45,152 nt of DNA from assembly GCA_012516855.1 (NCBI GenBank), contig JAAYWB010000068.1, positions 1 to 45,152 on the forward strand, in the 5' to 3' direction. Numbering within the stretch: the stretch's first letter is position 1; every line of letters begins with the position of its first letter. This DNA comes from Candidatus Cloacimonadota bacterium. Its GTDB lineage: Bacteria > Cloacimonadota > Cloacimonadia > Cloacimonadales > Cloacimonadaceae. Below, in pieces: positions 1 to 45,152 of this stretch. The notes beneath the pieces are model-generated. The model was not told where the DNA came from. It searched no databases and saw nothing but the letters and a program-made list of their open reading frames with translations. The position numbers and the translations under genes are program-made.

Positions 1-349
1 CAATCCTATGGCTGGGAAAAGATCCAATTTGCCTCCTACACGCGACTGCAAAACTTGAACCAGATCCTGCTGCTGGCAATGTGTTTCCTATACTCTCTGA
101 AAAAGTTTGCCTATCCACTATCTGCAGGCATTTCCCAGCATTATGTCCTATACCAACAAAACGTGGAGAAAGATCCATGACTTCGTCTATTATTGGCTGA
201 CCCTGCTGGTTGAAGTCTGCTTCAGTATGGTAACCCGGTACAAAATCAATCCGTTCAACGGAGTCTGGCTGGAAAAGCAACTACTGATCTTGCCTTTTTT
301 AAAAAACGGGGGGGATGTGAACATGATTGAAATAAAGCTTGACAGATAA
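1..349 (+). pseudogene. 3' remnant of a transposase (IS4-like), probably frameshifted
   Basis: The window opens inside an open frame (1-180) reading QSYGWEKIQFASY..LQNLNQILLLAMCFLYSL, which resembles the C-terminal helix region of IS4-type DDE transposases (the 'Y...W.IE...' end). That frame stops at 178-180. The neighbouring frame continues from about 165 to 349 with a basic, hydrophobic tail (FVYYWLTLL..VTRYKINPF..QLLILPFLKNGG) that looks like the natural end of such a protein. This suggests a frameshift near 165-180. The 5' part lies outside the window, so family and intactness cannot be settled. Its position next to an A+T-rich island suggests the island moved with, or was later flanked by, an insertion sequence. 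Confidence 0.45.
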
Positions 350-476
350 CATGAACAGAGGAGCATGATTTTACTTAATGAACTTTGAAATGTGCATCAA
401 GTGGCGATGACCAAGGAAGTCACGCAAAGAAAACATCACTCAGGAGCTAATCTAAATAAAACAAGAGAGATACGTG

Positions 477-1313
477 ATGACTGATCTGAATGAAAGATCA
501 AAATTGTATAGTAAGGATATCCTCCTTTCAATTGCTAAGGGAAAGCATTGTCCCCTTGCTGATAGATTTAATAGCGAATTAAATCATCGCAGCTTGTTAG
601 ATTTGTACGATTGCACTATAAACCATCTTGGTTTGTATTATAGAAATGATCTCTATTTCCGACATTTGATAACGCAGAAAATCTTTCTGTCTAATTATGT
701 GTCTGGAGCGTCATACCTTCTAAGTGAGGTGCGGGCTGGCAATTCAATAGTAGATTTGGTCGTTTTGAATGAATCTTCAACAGTCTATGAAATTAAGTCG
801 GATGTTGACAATCTAAAACGGCTATCAGATCAGTTATCTGACTATTTGCTAGTTTTTGATCAGGTGTACGTTGTCTTCGGAGAAAAGCACATCAAAAAAG
901 TAATAAATTTGGATGATCGGGTTGGAATCTACACTGTTAACAATCAAAATGACCTTATAATGCTGAAACCAGCAAGAAGTAATAAAAGAAACGTTAACCC
1001 AAGAGTAATTTTTAAAACCTTACGAAAACCTGAGTATCTTTCTATTATTCATAGTCATTACGGAAAACTACCTTCAGTACCAAACACAAAAATTTATGCT
1101 GAATGTAATAAGTTGTTTAACCTATTGTCGCCTGAGGATGCACATGAAATGTTTGTTGAACAATTAAAGAAACGCGCCAAAAATCAGAGTTACCTAGTCG
1201 AGAGTCTGGCTAAGATTCCCAATTCCATAGTATATCCGGTTTTAATTTATAACTTTTCTAAAAGCATAACAGAACAACTGGTTAAAAATATATCTTGTAA
1301 TAGGGGGTTATAA
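477..1313 (+). CDS. sce7726-like protein with a PD-(D/E)XK nuclease-type core
   Basis: First gene of a compact three-gene operon; about 278 residues. I read it as a member of the family named after Sorangium sce7726, known mainly from co-occurrence with sce7725-type genes. The middle holds a restriction-endonuclease-like signature: E84 (SEVRAG), D93 (SIVDLVV), then E105-x-K107 (VYEIKSD) and Q119 in the next helix. This is the D...ExK...Q layout of PD-(D/E)XK folds. Strand-like VDLVVLN and VYVVFGE flank it. Nuclease activity is therefore possible but not shown. ATG 477 is chosen because AGAGAGA at 464-470 sits six bases before it; a GTG lies at 474. The gene is clearly more A+T-rich than the genes right of 4500, which suggests horizontal origin. 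Its stop overlaps the next start by one base (TAATG). Confidence 0.72.
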   Translation: MTDLNERSKLYSKDILLSIAKGKHCPLADRFNSELNHRSLLDLYDCTINHLGLYYRNDLYFRHLITQKIFLSNYVSGASYLLSEVRAGNSIVDLVVLNESSTVYEIKSDVDNLKRLSDQLSDYLLVFDQVYVVFGEKHIKKVINLDDRVGIYTVNNQNDLIMLKPARSNKRNVNPRVIFKTLRKPEYLSIIHSHYGKLPSVPNTKIYAECNKLFNLLSPEDAHEMFVEQLKKRAKNQSYLVESLAKIPNSIVYPVLIYNFSKSITEQLVKNISCNRGL

Positions 1314-2275
1314 TGTATTTACCATTGCTAAGAGGCAAGCAGTTTGAATTGTTAGCCATTCGCGAACTTGTTGCGGTATTGAATGGTAATCAACATGTTA
1401 CGCCTATCATTGAGCCAGTTAGAGACAATCTTCTATCGATAAGAAAGTGCATGGATGTATATGAAGAAAAAAAATTGAATCTATTTGTGATTACGAATCC
1501 GATAGTGGGATATTTCACAGATTCAGACAAACACAAAGATTTAGCCACTGGCTTAACGATGGGTGATTATAAATATGTGAAGCCAGCCTACTATTTAGAC
1601 TCAAACACAAGTAAAGCTGAAATCAATTCTCTGGTTAATTCATATAATAATAAACTTTGTTTTATACACCTTGATAAGGTTGCCGCCAATAACAAAGTAG
1701 AAGAAAATAGCATTGTAAAGATCATTAATAAGCGCAACAAAGAAGATTTGCATGTCTTTTTTCATGGACTATCAAGGAACTATATAAATGAAGTCATTGG
1801 TAAGGATTTTGATAAAGCCATTCTTAAAGATTGCTTTCCCAAAGAAGATCAGAATAAAAAGTACCCAATCGAAAACTCATTTTCAGACGAAATATTCTTT
1901 TTCAAAAGTGAGGGTCGATATGGCTTTAGCGATTATTCAATGATTGGGTCCGAATTTAGCGAATCTGGAGGACCAGCAGTAGCTGTCGCTATACATATCG
2001 TAATTGAGGATAAAAAAAACAAGGAATTGAGGATTAAACACTTTGTATCTGATAGAATAACTGGATTTGATGACCCTGCAGGAAAGTTTTTCGAAGCGCT
2101 TGAAAAACTGGTTGACTGGGCAAATAATCACGAACGTCAACATCTTAACACATTATCAATTAAAGAATTTATAAATCTATTTAATAAAGAACACTATCCA
2201 GGTTTAGGGTTTGTTAAGAAATTATCGCTTTTTCATCATATGGAATTATGTAACAAAGTAATCTCAGGAATTTGA
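1313..2275 (+). CDS. sce7725 / T4 'beta protein' family protein
   Basis: A 320-residue protein starting MYLPLLRGKQFELLAIRELV and carrying the late motif GFSDYSMIGSEF followed by a beta-rich VAVAIHIVIED. These are hallmarks of the 'beta protein' family that includes sce7725 and phage T4 beta. The biochemical function of the family is not established. It sits between the sce7726-like gene (one-base overlap) and the RES-domain gene (two-base gap), so all three are almost certainly co-translated. AGGGGG just upstream of ATG 1313 is the ribosome binding site. No signal peptide or membrane segment is visible, so it should be cytoplasmic. By analogy with toxin-antitoxin architecture it could control the downstream RES protein, but that is only an inference from order. 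Confidence 0.72.
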   Translation: MYLPLLRGKQFELLAIRELVAVLNGNQHVTPIIEPVRDNLLSIRKCMDVYEEKKLNLFVITNPIVGYFTDSDKHKDLATGLTMGDYKYVKPAYYLDSNTSKAEINSLVNSYNNKLCFIHLDKVAANNKVEENSIVKIINKRNKEDLHVFFHGLSRNYINEVIGKDFDKAILKDCFPKEDQNKKYPIENSFSDEIFFFKSEGRYGFSDYSMIGSEFSESGGPAVAVAIHIVIEDKKNKELRIKHFVSDRITGFDDPAGKFFEALEKLVDWANNHERQHLNTLSIKEFINLFNKEHYPGLGFVKKLSLFHHMELCNKVISGI

Positions 2276-2277
2276 TT

Positions 2278-3351
2278 ATGACTGTCTGTCAAGATTGTTT
2301 TAGTAATAAGCATTTACAACGTTATATTGAAGTATATGGAATTAAGAATTACTGTGAAACCTGCAAAAAAGCATCTAAGGTGTTGGAATTAAGTAGTCTC
2401 GAGGAGATATTCTCCAGAATAAAATCTGTTTATACCATAGATTCTAATGGGGCCTCATTTTTCGAGTCAATTCAAAGAGATTTAAATCTTTTTTCCCACG
2501 GAGAAAATGAGGCGAATAGAATACTGAATGAAGTGTACGGAAAAGAAGAATGGAATAAAATCCAAAGTGAACAATACTCTTTGAAACCTGCACCATCATT
2601 AGATGAAGAATGGGATGAGTTTACTGAATCTCTTAAACACGGGAATAGGTTTTTTACCCAAACAAATTTAAAGGATTATTTAGAAGCGGCTTTTAACCTA
2701 TTGAGAGCCGAAACATCAGAAATACAATATCGAATTAATCCCGAAGTCAAGCTATATAGAGGTAGAATAAATCTGCCTAGAAAAAGGTATTATACAAAAA
2801 GTTTATACGCTCCACCCAAACAAAACACACCCGGAGGTAGAGCCAATCCTCAATGGATACCTTATCTATACTTAGCCGACAACGAAGTAACTGCAATAGC
2901 TGAATGCCGTCCGCAAATTGGCCAAACACTGTCTATTGGGTCCTTCATAATTGACACTCCGGTAAGTATTTTGAGATTTAAACTCCTTGATTTAATGGAT
3001 GTGATCATCAGTTATGAAATAGGTCAAATCTCAGATATTGACGTATTATCGATTCGTGAATTCTTTTCTCTAATCTCTGGGAAACTAAGTCAACCAATTG
3101 ATCCAAATATATCCGCTTTAGAATATATTCCAACTCAATATATTTGTGAGTATTTTAAATCGAAAGGTGTTCAGGGGATTGCCTATGCAAGTTCGATGAC
3201 TGGAGGTACTAATATAGCACTTTTTGACCCGAGCATTGCACGTTGCTACACTAGCAAATGTTATAAGATCGATGATATCAACTATAAACATAACCGTGTA
3301 ACTAAAAAATCTAAAGGCAATAAAGTAAGCGTTGATATGCTAACTGCATAA
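2278..3351 (+). CDS. Zinc-ribbon / HEPN-type N-terminal / RES-domain protein (putative NAD-targeting effector)
   Basis: About 357 residues. The N-terminus has a CxxC...CxxC zinc knuckle (C4, C7, C26, C29). A helical region of about 100 residues follows, of the kind found N-terminal to RES domains (HEPN/RES N-terminal type). The C-terminal half is a RES domain: LYRGR (R161), GGRANPQWIPYLYLA (Y198), AIAECRP (E209), and the late GIAYASSMTGG serine segment. RES proteins paired with Xre antitoxins degrade NAD+ using conserved Arg, Tyr and Glu, so this one may be a cell-killing or dormancy effector. No Xre-type antitoxin gene is next to it; its partners here are the sce7725- and sce7726-like proteins. 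ATG 2278 is preferred (AGGA at eight bases); a TTG at 2272 is in frame. Composition is A+T-rich like its partners. Confidence 0.75.
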   Translation: MTVCQDCFSNKHLQRYIEVYGIKNYCETCKKASKVLELSSLEEIFSRIKSVYTIDSNGASFFESIQRDLNLFSHGENEANRILNEVYGKEEWNKIQSEQYSLKPAPSLDEEWDEFTESLKHGNRFFTQTNLKDYLEAAFNLLRAETSEIQYRINPEVKLYRGRINLPRKRYYTKSLYAPPKQNTPGGRANPQWIPYLYLADNEVTAIAECRPQIGQTLSIGSFIIDTPVSILRFKLLDLMDVIISYEIGQISDIDVLSIREFFSLISGKLSQPIDPNISALEYIPTQYICEYFKSKGVQGIAYASSMTGGTNIALFDPSIARCYTSKCYKIDDINYKHNRVTKKSKGNKVSVDMLTA

Positions 3352-3500
3352 TTATCTGCTGAATTGTATTGATAATTACCACATAATGACTATATCGGAT
3401 TTTAAATCCTAAGTCTGATGATAGTTCTAAAGAAAGCCAATTATACAATATGGCTTCAGCTTAATTATTGTAGATAAGACTGATCCCCACTTTAACGTCA

Positions 3501-3584
3501 TTACAGAGAAGGTTGGAATCCATTCTTTCATAACCCAATGATACTGATAACGTTAATAGTGTAAAACGTCATGCTATATCTCAG
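3501..3584. repeat. Relic of a dispersed repeat shared with 17341-17424
   Basis: Aligned by eye without gaps against 17341-17420, this stretch matches at about 63 of 80 positions (around 79%). Shared runs include CAGAGAA, ATCCATTCTTTC and GTCATGCT. The other copy lies at the right end of a segment with terminal inverted repeats after murA. Neither copy is in a recognisable gene. The copy here has an in-frame stop where the other stays open for a short hydrophobic reading frame. Confidence 0.65.
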
Positions 3585-3932
3585 CTTTTGGTGAGGTGAA
3601 GGAACTCCGACCACTCTAATTGAACATGGGCCTTATCTTTTTCTCTTTTTCCTGAATCTGGGGGAGTTGTTTATCCATTTACCCTTTCACATTTGCCTCT
3701 TGTCTGCCTCCCGTTGAGTTCCCGTTTGACGGGCGGGAACTAAGCGGGAAGTGAATGGGATGTGAATGAGATGTGAATGAGATGGGGCAAAGGAGGAGTC
3801 AGGCTCAATTAATAGTGGGCAGCAAATGGGTATTCGTCACGGAAAAACGCGAAAAAAGAGAATGGGTCAGGGATAAATAGGATTCCGAACCTACGTTATT
3901 CCAAGGTTGGAATGACGTGGTTTTTTTGGGGG

Positions 3933-3954
3933 GCGGCGCTTCGGTGAGCGCCGC
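3933..3954. repeat. Stem-loop, 8-bp perfect arms
   Basis: GCGGCGCT and AGCGCCGC flank a six-base loop (TCGGTG). There is no T-run directly after it on the plus strand, so it is not a classic terminator. Confidence 0.6.
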
Positions 3955-3965
3955 TACATGTGTAG

Positions 3966-3990
3966 AGGCGGTCGCTGTACCGCCTTTTTC
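3966..3990 (+). terminator. Terminator-like hairpin with T-run
   Basis: AGGCGGT (3966-3972) pairs with ACCGCCT (3979-3985) and is followed by a T-rich tract. It is oriented to stop plus-strand transcription coming from the island operon, although it lies about 600 bases past the last gene. Confidence 0.5.
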
Positions 3991-4031
3991 CTTTTTTGCA
4001 AGGGGTTGTATGGTTGAGCCGAACATACGTC

Positions 4032-4117
4032 ATCCCGGACGTCACTGAGCTCGCGAGGTGACTTTGATCCGGGATCCATGAATGGATGTACACTGGATTC
4101 CGGGTCAAGCCCGGAAT
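4032..4117. repeat. Double palindrome of the 'ATTCCGGG..CCCGGAAT' type
   Basis: The first stem-loop has arms ATCCCGGA (4032-4039) and TCCGGGAT (4068-4075), with an inner GTCAC/GTGAC pairing and a CTCGCGAG palindrome. The second has arms ATTCCGGG (4097-4104) and CCCGGAAT (4110-4117). Such paired palindromes are typical of short dispersed intergenic repeats in many bacteria. I saw no second copy of exactly this sequence in the window. Confidence 0.5.
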
Positions 4118-4311
4118 GACACGGCTTGGGGTCTGGCCTGGTAACATCTCACGAACAACCCGCTTACATCTCCTTGCCGCGGTGGGAAGTAAGCGAATTG
4201 TTAAGGGGATGTTTACCGGACGCGCTTTAGATACTTTCTATAAATAGTGAGTAACAAAACGAGGGTCCGGAAAAAGAGAAAGAGAGAAAAGGAGAAAAAG
4301 TTGGCGTGGAG

Positions 4312-4347
4312 GCTGCCGTCGAGTGAGAAACGAGCATCGACGGCAGC
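4312..4347. repeat. Stem-loop with 11-bp perfect arms
   Basis: GCTGCCGTCGA (4312-4322) and TCGACGGCAGC (4337-4347) are exact inverted copies around a 14-base purine-rich loop. It lies about 200 bases upstream of the serpin. No T-run follows, so its role, if any, is unknown. Confidence 0.6.
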
Positions 4348-4554
4348 AATGGATAATTTCCCAAATACTTCCTGTCGTCCACGCTCACTTCGTTCGCTGT
4401 ACGCCAAGCCAAGTGCAGGAATGACGGTAACGATACCAGGATTTACCCTTGATAAATTGGTTTCTTCCTGGAGACCAAGCGGGATTTTCGCGAAAAAGAT
4501 TGACGGAAAGCAGGCGATTGAGAGTATTGTTTATAACAAGACATGGAGGTTCCG

Positions 4555-5823
4555 ATGATCAAGATGAGAACTCTGCTGCCAATGCTTCTGGTGCTAAGCC
4601 TGGGATTTGGCTGCGCCTGCAACAAGAAAAAGACCGACATCACGCCGGTGAGCGATGAAATGAACATCAGCCTGGGCGAACAGAACAACGCTTTCGCCTT
4701 CAACCTTTACGCCCTAGCCGATGAGCCCGGAAAAAACCTGTTCTATTCGCCCCACAGCATCACTTCCGCGCTGTCCATGGTCTATGGCGGCGCGCAAGGC
4801 AACACGGCCAAGCAGATGTCCAAAGCCATGAGCTTCAACCTTCCCGCGGAAGAGCAGCACAAGTCATATCTTTCACTGCAACAGTCTCTTAACGCGCTCG
4901 GCGAGAAAGGCAAGGCCGAGCTGAACGTGGCCAACGCCCTCTTTGGCTCCACCACCAATGAGAAGTTCATCAGGAAAGATTATCTGAAGCTGCTGCGCGA
5001 GTGCTATTTGAGCGACCTCTACAGCCTGGATTTCAGCGATTTCAGCGGCACGGCGAAATTCATCAACACCTGGGTGGAGGGAAAAACCAATGACCGGATC
5101 AAGAACCTGGTGACCGAAGATCACATCCGCGACAGCAACGAAGGCATGGTGCTGGTGAACGCCATCTATTTCAAAGGCTCCTGGCTCAATGAGTTCGAGC
5201 CCAAACTCACTGTGAAGGACAAGTTCTTTGTCTCCTCCACCGAGAGGACGGAGGAAAACAGCCGAAACGTGGAGATGATGACCGCCCGCGGGGACTATCG
5301 CTACGCGCAACTAGACGGCCTGCAGCTGCTGGAACTGCCCTACGCAGAGGAAGACCTGGCCATGCTGTTCGTGCTTCCCGACGAAATCAATGACATGGGC
5401 AAGCTCCTGAACCCCAAGAACTTCCAAGCCTGGAACAAATCCCTCGAGAAGCAGGAAGTGAAAATCTTCATCCCAAAATTCAAGTTTGACCTCACGCTGG
5501 AAGGTCTTTCCGACATGCTGAAAAAACTGGGCATGACCGATGCCTTCAACTCCAATCTGGCCAACTTCAACGGCATCATTCCGGATGACACAGGCCGCGG
5601 GCTCTTTATCCTGGACGTGATCCACAAAGCCTTCGTGGAAGTGAATGAGGAAGGCACAGAAGCCGCCGCCGCGACCGGAGTGGTGATGGCCACCAAAGCA
5701 GCCCTGGGACCGGACTCGACCCCGATCTTCCGCGCCGACAAACCCTTTGTTTACCTGCTGGTGCACAAACCCTCGAACACCGTGCTCTTCATGGGAAAAA
5801 TGAACGAACCCCCGAAGATGTAA
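4555..5823 (+). CDS. Serpin (serine protease inhibitor), probable lipoprotein
   Basis: About 422 residues, full serpin length. The N-terminus MIKMRTLLPMLLVLSLGFGC is a lipoprotein-like signal with a loose lipobox, so the protein is probably anchored outside the cytoplasm. Serpin landmarks include NLFYSPHSITSALSMVYGGA, VLVNAIYFKGSW and the C-terminal DKPFVYLLVHKPSNTVLFMGKM. The reactive-centre hinge is EEGTEAAAATG, with small residues in the proximal loop as needed for an inhibitory serpin. Counting from the hinge glycine as P15 puts lysine at P1 (MATK|AA), suggesting inhibition of trypsin-like or other lysine-cleaving proteases. ATG 4555 follows GGAGG at 4546-4550; an upstream frame start at 4543 is less likely. 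It is a single-gene unit, closed by the terminator at 5856-5883. Confidence 0.93.
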   Translation: MIKMRTLLPMLLVLSLGFGCACNKKKTDITPVSDEMNISLGEQNNAFAFNLYALADEPGKNLFYSPHSITSALSMVYGGAQGNTAKQMSKAMSFNLPAEEQHKSYLSLQQSLNALGEKGKAELNVANALFGSTTNEKFIRKDYLKLLRECYLSDLYSLDFSDFSGTAKFINTWVEGKTNDRIKNLVTEDHIRDSNEGMVLVNAIYFKGSWLNEFEPKLTVKDKFFVSSTERTEENSRNVEMMTARGDYRYAQLDGLQLLELPYAEEDLAMLFVLPDEINDMGKLLNPKNFQAWNKSLEKQEVKIFIPKFKFDLTLEGLSDMLKKLGMTDAFNSNLANFNGIIPDDTGRGLFILDVIHKAFVEVNEEGTEAAAATGVVMATKAALGPDSTPIFRADKPFVYLLVHKPSNTVLFMGKMNEPPKM

Positions 5824-5855
5824 CTTTACCTTCTCCAGTATATTGGCATACAAAA

Positions 5856-5883
5856 ACGCGCCTCAGACGGGGCGCGTTTTTTT
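5856..5883 (+). terminator. Rho-independent terminator after the serpin
   Basis: ACGCGCC (5856-5862) and GGCGCGT (5871-5877) form a G+C-rich stem followed by a T-run. An A-run precedes the stem, so it may also act on the minus strand, where it lies just past the tRNA. Confidence 0.85.
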
Positions 5884-5896
5884 CAAGGCAAAAAAA

Positions 5897-5971
5897 TGGC
5901 TCCGGAAGAGGGATTCGAACCCCCGGCCTAGTGGTTAACAGCCACCCGCTCTACCGCTGAGCTATTCCGGA
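5897..5971 (-). tRNA. tRNA-Asn (anticodon GTT)
   Basis: On the minus strand the sequence folds as a cloverleaf: acceptor TCCGGAA/TTCCGGA, D-arm GCTCAGCGGTAGAGC, anticodon loop CTGTTAA with GTT, T-arm GGGGGTTCGAATCCC, discriminator G and an encoded CCA. A T-run follows the CCA directly and probably serves as its terminator. Length is 75 bases with CCA. Confidence 0.95.
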
Positions 5972-5986
5972 ACGCATCGTAAGGGG

Positions 5987-6015
5987 CAAAATCCTTGGGA
6001 GGGGAAATCTGTCAA
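5987..6015 (-). promoter_or_regulatory. Probable promoter of tRNA-Asn
   Basis: Reading the minus strand, a perfect TTGACA (6015-6010) lies 17 bases before ATTTTG (5992-5987), a weak -10. The tRNA 5' end is at 5971. Confidence 0.4.
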
Positions 6016-6170
6016 TGAAAATTATCCACCCCGGGGCAGGAGCCTGCTCTTGATAACTTAGGCAGACTCCTTGACTGCTAATAAACAGTATGGTATCATC
6101 GCCAATTGAGCCTGTTTTAGCCAACTTCTTCTATGCAAACAATTCTGCTGCCTTATCGGAAGAATCCCGG

Positions 6171-6968
6171 TCATGCCAGAGGGGACAGCGTCCAACCGTA
6201 CTGGGCGGAAATCCAGTCCCGCGTCTGGCTATGGAACAGTAGCTTGAGCTCTGACCAGGCCGGCTGGTCCAGTTCTCCGGTCCATTCGTCCATGAAGATC
6301 TTTTTGAACTCAATGGCGAGGCAGATGAGCCGATCTGGATAGCGGGAATTAAGCCAACGGGACATGTATCCGCCGGTGAACTTCACATCCTGCCTACAAT
6401 CCAGCGCTTTGTCCAAGTAGTCTTTGCCGTTGAGCATCTGGCAAAGGGCTTCCGCCGCGGGGTAGTGCTTCTGTAATAGGTTTCCGCGGCCGATGATAAT
6501 ATCGGGATTTTTATCCTGGGGGTCGGGTTCAGCGTTGGGCCCGCCGCGGCGGTGGTTGTAGCTGTGAATGTCCAGCACCACAAGAAAGGGGTGGAATTCC
6601 AGCATCCGGTCGATTTGGTATCGGAGGAGTTTATACCAGGAGGCGTAATCCTCGCGCAGCCTTGCCAAAACTGATTCCAGCACCGGTTCCGCGCGTACCG
6701 GCAGGCCCCAGCAGTCCTCTGGAGCAAGGTACACCGCCTTTTCCGAGTTGCGGTTCAGGTCGATGGCGAAGCGGGAGCTTTCAACAATAATGTGGTTGGG
6801 GAAAAGCGCAGCGATTTCGCCGGTGAAAGGGTCTTCCTCGCGGAGGCGGTCGGCTTCGCTGATGCCGCTGATAGCCAGCAGTTCCGGGGGCAGGTGATGG
6901 CCGTTGTGTATAGCCGTGGCCATCAGCGGCAAGTCGCTGTTGCCAAGCGTTATGGAAGATCTCAGCAC
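6171..6968 (-). CDS. N-formylglutamate amidohydrolase-like protein
   Basis: 265 residues. The sequence matches the N-formylglutamate amidohydrolase fold (a metallocarboxypeptidase-like hydrolase that frees formate or an acyl group from N-formyl-glutamate, last step of one histidine-degradation route). Visible motifs are IHNGHHLP near the N-terminus, REEDPFTGEIA, RFAIDLNRN and LVVLDIHSYNHRR, which carry the likely metal-binding His/Glu and substrate-binding Arg. No other histidine-degradation gene is in the window, so the true substrate may differ. The start is a GTG four bases after the stop of the upstream lipoprotein gene, which implies co-transcription. No signal peptide is seen. Confidence 0.8.
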   Translation of the reverse strand: MLRSSITLGNSDLPLMATAIHNGHHLPPELLAISGISEADRLREEDPFTGEIAALFPNHIIVESSRFAIDLNRNSEKAVYLAPEDCWGLPVRAEPVLESVLARLREDYASWYKLLRYQIDRMLEFHPFLVVLDIHSYNHRRGGPNAEPDPQDKNPDIIIGRGNLLQKHYPAAEALCQMLNGKDYLDKALDCRQDVKFTGGYMSRWLNSRYPDRLICLAIEFKKIFMDEWTGELDQPAWSELKLLFHSQTRDWISAQYGWTLSPLA

Positions 6969-6972
6969 CGGA

Positions 6973-7680
6973 TCAGTTGTTTCCTCTTGGGGTTCCGGCG
7001 TCGATGCCGAAGGGCTCGTCCGAGCGGTGGTCCACCAGATTGGATTCCACTTTGAATCCCTGTTCCGGGGCGGCGTCTTTCTTGAACGTGTTCAGTAGAG
7101 TTACAGACTGGTTTTCTTTCCACGGAAAGTTGAAATGGTGGCCCTGTTCCCAGTAGGTGTAATCGGAGGGCATGTCCAGCCAGTTAGCCTGTACGCGGGT
7201 GTTCGTGAAAGCCTTGTAGTAGCCGGTGTTGTAGAGCACTCCGTTGCCTGGGATGGTGATGTCGTCCATGGTCTGGTCGGTCAGTCCGTAGTTCACGTAG
7301 AGGGGATGCAGGCCGTGATGGCCGGTATTGCGCATTTTCAGGAAAAAGAGGTCTTCATTGGTGATCAGGTAGGTGGTGTAGGAATCTCCGCTGATGTTGC
7401 GGGTGCGCGACCACTCCACCACCAGGCCGATCTGCTCGCCGCTTAAGCTCTTGCCGTGGGTTTCAGCTTCGTAATGATAGCTTCGGTCGTCCCGGGCGAT
7501 TTCGAAAGTCACACTTTCCCCGGGGGCGATCACAGCCGAACCGTAACCGTCAACTTCCACACGGATATCGGTGTAGAGCATGTTTTCAAATCTGGCCAGA
7601 AAAGGGGTGTCAACCACATGGACGTGGCACGAAGCCAGCAGTAGCAGTGGCAACAGGCAGAGAAGCAAAGATTTCTTCAT
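6973..7680 (-). CDS. Lipoprotein of unknown function
   Basis: About 235 residues starting MKKSLLLCLLPLLLLASC, a clear signal peptide with lipobox LLASC, so it should be lipidated and sit in the envelope. The start at 7680 is fixed by AAGGAG just upstream; an in-frame ATG at 7701 lacks this. The mature part is rich in aromatic residues and beta-type patterns (VRVEVDGYGSAVIAPGESVTFEIAR), suggesting a small beta-sandwich. I do not recognise the family. It precedes the formylglutamate hydrolase-like gene by four bases, so the two are likely one transcript. Confidence 0.75.
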   Translation of the reverse strand: MKKSLLLCLLPLLLLASCHVHVVDTPFLARFENMLYTDIRVEVDGYGSAVIAPGESVTFEIARDDRSYHYEAETHGKSLSGEQIGLVVEWSRTRNISGDSYTTYLITNEDLFFLKMRNTGHHGLHPLYVNYGLTDQTMDDITIPGNGVLYNTGYYKAFTNTRVQANWLDMPSDYTYWEQGHHFNFPWKENQSVTLLNTFKKDAAPEQGFKVESNLVDHRSDEPFGIDAGTPRGNN

Positions 7681-7793
7681 TTTGGACTCCTTGGCAGCCA
7701 AAATCCAAGCGTTCTATCAAGCGCTGGTTACAAGCTGCTCATTATAAATACTAGGCCGCGGGGCAAATCCTGTATCCGAATTTTCGGAATGTC

Positions 7794-8636
7794 TCAGTTG
7801 TATTTGCCCATGTAGGTTCCGGCGGTTTCCCTGGCCAGGTTCCTGATCCTGCCGATGTAAGCGGCGCGTTCGGTTACGCTTATCACGCCGCGGGCGTCCA
7901 GCAGATTGAAAGTGTGGGAACAGCGCAAAAGGTTGTCGTAGGCTGGGTACACCAGCTTTTTCTCCAGCAGCTTCCGGCATTCCTTTTCGTAGTCCTCGAA
8001 AAGTTTGAAAAGCAGGGCGGTGTCTGCTGCGTTGAAGTTGTAGTCGGAATATTCCTGCTCCTGGGCGAAAAAGTAATCCCCGTAAAGCAGCGTGTCGTTC
8101 CAGCGCAGTTGACGGTAGTCGTCCACGTTCTGAATGTACATCGCCAGGCGTTCCAAGCCGTAGGTGAGTTCCACGCTCACCGGGAAGCAATCGATGCCCG
8201 CAACCTGCTGGAAATATGTGAATTGACTTATCTCCATGCCGTCCAGCCAAACCTCCCATCCCAAGCCCCAGGCACCGAGGGTGGGGGATTCCCAGTCGTC
8301 TTCAACAAAGCGGATGTCGTGTTTGGCTATCTCGATGCCGATGGCCTCCAGGCTTCTCAGATAGAGGTTTTGGATGTCATCCGGACTGGGTTTGATGATC
8401 ACCTGGAACTGGTAGTAGTGTTGAAGTCGGTTGGGATTTTCGCCGTAGCGGCCGTCCTTTGGACGGCGGCAGGGCTGGGCGTAAGCCACTGATACGGGTT
8501 TGGGACCCAGGGCGCCAAAAAAGGTTGAGGGATGGAAGGTGCCAGCCCCCATCTCGGTGTCGTATGGTTGCATCAGGCTGCAGCCTTGGCCTGCCCAGTA
8601 AGTTTGCAGGGTGAGGATGATATCCTGAAAGTTCAT
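7794..8636 (-). CDS. glyQ: Glycyl-tRNA synthetase alpha subunit
   Basis: About 280 residues, the normal size for Gly[41 protein letters not shown] is the canonical start, followed by [35 protein letters not shown], the class II catalytic core. It charges tRNA-Gly together with a beta subunit (GlyS) as an alpha2beta2 enzyme. The start at 8636 overlaps the stop of the MerR-type gene (ATGA). No glyS follows: the next gene is an unrelated lipoprotein after a 113-base gap, and no large GlyS frame exists in the window. The beta subunit must be elsewhere. Confidence 0.96.
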
Positions 8637-9013
8637 TTGCCTTCCCTCCCAAGTTGTTTGCATGAGCGCCTGATCTGATCCAGCGAGGAACGCAGGCCCC
8701 GCAGAAGCTGCTTTAGCTCATCCGGGTGCTTGATTTCTTGAGTTTGAGCCGTCGCAACAGGCCGGGCTGACCGTGAGGAACGGCGCTCCTCTTTCAGCTT
8801 CTGGCGCGCGCCTTCTATGGTGTAACGCTGGTTGTGCAACATGTCTTGGATTCTGCGAAGAAGTTCGATGTTTTCTTCAGAATACTTGCGTATGCGGCCT
8901 TCCTCCCGGCGCGGGCGCAGAAAGCTGAATTCACTTTCCCAATAGCGGATCACATAAGGTTTTACGCCCAGCAGGTTGCTCACCTCGCCGATGGTGTAAA
9001 AGTATTTTTTCAT
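8633..9013 (-). CDS. MerR-type transcriptional regulator (small)
   Basis: 126 residues. The N-terminus [52 protein letters not shown] is a classic MerR winged helix-turn-helix with the R-Y-W-E turn. The C-terminal part is short and basic with coiled-coil character ([22 protein letters not shown]) and has no obvious effector-binding cysteines. It resembles the small MerR-like regulators common in Bacteroidota-type genomes rather than metal sensors. GGAGG upstream fixes the ATG at 9013. It overlaps both neighbours by four bases (lnt before, glyQ after), so it is translationally coupled to both. Its target is unknown. Confidence 0.88.
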
Positions 9014-10584
9014 GGTTTGCCTCCCGGTTTTCTGATCCTGGCGGTCAGGGCCAGAATGGCCGCGAGCGCCACAAAGAGGAAGGGGTAGCGGTAAATTTTA
9101 CGGATGAGGGGTATTTTGGGTGTGGTGTAGAGCGGCGCGGTGATTGTAGTAACCTCGTTCAGCCCGGTTTTGGCCAGGATTCTGCCTTTTGGGTCCACAA
9201 CCATCGAGATTCCGGTGTTGGCGCTGCGGTAGATCTGGATCCTGTTTTCCACCGCACGGAAACGTGACATCATAGCATGAAGCCAGAGACCGTAGGAAGT
9301 GCCGAACCATGCGTCGTTGGTGATATTGGCCAGATAATCGCATTTGCTGTAACTTCCGCTGAGGCTGTCCCGCGGCATGGCCATGCGATGAAAGATCTCC
9401 GGAAAGGCCAGCTCGTAGCAGATGGAGGGGGAAAAGCTGTAGCCGCCGCTTTCATAAGTGACCAGCTTGGAGCCAAATTCCCAGTTAGCCTGGCCGAGGT
9501 TCACTTTCCACAAAAAGGGAAAAAGATGCAGCCAGAGCATGCGTTCACCCACCGGGACCAGGATATTCTTGAAATATAGCTCGTGGTCGAAATTGTTGCG
9601 CTGAAAGAGCGAGGCTGCGTTGTAGCTGCGGGTCCCCACAGGATGTGAAGGGTCGTAAACATAGTGCTGGAAGCCGGTGAACACATCCACCTGGGTGCTG
9701 TCGATCAAGGCACGAAGGTCTCTCCGAGCCCTGGAAACGCGGTCCAGATCGCCGATCATCGCCCCTTCCGGCCAGATCACCAGCCGAGCCGAATCGGCGA
9801 CGGCTTTTTTGGTCAGGTCGCGAAAAATGGCCAGGGAAGCTTCATATTGCTCTGGCTCCCATTTCAGCACCTGCGGGATGGAGGGTTGTATCACATGGAT
9901 GCAGGCATCATGCCGTTCCAGCTTCAGCCGGGTCTGGCAATGCCAGCCGTAGCCGAACCAAACGGCAAAGATCAGCAGCAAGGCGGCCAAAACCCCGATC
10001 TGTTTCTTTCCGAATGCCTCAGGCAGCTCCACAACCGATTGAGAGCGGTTCCGAAGCCTTTTTGGCAGGCAGGGGCAGAGTTGGAACAGCAACAAGTTCA
10101 CACAGATAATGAGCACAGAGAGGCCCACCACTCCGATTAAGTCAGCCGCCTGGATCAGAACGCCATATTCCGCCAGGGAATAAGCCTGATTGAACCAGGG
10201 AAAGCGGGTTTCGCCGAAATTCTGGATGTACTCGAAGGTGATGAGGATGCTCAGAAAACCCACCCAGCGCCAGCGGGGCAGGGTCAGGAAGATTCGGTTG
10301 ATGCCGTAAAACACAAGATAGTAGGCAAATATATAAACCAGCATCACTCCCGGCAAGGCTCCGGGATGCACGTAAAACAGCCAGTAAAAAACTATCCCGC
10401 AATAGACCACCGACATGATGAAACCCATGCGCAGCAGGTCTCGAGAACTGGCCTGGCCTCGTTCAAAAACCCTCAGCAACGGCAGCCAGGCGAAAAAAAC
10501 CAGCCAGCCCAGATGCAGTGGCAGGCGTGACAGCGCCAGAAGCAGCGCGCTTAAGGCAGTCAGCAGCAAGTCATTGCGTTTCAC
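9010..10584 (-). CDS. lnt: Apolipoprotein N-acyltransferase
   Basis: About 524 residues. Lnt adds the third acyl chain to lipoproteins in the inner membrane. The N-terminal half holds several membrane helices; the C-terminal half is a nitrilase-type domain. The catalytic triad is visible: E273 (VIWPEGAMIG), K339 (LYFKNILVPVGE) and C389 (SPSICYELAFPE). GTG 10584 is chosen over the longer frame because GGAGAGG lies just upstream and the protein then starts right before the first hydrophobic helix. The start overlaps the end of the upstream lipoprotein gene by 14 bases. It fits with the several lipoproteins in this window. Confidence 0.93.
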   Translation of the reverse strand: MKRNDLLLTALSALLLALSRLPLHLGWLVFFAWLPLLRVFERGQASSRDLLRMGFIMSVVYCGIVFYWLFYVHPGALPGVMLVYIFAYYLVFYGINRIFLTLPRWRWVGFLSILITFEYIQNFGETRFPWFNQAYSLAEYGVLIQAADLIGVVGLSVLIICVNLLLFQLCPCLPKRLRNRSQSVVELPEAFGKKQIGVLAALLLIFAVWFGYGWHCQTRLKLERHDACIHVIQPSIPQVLKWEPEQYEASLAIFRDLTKKAVADSARLVIWPEGAMIGDLDRVSRARRDLRALIDSTQVDVFTGFQHYVYDPSHPVGTRSYNAASLFQRNNFDHELYFKNILVPVGERMLWLHLFPFLWKVNLGQANWEFGSKLVTYESGGYSFSPSICYELAFPEIFHRMAMPRDSLSGSYSKCDYLANITNDAWFGTSYGLWLHAMMSRFRAVENRIQIYRSANTGISMVVDPKGRILAKTGLNEVTTITAPLYTTPKIPLIRKIYRYPFLFVALAAILALTARIRKPGGKP

Positions 10585-11392
10585 CGCCTCTCCTTCCGTA
10601 AACCAGCCTGTCCATCCAGATCTCGTTCTCCCACAACACCGTAACCAGATCGCCCTGCACGGTGAGGGACAGCGGATTCTGGAGAACATTGCTAACACCC
10701 TCAACCCGGCCATAGCTAATCATATTGCCCACCCTGTCCAGGGCTCGGAACACCTTGGCCGAATATTCAAGCTGCCCCAGCAGTGAAAAGACCTGAGTGC
10801 TTTCCCGGTCCCGGTTTTGCGCCCATAGATAATCCTTGTTGCAGTCCAGGTTCTGAGGTTGGTCCAGTTCGAAACGCCCGAAGCGGTTGAATTCCCTGCC
10901 GTCAAGCGGTGAGTAACAGATGATCTCAGAGGGAGCGGCGTCATAAACGAAAAGCGTGCCATCCGGAGCCACGCAGAAAAGTTCAGGCTGGTTGAGCGTT
11001 TTCAGGCTGAATTCCGATATGAACATTCCCTCGGAACTGAATTTGCGGAGCAGTTTCCGGGCTGAATCCAAAGCCAGCAAACCGCCATCGGCATCCACGC
11101 CGATATCGCTGAGCCGCTGGAAGTTGCCACGCTCGAAGCCCAGTCCGCCAAGACTGTTTACCCGCTGCCCATCCACAAAGATGTCGATCTCCTGGCTGGA
11201 ACGCACGTAGGCATAGACAGTTTTACCCATTGCATCACTGACGGCTTTGGTATAGACGCGGGCAACAGGAAACTCCGCCACCCTTTCCCGGCTGCTCTCC
11301 AGTTCAGGCCTGGCGGTCCTGTTTTCGGCGCAACCCGCCAGCAGTATGGCAAAGAGGATAAAAACGGAAAGGATTGTTGATTTGCGTAACAT
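10571..11392 (-). CDS. Lipoprotein with NHL/beta-propeller-like repeats
   Basis: About 273 residues. MLRKSTILSVFILFAILLAGC is a lipoprotein signal with lipobox LAGC. The mature part has repeated blade-like units (DIGVDADGGLLALDSARKLLRKFSSEGMFISEF; LFCVAPDGTLFVYDAAPSEIICYSPLDGREFNRFG), typical of six-bladed NHL or SMP-30-like propellers. The start at 11392 is chosen because the signal peptide begins there; the longer frame would overlap recJ. It lies seven bases after recJ and overlaps lnt, so it is part of the same operon. Ligand and role are unknown; the function is inferred only from fold pattern. Confidence 0.78.
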   Translation of the reverse strand: MLRKSTILSVFILFAILLAGCAENRTARPELESSRERVAEFPVARVYTKAVSDAMGKTVYAYVRSSQEIDIFVDGQRVNSLGGLGFERGNFQRLSDIGVDADGGLLALDSARKLLRKFSSEGMFISEFSLKTLNQPELFCVAPDGTLFVYDAAPSEIICYSPLDGREFNRFGRFELDQPQNLDCNKDYLWAQNRDRESTQVFSLLGQLEYSAKVFRALDRVGNMISYGRVEGVSNVLQNPLSLTVQGDLVTVLWENEIWMDRLVYGRRGGETQ

Positions 11393-11399
11393 GGTATTC

Positions 11400-13118
11400 C
11401 TATTCAAGCAGGTGGAGGTCGCGCAGCTTGCCCTGGATGCTGGTCTTGGAGCCAAAGCGGTTGTATTCAAGAGTGTAGGCGATGTCCAACCTCGCGTTTT
11501 TTTTCAGCAGGCTGAGGTAGTCACCGAGGTTGTAGCCGATCAGGTCCAGCACTACGCCATCCTTAACCACCTTTAGTTTCAGATGGTTGCGCCCCACCGT
11601 GTATGGATAGCTTGCCACCATTACGTCTCTGGTAACCAACAGGGGCCTCTGATTCTCCGGGCCGAAGGGCGCGAAGCGCTCGATCCAGTCAAGCAGGAAG
11701 TTGCTGATGTCATAAAGCTCGATCTGGTTGTCGATCTCCAGCGGCAGATTCACCTGGCTGATCTGGTGATGTTCTGCAATGTAGCGGGCAAGCTCATTCT
11801 CGAAGCGATCGATGTACTCCTGGAGGATGGTGAAGCCCACAGCATATTTATGGCCGCCGAAGCTGTGCAGGTTGTGTCCGATGGCGCGCAGGGCACCGAA
11901 GAGGTCAAAATCCGCCATGCTGCGTCCGGAACCACTGCCAAAACCATCCTTGAAAGAGATCATTACCACCGGGCGGGAATACTTTTCCACCAGCTTGGAG
12001 GCTACGATGCCGATCACACCGGGATGCCAGTCGTCGGATGAGACCACGATGCAGGGCGCTGTGCTGATGTCCTTGTATTTCTTTTCGATGATGTCGCAAG
12101 CTTCATGGAAGGTTTTCTGGTCCTGCTGTTGACGCAGGGAGTTTTGCCTTTCGATGATCTCAGCCAGTTCCAAGCTACGTTCCTTCTTGCGGGAAATCAA
12201 CAGTTCCACTGCAGTGGAGGCTGAGCCCATCCTGCCCGCGGCGTTGATTCGCGGCGCGATGCCAAACACGATGTCCGAGGCGTCCATATTCTTGGTGTTC
12301 AAACCTGATATCTGCACCAAGGCGTTCAGACCCAGATTTTTCTTGTCCACCAGATGCTGGAGCCCGATGTGGGCAAAAACGCGGTTTTCGCCTGTGAGGG
12401 GAACGATGTCCGCTATGGTGCCAACAGCCACGAGGTCCATGTATTTCAAGGTGTTTTCTTCATTGTCTATGCCCCGCCGGCGGTAGATGGCCATCAGCAG
12501 TTTGTAGGCCACGCCAACCCCGGCCAGATGGGCAAAGGGATAGGGACAGCCTGGCAGCTTGGGATTGATGATGGCAAAGGCGTCGGGAAGATCTTCCTTG
12601 GGATTGTGGTGATCGGTGATGATGATATCCATCCCGTGGGAGTTTATTGCCTCGATCTCTTCCAGGGCGTTAACGCCGCAATCCACGCTGATTATCAGCC
12701 CGGTGCCGCTTTCCTTGATCTGGTCGAGGCTGCCCAGAGACAAACCATAACCGTCGATCATGCGGTGCGGGATGTAAAAATCGATGATGGCGCCCAAACG
12801 CTGCAACCCCAGATAGAGCAAGGTGGTGGCTGTGGTGCCGTCAACGTCGTAATCTCCGTAGATGAGGATCTTCTCACCCCGGTCGATGGCGCTCAGGATG
12901 CGGTCGACAGCCTTGTCCATGTCCGGAAAGAGGAAGGGATCGTGCTGGTGACTCAACTTGGGGTTGAAGAAATCCTCGATCTGCTGGGAAGTGTTCAGCC
13001 CTTTACGGAAAAGGAGTTCAGCCACAAGCTGCGGACACTTCAACTGCTCCGTGAGAGCATCGATCTGTTGCTGTTGTTCAGGGGAAAACTCATCCTGGAA
13101 CAGCCATTCCTTCTTCAT
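11400..13118 (-). CDS. recJ: Single-stranded-DNA exonuclease RecJ
   Basis: 572 residues, normal for RecJ. The DHH phosphoesterase motifs are all present: GDYDVDG (88-94), DCG (146-148) and TDHH (168-171), followed by the DHHA1 half with GSGSGRSMADFDLFGAL and GGHKYAVGF. It degrades 5' ssDNA in recombination and mismatch repair. It heads a minus-strand operon with the lipoprotein, lnt, the MerR-type gene and glyQ. No Shine-Dalgarno sequence is visible before ATG 13118, but a perfect TATAAT lies at 13133-13128, only nine bases away, so the message could be leaderless or the real promoter may be another one. Confidence 0.95.
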   Translation of the reverse strand: MKKEWLFQDEFSPEQQQQIDALTEQLKCPQLVAELLFRKGLNTSQQIEDFFNPKLSHQHDPFLFPDMDKAVDRILSAIDRGEKILIYGDYDVDGTTATTLLYLGLQRLGAIIDFYIPHRMIDGYGLSLGSLDQIKESGTGLIISVDCGVNALEEIEAINSHGMDIIITDHHNPKEDLPDAFAIINPKLPGCPYPFAHLAGVGVAYKLLMAIYRRRGIDNEENTLKYMDLVAVGTIADIVPLTGENRVFAHIGLQHLVDKKNLGLNALVQISGLNTKNMDASDIVFGIAPRINAAGRMGSASTAVELLISRKKERSLELAEIIERQNSLRQQQDQKTFHEACDIIEKKYKDISTAPCIVVSSDDWHPGVIGIVASKLVEKYSRPVVMISFKDGFGSGSGRSMADFDLFGALRAIGHNLHSFGGHKYAVGFTILQEYIDRFENELARYIAEHHQISQVNLPLEIDNQIELYDISNFLLDWIERFAPFGPENQRPLLVTRDVMVASYPYTVGRNHLKLKVVKDGVVLDLIGYNLGDYLSLLKKNARLDIAYTLEYNRFGSKTSIQGKLRDLHLLE

Positions 13119-13555
13119 TTAGCCACCATTATAGTATTCTCTTGTTTACCAGATAGTTGCGTATTGTTATTTAAATCTCAGGATTCGGAAATCCCATTCA
13201 CCGGAACGGCAATCAAGGAGTTCCGGGGTACTTGGAGCAACTCTGGACAGGACTTCAATCTTGTAAAGGAAAAAGTTCCGGTTCCGCTTCCAGCGGCCTT
13301 TCCCAAGATCATCTGTTTTCAGAAACATGGACTGAGACAGATTGTCCAGTTCGTCAGAGACAGTCTCTGCCAAGTAATCAGAATCTACCTGCAATAGGTT
13401 AACCGCTAAGACAAGTCCTCCATATTGAGCCATGTTGACCGAACCAATGCAAATGAAAATCAGGCTGATTTGAGAAAAGGACTGATAATCTGCTTGACAG
13501 ATGGGGAGCAAAAAGTAAATATGGACTCAAACATGAAGCATACAAGGGGATGGTT
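13119..13555. other. Divergent intergenic region between recJ and the STAS gene
   Basis: About 440 bases with no recognised gene. It holds a TATAAT facing recJ (13133-13128) and a plus-strand promoter at 13494-13521. A minus-strand reading frame (13432-13167, about 88 residues) has protein-like composition, but no ribosome site and no family I recognise. Confidence 0.5.
13494..13521 (+). promoter_or_regulatory. Sigma-70-type promoter of the STAS-prmC-murA operon
   Basis: TTGACA (13494-13499), a 16-base spacer and TAAATA (13516-13521), placing the transcript start about 28 bases before the ATG at 13556. Confidence 0.55.
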
Positions 13556-13864
13556 ATGAACATTGATCTCAGCTTCAACGGCGACAGGGCGCTGATGGTC
13601 GTCGAAGGCTTTCTCAACAGCGACAATGCATCAGTCCTGCAGGCAAAGCTGGACGAGGTGCTGCAATCGGGCGCGCGTTATCTGGATATCGACCTGTTTG
13701 AATGCAAGAATATCAGTAGCACCGGCATCGGCAAATTGTTCCTTTTCTACAAAGATTTCATCGGCAAGGGCGGGGAGATTGAAGTGGTGCGCAGTTCGGA
13801 CTCCATCTACGAACTGTTCAGCATGCTCAAGCTCAACCAACTTTTCAATATTAATCTGGAATGA
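13556..13864 (+). CDS. STAS-domain anti-anti-sigma factor
   Basis: About 102 residues, one STAS domain. The phosphorylation-site region reads DLFECKNISSTGIGKLFLFYK, where the serine before TGIG is the residue normally phosphorylated by a partner kinase/anti-sigma factor. Such proteins bind the anti-sigma ATPase and release a sigma factor or other target. ATG 13556 is preferred because AAGGGG lies six bases upstream; an ATG at 13550 overlaps that site. Its stop overlaps the start of the next gene (ATGA), so it is coupled to a receiver/anti-sigma-ATPase protein, which makes the pair a partner-switching module. Confidence 0.88.
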   Translation: MNIDLSFNGDRALMVVEGFLNSDNASVLQAKLDEVLQSGARYLDIDLFECKNISSTGIGKLFLFYKDFIGKGGEIEVVRSSDSIYELFSMLKLNQLFNINLE

Positions 13865-14097
13865 TTGTGCAAACCCACAGCATCCTTATAGTTGACGACA
13901 ATCCGGAGCTCGCGAAGAGCCTGGGCAAGCTGCTGGCCGAGCACAATTATCGGGTGGAAACAGCCAGCCGCTGCAGTGACGCCCTCCGGAAGCTGCGCAG
14001 AAACCTATATGACATAGTGGTTTGTGATATTGATATGCCCGGTATGAACGGACTCGATCTTTTGGAAAAGATCCGCCAGGATGGTCGCGCTCAGTAA
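13861..14097 (+). CDS. Response-regulator receiver, N-terminal part (cut by in-frame TAA)
   Basis: 78 residues covering the first two thirds of a CheY-like receiver: acidic pocket D12-D13 (LIVDDNPEL) and phospho-acceptor D56 (VVCDIDMPGMNGLDLL). The reading frame stops at TAA 14095-14097. The next codon onward continues the same fold in the same frame with ILMTG (the conserved Thr) and NKPV (the conserved Lys). So the gene is one receiver-ATPase fusion split by a stop codon. It could be a genuine nonsense mutation, a sequence error or a read-through site. On its own this fragment lacks the last strands and helix of a receiver and probably would not fold. Confidence 0.85.
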   Translation: MIVQTHSILIVDDNPELAKSLGKLLAEHNYRVETASRCSDALRKLRRNLYDIVVCDIDMPGMNGLDLLEKIRQDGRAQ

Positions 14098-14787
14098 GTG
14101 ATTCTGATGACAGGCTTTATGGAACAGGAACACTTTGTCCGCGCCATCCGCCTTGGCGCTTCCGATTTTATCAACAAACCGGTCGAAATCCAGCACCTGC
14201 TCAAATCCATTGAGATTATTACGGCTCGCCTCATTGACCGGCGCAACAAGGTCAACATGTTCAATAGCTTCGAACAGGCGGAGTTTTCCTGCGTTATCGA
14301 TCCCCAAATGTATTCCGCGGCGGGCGTCACCAAAATTCTCAATCCCATCCTGCAAAAAAACTTGGAACTTCCCCACGACACCCTCAGCGACCTGCTCACC
14401 TGTACCGACGAAATGCTACAAAACGCTTTCATCCACGGAATTCTGGAACTCACAGATGAAGAGCGGTTGAGCGAGCATGACCAACTGTGCGAACTCATCC
14501 GCCGCAAGCTTCTCCAGCCGGAAATAGTCGGGCGCCGCATGCGTTTTTCCATGTGGATGGAGAAGGAAAAGGAAGCCATAGCTATCTGCGTGGAGGATGA
14601 TGGCCCGGGCTTTGACTACGAGTCCTGGCTGAAACGATTGCGGGCGGATGACAACCTGAGCATGGAAGCTCATGGCCGGGGCCTGGCAATGCTGTATTTT
14701 CTTTCCGACCACTTGGAATTTGGGAACGGTGGCCGCAAAGTGATGATGCTGCGCAAACTCCAGCCCCGGAGGAACGCCCAGGCATGA
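14098..14787 (+). CDS. Receiver C-terminus plus RsbW-like anti-sigma ATPase domain (downstream of in-frame TAA)
   Basis: 229 codons in frame with the preceding fragment. The start of this part completes the receiver (ILMTGFMEQ, ASDFINKPVE). The rest is a GHKL/HATPase domain of the anti-sigma (RsbW/SpoIIAB) kind: N-box TDEMLQNAFIHGILE, G1 VEDDGPGFD, G2 EAHGRGLAMLYFLSD. Such domains phosphorylate STAS proteins, and a STAS gene lies just upstream. The first codon is GTG directly after the TAA, and an ATG follows at 14107; neither has a clear ribosome site, so independent expression is doubtful. Its end overlaps prmC (ATGA). Confidence 0.85.
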   Translation: MILMTGFMEQEHFVRAIRLGASDFINKPVEIQHLLKSIEIITARLIDRRNKVNMFNSFEQAEFSCVIDPQMYSAAGVTKILNPILQKNLELPHDTLSDLLTCTDEMLQNAFIHGILELTDEERLSEHDQLCELIRRKLLQPEIVGRRMRFSMWMEKEKEAIAICVEDDGPGFDYESWLKRLRADDNLSMEAHGRGLAMLYFLSDHLEFGNGGRKVMMLRKLQPRRNAQA

Positions 14788-15611
14788 CCCTGGCATCCCT
14801 GTTGGAAAGTTTGCGGCCCGGGCTGCTGCCCTCCTCCGGTCTGGATTTCCTGCTGGCTGGATTGCTCGATTGTTCCGTTCCCGCTCTCAGGCTGCAACAC
14901 AACAGGAAACTTGCCCCGCCTCAACAGGCTTCCATCCGCGACGCTCTCCTCCGGCTGGAGAAGGGGGAGCCGCCCCAATATATTTTGGGCAAAACCTGGT
15001 TTTACGGTTTGGAACTGAAGGTCGATCCCCGCGTTCTCATTCCCCGGCCGGAAACCGAAGGTCTGGTGAAACTCGCCCTTGAGCGCTTGAAACCTGAAGC
15101 CCGGGTGCTGGAGATCGGCACCGGAAGCGGCGCCATCGCCATTGCCTTGAAAAAAACCGGGCCAAACCTGAGCGTGATGGCCACGGATATCTCTTCCGCG
15201 GCGCTGGAACTGGCGCGGGACAACGCTTCCCGACACAACTGCGCCATAGATTTCGTAGAGGCGGACCTTTTCCCTCCTGGCGACTTCCGCTTTGACCTTG
15301 TTGTCAGCAATCCCCCCTATATCAGCGAAAAGGAATACTCGGAACTGGAACCCATGGTGCGGGATTATGAGCCGCGGCAGGCTCTGCTGGCAGCGGAAGA
15401 AGGCCTGGAATATTACCGCTACCTTTTTCCCGGTCTGCCCAACCATCTGAATGATGGAGGCCTGGCCCTCTTTGAACACGGAGCTTTGCAAAGACAGAGC
15501 ATCATTGCCCTGGGGGCGGAAGCCGGCTTTGAATGCTGCCTGGCCAAAGATGACCTCGCCGGCCGGAACCGCTATCTGGGCTTTAGACTTAAACGAAATA
15601 CAGAGAAATAG
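14784..15611 (+). CDS. prmC: Release factor glutamine methyltransferase PrmC (HemK)
   Basis: 275 residues. PrmC methylates the GGQ glutamine of release factors RF1/RF2. The C-terminal Rossmann methyltransferase shows VLEIGTGSGAIAIAL for SAM binding and the signature VVSNPPYIS that holds the glutamine. The N-terminal helical domain ends in the family sequence PPQYILGKTWFYGLELKVDPRVLIPRPETE. It overlaps the upstream ATPase gene by four bases and precedes murA by 16, so its transcription probably comes from the promoter at 13494. Confidence 0.95.
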   Translation: MTLASLLESLRPGLLPSSGLDFLLAGLLDCSVPALRLQHNRKLAPPQQASIRDALLRLEKGEPPQYILGKTWFYGLELKVDPRVLIPRPETEGLVKLALERLKPEARVLEIGTGSGAIAIALKKTGPNLSVMATDISSAALELARDNASRHNCAIDFVEADLFPPGDFRFDLVVSNPPYISEKEYSELEPMVRDYEPRQALLAAEEGLEYYRYLFPGLPNHLNDGGLALFEHGALQRQSIIALGAEAGFECCLAKDDLAGRNRYLGFRLKRNTEK

Positions 15612-15627
15612 AGAATAAGGACACTAA

Positions 15628-16881
15628 ATGGACAGATTCATCATTGAAGGCAACCGCGAACTGAGCGGCACCATCCAGGTGAGCGGGGCCAAAAATGCCA
15701 TCCTGCCCGTGATGGCAGCCTGCCTCCTCGCTCCGGGCAAATCCGTGCTGCGCAACGTTCCCAACCTCATCGACCTTAAAACCATGGCCCACCTGCTGCG
15801 GGTGCTGGGAGCTCGCGTGGTCTATGAAAACGGCATGATGTCGATTGACTCACGAGATGTGAATTTCAACGAAGCGCCCTATGAACTGGTGAGCAAGATG
15901 CGCGCTTCAATCTATGTGCTGGGGCCGCTTTTGGCAAGATTGGGCGAGGCCCGGGTCTCATTTCCCGGAGGCTGCGCCATAGGCACCAGGCCTGTGGACC
16001 TGCATCTGCAAGCAATGGAAGCACTTGGAGCCAAAATTGAGATCGAACACGGCTACATCCACGCCACCGCCGACCGGCTCACCGGCGCGGACATCCATTT
16101 CGCTAAATCCTCTGTGGGAGCCACTATCAACGCCCTCATGGCCGCCGTCTTGGCCAGTGGCACCACCCGTATGTTCAATGCCGCCATGGAACCGGAGGTG
16201 GATTCCACCATCGAACTGCTCAACAAAATGGGCGCGAAAATTTCCGGTCAGGGCAGCACCACCCTCACCATCGAAGGCGTGAACGACCTCTTCCCTGTGG
16301 AAATGAGGATGATCTCCGACCGCATAGAAGCCGGCACCTTCCTCATCGCCGGAGCCCTCAGCACTAAGCCTGTCACCGTGGCAAACTGCCAGCCGGAGCA
16401 TTTGGGCATCCTGCTGGAAAAACTGCGCTCCGCCGGCTGCGAAATCGATGTCCAAGCTTCCAACATCACCGTTGTCCCACCCCAGGTGATCAAACCTGTG
16501 GACATCCTAACCCTGCCCTATCCAGGCTTCCCCACCGACCTCCAGGCCCAGTTCACCGTGCTGATGGCGCTTGCCGAAGGCACCTGCTTCATCGAGGATA
16601 CCATTTTCCCGGACCGCTTCATGCACGTTGCCGAACTCAACCGCCTCCAGGCCGACATCCGCATGGAACGCAACGTTGCCCATGTGAAAGGGGTCAAAGC
16701 CTTCAGCGGCGCTGAAGTGATGGCCACCGACCTGCGCGCCTCCGCGGCTCTTGTCCTAGCCGGTATGGTCGCCGAAGGCACCACCACCGTTTCCCGCATC
16801 TACCACATCGACCGAGGATACGACCGTATCGAGGAAAAACTCAATTCCATCGGGGCCCGCATCACCCGCGAAATGGCTTGA
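15628..16881 (+). CDS. murA: UDP-N-acetylglucosamine 1-carboxyvinyltransferase
   Basis: 417 residues. MurA makes the first committed step of peptidoglycan synthesis, moving enolpyruvate from PEP to UDP-GlcNAc. MDRFIIEGNRELSGTIQVSGAKNAILPVMAACLL is the usual start, with the KN pair that binds substrate. The catalytic loop reads FPGGCAIGTRPVDLHL with C116, so this is the normal Cys form that fosfomycin alkylates. The late IYHIDRGYDRIEEKL is also typical. It is the last gene of the STAS-prmC operon and ends before the hairpin at 16895-16952. Confidence 0.97.
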   Translation: MDRFIIEGNRELSGTIQVSGAKNAILPVMAACLLAPGKSVLRNVPNLIDLKTMAHLLRVLGARVVYENGMMSIDSRDVNFNEAPYELVSKMRASIYVLGPLLARLGEARVSFPGGCAIGTRPVDLHLQAMEALGAKIEIEHGYIHATADRLTGADIHFAKSSVGATINALMAAVLASGTTRMFNAAMEPEVDSTIELLNKMGAKISGQGSTTLTIEGVNDLFPVEMRMISDRIEAGTFLIAGALSTKPVTVANCQPEHLGILLEKLRSAGCEIDVQASNITVVPPQVIKPVDILTLPYPGFPTDLQAQFTVLMALAEGTCFIEDTIFPDRFMHVAELNRLQADIRMERNVAHVKGVKAFSGAEVMATDLRASAALVLAGMVAEGTTTVSRIYHIDRGYDRIEEKLNSIGARITREMA

Positions 16882-16894
16882 TTGAACTGTCTAT

Positions 16895-16952
16895 AAATCA
16901 GGTTCTCTTTCAGACCGGATTGGTTAACCCGGTTTAGAAGAGAGCCTGATTT
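16895..16952 (+). terminator. Large imperfect hairpin after murA
   Basis: AAATCAGGTTCTCTTTC..ACCGG on the left pairs imperfectly with CCGGT..AAGAGAGCCTGATTT on the right, around a TTGGTTAA loop. It could end the murA transcript. The arms also match the dispersed GGYTCTCTTTCAAACCGG motif seen elsewhere in the window, so it may be repeat-derived. Confidence 0.45.
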
Positions 16953-17473
16953 ATTTGTGGACTAAACTGCCCTCAACCTCAAATCTGACAATTCCCTGGC
17001 TCCCTTTCCCCGCACCTCAGTAGGGTAAATTAGCGAACCTATGAATTTGCCTTCGCAGGTCAGGTCCTTAGCGCTCGCTTCCGTTCCACTCCCACGCCTC
17101 CCGGATAATTCCCGCACCAAATGCGGCCATCGTGCGGAAGGCGAGACAGGGGCATGTGAACAAGGGCTAAGGACCAAACGCCCTCGCGGTCGCGGCCGGT
17201 ATCCAGACCGGGCTGTTGCGATCACAGGAATCATCGGCTCAAGGGCAGGCTTGGATACGAAAAACACCCGCGGCGATGCGGGGGTTTGATATGGCTCAAA
17301 TTCATTTATGGTGGGTACCCGTGATTCTGCTTTATCAACACTTCAGAGAAGCCTGGTATCCATTCTTTCTTAACCTAATGATAATAATATCAGTAATAGT
17401 GTTTATAGTCATGCTGTATCCAAGTCTGCGATCGGATGACGGCGTTTCTAACCACTCGGTTTGAAAGAGAGCC
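16901..17473. mobile_element. MITE-like segment with imperfect terminal inverted repeats
   Basis: The left end 16901-16926 (GGTTCTCTTTCAGACCGG then ATTGGTTA) is matched, inverted, by 17449-17473 (TAACCACTC then GGTTTGAAAGAGAGCC), about 20 of 25 positions. Between them lie one copy of the dispersed hairpin repeat and a block shared with 3501-3584. No transposase gene is inside. A small hydrophobic frame (17291-17464) is open but has no ribosome site. This accounts for most of the 670-base gap between murA and the next gene. Confidence 0.4.
17063..17190. repeat. Dispersed hairpin repeat, copy A
   Basis: The outer stem is exact: GGTCCTTAGC (17063-17072) with GCTAAGGACC (17166-17175). The inner core (17088-17143) holds CCTCCCGGA paired with the decayed TGCGGAAGG, and inside it CCGCAC..ATGCGG. 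The core aligns with copies at 28503, 35231 and 40280. Confidence 0.7.
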
Positions 17474-17554
17474 ATATCTATCCCTGTTTTCTCCTTACCC
17501 TGGGGTTATGCCAAAGGTCTTATGGTGTCGGCAAGCGTGAACAGCTTTGGCTGG

Positions 17555-20083
17555 TCACTCCGGCAGGTGGTCCCAAAGCCCTTCATAGCTGTCCCATTTT
17601 CCGTTTTTGAGGGTGAGGGTGATGGTGCGCGCCCGGTTGCGCTGGTCCTCGGTCATCCACTGCGCCCAAAGCTGGCTTACCACATAATTGGCAATGGGTT
17701 GCGGCGCCGGCTCGTAACCCACCCAAAGGAATTTCCGTCCCAGGGAACGCAGCTTTTCAGCTAATCGGATGCTATTTTCCTGGTCGTGGTTGCCGATTAG
17801 AAAGATCTCGAAGCCGGTTGTGTCTGCCGGGGTTAGCAGCTCCGTAAGTTCGTAATAGACACCATCGTTCCAGCCGCGGGGGTAATCCTTCAGAAAGATC
17901 TCCACCGTGAGGCTGTCATCCAGGTCCAGATGTTTGGTTTGGAAAGCGGTCAGGCTGTCCGAGATCCGGTAAATGGCGGAAAGGTAGCATTCACCCTTGG
18001 GCACCTGGAAACTGAGGACCCCGTTGCCCTCGTCCTTTCCGGAATAGCCTTCCAGCCAGGCATAGTCGCCCTCGCGGATATCAGAGAGGATGAGCATAGC
18101 CCTTTCGTTCGATCCCAGAGGCGCGCCTGATTCGTCAGAAACAAGCACGGTCAGCTTCACTAATGCCTCCTGCTCATCGGGATCTATCTCCGGAGCACAG
18201 GTTTCCAAATCATAATAACCGCTGTCACCATCGTCAAATATGACCCCTATGTGCTTGCTCCGGAAGCCGGCATAGGCAGGAATTCCGTTGGCACGAGCCA
18301 GGCTGACAGCCATTAGCTTGTATTGGGCGTTGTTGAGATACTTTTGTCCGATGACGACATGGAGCGGCGGCATACCGCTTAAAGCCTTGTCGGGGTCTAT
18401 CTTGTAGTTTCTCTTCAGCCAGCGCGCCGCCCGATTCAGACGTTCAAGCCGGGTTTCACCCTGTTGGTAAAATGAGCGGGGATAGAAGCTGGGTATCCCG
18501 TTCCGGAACCCCAGCGGTTGGGGCAGTTCTTCATAGCGGACAGAGGGAAAGATCAGCGACCCCATATCCTGGCCAATATTCTCATCATCTTCATATTTTA
18601 GGTAAGCATGATATACTGCTTCAATCTGGTCAGCGCTGGCCTGCCAGAGGAACTTAGGGTCCATGATGCCCCATTCTTCAGCCAAACAATCCTCGATAAA
18701 CCCTTCGCAGGGATGGGGATAGCGGCGCAGGAACTCCAAAGCCCCGGCATAATTCCCCCGCGCGGCTTTGACAAATTCCGCGTTGAGTGAATCCGCCTGG
18801 GAAGCGGCGACCCTGGCCCAGCTTCGGTCGATGGCATTCCAGCGTTCCTTTTCCCGCTTCACGCCTTCGTTCCAGTCTTCCGGAGCCTGTTTCCATTCGA
18901 AGGGGTTGGAGGGATAGACAAGCCGGTCATCGCGGTCAGCCAGCGGCCCGGCTTTCAGCGTCAGGTCGCAGTTGATGAGCGTGCTGTCGCTGGAAGGGAC
19001 CAGCTCCAAGGCCCGCTTCCCATCTTGCTCGGCGGCCAGGTAAAAGGCACCGCGGCCCACGGAGAAAGTTAATTTGCCTTCGGCATCCGTTTTGAGCCAG
19101 GCCAGCGGACGCAGGGCAGACCAGTTCACCACCATCACGCCGACCGAGGTATTCGGAAGCGGATTACCTTGCTCATCAAGGGTTTGGATGCTGAGAGAAC
19201 GGGTGCGTTCCCCGGCATAGTTGCGGATGGAATTGATCACGCAATCGTATTTTCCGCGAATCAGGACCTCGTCGCTGGCTGCGGGCAGAGAGCCGTCGGC
19301 AAGGATCAGCACGGTCTTGTCGATGAGGCCGCTGAACCAGGTCTGGTCGGGCCAATAGGCGGCATCCATGTCTCCGGTATAGTGCCAGGCTCCGTCCAGC
19401 CAAACTTCTGCCCAGGCGTGATTGTTATCCTGATGCGGCCACCAGGGTGTGGAAGCCGGCCGCGAGGGCAATCCAACCGTTCTGGCGGCGGCCACGAAGA
19501 GGATTTGCATCTCCTCACAACGCCCTAACAGGCTTTTTTGGGTGATGTCGAGCGGGGTTTGGTCGCGTCCTGAGGTGGGTTGAAACTTGAGGCGGCCCAC
19601 GCACCACTGGCTGACTTTTCTGTACAGGTCGATCTCATCCGTGCTGGACTCCATGATTTCACGCAGACCATCCCGGAGCAGGCCTTCGCGGTAAGCCTCT
19701 ATGCGTTCGTCGGATACGGTTTGCTTGGCCACGTAGGAGAGGTAGAATTCCGGGTCCAGGCTGGTCCCGTGGGTATTGAGGAGGGCGCGTACATGCAGAT
19801 AGTTCGACAGCACATCTGCCGGGCGGGCGATCTGGAGGTTGGCATCACTTTCATAGGCAAGCAGATAGGCCATCAGAACGTCGTCTTGTTCTTTCAGCAG
19901 ACGCCGATATTCCTTCCTTTGATGGCGGTCCAACTTGGCAAGGTTGCCCAACGCTTTGGAGCGCAGGGTCTTATACAGCCCGGGGTTCCCCTTGGAGGTG
20001 AAGGCTGAAGGAAGAGCGGCCAGGCTTGCAATGGCACAGGCCAGAAAAACTATAAGCAGGGTGAAACGCTTGGCGTTCATCAT
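17555..20083 (-). CDS. Large secreted transglutaminase-like protein
   Basis: 842 residues with a signal peptide (MMNAKRFTLLIVFLACAIASLAALP). A transglutaminase/protease-like core lies at about 150-240 with the Cys-His-Asp triad visible: C189 (LGRCEEMQ), H222 (NNHAWAEVW) and D238 (YTGDMD). The rest includes a carboxypeptidase-regulatory-like beta domain (LSIQTLDEQGNPLPNTSVGVMVV..LKTDAEGKLTF) and a second helical region with a weaker transglutaminase-like look (KLMAVSLARANGIPAYAGFR). It probably cleaves or cross-links peptides outside the cytoplasm. It has no FlgD-like sorting tail, unlike the C25 protease upstream. The extended -10 TGCTATAAT at 20127-20119 suggests its own promoter. Confidence 0.82.
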   Translation of the reverse strand: MMNAKRFTLLIVFLACAIASLAALPSAFTSKGNPGLYKTLRSKALGNLAKLDRHQRKEYRRLLKEQDDVLMAYLLAYESDANLQIARPADVLSNYLHVRALLNTHGTSLDPEFYLSYVAKQTVSDERIEAYREGLLRDGLREIMESSTDEIDLYRKVSQWCVGRLKFQPTSGRDQTPLDITQKSLLGRCEEMQILFVAAARTVGLPSRPASTPWWPHQDNNHAWAEVWLDGAWHYTGDMDAAYWPDQTWFSGLIDKTVLILADGSLPAASDEVLIRGKYDCVINSIRNYAGERTRSLSIQTLDEQGNPLPNTSVGVMVVNWSALRPLAWLKTDAEGKLTFSVGRGAFYLAAEQDGKRALELVPSSDSTLINCDLTLKAGPLADRDDRLVYPSNPFEWKQAPEDWNEGVKREKERWNAIDRSWARVAASQADSLNAEFVKAARGNYAGALEFLRRYPHPCEGFIEDCLAEEWGIMDPKFLWQASADQIEAVYHAYLKYEDDENIGQDMGSLIFPSVRYEELPQPLGFRNGIPSFYPRSFYQQGETRLERLNRAARWLKRNYKIDPDKALSGMPPLHVVIGQKYLNNAQYKLMAVSLARANGIPAYAGFRSKHIGVIFDDGDSGYYDLETCAPEIDPDEQEALVKLTVLVSDESGAPLGSNERAMLILSDIREGDYAWLEGYSGKDEGNGVLSFQVPKGECYLSAIYRISDSLTAFQTKHLDLDDSLTVEIFLKDYPRGWNDGVYYELTELLTPADTTGFEIFLIGNHDQENSIRLAEKLRSLGRKFLWVGYEPAPQPIANYVVSQLWAQWMTEDQRNRARTITLTLKNGKWDSYEGLWDHLPE

Positions 20084-20118
20084 TATTTACCTCTCAAACA
20101 CGTTAATAAAAAATCGGG

Positions 20119-20127
20119 ATTATAGCA
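20119..20127 (-). promoter_or_regulatory. Extended -10 promoter of the transglutaminase-like gene
   Basis: TGCTATAAT on the minus strand about 36 bases before the ATG at 20083; no good -35 is seen, as is common for extended -10 promoters. Confidence 0.45.
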
Positions 20128-20207
20128 TAAAATCCAATCGGCCATCCCGACAACTCCGCGGAACAAGGATCATTGGACCCGTTGGAATTTCAAAATGCTC
20201 CAGCAGG

Positions 20208-22979
20208 CTATTCAGCCAGTTTTAGCATCTTGCCGCTGAGGGAGTTCTCACCAGCGCTGAACCGCCAGAAATAGAGCCCGGATGAAACCATTTCTCCCCG
20301 GGTATCGCATCCGTCCCAGAGCAGTTCATGGGCTCCAGCCGTCAAAGTCAAGTAACTGCGGGAGTATACCTTCTGCCCCCGAATGTTGTAGATCTCCAGC
20401 CTGGCAGCAGAGGCCTTGGGCAGTTCTACCTGAAGGGTCATCCCGGCGGTGAAAGGATTGGGAAAGGGCCTTGCGGACAGCTCTGGAGCAGGAACTTGGG
20501 GATCGTTGGCGCCCGTGGGCAGGTAATCTATCACGCCCAGGCGGTCAAGGATGGTGCCCAGCAGGAAGCGGAAATCGCTGGAGTAGGGTGGGGTGTCGTC
20601 CACATCGGCCAAGGCAAAGGACGAAGCGACGGTGGCATAGTTGTCTTTAACGTTCAGTATGGCAACCGGATGGTCAGGATGCTGAAGGTTTTGAGTGCTG
20701 ATGAAAACCTCCGAGGATGAGTTCGTGGGCATCAGTATCTGGGTATGGGGTTCAGCCTGGGCGTCATAGCCCCAAGTGTAGGTGTGACCGGCCTGGGTGG
20801 TGGTGAGGTCTTCGATGTAGGCAAAGTTTTCCAGGGATGCCTGGATGGCGAATTTTCCCCAGAAGGGGTCTTGGGAGTCCCAGCTTACATCACCTTCCAG
20901 ATAGAGCTTGCCGCCGCTGTTCAGATAGGAATTCAGCAGGGCGTAATCCAGCGAATCAGGGTTCAGGACATAGGCTGTGTCGCCCCAGCCGAAGAGGCAG
21001 AAGACCGCCTCGAACTGGTTGATATAGTCATGATCCGGGATTAGCTTATCGGTGTACACCACATTGAAATGGGCGAGGTCGAGCGCTTCGACGATGGGCA
21101 GGCCGTCCTGGTGAGAGGGTTCATAGACCAGTATCTCGCCATTGCTGTAGTTCTGCTGGCCGATGTAGCCGATGGCGGGATCGCCGTAAAGCAGATAGGT
21201 ATAGACATTTTGCAGTTCCGGCCAGATGATCCCGCCGGCATCGACGGGGTCGCCGAAGAGGTAATACTGGCAGTGGGTGAGGTTGGCAAAGGCCTGGGCG
21301 GCACCGACCGTCATGCCGTTGCTGGCGATGTTTTCCAGCCAGTGGTAATTGTAGGAGCTGAGCCCGCCCCAGCCGGGATTGGCCCAGCCGATCTTGTACC
21401 AGCCGGTCCTGGTGGCAGCGGTGACGGCAACGGCCTTTTTCTGTAGGGCGTATTCAGCCAGGCATGGCTGGTAGCTGTCTATCGCGCCGTTGTAGCAGGA
21501 GGCAGCGAAAACGACCATGCCGTCGGGGTTGGCAAGGTTGTCAAAGCTCTGGCGGTCCACCATGCCCATCCAGTTCATTTCCCAGGAATCGGGCAGGCCG
21601 TTGTTGTTGTCATCGTTCATCCAGACCTTGCGGGAAGAGGATCCCGAAGAGCCGTGGGCGCTCCAGTTGAGCAGCCCGTAGCTGTTTGTATTCAACTCGT
21701 TTTTGAGCAGGTCGTAATCCAGATCAATATCACAAGGATAGGAAGGCAGGAAACCATATCGCTCATACATTGTGGTACAATCATAATCGCTGAGGATGGT
21801 CTGGCGGGCTAACTCCATAAAGGTCGCGCCATCGGTTTGCAGATAGATGGTTTCCGGCTCGCCGCCGTAGTTCAGATAAGCAGCTGGCAGCAGGGCTTTC
21901 CGCATCCAGGGTGCATTGGTTTGTTCGTAAGCCACGGTGCGCGCGGCGATCTGGGCCACGGTAACGGGACTGTTGTTGGAAATGCGGCCCACAAAAACTT
22001 CCGGGGTAAAATCACAGAGAAAGTCCTGGATTCCCTCGCCAGAGGAATATTCTCCCAAACGGCCGTCGGAATCGGTATCCACAATGCTGCTCAGGTCGCC
22101 GTAGAAGAAATCCGAGGCCACAGTCTCGCTACCGTCCGGCTCGGGAGTGAGATACATCACCGGAACTTTGTCGTAATCGCCCACCAGCAGCAGATAGGAA
22201 AAGGGATTGCTGTGATACTGGGCAATAAGGTGGTTGCGCAGCTTTTCGCCAGCTGTGGCGCCGGGGCTGGAATTGAGGATGGTGTTGATATCCGCGAAAG
22301 CGGTGATAAGGCCCTGCCCCTGGCGGTAAGTTTCCAGCGGGGCAATCGCAGTGTAAAGCTCCGGGGTGGAGACGATCAGATAGTCGTAGTTTTTGGCAGA
22401 GCTGGGAACGTAATACTTGTTCAGGTCCTGGGGATTGACGAAGAAATCAGCAGGTTCATATCCTTTTTTGGCAAGCTGTTGCCAGACCGGAGGCAGTGTT
22501 TTTGAGGCAGTTTCTGCGGGCTGCTCCCAACTGAGGTCAAGCCGAAGTTGCTGCCAGGCCCGCCATTCAGCTCCAGTATGCGTGGCCGGAAGAACTGAAA
22601 AGCTGGCGTAAGCCACTTCGCCCCAATGGCCGATGCCCTTGTAGACAACCCTGGCAGCATCTGGTAAGGAGGCTGGGCCGGCGATAACACGTTCTCCGTC
22701 TGTAAAAGGCGGATTCAGAAAGGGAGGCGGAGAGGGAATGCTTTTAAGGCCGGTGAACTGATAACTGAAAGTGAGGTTGGCAGCCTCCGGGGGCAGGACA
22801 ATGTTCACTGTCTTGACAGGCAGGCGTGGAGAGCCGGGTGCGGTGAGGACTCCCCATCCGGCAGGGAGTTCATCGGTGCCGGGCGTGAGTGCGGAAAGGT
22901 CGAGTGAAACAGAGAGTTGCTGTGCCGGGAGCAGCAACGGTAAGCAGAGCAAGAAAATGATCGGAAAAAGCTTAGTCAC
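20208..22979 (-). CDS. Gingipain-like C25 cysteine protease with FlgD-like sorting tail
   Basis: 923 residues with a signal peptide (MTKLFPIIFLLCLPLLLPAQ). A propeptide-like region is followed by the caspase-like C25 fold: DYLIVSTPELYTAI, LLLVGDYDKVPV, then H442 (LLNWSAHGSSGS) and C495 (VVFAASCYNGAID), the catalytic dyad of gingipain-type proteases. The last 85 residues are a FlgD-like Ig sorting domain (PFPNPFTAGMTLQVELP..RLEIYNIRGQKVYS..LLWDGCDTRGEMVSSGLYFWRF), as used for type IX-type export. So it is a cell-surface or secreted protease. The start is a GTG at 22979 with GGAGG six bases upstream, overlapping the AlkD-like gene by eight bases. Specificity cannot be read from the sequence. 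Confidence 0.9.
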   Translation of the reverse strand: MTKLFPIIFLLCLPLLLPAQQLSVSLDLSALTPGTDELPAGWGVLTAPGSPRLPVKTVNIVLPPEAANLTFSYQFTGLKSIPSPPPFLNPPFTDGERVIAGPASLPDAARVVYKGIGHWGEVAYASFSVLPATHTGAEWRAWQQLRLDLSWEQPAETASKTLPPVWQQLAKKGYEPADFFVNPQDLNKYYVPSSAKNYDYLIVSTPELYTAIAPLETYRQGQGLITAFADINTILNSSPGATAGEKLRNHLIAQYHSNPFSYLLLVGDYDKVPVMYLTPEPDGSETVASDFFYGDLSSIVDTDSDGRLGEYSSGEGIQDFLCDFTPEVFVGRISNNSPVTVAQIAARTVAYEQTNAPWMRKALLPAAYLNYGGEPETIYLQTDGATFMELARQTILSDYDCTTMYERYGFLPSYPCDIDLDYDLLKNELNTNSYGLLNWSAHGSSGSSSRKVWMNDDNNNGLPDSWEMNWMGMVDRQSFDNLANPDGMVVFAASCYNGAIDSYQPCLAEYALQKKAVAVTAATRTGWYKIGWANPGWGGLSSYNYHWLENIASNGMTVGAAQAFANLTHCQYYLFGDPVDAGGIIWPELQNVYTYLLYGDPAIGYIGQQNYSNGEILVYEPSHQDGLPIVEALDLAHFNVVYTDKLIPDHDYINQFEAVFCLFGWGDTAYVLNPDSLDYALLNSYLNSGGKLYLEGDVSWDSQDPFWGKFAIQASLENFAYIEDLTTTQAGHTYTWGYDAQAEPHTQILMPTNSSSEVFISTQNLQHPDHPVAILNVKDNYATVASSFALADVDDTPPYSSDFRFLLGTILDRLGVIDYLPTGANDPQVPAPELSARPFPNPFTAGMTLQVELPKASAARLEIYNIRGQKVYSRSYLTLTAGAHELLWDGCDTRGEMVSSGLYFWRFSAGENSLSGKMLKLAE

Positions 22980-23784
22980 CTGAATCCTCCTGGGGTGGTT
23001 TGTCCTTGCGGAATTGAGGCTTGTTCGGTTTCACAGCCTTGCTGATGGCTCGGCGGAAGCGCTTCTTTTTATCCTTGTTCATCTTTTCCGTGGCATACTG
23101 GATCACGAGGCGGGGCGCGGTATCCTTGTTGGCAAAAAGGAAATCCTCCACTTCGCGGGAATGCACTTTCCAGAGCTCGCGCAGGAACCAGCCCACGCCC
23201 TGCTGAACTGGCCGGGTATTGTCCTGCATCAGGGGCTGGATGAATTCCAGCAATTGCTCCACAGGTCGGTGGCTGCGCAGATAAAGCAAGGTGACAGCAG
23301 CAACACGGCGGGTCCATTTGCTGGGAGAAAAGCGCCAGGGCTCGAAATCCGCGAGGTCTACCAAATTCAGCTCCAGCAGCACGGGAGTGAGTTTGGTGCC
23401 GATCACATCAGCATGTGCCCAGTTCTCCACCACATCGTCCAAGGTGCGTTTGAGCTGGTCAAAGACGCTGCGGTCGAAGCGGGGTCGGTGTTTTTTAAGC
23501 AGCATCAGGGCCAGCGAGCCGAATTCGTATTTACCGGTGGCGAAAAGGTGGTAAGCGAGTTCCGCCAGCTCGGGAACGCTGGGTTCAAAGCGTTCCAGCA
23601 GTTGGTCTCGGAGCTCGCGAAGCTCGTCCTCTTTGATGCCAAAAGCGTCGTAACCCTCTGTGAAGTAGCGGGCGTTCTTGTTCACCAGGGCGGGATTTTC
23701 ATGGGCGAAGAAATAGGCTTCGCAGAATTTGAAGATCTCCTGCTGACGGGGATCGAGCTCGGTTCTTGCCGTTAAAAGTGTCAT
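22972..23784 (-). CDS. DNA alkylation repair (AlkD-like) HEAT-repeat protein
   Basis: 270 residues, all helical. It matches the AlkC/AlkD DNA glycosylase superfamily: LDDVVENWAHADVIGTKL, SPSKWTRRVAAVTLLYLRS and DNTRPVQQGVGWFLRELWK are the repeats that wrap DNA and hold the conserved Trp, Asp and Arg. Family members excise alkylated purines. A basic lysine-rich tail (NKDKKKRFRRAISKAVKPNK) probably binds nucleic acid. GAGGT six bases before ATG 23784 supports the start. It overlaps the C25 protease gene, an odd pairing of a cytoplasmic repair protein with a secreted protease. Confidence 0.85.
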   Translation of the reverse strand: MTLLTARTELDPRQQEIFKFCEAYFFAHENPALVNKNARYFTEGYDAFGIKEDELRELRDQLLERFEPSVPELAELAYHLFATGKYEFGSLALMLLKKHRPRFDRSVFDQLKRTLDDVVENWAHADVIGTKLTPVLLELNLVDLADFEPWRFSPSKWTRRVAAVTLLYLRSHRPVEQLLEFIQPLMQDNTRPVQQGVGWFLRELWKVHSREVEDFLFANKDTAPRLVIQYATEKMNKDKKKRFRRAISKAVKPNKPQFRKDKPPQEDSGD

Positions 23785-23847
23785 AGCTTACCTCTATTAA
23801 ACTGGGTCCGCCAGGCAGATAGAGCACCGGCGGCATATAGCGAATGC

Positions 23848-24591
23848 TTATTCTGGTTTGTCTTCGGTATCCTGCCCGGCCGGGAGGGAGCGTTCATAAC
23901 CTCTGCCCCTGCCTGTGACGAGCACATGCCAGCGGTTGAACATCTGGCGGAAACGCCAAAGCATTGTTTTGGTCGGATTCAGTTGGGCGAGCATCTTGGC
24001 GATGAACATTTCCCAGTTCGTGGTCTCGTGACTGCGAAAGAATCCAGTGGCCTCCATGACATCAAGCATGTAGGCTTTCATTTTGTCAAGTTCAATTCCG
24101 CTCACGGCTTTGATCCGGGCGCTTTTTTCTCCTCCACGGCTTAGTTCCCAAAGGGCAATGGTCACGGCCTGGGCGAGGTTGATGGAGGGAAAGGCCGGAT
24201 TGGCCGGAATGTGGCAGCGGAGGGGGCAGAGGGCTGCTTCGGCGTCTGTGAGGCCAAAAGTTTCTCGGCCGAAGACCAGGCCAATCTCCAGTTGGGGGAT
24301 TTTCGTGCAATAATCCGCCATCTGGGGCGGGTTGAGGTCCGCCGGCTTGAGTTTGCCAAGGCGGCGGGAAAAGGCGATGACGCGATCCAGATCAGTCACA
24401 GCCTCTGCCAGGGTGGGAAAGACCAAAGCATTTTCCAGCAAGTGTTCTGAATGCATGGCCAGGTAAAAATCGTTCTTGCTGGGCACAGCGCCCACGATCC
24501 GCAGCCCTGTGAAACCGAAGTTGTGCATAATCCTGGCCACGGCGCCCACATTTCCCTCATAGATAGGCTCCACCAGGATTACGTGGATCAT
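23848..24591 (-). CDS. trmJ: TrmJ-type tRNA/rRNA 2'-O-methyltransferase (SPOUT)
   Basis: 247 residues. SPOUT methyltransferase motifs: VEPIYEGNVGAVARIMHNFGF (motif 1), IGLVFGRETFGLTDAE (motif 2) and FPSINLAQAVTIALWEL (motif 3, trefoil knot). Closest to TrmJ, which methylates the ribose of position 32 in tRNA; a related rRNA enzyme is possible. The start overlaps the stop of the HEAT-repeat gene by four bases. Confidence 0.88.
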   Translation of the reverse strand: MIHVILVEPIYEGNVGAVARIMHNFGFTGLRIVGAVPSKNDFYLAMHSEHLLENALVFPTLAEAVTDLDRVIAFSRRLGKLKPADLNPPQMADYCTKIPQLEIGLVFGRETFGLTDAEAALCPLRCHIPANPAFPSINLAQAVTIALWELSRGGEKSARIKAVSGIELDKMKAYMLDVMEATGFFRSHETTNWEMFIAKMLAQLNPTKTMLWRFRQMFNRWHVLVTGRGRGYERSLPAGQDTEDKPE

Positions 24592-25412
24592 ATGTCCTTG
24601 ATCAGTTTGCCCAGTTTGTGCCCTAATTGCACCACAGCCGGGTCGGAATCGGATTTCCAGCCTTTCACAACGCGTTGGGAAATGCTCACGAACTCCTGGG
24701 CCTTGTCGCGCATGTTCTTCTGGGAAAAGATACTGGTGAGTTTTTTGAGGGTGGCCCAGATGGTGCGGGCACGCGTTTCATCGCCTTCCAGCAGCCAGCG
24801 GCGAATGCTGGCATAGGTTTGCAGCGGGCGTTGGCGGCCCACCTGCACCAGGATGTGGCTTATCTTTTTCTGCACTTCCTCATCCTCGTCATCCAGCAGA
24901 CGGCTGATGAAGGTAAGCACATACTGGGGGCTGCGGGAAGCGATGTTTTCCATGCCGTGGAGCGACATCTCGCGCTTTTTGGGATTTTCGGATGTGGACC
25001 AGCGGGGCATGTATTCCTGCATCACCTCGGGAGCCTTTTTCCACATCTCGAAACAGATGGTCTCGCTTTCCCAGGGCACGGTTTCGCAGGTTTTGTCCAG
25101 GGTTTGGGCGATGATGGCGGGCTCGGACTGGTGGCGGTAGTAAAAATAGAAGAGGGCGGTGGCGCGGATGCCGTAGAGATTATGCTCCAGCATATCGCCG
25201 CAGATGCGTTCCAGCTTGCCCTTGCCTTCATAAACGGCCAGGCGTTTGCCCAATTCTTCACGCACGAAGTAGTTTTGGGTGTTGGCCATATCAAATATCT
25301 GACGTTCCGCTATGCCGTTGTTGCCCTTGTCCAGATTCTTGAAAATCTTGTCCACATGAGCGTCCATGATTTTATAGTCGTCCAGATTCAGACGTCCCAT
25401 CTTTTTGATCAT
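24588..25412 (-). CDS. HEAT-repeat protein, possibly AlkD-superfamily
   Basis: About 274 residues, almost all helical, with repeat-like units (AERQIFDMANTQNYFVREELGKRLAVYEG; REMSLHGMENIASRSPQYVLTFISRLLDDEDEEVQKKISHILVQVG). It looks like an ALR/HEAT protein distantly related to DNA alkylation repair proteins, but the conserved aromatic and acidic residues are not clear, so glycosylase activity is doubtful. ATG 25412 is chosen because GGAG lies nine bases upstream; a TTG 15 bases further up is the alternative. It overlaps trmJ by four bases and is its operon partner. A similar HEAT protein sits on the other side of trmJ. Confidence 0.7.
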   Translation of the reverse strand: MIKKMGRLNLDDYKIMDAHVDKIFKNLDKGNNGIAERQIFDMANTQNYFVREELGKRLAVYEGKGKLERICGDMLEHNLYGIRATALFYFYYRHQSEPAIIAQTLDKTCETVPWESETICFEMWKKAPEVMQEYMPRWSTSENPKKREMSLHGMENIASRSPQYVLTFISRLLDDEDEEVQKKISHILVQVGRQRPLQTYASIRRWLLEGDETRARTIWATLKKLTSIFSQKNMRDKAQEFVSISQRVVKGWKSDSDPAVVQLGHKLGKLIKDI

Positions 25413-25568
25413 AATGGTATGCTCCAAAATCCCGGTGGGGGATGGTATGTTTCTCTGAGGTGCAAAAAATGTTACAATATGCCTTGATTCCGTTTGAGGA
25501 ACTTGGGAGTTTTGCCGTTTGGATTTGATTTATGGATTCAAGTTTTAGCGGTGTTCCATTCTGTCAAG

Positions 25569-26513
25569 CTATTTGTCAGCGGGAGGGTCGAAAATATCCT
25601 TAACCCGAACGCCGCGGCTGGTGACGAAGTGCAGCTTGGCAACTTCGGCAAGGCGGTCCCAACCGTATTTGTCGGCAAAAGCCTTGGCGGGCGGAAGCAC
25701 GTTTTTGCCGCTTCCGAGAGGAAAACTCATCTTGTAATGCCGGTCCATGGCCTGGCGGCTCTGCAAAAACTGGTAGCGGGCTATAATGGAAGCGGCAGCC
25801 ACGGCGGGATCGGCCTCGGCTTTGGGACGCTCTTCCACGGGAATGCCGATTTCCTTGTTTTTCAGGTACTTGCTTACCTTTTTATGCAGGCTGAACTGGT
25901 CCACCAGCACACCCTGCACCAGAGGTATCCGTACCAGCAATTCCATGATCGCGGTGCCGTGCTGCCAAGCCAGGAGGTCGTTCAGGTTCTCCCCGCGGCT
26001 CTGCCTGTCGGCCATTATCTCGTTGTAGCGCAGCGGCTTGATGACGATGCAGGCGATCCGTTCCGGGAAGCGCGAGTAGAGGTTGTGAGCGATGTCCCTG
26101 ACCTGGATATCGGTGAGTTTCTTGGAATCCAAAACGCCCAGGGAGCGGATCTCATCAACTTTTTCGGCATCCAGGGCGAAAGCCGCCACCACCAGAGCCC
26201 CGAAATAATCGCCCTTCCCGCATTCATCAGATCCGATCCAGCGTTCCCAAGTATGAAAATCGCCCACCGGCCCGGCTTCGGCAGCATTCAGAAGCTTGGC
26301 CAGGTCAGCTTTCAGGCGGTTGGGCTTGCCCGCCAGGACTTGGCTGATCCCCTTTTTCAGCGACCAGTAGAGATTCAGGGTGGCGGTTTCGGCGTCGCGC
26401 TCCAGCCGCAACTGCAGCCCGTATTGAAGCTCCCTCTGGCTGGAAACGCTGATCCCATGCCGGGCAAGTTCTGGCAAAAGCTGGGCGAGAGCTGATTCTA
26501 TGTGTTTGTCCAT
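25569..26513 (-). CDS. rnhC: Ribonuclease HIII
   Basis: 314 residues. RNase HIII removes RNA from RNA-DNA hybrids. The N-terminal ~80 residues form the TBP-like domain that separates HIII from HII. The catalytic domain shows WIGSDECGKGDYFGALVVAA (first Asp and Glu), GVLDSKKLTD, VLVDQF (third acid) and ADPAVAAASIIARYQFL (fourth). It is divergent from groEL. Confidence 0.93.
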   Translation of the reverse strand: MDKHIESALAQLLPELARHGISVSSQRELQYGLQLRLERDAETATLNLYWSLKKGISQVLAGKPNRLKADLAKLLNAAEAGPVGDFHTWERWIGSDECGKGDYFGALVVAAFALDAEKVDEIRSLGVLDSKKLTDIQVRDIAHNLYSRFPERIACIVIKPLRYNEIMADRQSRGENLNDLLAWQHGTAIMELLVRIPLVQGVLVDQFSLHKKVSKYLKNKEIGIPVEERPKAEADPAVAAASIIARYQFLQSRQAMDRHYKMSFPLGSGKNVLPPAKAFADKYGWDRLAEVAKLHFVTSRGVRVKDIFDPPADK

Positions 26514-26588
26514 CTGTGTTCCGTATCGTCTTTTACGGCCAGCTTTCCCGGTGGCGGCTATCTGTCAAACGGAAAATAAAATTTGTGC

Positions 26589-26617
26589 TTGACAGAATTC
26601 AGCTTATCTTAGTTTTA
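26589..26617 (+). promoter_or_regulatory. Probable groEL promoter
   Basis: TTGACA (26589-26594) is a perfect -35; the -10 at 17 bases (GTTTTA, 26612-26617) is poor. The CIRCE element overlaps the -10 and start region, as expected for a repressed promoter. Confidence 0.5.
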
Positions 26618-26641
26618 GCACTCAGTTACTGAGACTGCTAA
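26615..26641 (+). promoter_or_regulatory. CIRCE operator (HrcA site) before groEL
   Basis: TTAGCACTC-N9-GACTGCTAA. The consensus is TTAGCACTC-N9-GAGTGCTAA, so there is one mismatch in the right arm. It lies 40 bases before the groEL ATG and points to repression by HrcA, released under heat stress. No hrcA gene is in the window. Confidence 0.9.
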
Positions 26642-26660
26642 ATTAATATCCACAGATTAA

Positions 26661-28313
<1,653 letters not shown>

Positions 28314-28338
28314 ACAACTCCAATACCATCCATATAAG

Positions 28339-28368
28339 GCCTCTCCCGAAAATGGGGGAGGCTTTTTT
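28339..28368 (+). terminator. Terminator after groEL
   Basis: GCCTCTCCC (28339-28347) and GGGGGAGGC (28354-28362) pair around a six-base loop and are followed by six T. Confidence 0.88.
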
Positions 28369-28479
28369 CATGTGTTAAAAGGCAGGCTGGTTGAAAAGGC
28401 GGTTCTCTATCAAATCAAGTTGGTTCTGTCGCCCTCCGGGCTGATTCCTGGATGCGGTCTATGGGAACCGCTTCTGCCC

Positions 28480-28600
28480 CACCTTAACGCCCTTCCCTTC
28501 AGCTCCCATCCGCCTCTCGCATAATGGCCGCATCCGGTGCGGGGATTATACGGGAGGCTATCCAATGGCGGATGATAAAGGCTTCAGGACGGACCGGTTG
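28480..28600. repeat. Dispersed hairpin repeat, copy B
   Basis: The core 28503-28558 has CCTCTCGCATAAT (28513-28525) pairing with ATTATACGGGAGG (28545-28557), 11 of 13 positions. The left flank, CCTTAACGCCC, matches the other copies. GGTTCTCTATCAAA at about 28399 resembles the terminal motif seen at 16901. It fills most of the gap between groEL and the convergent gene at 28762. Confidence 0.65.
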
Positions 28601-28727
28601 CCTGCTGGGTTTTTTCCAATGGCTGGCAGGCAGGGCGGAGATAGTGGATTGCGCCCCAACACTGCAACTGTTTCCTCTTCAGACGGCCTTAATCAGCTCC
28701 GCCAGTACCTTGACTTTGGAGGTTTCT

Positions 28728-28758
28728 AACACCATATCCTCTTGTAAGGAATGGTGTT
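28728..28758 (-). terminator. Hairpin at the 3' end of the LVIVD-type gene
   Basis: AACACCAT (28728-28735) pairs with ATGGTGTT (28751-28758), with further TCCT/AAGGA pairing inside. It lies right after the stop of the minus-strand gene; there is no strong T-run, so it may be a weak terminator or an RNA-stabilising loop. Confidence 0.45.
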
Positions 28759-28761
28759 ACT

Positions 28762-31041
28762 TCAGTACTTGCTGATTTTCTTGAAGGCTGTTTCCCGCCC
28801 CGAGGCATACAGCCTGAGCAGATAGATTCCAGCGTGAACCTGGGTTCCTGAATGGTCCTTCCCGTCCCAGGTCAAGCTGTGTTTGCCGGGTCCGTAAGAT
28901 GCGCTGGATAAATCGCGTAGCTTCTGTCCCCGGAGGTTGTAAACAGCCAGCTCGGCCCGGGCAGGGGATTTGAGTTCGAAACTGATCTCCACGCTGCCGG
29001 AAAAGGGATTGGGACTGGCGGAAAGCTGGATTTCCGGAGGTTTGGGCAGTTCTTCCCCGTTGGCACCGGTGGTGAGGGTGTAGGCATAGATGGCGATGTT
29101 GTCCTGCCCGAAGAGATAAAGATACTCATCGTCCCAGGCGATATTGACGGAATATGAGTATTGAGGCAGGAACAGGTCCTCTGTCTGAAATCCCGTTAGC
29201 GGAACTGTCGTGTCGTAGAAACTTACTCCGTGAGGCCGGCCCACGCAGACGTAATCGTGGAAGGCAAATGCCCTGATGTCGCTTGCCACTTCAAAGGTTG
29301 ATAATTCGTTGTGGAATATGCAGGTTGGGCCAGGATAGTCACGGATATACAAGTAGTTTCCCGCGTCCAGCATTGCCCATAACCCAGGGATGAATCCCTC
29401 CCTCACCACAGGCGCTTGGGGTGTGTTTTGCTCAAAACCGTTAGTGGCATAGAGGTCATACCGGTCTGGCGAAGAGGGGGAAACGCTGGCCTGATAGAGA
29501 ATCCCGCGATTAAAAACCGGATCACGGAGAACCACGGGATTGGGATGGCTGAACAGCAGGCTGGCCTGGCCGCCGGAAATCTGGTATTTGCTAACGGACA
29601 GGCCATCAGCGGCCAGGCAGTAGAAAAGCTCCGGCTCGCGGGGGTTGAAGAATATCCTGCTTTGTAGGCTGTAGGGCTGTGACCACACCAGTTGCGGGTT
29701 TTGGAGGTCGCTGATGTCGTATATGGCTTCGGTTGTCAATGTACCGTAGCTGCCCGCAGGGGTCATCCAAGCCAGCAGGTAATTGCCGTTCACCAGCGCG
29801 TAAACCGTCCTGTCGGGAAACACGGAGAAGGCGTATTGTGGAGATTCGGGCTGGGAGATGTCAAAGCAGGCTATGCCGCGGAAACAGACCGGCTGCAGGA
29901 TGTAGTTGCCGTATTTACAGCCGAAGCTACTATACATGGGCAGGTCGTAACATTCACCGGCAAAGACCACGGTGCCGGAGTCTGTCACCTTCAAGCAGAG
30001 GCAGCCATAAAAGGTGCAACTGTGAAAGAGAAAGTCGCCGCAGGCCAGCAATCTCTCCATGGCGGGATATTCCTCCAGGCCGGGCGGGTAGAGGTCGCTG
30101 GAGACCAGCAGTGGCTGGCTAAGGTTCGATATGTCATAGACATACAGCCGGGACATGTCTGTTTCATAGTCTCCGAACACCAGATAGCCATTGCAGATCA
30201 CGCCGTTGGAGTCATATCCGCCCTCGATGAACGACATCTGCTGCCAGTTCAGGATATCCGTGAGCTGGAAGATGTACATCCCCGAGCCGCATTGGCTGCC
30301 AACCACGGAAGGGCCCAGATCGGCAAAGCGGGGAAAGGTGTTCACAGGGTAATGCGGCAAAGTGACGGTTCCCAGAGCGGTTAAACCAGTGGCCGGGTCC
30401 ACGCTGAAGAGATGAAAGGGCGCGGAATTGTAAGGCCGGGTTATTACATATCCGTCCGCGATCGTTTCAAAATGGTAATGCCCCGGATAGCTGTGAGTGA
30501 TGCTGAGAGTTTGTGGATCGATGCAGACCAGTTCCTGCAGGAAACCTCCGCTTTGAGTGGAGGCCAGCAGCACTCCGTTGGCCAGGCGCATACTCCTGTA
30601 ACTCAAGCCGGCGGTTCCAGCGGTTATGCTTCCGGCTGGCTGGGGATGGTGAGGATCGGAAATGTCGATCCGGAACAGCACTTCAGCATCCGAACCCACT
30701 GCGTTGCCAGAGCCAAAGAACACAGACAGGAAGAGATAATCCTGCCAGGCTACCATTTCGTGGGTCATGCCCGGCACGCCGTAATTGGCAATTTCCGTGA
30801 AGGTGTTCGCGGTGCTATCCCAAACACAGACCTGGAACCCGTAACTGTTTGGGATGTAAACATAAGGATACTGGATAACAGGCTGGCGGGCATAGCTCAT
30901 GTCGTGGGTGGCAAAGGCGAAGCGCGAAACCTCCTGTAACTGCAGTTCCTTCTTCTGAGCCTCGCCCCGGCCGACCCACAAAAGCAGCGTCAGCAACAGC
31001 GCCACGCCGAACCAGAGACTGTGCTTTGCTCTGTGTTTCAT
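28762..31041 (-). CDS. Secreted beta-propeller protein with FlgD-like sorting tail
   Basis: About 759 residues from ATG 31041. MKHRAKHSLWFGVALLLTLLLWVGRGEAQ is a signal peptide; the longer frame before it is not protein-like. The body has repeated units of the LVIVD type (LFRIDISDPHHPQPAG; LYVYDISNLSQPLLV; IACFDISQPESPQYAF; AIYDISDLQNPQLVW), which form an extracellular propeller often linked to adhesion. The C-terminus is a FlgD-like Ig domain (SASPNPFSGSVEISFEL..ELAVYNLRGQKLRD..LTWDGKDHSGTQVHAGIYLLRL) as in the C25 protease and the endonuclease here. The upstream lipoprotein gene ends 37 bases before, so the two may be one transcript. The precise ligand is unknown. Confidence 0.82.
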   Translation of the reverse strand: MKHRAKHSLWFGVALLLTLLLWVGRGEAQKKELQLQEVSRFAFATHDMSYARQPVIQYPYVYIPNSYGFQVCVWDSTANTFTEIANYGVPGMTHEMVAWQDYLFLSVFFGSGNAVGSDAEVLFRIDISDPHHPQPAGSITAGTAGLSYRSMRLANGVLLASTQSGGFLQELVCIDPQTLSITHSYPGHYHFETIADGYVITRPYNSAPFHLFSVDPATGLTALGTVTLPHYPVNTFPRFADLGPSVVGSQCGSGMYIFQLTDILNWQQMSFIEGGYDSNGVICNGYLVFGDYETDMSRLYVYDISNLSQPLLVSSDLYPPGLEEYPAMERLLACGDFLFHSCTFYGCLCLKVTDSGTVVFAGECYDLPMYSSFGCKYGNYILQPVCFRGIACFDISQPESPQYAFSVFPDRTVYALVNGNYLLAWMTPAGSYGTLTTEAIYDISDLQNPQLVWSQPYSLQSRIFFNPREPELFYCLAADGLSVSKYQISGGQASLLFSHPNPVVLRDPVFNRGILYQASVSPSSPDRYDLYATNGFEQNTPQAPVVREGFIPGLWAMLDAGNYLYIRDYPGPTCIFHNELSTFEVASDIRAFAFHDYVCVGRPHGVSFYDTTVPLTGFQTEDLFLPQYSYSVNIAWDDEYLYLFGQDNIAIYAYTLTTGANGEELPKPPEIQLSASPNPFSGSVEISFELKSPARAELAVYNLRGQKLRDLSSASYGPGKHSLTWDGKDHSGTQVHAGIYLLRLYASGRETAFKKISKY

Positions 31042-31078
31042 GATGTTCTGTAGTCTGCCTTGTATATTGGCGATCCTT

Positions 31079-32197
31079 CTACTCCTCGACCAGCACATCC
31101 CCGTAGGAGTAGTGGCCATCGTGGAACCAGACGAAAACGCGGTAGAGGCCTGGCTCAAAATTGTGCACATCCAGGTAATGATTGTGGCATCCTGCACCCA
31201 GTATATCCTTTTTGCGCACCGTGTACTGGCTGCCGAGCAGCAGAATGGTCGCGCCGCTTTCGAATTTCACGTCCAGGGGCAGGTAAAAGTAGTTCCGGCA
31301 GGGATTCGGATAGGCAGGAGCGATCCTGTTTACAGCCGGGGGCGTTGTAACTGAGCACGGACCGTAAATGTAAGAGTCTGCTCCGTCAAAGACCCTCTCC
31401 AGCCAGTAATAATAGGTGTGGCCGGGGGACACGTTCACGTCGGTATAGCTGTAATCGTGCTGCTCGCTGGTGTTGGTGGCGGGGATGAGTTCCGGATTGA
31501 TAACCTGGGCGTTGGCAAAATCGTTCGTATCAGAGCGGTGGAGACGGAATCCCAGCATGTTCGTTTCCGAATAAGTTATCCATCTCAGAAGAATATGGCC
31601 CTGCTCATCCAAGATGACGATGAAGGGATCCCAGGGCGGGGGTATGATAATCGGGTTACCGTGGAAAACATAGCTGTAGGTATTGGTTTCCGGGGCGAAG
31701 CTGACCTCCGGCTCCACCAGAAGGAACTCATAATCCGGATGCGACACCAGGAAGCTGTTCTCCAAAGCCGGGTCGTAGGCACCCTGATAGCTGAAGCTGT
31801 GAGGTGTGAAAAACCCGGTGTCTTTGCCGTTATAATAGATGGCGGCGTTCAGCTCCACGGAGCCATTGTATTCACAAAACGCCCGGACCAGGATGTGGTA
31901 TTCGTCCCTGGCCCCGCCTGCCTTGGCGCCCATTTTGGGCAGAGCGCCCCGGCTGGAAGGATCATAGGCAAAGATCTGCCAGTCGTTGGCATCGCCATCT
32001 TCGCCGTAAGCCACCGTGCCCAGGGAAGTTCCGTTGGCATCGGTGTGCTCGTAATCGGCAAAATGGTCCACATAAACGGGAAAATCCTGGCCGTCAATTT
32101 CGATCCAGCCAGAAGGTTCGTCTTCAGGACAGAAAAGGCTGCAGCCCGCGAGCAGAGCCAGCAGGGCAAGGATCAACAGAAAGGCGATTTTCTTCAT
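31079..32197 (-). CDS. Lipoprotein with fibronectin-III-like and sorting-like C-terminal domains
   Basis: 372 residues. MKKIAFLLILALLALLAGC is a lipoprotein signal (lipobox LAGC). The mid-part has a fibronectin-III-like unit (ILLRWITYSETNMLGFRLHRSDTNDFANAQ..YSYTDVNVSPGHTYYYWLE). The end resembles the FlgD-like tails of the region (IAPAYPNPCRNYFYLPLDV..DVHNFEPGLYRVFVWF) but lacks the usual GQ-K and W-G-D motifs. AGGAGG before the ATG is a strong ribosome site. I do not recognise a named family. A surface role next to the propeller protein is likely. Confidence 0.75.
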   Translation of the reverse strand: MKKIAFLLILALLALLAGCSLFCPEDEPSGWIEIDGQDFPVYVDHFADYEHTDANGTSLGTVAYGEDGDANDWQIFAYDPSSRGALPKMGAKAGGARDEYHILVRAFCEYNGSVELNAAIYYNGKDTGFFTPHSFSYQGAYDPALENSFLVSHPDYEFLLVEPEVSFAPETNTYSYVFHGNPIIIPPPWDPFIVILDEQGHILLRWITYSETNMLGFRLHRSDTNDFANAQVINPELIPATNTSEQHDYSYTDVNVSPGHTYYYWLERVFDGADSYIYGPCSVTTPPAVNRIAPAYPNPCRNYFYLPLDVKFESGATILLLGSQYTVRKKDILGAGCHNHYLDVHNFEPGLYRVFVWFHDGHYSYGDVLVEE

Positions 32198-32321
32198 CTT
32201 AACCTCCTAAACAACAGATATCGCCTGCCGGATTTCCTGTCAATAAAAATAATTGCCTCAGTATTGGGTCGATCTTTTTTCAGCCTAGAGGACTCTTTTC
32301 CCCGATTGCATCGGAAATAAA

Positions 32322-32357
32322 AAATGCCGCCCCGGATCAAATTCCGGGGCGGCATTT
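32322..32357 (-). terminator. Strong terminator after clpB
   Basis: Fifteen-base perfect arms (32322-32336 and 32343-32357) around a six-base loop, with flanking A and T tracts on both sides. It can serve clpB, which ends at 32375 on the minus strand. Confidence 0.85.
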
Positions 32358-32374
32358 CTTTGCTGATTATACGC

Positions 32375-34933
32375 TTAGCTTATGCTCACTTCGCCGTTCT
32401 GATAGTCCAGCTTCATGCTGGGCCCGGCTTTACCGCTAAGCACGGCTTTGGCCATGGCATCCTCCAGCTCTTTCTGGATCAGGCGTTTGAGGGGCCGGGC
32501 GCCGAACTGGGGATCGTAGCCGGCGCTGGCAATGTAGTCCACCAAAGCTTCCGTCCAGCTTAGTTCAATGCCTTTTTCGCGCACGCGAGCGGCCAACTGT
32601 TCAAGCTGGATTTTCACTATTTCTCGGATGTCGGCCCGGCTGAGGCGGTGGAAGATGATGATGTCGTCCAGTCGGTTCAGGAATTCCGGTCGGAAATACT
32701 GCTTGAGGATGTCCATCAGTTGGGGTCGGATGGCCTCAAGGTCGCTGGCATCATAGATTTCCTGCGAGCCGATGTTAGAGGTCATGATGATAACGCTGTG
32801 GCGGAAATCCACGGTGCGGCCCTTGCCGTCGGTGAGCCGGCCATCGTCCAGGATTTGCAGCAGGATGTTGAACACATCCGGATGCGCCTTTTCGATCTCG
32901 TCGAAGAGGATAACGCTGTAAGGACGACGCCGCACGCCTTCGGTGAGGTAACCGCCTTCGTCGTAACCCACATAGCCGGGGGGCGCACCGATGAGTCGGG
33001 AAACCGAGTGTTTCTCCATGAATTCACTCATGTCCAGACGCAGCATGGCTTTTTCGGTATCGAAAAGGTAAGCCGCGAGGGTCTTGGCCAGTTCTGTCTT
33101 GCCCACTCCGGTGGGGCCCAGGAAGATGAAGGAGCCGATGGGCCGGTTGGTGTCGCTGAGGCCGCTGCGGGAACGGCGGATGGCGTTGGCCAAAGCGGTT
33201 ATTCCCTCTCTTTGTCCGATCACGCGCCGGGCCAGTATCTCCTCCAGTCCCAGCAATTTGCTCATCTCGCTTTGCACCAGTTTTGAGACTGGGATATTGG
33301 TCCATTTGGAAACCACTTCCGCGATCAGTTCCTCGTCCACCCTTTCTTTGATGAGCGGCTCTGTGTCACCAGCATGATCCTGTGCCTGAATAAGTTCCGC
33401 AAGTTCTTTCTCCTTTTCCTTGATAGAGCCGTAGCGCAGTTTGGAAACGATTTCCAGGTCGCCCTCGCGTTCAGCCTTTTCGGCCTGTCCTTTGAGGGAG
33501 TCAATTTCAGCGCGCAGCTCGCGGGTCCGTTCAAAGCCCTTCTTTTCGTTTTCCCAACGCAATCTCAGAGCGTTCCGTTCCTCGCTTAGTTGAGCTGTCT
33601 CAGCCACAACTTTTTCCAGACGCTGTTTGGAAAGCGAGTCCTCCTCCTTGGCCAGGGACAACCTCTCGATTTCCAACTGGCGCAGCTTGCGCTCGATTTC
33701 GTCAAGTTCGCTGGGCAGGCTGTCTATCTCCATGCGCAGCTTGGCACAGGCCTCGTCGATGAGGTCGATGGCCTTGTCTGGCAAAAAGCGGTCGGAAATG
33801 TAGCGATCGCTCATCACTGCGGCGGAAACCAACGCTGTGTCGGTGATCTGGACACCGTGGTGCACCTCATATTTTTCGCGGATGCCGCGCAGGATGGAGA
33901 TGGTGTCCTCCACGCTGGGTTCCTGCACCAGCACCGGTTGGAAGCGGCGTTCGAGGGCGGGGTCCTTTTCAATGTATTTGCGGTATTCATCGATGGTGGT
34001 GGCGCCGATACAGTGCAACGAACCCCTTGCCAGGGCGGGTTTTAACATGTTCGAAGCATCCACCGCGCCCTCGGCGGCTCCGGCCCCCACCACGGTGTGG
34101 ATTTCGTCGATGAAGAGGATTATCTGGCCATCGGATTTCTCCACTTCGGACAGGACTGCTTTGAAGCGTTCTTCAAATTCGCCGCGGAACTTAGCCCCGG
34201 CCAGCAGCGCGGCCATGTCCAGCTCAAGAAGCTCCTTGTTTTTCAGGTTTTCTGGAACGTCGCGCGCCACAATGCGGCGGGCAAGGCCTTCCACAATGGC
34301 GGTTTTGCCCACACCCGGCTCGCCGATCAGGATGGGGTTATTTTTGCGGCGGCGGGAAAGGATTTGCACGCTGCGGCGAATCTCTTCATCGCGCCCGATC
34401 ACGGGGTCCAGCTTCTCCTGCCTCGCCAGGCGGGTAAGGTTGCGAGCGTACTTTTCCAAGGCCTGGTATTTGGCCTCGGGATTCTGGTCCGTAACCCGCT
34501 GATTACCTCTAAGTTCTTTCAGGGCAAGCAATAACTTGTCCGGGCTCGCCCCCATGGACTTGAGCAGCTTGCCCGCCTCTTTGCCCTTTTCCAGCAGAGC
34601 CAGCAGCAGATGCTCCAGGCTGATGTAATCGTCCTGCAGCTTGTCCGCGTCTTTCTCCGCCTGATGCATCACATCCAGAACTTCCTGGGAGAGATATACT
34701 TGGGAACCGCTCACCCGGGGTAGTTTGGCCAGGGCGTTCTCCAAATCGCCCGTGAGCTTGGAGAGGTTCACCTCCAGCTTTTGCAGGGCAGGCAGAACCA
34801 GCGAATCGCTCTGCCGCAGCAGCGCAGCCAGCAGATGCAGGTCCCGTATCTCCTGATGTCCGTATTCTTCAGCCAGAGCCTGCATCGCCTGCAGCGCTTC
34901 CTGGCTCTTGAGAGTAAATTTCTGTGCGTTCAT
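32375..34933 (-). CDS. clpB: ATP-dependent disaggregase ClpB
   Basis: About 852 residues. ClpB extracts proteins from aggregates with DnaK. The N-domain ([29 protein letters not shown]) is followed by NBD1 with [15 protein letters not shown] and [17 protein letters not shown], the M-domain coiled coil (about 400-520, [40 protein letters not shown]) and NBD2 with [15 protein letters not shown] and [13 protein letters not shown]. The coiled coil separates it from ClpA and ClpC. AAGGAGGT before ATG 34933 fixes the start; an upstream ATG at 34954 has none. A CIRCE-like operator lies 56 bases upstream, so it probably shares HrcA control with groEL. Confidence 0.97.
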
Positions 34934-34988
34934 GGCACCTCCTTTTAAGGACATAATAGCCAGGTCCGAGGCGATGTCAAGATATATT

Positions 34989-35015
34989 TTAGCAGTCTCA
35001 GTAGTAGATTGCTAA
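34989..35015 (-). promoter_or_regulatory. CIRCE-like operator before clpB
   Basis: TTAGCAGTC-N9-GATTGCTAA (either strand), one mismatch per arm from the CIRCE consensus with exact 9-base spacing. It sits between the clpB start and its upstream region, and matches the groEL operator at 26615 in layout. Confidence 0.78.
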
Positions 35016-35205
35016 TTTTATGGAACTAATTGGAGAAGAACGCGATAAAGCATATTGAAATAGTGTTTGCACCGATCAGGAAGGCCGCAGAGCGGCAGAT
35101 TATTGACATTTTTCGTCATGCTAAATCCAGTTCTCTTCCAAACCGGATGGGTAAAGCCCGGAGGATTACAGAAATGCTTACCCACCAAAGCTTCCAGCCA
35201 GCCAC

Positions 35206-35350
35206 ACCCTTAACCCCCGAGGCCATCCCCCTCCCACGCCTCCCGCACTATACTCGCACCGAATGCGGGCATCATGCGGGAGGCGAATTTAAGGCTTGGC
35301 ACAAGGCCTTAACGGCCAAGCTGCATAGCATCATTCCCTTACGGGGTTTC
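35206..35350. repeat. Dispersed hairpin repeat, copy C
   Basis: The best-preserved copy. CCTCCCGCA (35239-35247) pairs exactly with TGCGGGAGG (35275-35283), and CGCAC..ATGCG forms a smaller hairpin inside. The flank AAGGCCTTAACGGCC matches copy D (AAGGCCTTAATGGCC). Further left, CAGTTCTCTTCCAAACCGG (about 35132-35150) resembles the terminal motif of the segment after murA. With the CIRCE site, this explains most of the 575-base gap between clpB and the endonuclease. Confidence 0.7.
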
Positions 35351-35446
35351 CCGACCGTTCACATCCCCATTTTCGTTTGCCGCAACTTGGCTAACCTCCT
35401 TGATTTGAAAGATATTCCCAAGTTATAATGCCGGCACAAACAAAAA

Positions 35447-35464
35447 CCGGGACCATCGTCCCGG
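35447..35464 (-). terminator. Terminator of the endonuclease gene
   Basis: CCGGGAC (35447-35453) and GTCCCGG (35458-35464) form a stem; on the minus strand it is followed by a T-run (A-run at 35442-35446). Confidence 0.75.
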
Positions 35465-35509
35465 CTTCGTTTTTGAAATTCTTATCCGTTTACCTAATCC
35501 ATTTTCCGT

Positions 35510-36547
35510 TCACTGGCTCATCAGCACTTTGGCCGAGGCATTAAGCCCATCGCTGTGCAAGCGGATCAAATATACTCCGGGAGCGGCTTTTTGCCCCTCC
35601 TTATCCCTGCCGTTCCAAGATATTTCAGAATTTCCGGCAGTAAGCACCTGGCTCCAGGAGCTCACAATCCGGCCTTTCACATCATGCACGGAAACGCTGG
35701 CCTGGCGGGCTTCCTTGCTTTGCACGGACAGGGTGGTGGAATCCGAAAACGGATTTGGCCAAACCCGGTCCAAACTCAGTTCCGCTGCTGGAGAAGCGGT
35801 TTCTTCATCCACAGCCACCCCGCCCCAGATGCGGCCCACGAATTCCGGATGGTCAACATAGGGGTTGCGGTTGGTCTGAAAGCCGTAAATGCCGTTGTTG
35901 CGGGAGATTTCGGCGGCGTCGGGCGGATCGGCAAAATGCCACTGCACCAGCACCGGTGTCATGTTCACGTTTTGCTGGGTGAGGCTGTCGTTATAGCGGG
36001 TGTTGAAATAAAGCAGGGCACGGGCGATGTTGCCCTTGCTCTCGTCGGCCGGTTCGAAAACCGTGTAGCCGCCTGAGCTTTGGCCACGGTAGCTCTGCCA
36101 GGGGGTGTCGTTGTAATAGACGTTCGCGGAGGCGTGGTTGGCCACCGTGAACAGGGGATAATTGCCCCGCGAGCTGTTCACCACCGAATTGGAGGGATAT
36201 AGATGGTGCAAATCGGCCTTTTTCCGGCTGGATTCATTCGAACTGAACCAGCTTTGGGCGTAGGTGTGCTCGGTGTTTGGGTTGTTGGAACCGGTGTAGT
36301 TGTAGCCAACGTAATATTCCTCGCCGGTATAGATGCAGGTCACATAGCCGTTGTGGTTGTCAAGTTGCTGAAATAGAAACTCTTTGGCTGCTCCGTAATC
36401 GCTGTTGGTGTTCGTGGAGATGAGAGTGCGCAGCGCGGAATAGAGTTGCTGTCCGCTGAGGTTTATCACGTTATCGTAGTAATTGCCCTGGGCGCAGGCG
36501 AAGGCAACGGCCAGCAGCAGGAGCAGGGTAAGGATCATATTCTTCAT
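35510..36547 (-). CDS. Secreted endonuclease I family nuclease with FlgD-like sorting tail
   Basis: About 345 residues. MKNMILTLLLLLAVAFACAQG is a signal peptide. The body matches endonuclease I (EndA/NucM type) nucleases: YDNVINLSGQQLYSALRTLIS, TEHTYAQSWF (catalytic-site His) and KKADLHHLYPSNSVVNSSRGNYPLF, the DLHHL..N..R..YP signature. It should cleave DNA or RNA outside the cell. The C-terminus is a FlgD-like Ig domain (VWPNPFSDSTTLSVQSK..SVHDVKGRIVSSW..ISWNGRDKEGQKAAPGVYLIRL), the third in this window. ATG 36547 overlaps the gmhA stop by four bases; the longer frame start is less likely because the signal peptide begins here. Confidence 0.9.
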   Translation of the reverse strand: MKNMILTLLLLLAVAFACAQGNYYDNVINLSGQQLYSALRTLISTNTNSDYGAAKEFLFQQLDNHNGYVTCIYTGEEYYVGYNYTGSNNPNTEHTYAQSWFSSNESSRKKADLHHLYPSNSVVNSSRGNYPLFTVANHASANVYYNDTPWQSYRGQSSGGYTVFEPADESKGNIARALLYFNTRYNDSLTQQNVNMTPVLVQWHFADPPDAAEISRNNGIYGFQTNRNPYVDHPEFVGRIWGGVAVDEETASPAAELSLDRVWPNPFSDSTTLSVQSKEARQASVSVHDVKGRIVSSWSQVLTAGNSEISWNGRDKEGQKAAPGVYLIRLHSDGLNASAKVLMSQ

Positions 36548-37140
36548 GGTCTTATGTCTCCGGAAGCGTCCGCAAAGAGCAGCCGCTCCACGCATTCAAT
36601 GATGATGTGCAGGATTAGGGTGTGCAGTTCCTGGATCCTGTCGCTGTGTTCGCCGAGCACGATTATCTGGAATTCGCAGCTTCCGGCGAGCCTGCCTCCA
36701 TCCCTGCCCAGCAGGGCGACGGTGTGGCAGCCCAGTTCCCGCGCGGTTTCCAGGGCGCGGATCACATTGGGTGAATTGCCACTTGTGGAAATTCCCAGCA
36801 CCACGTCCTCAGCCACGGCGTAAGCTTCCACGCCTCGGGCGAAGACCTGTTCGAAACCATAGTCATTGCCCACACAGGTGATGTGGCTGGGGTCAGACAA
36901 CGCTATGGCGGGCAGAGCCTTGCGGTCCCGGCGAAAGCGGCCTGTAAGCTCTTCCGCGAAGTGCATCGCGTCGCACATCGAGCCGCCGTTTCCGAAAACT
37001 ATCACCTTGCCGCCGCAGTCAAATCTCCGGGCGATCAGCCTGGCTATGTTTTCGATGGCGGCGAAATTGCCATCATCAGCCAGAAATGTCTCCAGGGCGT
37101 GGCTGGCAGCGGTGCAGGAAGCTTGGATGAGTTCACGCAT
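36544..37140 (-). CDS. gmhA: Sedoheptulose-7-phosphate isomerase
   Basis: 198 residues, one SIS domain. GmhA makes D-glycero-manno-heptose 7-phosphate, first step to the heptose of lipopolysaccharide or S-layer sugars. Visible: GGKVIVFGNGGSMCDAMHFAEELTGRF (phosphosugar loop), LGISTSGNSPNVIRALETAR and the C-terminal HTLILHIIIECVERLLF helix. It lies two bases after adenosine deaminase and overlaps the endonuclease, so the three are probably one operon. Phosphoheptose use fits a Gram-negative envelope. Confidence 0.9.
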   Translation of the reverse strand: MRELIQASCTAASHALETFLADDGNFAAIENIARLIARRFDCGGKVIVFGNGGSMCDAMHFAEELTGRFRRDRKALPAIALSDPSHITCVGNDYGFEQVFARGVEAYAVAEDVVLGISTSGNSPNVIRALETARELGCHTVALLGRDGGRLAGSCEFQIIVLGEHSDRIQELHTLILHIIIECVERLLFADASGDIRP

Positions 37141-37142
37141 GT

Positions 37143-38225
37143 TCAGAGGTTTTCCCGAATCTTGATTTTGGTTTTCAGCTCGTCTTCCTCGATCTCGTCC
37201 AGTTCCTTCAGGATGGAATTGATCAGGCGCACGCGCTCCTTATATGGTATGAAGGCGCTCTTGAAACCGTTCAGGAGCACGTTTTTTATGGTGGGGTAAT
37301 CCAGTTTGAGCTCGTTGATGGCCAGCAGATATTCGTCGGTGAGGGTGGTGTTTGAAATGGTTCGGTTGTCTGTGTTGATGGTCACTCGGAGGCCGAAGTC
37401 GATGTAAAAGTCGATGGGGTGGCTGCGGATATCCGGCACCGCCTTGGTGTGGAAATTGCTCTTGAGGCAGATCTCCAGAGGGATGCGGTGGTCGTTCACA
37501 TAGTTCAGCAAATCGCCGTCCTCCACCAGCCGGGTGCCGTGCCCGATGCGGTGCGCGCCGCAATAATGAAGCGCCTGGTGGATGCTGTCAGGACCATAGG
37601 CCTCGCCGGCGTGGATGGTGATGTTGAGATTGTTTTTCAGCGAAAGGTCGAAGGCTTCCTTGTGGTCCTTGGCGGGGTTGTTGTACTCGCCTCCGGCCAG
37701 GTCAAAGCCGATCACGCCCTTGTTTTTGAAGGCGATAGCCAATTCTGCCAGCTTCACCGAGGTGGTGGGGTCCATGTTGCGCAAACCGCAAATGATAACA
37801 GCGGTCTTGACTCCAAAATCTCGTTCCCCCTGTTTGAGCCCGTCGATTACAGCCTGCGATATCTCGGTGAGTTTGAGGCCCTTATTTGTATGCAGTATTG
37901 GGGAATAGCGCACTTCCATATAGCGCACGTTCTCTTTGGCGGCGTCCTCGGCCAGTTCATAGGCCGCGCGGCGCAGGCCTTCCTTGTTCTGAAGCACCAG
38001 GTTCACGATCCCGAAGCCGCTCAAATAGTCTTCCAGGCTTTCGGTGTGGTCGCCGCAAACGATCAGGTCGCGCAACTCGTCCGGGTCCAGAGTGGGCAGC
38101 TTGATCTTGAACTGCTTGGCCAGATCTATGATAGTGTCGATGCGCACGCTGCCATCCAGGTGAACGTGCAGGTCTGTCTTGGGGAGTTTTTGGATGAACT
38201 CCCGGGTCATTTTGATATCCATCAT
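37143..38225 (-). CDS. add: Adenosine deaminase family protein
   Basis: 360 residues. It would deaminate adenosine (or a related adenine compound) to inosine in purine salvage. The metal-dependent amidohydrolase residues are seen: KTDLHVHLDGSVR (two His), ITIHAGEAYGP (His, catalytic Glu), RIGHGTRL (His) and VTINTDNRTISNT (Asp). AAGGA precedes two adjacent ATGs (38225 and 38222); either could start. It heads a run with gmhA and the endonuclease. Confidence 0.92.
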   Translation of the reverse strand: MMDIKMTREFIQKLPKTDLHVHLDGSVRIDTIIDLAKQFKIKLPTLDPDELRDLIVCGDHTESLEDYLSGFGIVNLVLQNKEGLRRAAYELAEDAAKENVRYMEVRYSPILHTNKGLKLTEISQAVIDGLKQGERDFGVKTAVIICGLRNMDPTTSVKLAELAIAFKNKGVIGFDLAGGEYNNPAKDHKEAFDLSLKNNLNITIHAGEAYGPDSIHQALHYCGAHRIGHGTRLVEDGDLLNYVNDHRIPLEICLKSNFHTKAVPDIRSHPIDFYIDFGLRVTINTDNRTISNTTLTDEYLLAINELKLDYPTIKNVLLNGFKSAFIPYKERVRLINSILKELDEIEEDELKTKIKIRENL

Positions 38226-38539
38226 ATTATCCTTATTTGCTTAACAGGTCATTTTGACGGATGCAGGCTGCCTGTCAATCAAAAAAAACATGCTGACTTG
38301 AATAACTCAGTCTGGATAAGACAGTCGATGACCTTTGTGATATACATAATCGATCAGCTTTCTAAGTTGGGTTGGGGCAGTTATCCACATTTTTGATAAT
38401 CCTCAAACCCGAGAAATGGCCATTTAATGCAACCAGAAGCCTATTCCCAACGCCCTGATGCTGCACGCGGCAAACATTTGTCTTGACAGCAGCTCCGGTT
38501 TGGCAAGTATAACCAAAATCGCTAGAGAAGGTGAGTCCG
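38226..38539. other. Divergent gap between add and the PEGA-like gene
   Basis: About 310 bases holding the upstream regions of two divergent genes. A promoter for the rightward gene lies at 38483-38513. No coding frame or hairpin of note was found in the rest. Confidence 0.5.
38483..38513 (+). promoter_or_regulatory. Probable promoter of the PEGA-like gene
   Basis: TTGACA (38483-38488), a 19-base spacer, then TATAAC (38508-38513). The spacing is long, but both boxes are good. Confidence 0.45.
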
Positions 38540-40108
38540 GTGAATAGAATCCACTTTGGAAAAACAAGTTTCAAACAGCTTTCCCCCGCGCGAAGCGGAC
38601 ATGCGGTTAGGATAGGCTTGCTGCTTATCCTGCTATCCCTGTCCCTCTTCGCGTTCGCCCAGGAAACGGATTCGGTGAAAGGCTATCTGCTTCTGCAATG
38701 TAACCTTCCCGGTGTGAAATACCAGATCAACGGCCGTGAATATACTGAGGTGCAGTATTTGCCTCTGACCCCAGGAATGTATCAGGTCCGCGCTTTCGGA
38801 GCAAATCCAGTCACAGGCCCCTTTGCCGAGGAACGCCAGATGGAAATCCGGCAAGGCGAAACCACCGTCGGGAAATTTGATTTTCCCCACGGTACCCTGA
38901 GCCTCTTCAGCAACGAAACCTATGCCCGTTTCACCATCGACAACGCCAAACTCGGCAAAGTGGAAAACCTGCCCCTCCCGCCCGGAACCTACACAGTGAC
39001 AGCCACTTTGCCCAAGGCCGTCACCGGGTTTGGGGATTACCTGATCACCCGTCCGATAACCATCCAGGCCGGCATGCATCTCGACCAGAGCATGGATTTT
39101 AGATACGGCACCGTTACCATCAACTCTTCTCTGGATGACACACGCTACCTGATCGACGGCGTCTCGAAAAAGAAGGTGCAGAAACTCAAACTCCTGGAAG
39201 GTGAGCACAGCTACACAGCCTTTCCACCCGCGCCCCACACCGCGCGATCGGGAACTTTCACCATCCGTGCCGGGGAAGACCTGCCCCTTGAATTGGAATT
39301 CGCCAAAACCCGCCAGATCAGCGACGCGGAAAAACGCCGCGAATACACCTGGCGCTTTGGCCTCATGCCTGCCGCGGTGCTGGAAGCGAACCACTATTTC
39401 AGCTTCGCCGGCACCGGCCAATCCGGTTATACTCCTTTATGCAACGGATTCTCTGTCAGCGGGTTGCGCTTCAAGGCCATCAACCTCTGGCAAAAAGAAC
39501 TCACCCAACCCTACACCTCACGCTATCCGAACTACATGATCGGCGGCAGCCTGCTCGACCAGGCGGTTTTCACCTGGGAAAAAGACAACAAGCATTCCGG
39601 CATTTTGCTCGACCTCGCCAGCGTCAGCACAGGATTGGCACATATTTCTCCCGCCGGTTTTCTGCACGCGCAGATTGAGCTGATCGGCCATTTTTCCTAT
39701 CAAAAGCCGCTGGTGAGCGAAATCGGCTATTACTCCTATGTTACTGCCTTCAAAGAAGGTAGCGGACGCACATACAGAGTCTGGGGCTTCCAGTGGGGCG
39801 GCGAAACCAGGCTGCAACTGGGCGTCCGCCTGGCCAAGTACAACTACCTGAATCTGCACCTCGGTGCCCGTTACCAGCAACCCCTGGGTGGGGACTGGTA
39901 TTCAAACAACGATATTGCCGCCTGGATGACCGAGGACGCGGAATTGCCCCAACCTGACTGGCCAGCCGGCGTTCCCGCCCGCAACGCCGCTTTCGATGGA
40001 TTCAGCCTCTACGCAGGCATCGGCCTGGAAACCAATCTCATTCCCTCCCTGCTGGGTTTGCTGCTCGACAAAGCGGATAAAACCGAAGGAAGCGACCTGC
40101 TGAACTGA
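38540..40108 (+). CDS. Envelope protein with three PEGA-like repeats
   Basis: About 522 residues. A signal or anchor helix (VRIGLLLILLSLSLFAFAQ) follows a basic start. Three repeats of about 75 residues resemble the PEGA domain: GYLLLQCNLPGVKYQINGRE..LPLTPGMYQVRAF, GTLSLFSNETYARFTIDN..LPLPPGTYTVTA and GTVTINSSLDDTRYLIDG..LKLLEGEHSYTAF. The C-terminal 250 residues are rich in alternating aromatic strands (ETRLQLGVRLAKYNYLNLHLGARYQQPL), which could be a small outer-membrane barrel. GTG 38540 is chosen because AAGGTGAG lies just upstream; GTG 38531 is inside that site. It has its own promoter and stands alone. Function is unknown. Confidence 0.75.
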   Translation: MNRIHFGKTSFKQLSPARSGHAVRIGLLLILLSLSLFAFAQETDSVKGYLLLQCNLPGVKYQINGREYTEVQYLPLTPGMYQVRAFGANPVTGPFAEERQMEIRQGETTVGKFDFPHGTLSLFSNETYARFTIDNAKLGKVENLPLPPGTYTVTATLPKAVTGFGDYLITRPITIQAGMHLDQSMDFRYGTVTINSSLDDTRYLIDGVSKKKVQKLKLLEGEHSYTAFPPAPHTARSGTFTIRAGEDLPLELEFAKTRQISDAEKRREYTWRFGLMPAAVLEANHYFSFAGTGQSGYTPLCNGFSVSGLRFKAINLWQKELTQPYTSRYPNYMIGGSLLDQAVFTWEKDNKHSGILLDLASVSTGLAHISPAGFLHAQIELIGHFSYQKPLVSEIGYYSYVTAFKEGSGRTYRVWGFQWGGETRLQLGVRLAKYNYLNLHLGARYQQPLGGDWYSNNDIAAWMTEDAELPQPDWPAGVPARNAAFDGFSLYAGIGLETNLIPSLLGLLLDKADKTEGSDLLN

Positions 40109-40189
40109 ATCCCGGGCTCTTATCCCGTTCATCCCGCTTTACCCGGTCCAGACATGCTCCCTGAAGGTTTTGGCTCAAGCTCAATTAGG

Positions 40190-40400
40190 ATGAACAATGT
40201 CCGTTTTGAAAAAGAGCCATCAATGCTAATCCATCGCAATGTCCTGCCAGTCGGGCCCTGAGCGCTCGAGGTCATCCCCCTCCCACGCCTCTCGTATAAT
40301 CCTCGCATCAAATACGGGCATGATGCGGGAGGCGCGTCCGGGACGCAGGAAAAGGCCTTAATGGCCAGACGGTATTGCTTCGTTCCTTCGCGGGGGAACA
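40190..40400. repeat. Dispersed hairpin repeat, copy D
   Basis: The core at 40280-40334 has CCTCTCGTATAAT..GCGGGAGG, with GCATCAAATACGGG inside, closely matching copy C. The left flank GCCCTGAGCGCTCGAGGTCATCCCC matches copies A and C, and the right flank AAGGCCTTAATGGCC matches copy C. Just left, TTTTGAAAAAGAGCC (about 40194-40210) resembles the right terminal repeat at 17449-17473. It occupies most of the 400-base gap between the convergent PEGA-like and nucleotidyltransferase genes. Confidence 0.7.
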
Positions 40401-40506
40401 AGAGCTGGAATGATGGCAGTCGAACCCTCTTTCTATAAAAATGAGAGTAAGATAGGTCTTGGATGATGAATGTCGGTCGGGGTGGGGATTATAGGCAGGT
40501 ACTATT

Positions 40507-41241
40507 TCAGGTGCTTGCGATAGTATTGGGCAAATGGTCGCCGATGCCTGTGGACTTGGCCAGATTCTGCCAGCGGTCCAGTTGTTGGGGCGAAGCAACT
40601 GAATTAAGCCGCTCCTTTTCGCTTTGGCAGCGAGCTTGGCTCAGTTGGCGGACCAGCGGAGCCAGATCGCGGATGGCGGCAAGGGTTTGGGCCTCCAGTT
40701 CGAAATCCAGCACGGCCGCGAAACGCAGGGCACGCAGCAGGCGCAGGGGATCTTCCTTAAACGATGTGTGGGGATTTCTGACGCAGCGGATGAGGCGGTT
40801 GTGGAGGTCTTGCTGGCCAAGGGTGCAGGGGTCCAGAATATCCGCGTCCGAAATCCTCTGATAGAGCGCGTTCACGGTGAAATCACGGCGGAGGCAGTCA
40901 GCACTGAGAGGGGCGAAACGAACCTGGGGAAAGCGGTTTCCAGAACGGTAGATTTCGCTCCGGGTCATCACGAATTCCAGCTGGATGCCTTCCAGAGTGA
41001 GTTTGGCGGTTCCGAAGGCAGGATGGGCCTTGGGTTCCGACACGGCGTACCGACCTGCCAGAAAGCGGGCCAGGGCGATGCCGCCACGGGACAATTCCAC
41101 GGCAATGTCGGCGTCCAAAACCTGATCAGACCTGCCGAGCAATTGGTCGCGCACGCATCCGCCGGCAAAGTAGCATTTCCCCCAGAATTTTGAGTTTACG
41201 GTGGCTTCAGCCAGAAGCAACCGCAGCTCTTCCAGCTTCAC
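40507..41241 (-). CDS. Short CCA-adding / poly(A)-polymerase family nucleotidyltransferase
   Basis: 244 residues. The class II nucleotidyltransferase head is clear: YFAGGCVRDQLLGR (27-36), the DxD metal pair D43 and D45 (VLDADIAVEL), RRDFTVNALYQRI and the RNA-binding EDPLRLLRALRFA. Family members add CCA, CC or A to tRNA, or poly(A) to RNA. At 244 residues it has only the head, neck and a short piece; the C-terminal body and HD domain of usual CCA enzymes (about 400 or more) are missing. The one tRNA here already encodes CCA, so a repair or restricted role is possible. It overlaps hemW by four bases. Confidence 0.82.
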   Translation of the reverse strand: MKLEELRLLLAEATVNSKFWGKCYFAGGCVRDQLLGRSDQVLDADIAVELSRGGIALARFLAGRYAVSEPKAHPAFGTAKLTLEGIQLEFVMTRSEIYRSGNRFPQVRFAPLSADCLRRDFTVNALYQRISDADILDPCTLGQQDLHNRLIRCVRNPHTSFKEDPLRLLRALRFAAVLDFELEAQTLAAIRDLAPLVRQLSQARCQSEKERLNSVASPQQLDRWQNLAKSTGIGDHLPNTIAST

Positions 41242-42407
41242 AGCAATTCCCCGATCACGGCATTGGAAACAAAGAGAGCCGTATCCGTCAGGCGCAATCG
41301 GTCTCCTTCGAGGGCGAGGAGTCCGGAAGCGCTCAGTTTGGCGATCTCGGCCGCTTTTGCGCTACGCAGGTCATATTGGTAGAGGCTTTGAAGTTCATTC
41401 AGGTCCAGTCCCTCAAGCAGCCTTAGCCCCATCATGATGTGGTCAGCGCAAGCCTGCTCCAGAGAGCATTCCCCGGCCTCTTCCGGCATCTTTTGCGTGT
41501 CAATGTTGTGATAGTATTGGTCCAAATCAGCCGGATTGGTATAGCGCAAAGGCGGCAGCCAGCCCGACGCCGAGGCGCCCACAGCCAGCCAAGGCTTGCT
41601 TTTCCAGTAAGTTAGATTATGACGCGAAGCCATTCCCGGGCGGCAGAAATTGGAAATCTCGTAGTGTTCGAAACCGGCGGCAATCAAGGTTTCACGCAGG
41701 GTATCGTATTGCGCGGCAAGGTCATCCTCATCCGGAAGGGGTGTTTGCGCCCCGGAGGCAAGGTCGCGTCCCAAAGGCGTGTCCGGATCTGGGGTGAGCA
41801 GATAGGCGGAAATATGGTCTGGGCTAAGGGCGAGGTAGTAGTCGAGGTTGCGGCGAATACTGTCCACGTCTTGTCCAGGCAGCCCATAGATCAGGTCCAG
41901 GGAGAGATTGCCGAATCCATATTCGCGGCAAAGCCTGATCTGGGCGGGAATCCGGTCTGAGCGGTGGCGCCGGCCCAGCCAGGCCAGGTCTTTGTCATCC
42001 ATGCTCTGCAAGCCGATGGAAAGCCGGTTCGCGGGTGTTTCACCAAGTTTTTGCAGGTAGGGTGCAGTGATCTGGATGGGATTTATCTCCAGGGTGACCT
42101 CGGCCTCCTGAGCCAAGTCGAACAGGCCGCAAAGGGATTTGATCTGATCCGCTTCCAACAGCGAAGGCGTGCCACCACCAAAGTAGAGGGTCCGCGCCTG
42201 TTTCAGAGCGGGATTGCGTTGCTGCCAGAGGTCGATCTCGCGCCGCAGATAACCAAGGTATTCCTCCTGGGCGGAGCGGGAAAAAGGACGACTGAAAAAG
42301 CTGCAATAGCCGCAGCGGGCCAGGCAAAAGGGGATATGCAGATAGACGGCCACCCCGCGACCATCGCGGAGAGCCGCATCAGAAAAGGCATCCAGGCTGG
42401 GACACAT
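41238..42407 (-). CDS. hemW: Radical SAM heme chaperone HemW
   Basis: About 389 residues. The radical SAM cluster motif is YLHIPFCLARCGYCSF with C30, C34 and C37 (numbered from the ATG at 42413), in the C-x3-C-x2-C form. HemW members also share ARTLYFGGGTPSLL, VTLEINP, NRLSIGLQSMDDKDL and the C-terminal MMGLRLLEGLD. HemW binds heme and passes it to respiratory proteins; it was long annotated as coproporphyrinogen oxidase-like (HemN) but lacks that activity. The start at 42407 is preferred because GAGGG lies six bases upstream; GAGGG abuts the ATG at 42413. Confidence 0.9.
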   Translation of the reverse strand: MCPSLDAFSDAALRDGRGVAVYLHIPFCLARCGYCSFFSRPFSRSAQEEYLGYLRREIDLWQQRNPALKQARTLYFGGGTPSLLEADQIKSLCGLFDLAQEAEVTLEINPIQITAPYLQKLGETPANRLSIGLQSMDDKDLAWLGRRHRSDRIPAQIRLCREYGFGNLSLDLIYGLPGQDVDSIRRNLDYYLALSPDHISAYLLTPDPDTPLGRDLASGAQTPLPDEDDLAAQYDTLRETLIAAGFEHYEISNFCRPGMASRHNLTYWKSKPWLAVGASASGWLPPLRYTNPADLDQYYHNIDTQKMPEEAGECSLEQACADHIMMGLRLLEGLDLNELQSLYQYDLRSAKAAEIAKLSASGLLALEGDRLRLTDTALFVSNAVIGELL

Positions 42408-42433
42408 ATCCATCCCTCACCCCGGAAGCTGGA

Positions 42434-43399
42434 TTATCCGGAGGCTTTGGCCTTTTTGGGCGTTTTGGCTAAGCGGAACATCCGGTCCCAGCGGACGTGG
42501 GGTGTGTCGAAGAGTTTGTTGTATTCGATGCCTTTGGAGAAGAAGATCAGCCAGGGTGTGCCGGTGATGTCCTTGCGGTCAAGAAATCCCCAGTAGCGGC
42601 TGTCATCGCTCACGTCACGGTTGTCGCCCATCACGAAATACTTGCCCTCGGGCACCTTGATGGGGCCAAACCAGTCGCGGTTGTAGATTGTGCGGGCGGG
42701 GATTCCTTTGAGGCTGTCGGCCGGCACGCGGTAAGGTTCATACCAATCGTCAACTGTGATGTAGTTGTCATTGTCGCTTTCCGCGTAGCGGTGCTGGAAA
42801 ATCTGGGCTGGCGATTCGGGCGGCGAAGGGATCGGAATGCCGTAGCATTCATAACCCTGGGTGAACTCTTTCCCATTCACATAGACCAGTTTGTCACGCA
42901 CCTCAACGATGTCGCCAGGCATGCCGATCACGCGTTTGACCACATTTTTGCGGGCGTAATAGGTGATGTGGAAAAAGGTCATGGGAAATTTGGCAAAGCT
43001 TTGGGTTTTATTGAAATAGAGAGGATGAAAGAGCTTGATGAAGTTGTCCTTCGAATCCGGGTGTTCCGGTGTGTCTTTCTCGATCTTGGGAAAGCGGAAG
43101 GTTACGATGTCCTCGCGTTTGGGGTCAGCGAAGAAATACTTCAATTTGTTGGCCACAAGGTAATCGCCGGTAAGCAGGGTTTTTTCCATTGAGGGCGAAG
43201 GGATCATGAAGTTCTGGAACGTATAGTTGCGAATGATCATAGCCACCACAAAGGCGAAGAGGATGGATTCGATCCAGTCTTGCAGCCAGGGTTTGCGGCG
43301 GCGGAACTTCTTTCCTTCCGGGATGGGCGTGATGGTGTAAGCCGGCTCTTTGTATTCCTGTTTTCGCGCTTTGGCCTTGATTATGTTTTTATCTTTCAT
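42434..43399 (-). CDS. lepB: Signal peptidase I
   Basis: About 321 residues. LepB cleaves signal peptides at the outer face of the inner membrane. One N-terminal membrane helix (WIESILFAFVVAMIIRNYTF) leads to the catalytic serine S70 (IPSPSMEKTL); the general base K155 sits in NVVKRVIGMPGDIVEV; the late GDNRDVSDDSRYWGFL is the family signature. The large insert between these motifs makes it longer than enterobacterial forms in this part. AAGGA four bases before supports ATG 43399; in-frame ATGs at 43411 and 43402 are close alternatives. It would process the many secreted proteins in the window. Confidence 0.95.
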   Translation of the reverse strand: MKDKNIIKAKARKQEYKEPAYTITPIPEGKKFRRRKPWLQDWIESILFAFVVAMIIRNYTFQNFMIPSPSMEKTLLTGDYLVANKLKYFFADPKREDIVTFRFPKIEKDTPEHPDSKDNFIKLFHPLYFNKTQSFAKFPMTFFHITYYARKNVVKRVIGMPGDIVEVRDKLVYVNGKEFTQGYECYGIPIPSPPESPAQIFQHRYAESDNDNYITVDDWYEPYRVPADSLKGIPARTIYNRDWFGPIKVPEGKYFVMGDNRDVSDDSRYWGFLDRKDITGTPWLIFFSKGIEYNKLFDTPHVRWDRMFRLAKTPKKAKASG

Positions 43400-43500
43400 C
43401 ATTTCCTTCATTAAAACTGATATCCACACCAGTTTTAAGGTTGCCAGCTTTTGTCAAGCGGGAAATTGTCAAGCCAAGTCTGTGTCGAGGCCAGAATGCA

Positions 43501-44643
43501 TCAGAAGGCCAGCATCAGCAGGGCTTCGATGTCCGCGGTGCCGAATTCGATGATCCTGCCCAGTCCCGGTGACTGCAGGATGATGTCCCGCAACTGGGAA
43601 AGCTGGTCTTCGCGTATGCCGAGGTCGCGCAGGCAAGTCGCTGAACCCCAAGCTTCTATCTGGTCGCGAAAGTGGCGCAGGGCGTGGGACACGCTGTCGG
43701 CGCCATGCACGTTTTTAGCCCAATATTCGAAGCGGGCGGGCTGTCTTTCGCTTACATACTCGATCCAGGCGGGAAAAATCACTCCTAGGCCCTCTCCGTG
43801 GGCGATGCGGGGGTCCAGAACGGAAAAAGCGTGCTCAATGCTGTGGCAGGCCCAGTCACCGCCCTGAAGGCCTGCGCCGCTGATGCCGTTGAGAGCCAGG
43901 GTGGCGCACCAGGCCAGGTTTCCGCGGGCCACGAGGTCGGCGGGGTTCTGCTGCAGCCTGTTGGTGGCTGAAGTGATGGTTTTAAGCAGGGCCACATTGA
44001 TGGCGCGTGTAGTTTCTGCCGGGCTGTCCATGAAAAAGTATTCCAGAATGTGCGCCGTGGCATCCAGGGCTCCGTTCACCGTCTGGCGCCAGGGCAGGCT
44101 GCTTTGCACAGAGGGATCGATGATGGAAACGCGCGGATAGAGTAGCGGGGAGCCAATGCTCCACTTCTTTTGCTCTTCAGTGTGGGTGATCACGGCGTTG
44201 CCGTTCATCTCGCTGCCGGTGGCGGAAAGCGTGAGCACCGTGAAGACGGGCAAAGCCTGTTCTATCCTTTCCACTCCGGTGAAAGCGTTCCACACATCCC
44301 GCAGGTAAAAACCTGCCGCGGTGGCTTTAACGCTGTCTATAACGCTGCCTCCTCCCACGGCCAGGATGGCGTCCACTTGCTCGGTTTTGGTAAGGGCAAT
44401 CAGCTCATACACCTTTTCCAGAGTGGGATTGGCCTGCACACCCCAAGCCTCGGTCCAGTCGATCCGGCTGCCCCGGAGACTTTTACTGACCTGTTCGTAC
44501 ACGCCATTCGCGCGAATCGAGCCTCCACCAGCCACCAGCAGGCATTTGCGCACTCCGGCACTCTGAAGTTCTGGTCCGATCCGCTCTATCGTTCCCACCC
44601 CAAAATGGACCCGGGTGGGGTTGTGCATAATGAAGGAATCCAT
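43501..44643 (-). CDS. Iron-containing alcohol dehydrogenase
   Basis: 380 residues, the usual length for the group III Fe-ADH family (butanol dehydrogenase/YqhD-like). NAD(P) binding: VGGGSVIDSVKATAAG; the metal site is formed by D and H in NGALDATAHILEYFF, the His of WACHSIEHAFSVL and H of RIAHGEGL. It would interconvert aldehydes and alcohols in fermentation. AAGGAG six bases before ATG 44643 is a strong ribosome site. It is transcribed alone or reads toward lepB after a 100-base gap. Exact substrate cannot be told. Confidence 0.9.
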   Translation of the reverse strand: MDSFIMHNPTRVHFGVGTIERIGPELQSAGVRKCLLVAGGGSIRANGVYEQVSKSLRGSRIDWTEAWGVQANPTLEKVYELIALTKTEQVDAILAVGGGSVIDSVKATAAGFYLRDVWNAFTGVERIEQALPVFTVLTLSATGSEMNGNAVITHTEEQKKWSIGSPLLYPRVSIIDPSVQSSLPWRQTVNGALDATAHILEYFFMDSPAETTRAINVALLKTITSATNRLQQNPADLVARGNLAWCATLALNGISGAGLQGGDWACHSIEHAFSVLDPRIAHGEGLGVIFPAWIEYVSERQPARFEYWAKNVHGADSVSHALRHFRDQIEAWGSATCLRDLGIREDQLSQLRDIILQSPGLGRIIEFGTADIEALLMLAF

Positions 44644-44835
44644 TTCTGCTCCTTAATCTTGTAAACTGATTCAAAAGCCTTGTCGGTTCAAGAATATATT
44701 AAAGGCAAATCGCTGCCGGGCAAGCTGAAATGCGCTTCACCGCCAAGCGAATCCTCTTCAAAACATATTTCTTGACAGCCCCGGCATTAAGAAAGAAAAA
44801 GTAAAAAGAAGAAAGCATCCCTGCAGGAGACATCC

Positions 44836-45036
44836 ATGCATCGTATCGTCTGCCTCGCTGTTCTGCTGCTGAGCTACAACATCTACCGCCGCGCTGGGAA
44901 CGGTGAGACTCTGCTTGCCTCAACCTGGGTATGGAACCAGGGCCTGATGCCTAATTCGAACGGCTCTTACAGCTACTAGGACACGGGGCTGACCAATGGG
45001 ATGGTCTTGAGCGCTAATACCATTTCGCTTGCATAA
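44836..45036 (+). pseudogene. Decayed fragment of a fibronectin-III-like secreted protein
   Basis: A 47-codon frame opens at ATG 44836 with GCAGGAG upstream and stops at TAG 44977. Reading through the TAG, the same frame continues for 18 codons (DTGLTNGMVLSANTISLA). The pieces LSYNIYRRAGNGETLLAS and NGSYSY.DTGLTNGM are typical of fibronectin-III units in surface proteins of this group, where the DTGLTNG..Y turn is common. No domain is complete, so it is most likely a remnant. It is next to a likely mobile-element start. Confidence 0.4.
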
Positions 45037-45086
45037 ATACTAGAATTGATTATCCTGTCTCTGTATTCATATCACTGGAGGTAGTG

Positions 45087-45152
45087 ATGAGAAAGATTCA
45101 AGTAAGCGACACCTTGCCGGCATCAGAACTCAAACGTCGGATGCTAAGTAGC
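45087..45152 (+). CDS. Start of an unidentified gene cut by the window end (possible transposase)
   Basis: An open frame starts at ATG 45087 after GGAGGT and runs off the window after 22 codons (MRKIQVSDTLPASELKRRM..). The short helical basic sequence could be a helix-turn-helix start such as an IS630-type transposase, but this is too little to tell. Start with GTG 45084 is possible. Confidence 0.4.
   Translation, partial: MRKIQVSDTLPASELKRRMLSS

Follow-up and report, generated by a model that had tools for sequence, protein, structure and literature searches.

A private in-frame stop codon in a conserved receiver-ATPase gene of a Cloacimonadota bacterium

The stretch of DNA analysed here (the window; 45,152 nucleotides from a Candidatus Cloacimonadota bacterium) carries a receiver-ATPase gene whose reading frame is not continuous, being broken by a TAA at codon 79 that occurs in the window only. 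We lean towards a nonsense substitution that arose recently, is confined to the sampled population and truncates a conserved protein of the receiver-serine kinase/anti-sigma type at this codon. Such an allele was ranked as the most likely explanation and an error in the consensus sequence as the second; the stop is private, lies one substitution away from a sense codon, and sits in a gene that is otherwise normally constrained. The stop is ordinary in kind and does not represent a novel mode of gene control. Regulators often carry premature stops, whether as real alleles or through errors in draft genomes, and the mechanistic importance of this one is therefore small. If the allele is real, the species no longer has the kinase of a partner switch that seems to be the only complete one in its genome, and whose module the rest of the Cloacimonadota family retains next to prmC-murA.

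The frame runs from a receiver through the TAA and the remainder of the receiver into an RsbW-like ATPase, ending at 14787 (Table 1). The TAA is its single stop. A GTG follows directly at 14098, as the first-pass annotation had reported, and is where the longest mechanically called ORF after the stop begins. Translation and the Pfam Response_reg profile bear out the further claim that the D pocket of the receiver lies before the stop and its Thr and Lys after it, all in one frame: profile positions 1-68 fall 5' of the stop and 74-110 3' of it. Residues D12, D13, D56, T84 and K106, invariant in congeners, all occur in the window frame, with the TAA falling between D56 and T84. Read through the stop, the receiver scores 108 bits, more than any of the six others in the genome, so no receiver residues are missing. 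The ATPase domain is intact (HATPase_c_2, 56.3 bits against a Pfam cut-off of 27.4), and its N, G1 and G2 motifs, described at first pass as unspoilt, are indeed so, with D183, E184 and N188, D246, D247, G248 and G250, and G272, R273 and G274 kept. The flanking genes do overlap properly, through ATGA at both ends (13861-13864, STAS end; 14784-14787, prmC-like start). Judged from the sequence, one codon is the sole oddity of this gene.

Table 1. Coordinates of the interrupted gene, its parts and its neighbours in the window.
Feature	Coordinates	Strand	Remarks
STAS-domain protein, RsbV/SpoIIAA-like antagonist, 104 aa	13550..13864	+	Pfam STAS 34.9 bits; 91% identical to G008
Receiver, first part	13861..14097	+	78 codons with D12, D13, D56, then TAA; Response_reg profile 1-68; orthologue alignment
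In-frame TAA, codon 79	14095..14097	+	Sense codon in all full-length relatives
Remaining frame: receiver end (T84, K106) and RsbW-like ATPase	14098..14787	+	N, G1, G2 motifs intact
Candidate internal start ATG, linker	14257..14259	+	Would give ATPase domain alone; unsupported
prmC-like methyltransferase	14784..15611	+	Pfam PrmC_N, MTS; own strong Shine-Dalgarno-like site, -9.5 kcal/mol
murA-like, 417 aa, last gene of conserved cluster	15628..16881	+	Named from sequence; 93% identical to G008; synteny

Orthologues are present in 11 of 12 congeners, and 10 of these 11 are full length without a stop. The eleventh, G010, lacks the receiver and has only the ATPase following the same STAS gene. The whole window frame aligns to uninterrupted orthologues of 304-308 aa, and is thus not a chance junction of ORFs. 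Two normally separate proteins, a possibility raised at first pass, are not what the relatives encode: theirs is one fused protein, from which G010 has lost the receiver. At the G010 locus (L056 / L013, contig 18) the STAS gene is followed directly by the ATPase in the same start context.

Most of the gene was recovered from 46 genomes of the family, 45 of them with a nearly full-length copy and the other being G010, and the window alone showed an internal stop. TAG in G002 and TGA in G032 had also been flagged as stops and were rejected as the genes' own terminal stops. Comparison of codon 79 across related genomes, which the first-pass annotation had recommended, showed that the remaining full-length orthologues all have a sense codon there. 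The residue is acidic in 9 of the 10 full-length congeners and Asn in the other; across the family loci read it is D, E, A, N or S. The window TAA is one substitution away from the codon of the nearest relatives. A search of genome contigs and viral contigs turned up no further genome of this species.

The STAS gene lies upstream on the same strand in the window and in all orthologous loci examined. The series STAS / receiver-ATPase / prmC / murA is collinear, with orientation preserved, at almost all of the loci examined in the Cloacimonadota family (window 13550-16881; loci L030-L056, L110-L139, L160); the exceptions are without prmC or murA matches, some owing to the end of a contig or stretch. 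The source genome is a 2.25 Mb Cloacimonadota draft in 138 contigs, the window being contig 68. For STAS and for HATPase_c_2 alike, a single match in this genome exceeds the cut-off, and both matches belong to the pair at 13550-14787, with one weaker match to each profile elsewhere. No second receiver-ATPase was found in the genome, and its one SpoIIE-type phosphatase is on another contig. The natural reading is that the pair would make up one receiver-controlled partner switch, the predicted phosphatase partner being encoded elsewhere. The weaker HATPase_c_2 match (G000 contig 60, 45845-46171, minus strand) lies in a frame of 186 aa, and similar frames of 186-192 aa are present in several congeners.

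RsbW/SpoIIAB-type kinases with RsbV/SpoIIAA STAS partners share with the window the HATPase_c_2 N/G1/G2 motifs, a STAS gene immediately upstream and a SpoIIE-type phosphatase in the genome. The window kinase differs from them in its N-terminal receiver fusion, truncated by the TAA, in the location of the phosphatase gene on another contig, and in having no sigma-factor gene adjacent. Receiver-containing partner switches are represented by PA3346/PA3347 in Pseudomonas and SypE/SypA in Vibrio fischeri (PMC8256260). In both, as predicted for the window, a response-regulator protein phosphorylates a co-encoded STAS protein. PA3346 and SypE each carry both kinase and phosphatase, whereas a receiver and a kinase are all that the Cloacimonadota protein contains. 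Querying PDB sequences with the ATPase portion returned no match. Literature searches gave nothing combining all three of receiver, HATPase and STAS for such fusions, and nothing relevant on Cloacimonas pseudogenes.

Selection was assessed with a codon model on six congeners including the window, using a home-made implementation with codon frequencies taken from the data. Whole-gene omega was 0.14 for the window, 0.11 for G008 and 0.18 for the background, values that are approximate given the home-made model and moderately diverged synonymous sites. The pattern was similar when the gene was divided at the stop into stretches of 78 and 229 codons, neither of which departed significantly from background. 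When only the window branch was left free, its omega was 0.13 (upper 95% limit approximately 0.21) and the background value 0.17; a value of 0.2 was just tolerated and 1.0 was rejected (2dlnL 45.5). On the branch leading to the window, purifying selection of the ordinary kind acts on both sides of the stop, so the stop is either very young or not real. A longer unconstrained time should raise omega, and we calculate that it occupies at most roughly 5-10% of the branch. This low omega argues against an old pseudogene or decaying module, which we regard as highly improbable, as do 308 codons free of any frameshift or second stop. At codons 58 and 91 the window carries replacements of residues that ten congeners share without exception, as decay might produce, and G008 carries none, but both changes are conservative.

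A young stop and an unreal one are harder to separate, and a one-base consensus error would look identical to a nonsense allele. The TAA may be an error of consensus or assembly, or the base of a minority strain taken into a metagenome consensus, with the gene intact in the organism; we hold this to be a serious possibility, though a less probable one than a real allele. The 138-contig draft looks metagenomic, just one substitution is involved, and constraint is nowhere relaxed in the gene. Nearly the whole family carries the gene, which also suggests that its loss may be costly and so weighs against the nonsense allele. The site is, however, 14 kb inside a 45 kb contig, and the error rate does not appear high. 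It was estimated by comparing 354 kb of the genome's own sequence with 843 kb of G008, yielding 48 orthologue pairs in the true coding frame (21,475 codons). An initial comparison showed 23 apparent interruptions. For a genuine stop, third-position divergence was required on both sides, and nearly all of the 23 were then recognised as shadow ORFs or over-extended starts. The TAA at 14095 was alone in having, on either side, high identity together with divergence dominated by third positions; the other stops resemble starts called too far upstream of the real gene. With only one convincing internal stop in 21,475 codons, the assembly is not generally error-ridden. Stop-codon reassignment was rejected likewise, as no other convincing internal TAA was present in the 48 pairs; that 14095 stands alone among them excludes both frequent error and reassignment.

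Of the origins proposed at first pass, recent nonsense mutation and sequence error are thus retained, and read-through or re-initiation is disfavoured for a stop that is private, young and non-recurring. Comparative data likewise speak against the suggestion of translational control at the stop, which no relative shares. We consider it unlikely that the stop is functional, with read-through or a restart (GTG 14098 or ATG 14257) producing an ATPase without a working receiver, or mixed forms, as a regulatory state. GTG 14098 adjoins the TAA and is preceded by AGGATGGT, with a pairing of -6.7 kcal/mol, but the spacing is long, the stretch lying too far upstream, and this GTG is the family's ordinary Val codon. 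To our knowledge, TAA followed by G is not a leaky context, which counts against read-through. In favour of a restart, the linker ATG 14257 is absent from all five relatives aligned there, and it has AAGG 5 nt upstream. Its pairing with the anti-Shine-Dalgarno sequence is only average, at -3.3 kcal/mol, with 43% of random 20-mers equal or better. All other full-length orthologues have a sense codon here, and selection on the first 78 codons is as strong as elsewhere; both observations also argue against a functional stop. G010, with its ATPase behind the same STAS gene, shows that a receiver-less kinase is tolerated in the genus, and this leaves restart products a small chance of working. We find it very improbable that the stop is maintained and that a downstream restart yields a receiver-free ATPase as in G010, which would uncouple the partner switch from the phosphorelay.

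Under the preferred reading of a recent nonsense allele, the 78-residue product would lack the receiver Thr and Lys and the entire ATPase, and would for that reason be inactive. The STAS protein would remain unphosphorylated, with the only SpoIIE-type phosphatase of the genome holding it in that state or bringing it there, and the partner switch would be stuck in a single setting. Weak restarts might still supply a little ATPase. Nonsense alleles of the ordinary, recent kind in regulatory genes of bacteria present the same private single-base stop, intact neighbours and downstream motifs, and selection not yet relaxed; the window allele, if real, shows no evident difference from them.

Elsewhere in the window, an 842 aa protein with a transglutaminase-like core is encoded at 17555-20083 (minus strand). 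An 811 aa protein (28762-31197, minus strand) and an Endonuclease I-family protein (35510-36595, minus strand) each have a C-terminal FlgD_ig / Por_Secre_tail-like region. These tails suggest that both proteins may be exported via a sorting-tail system.
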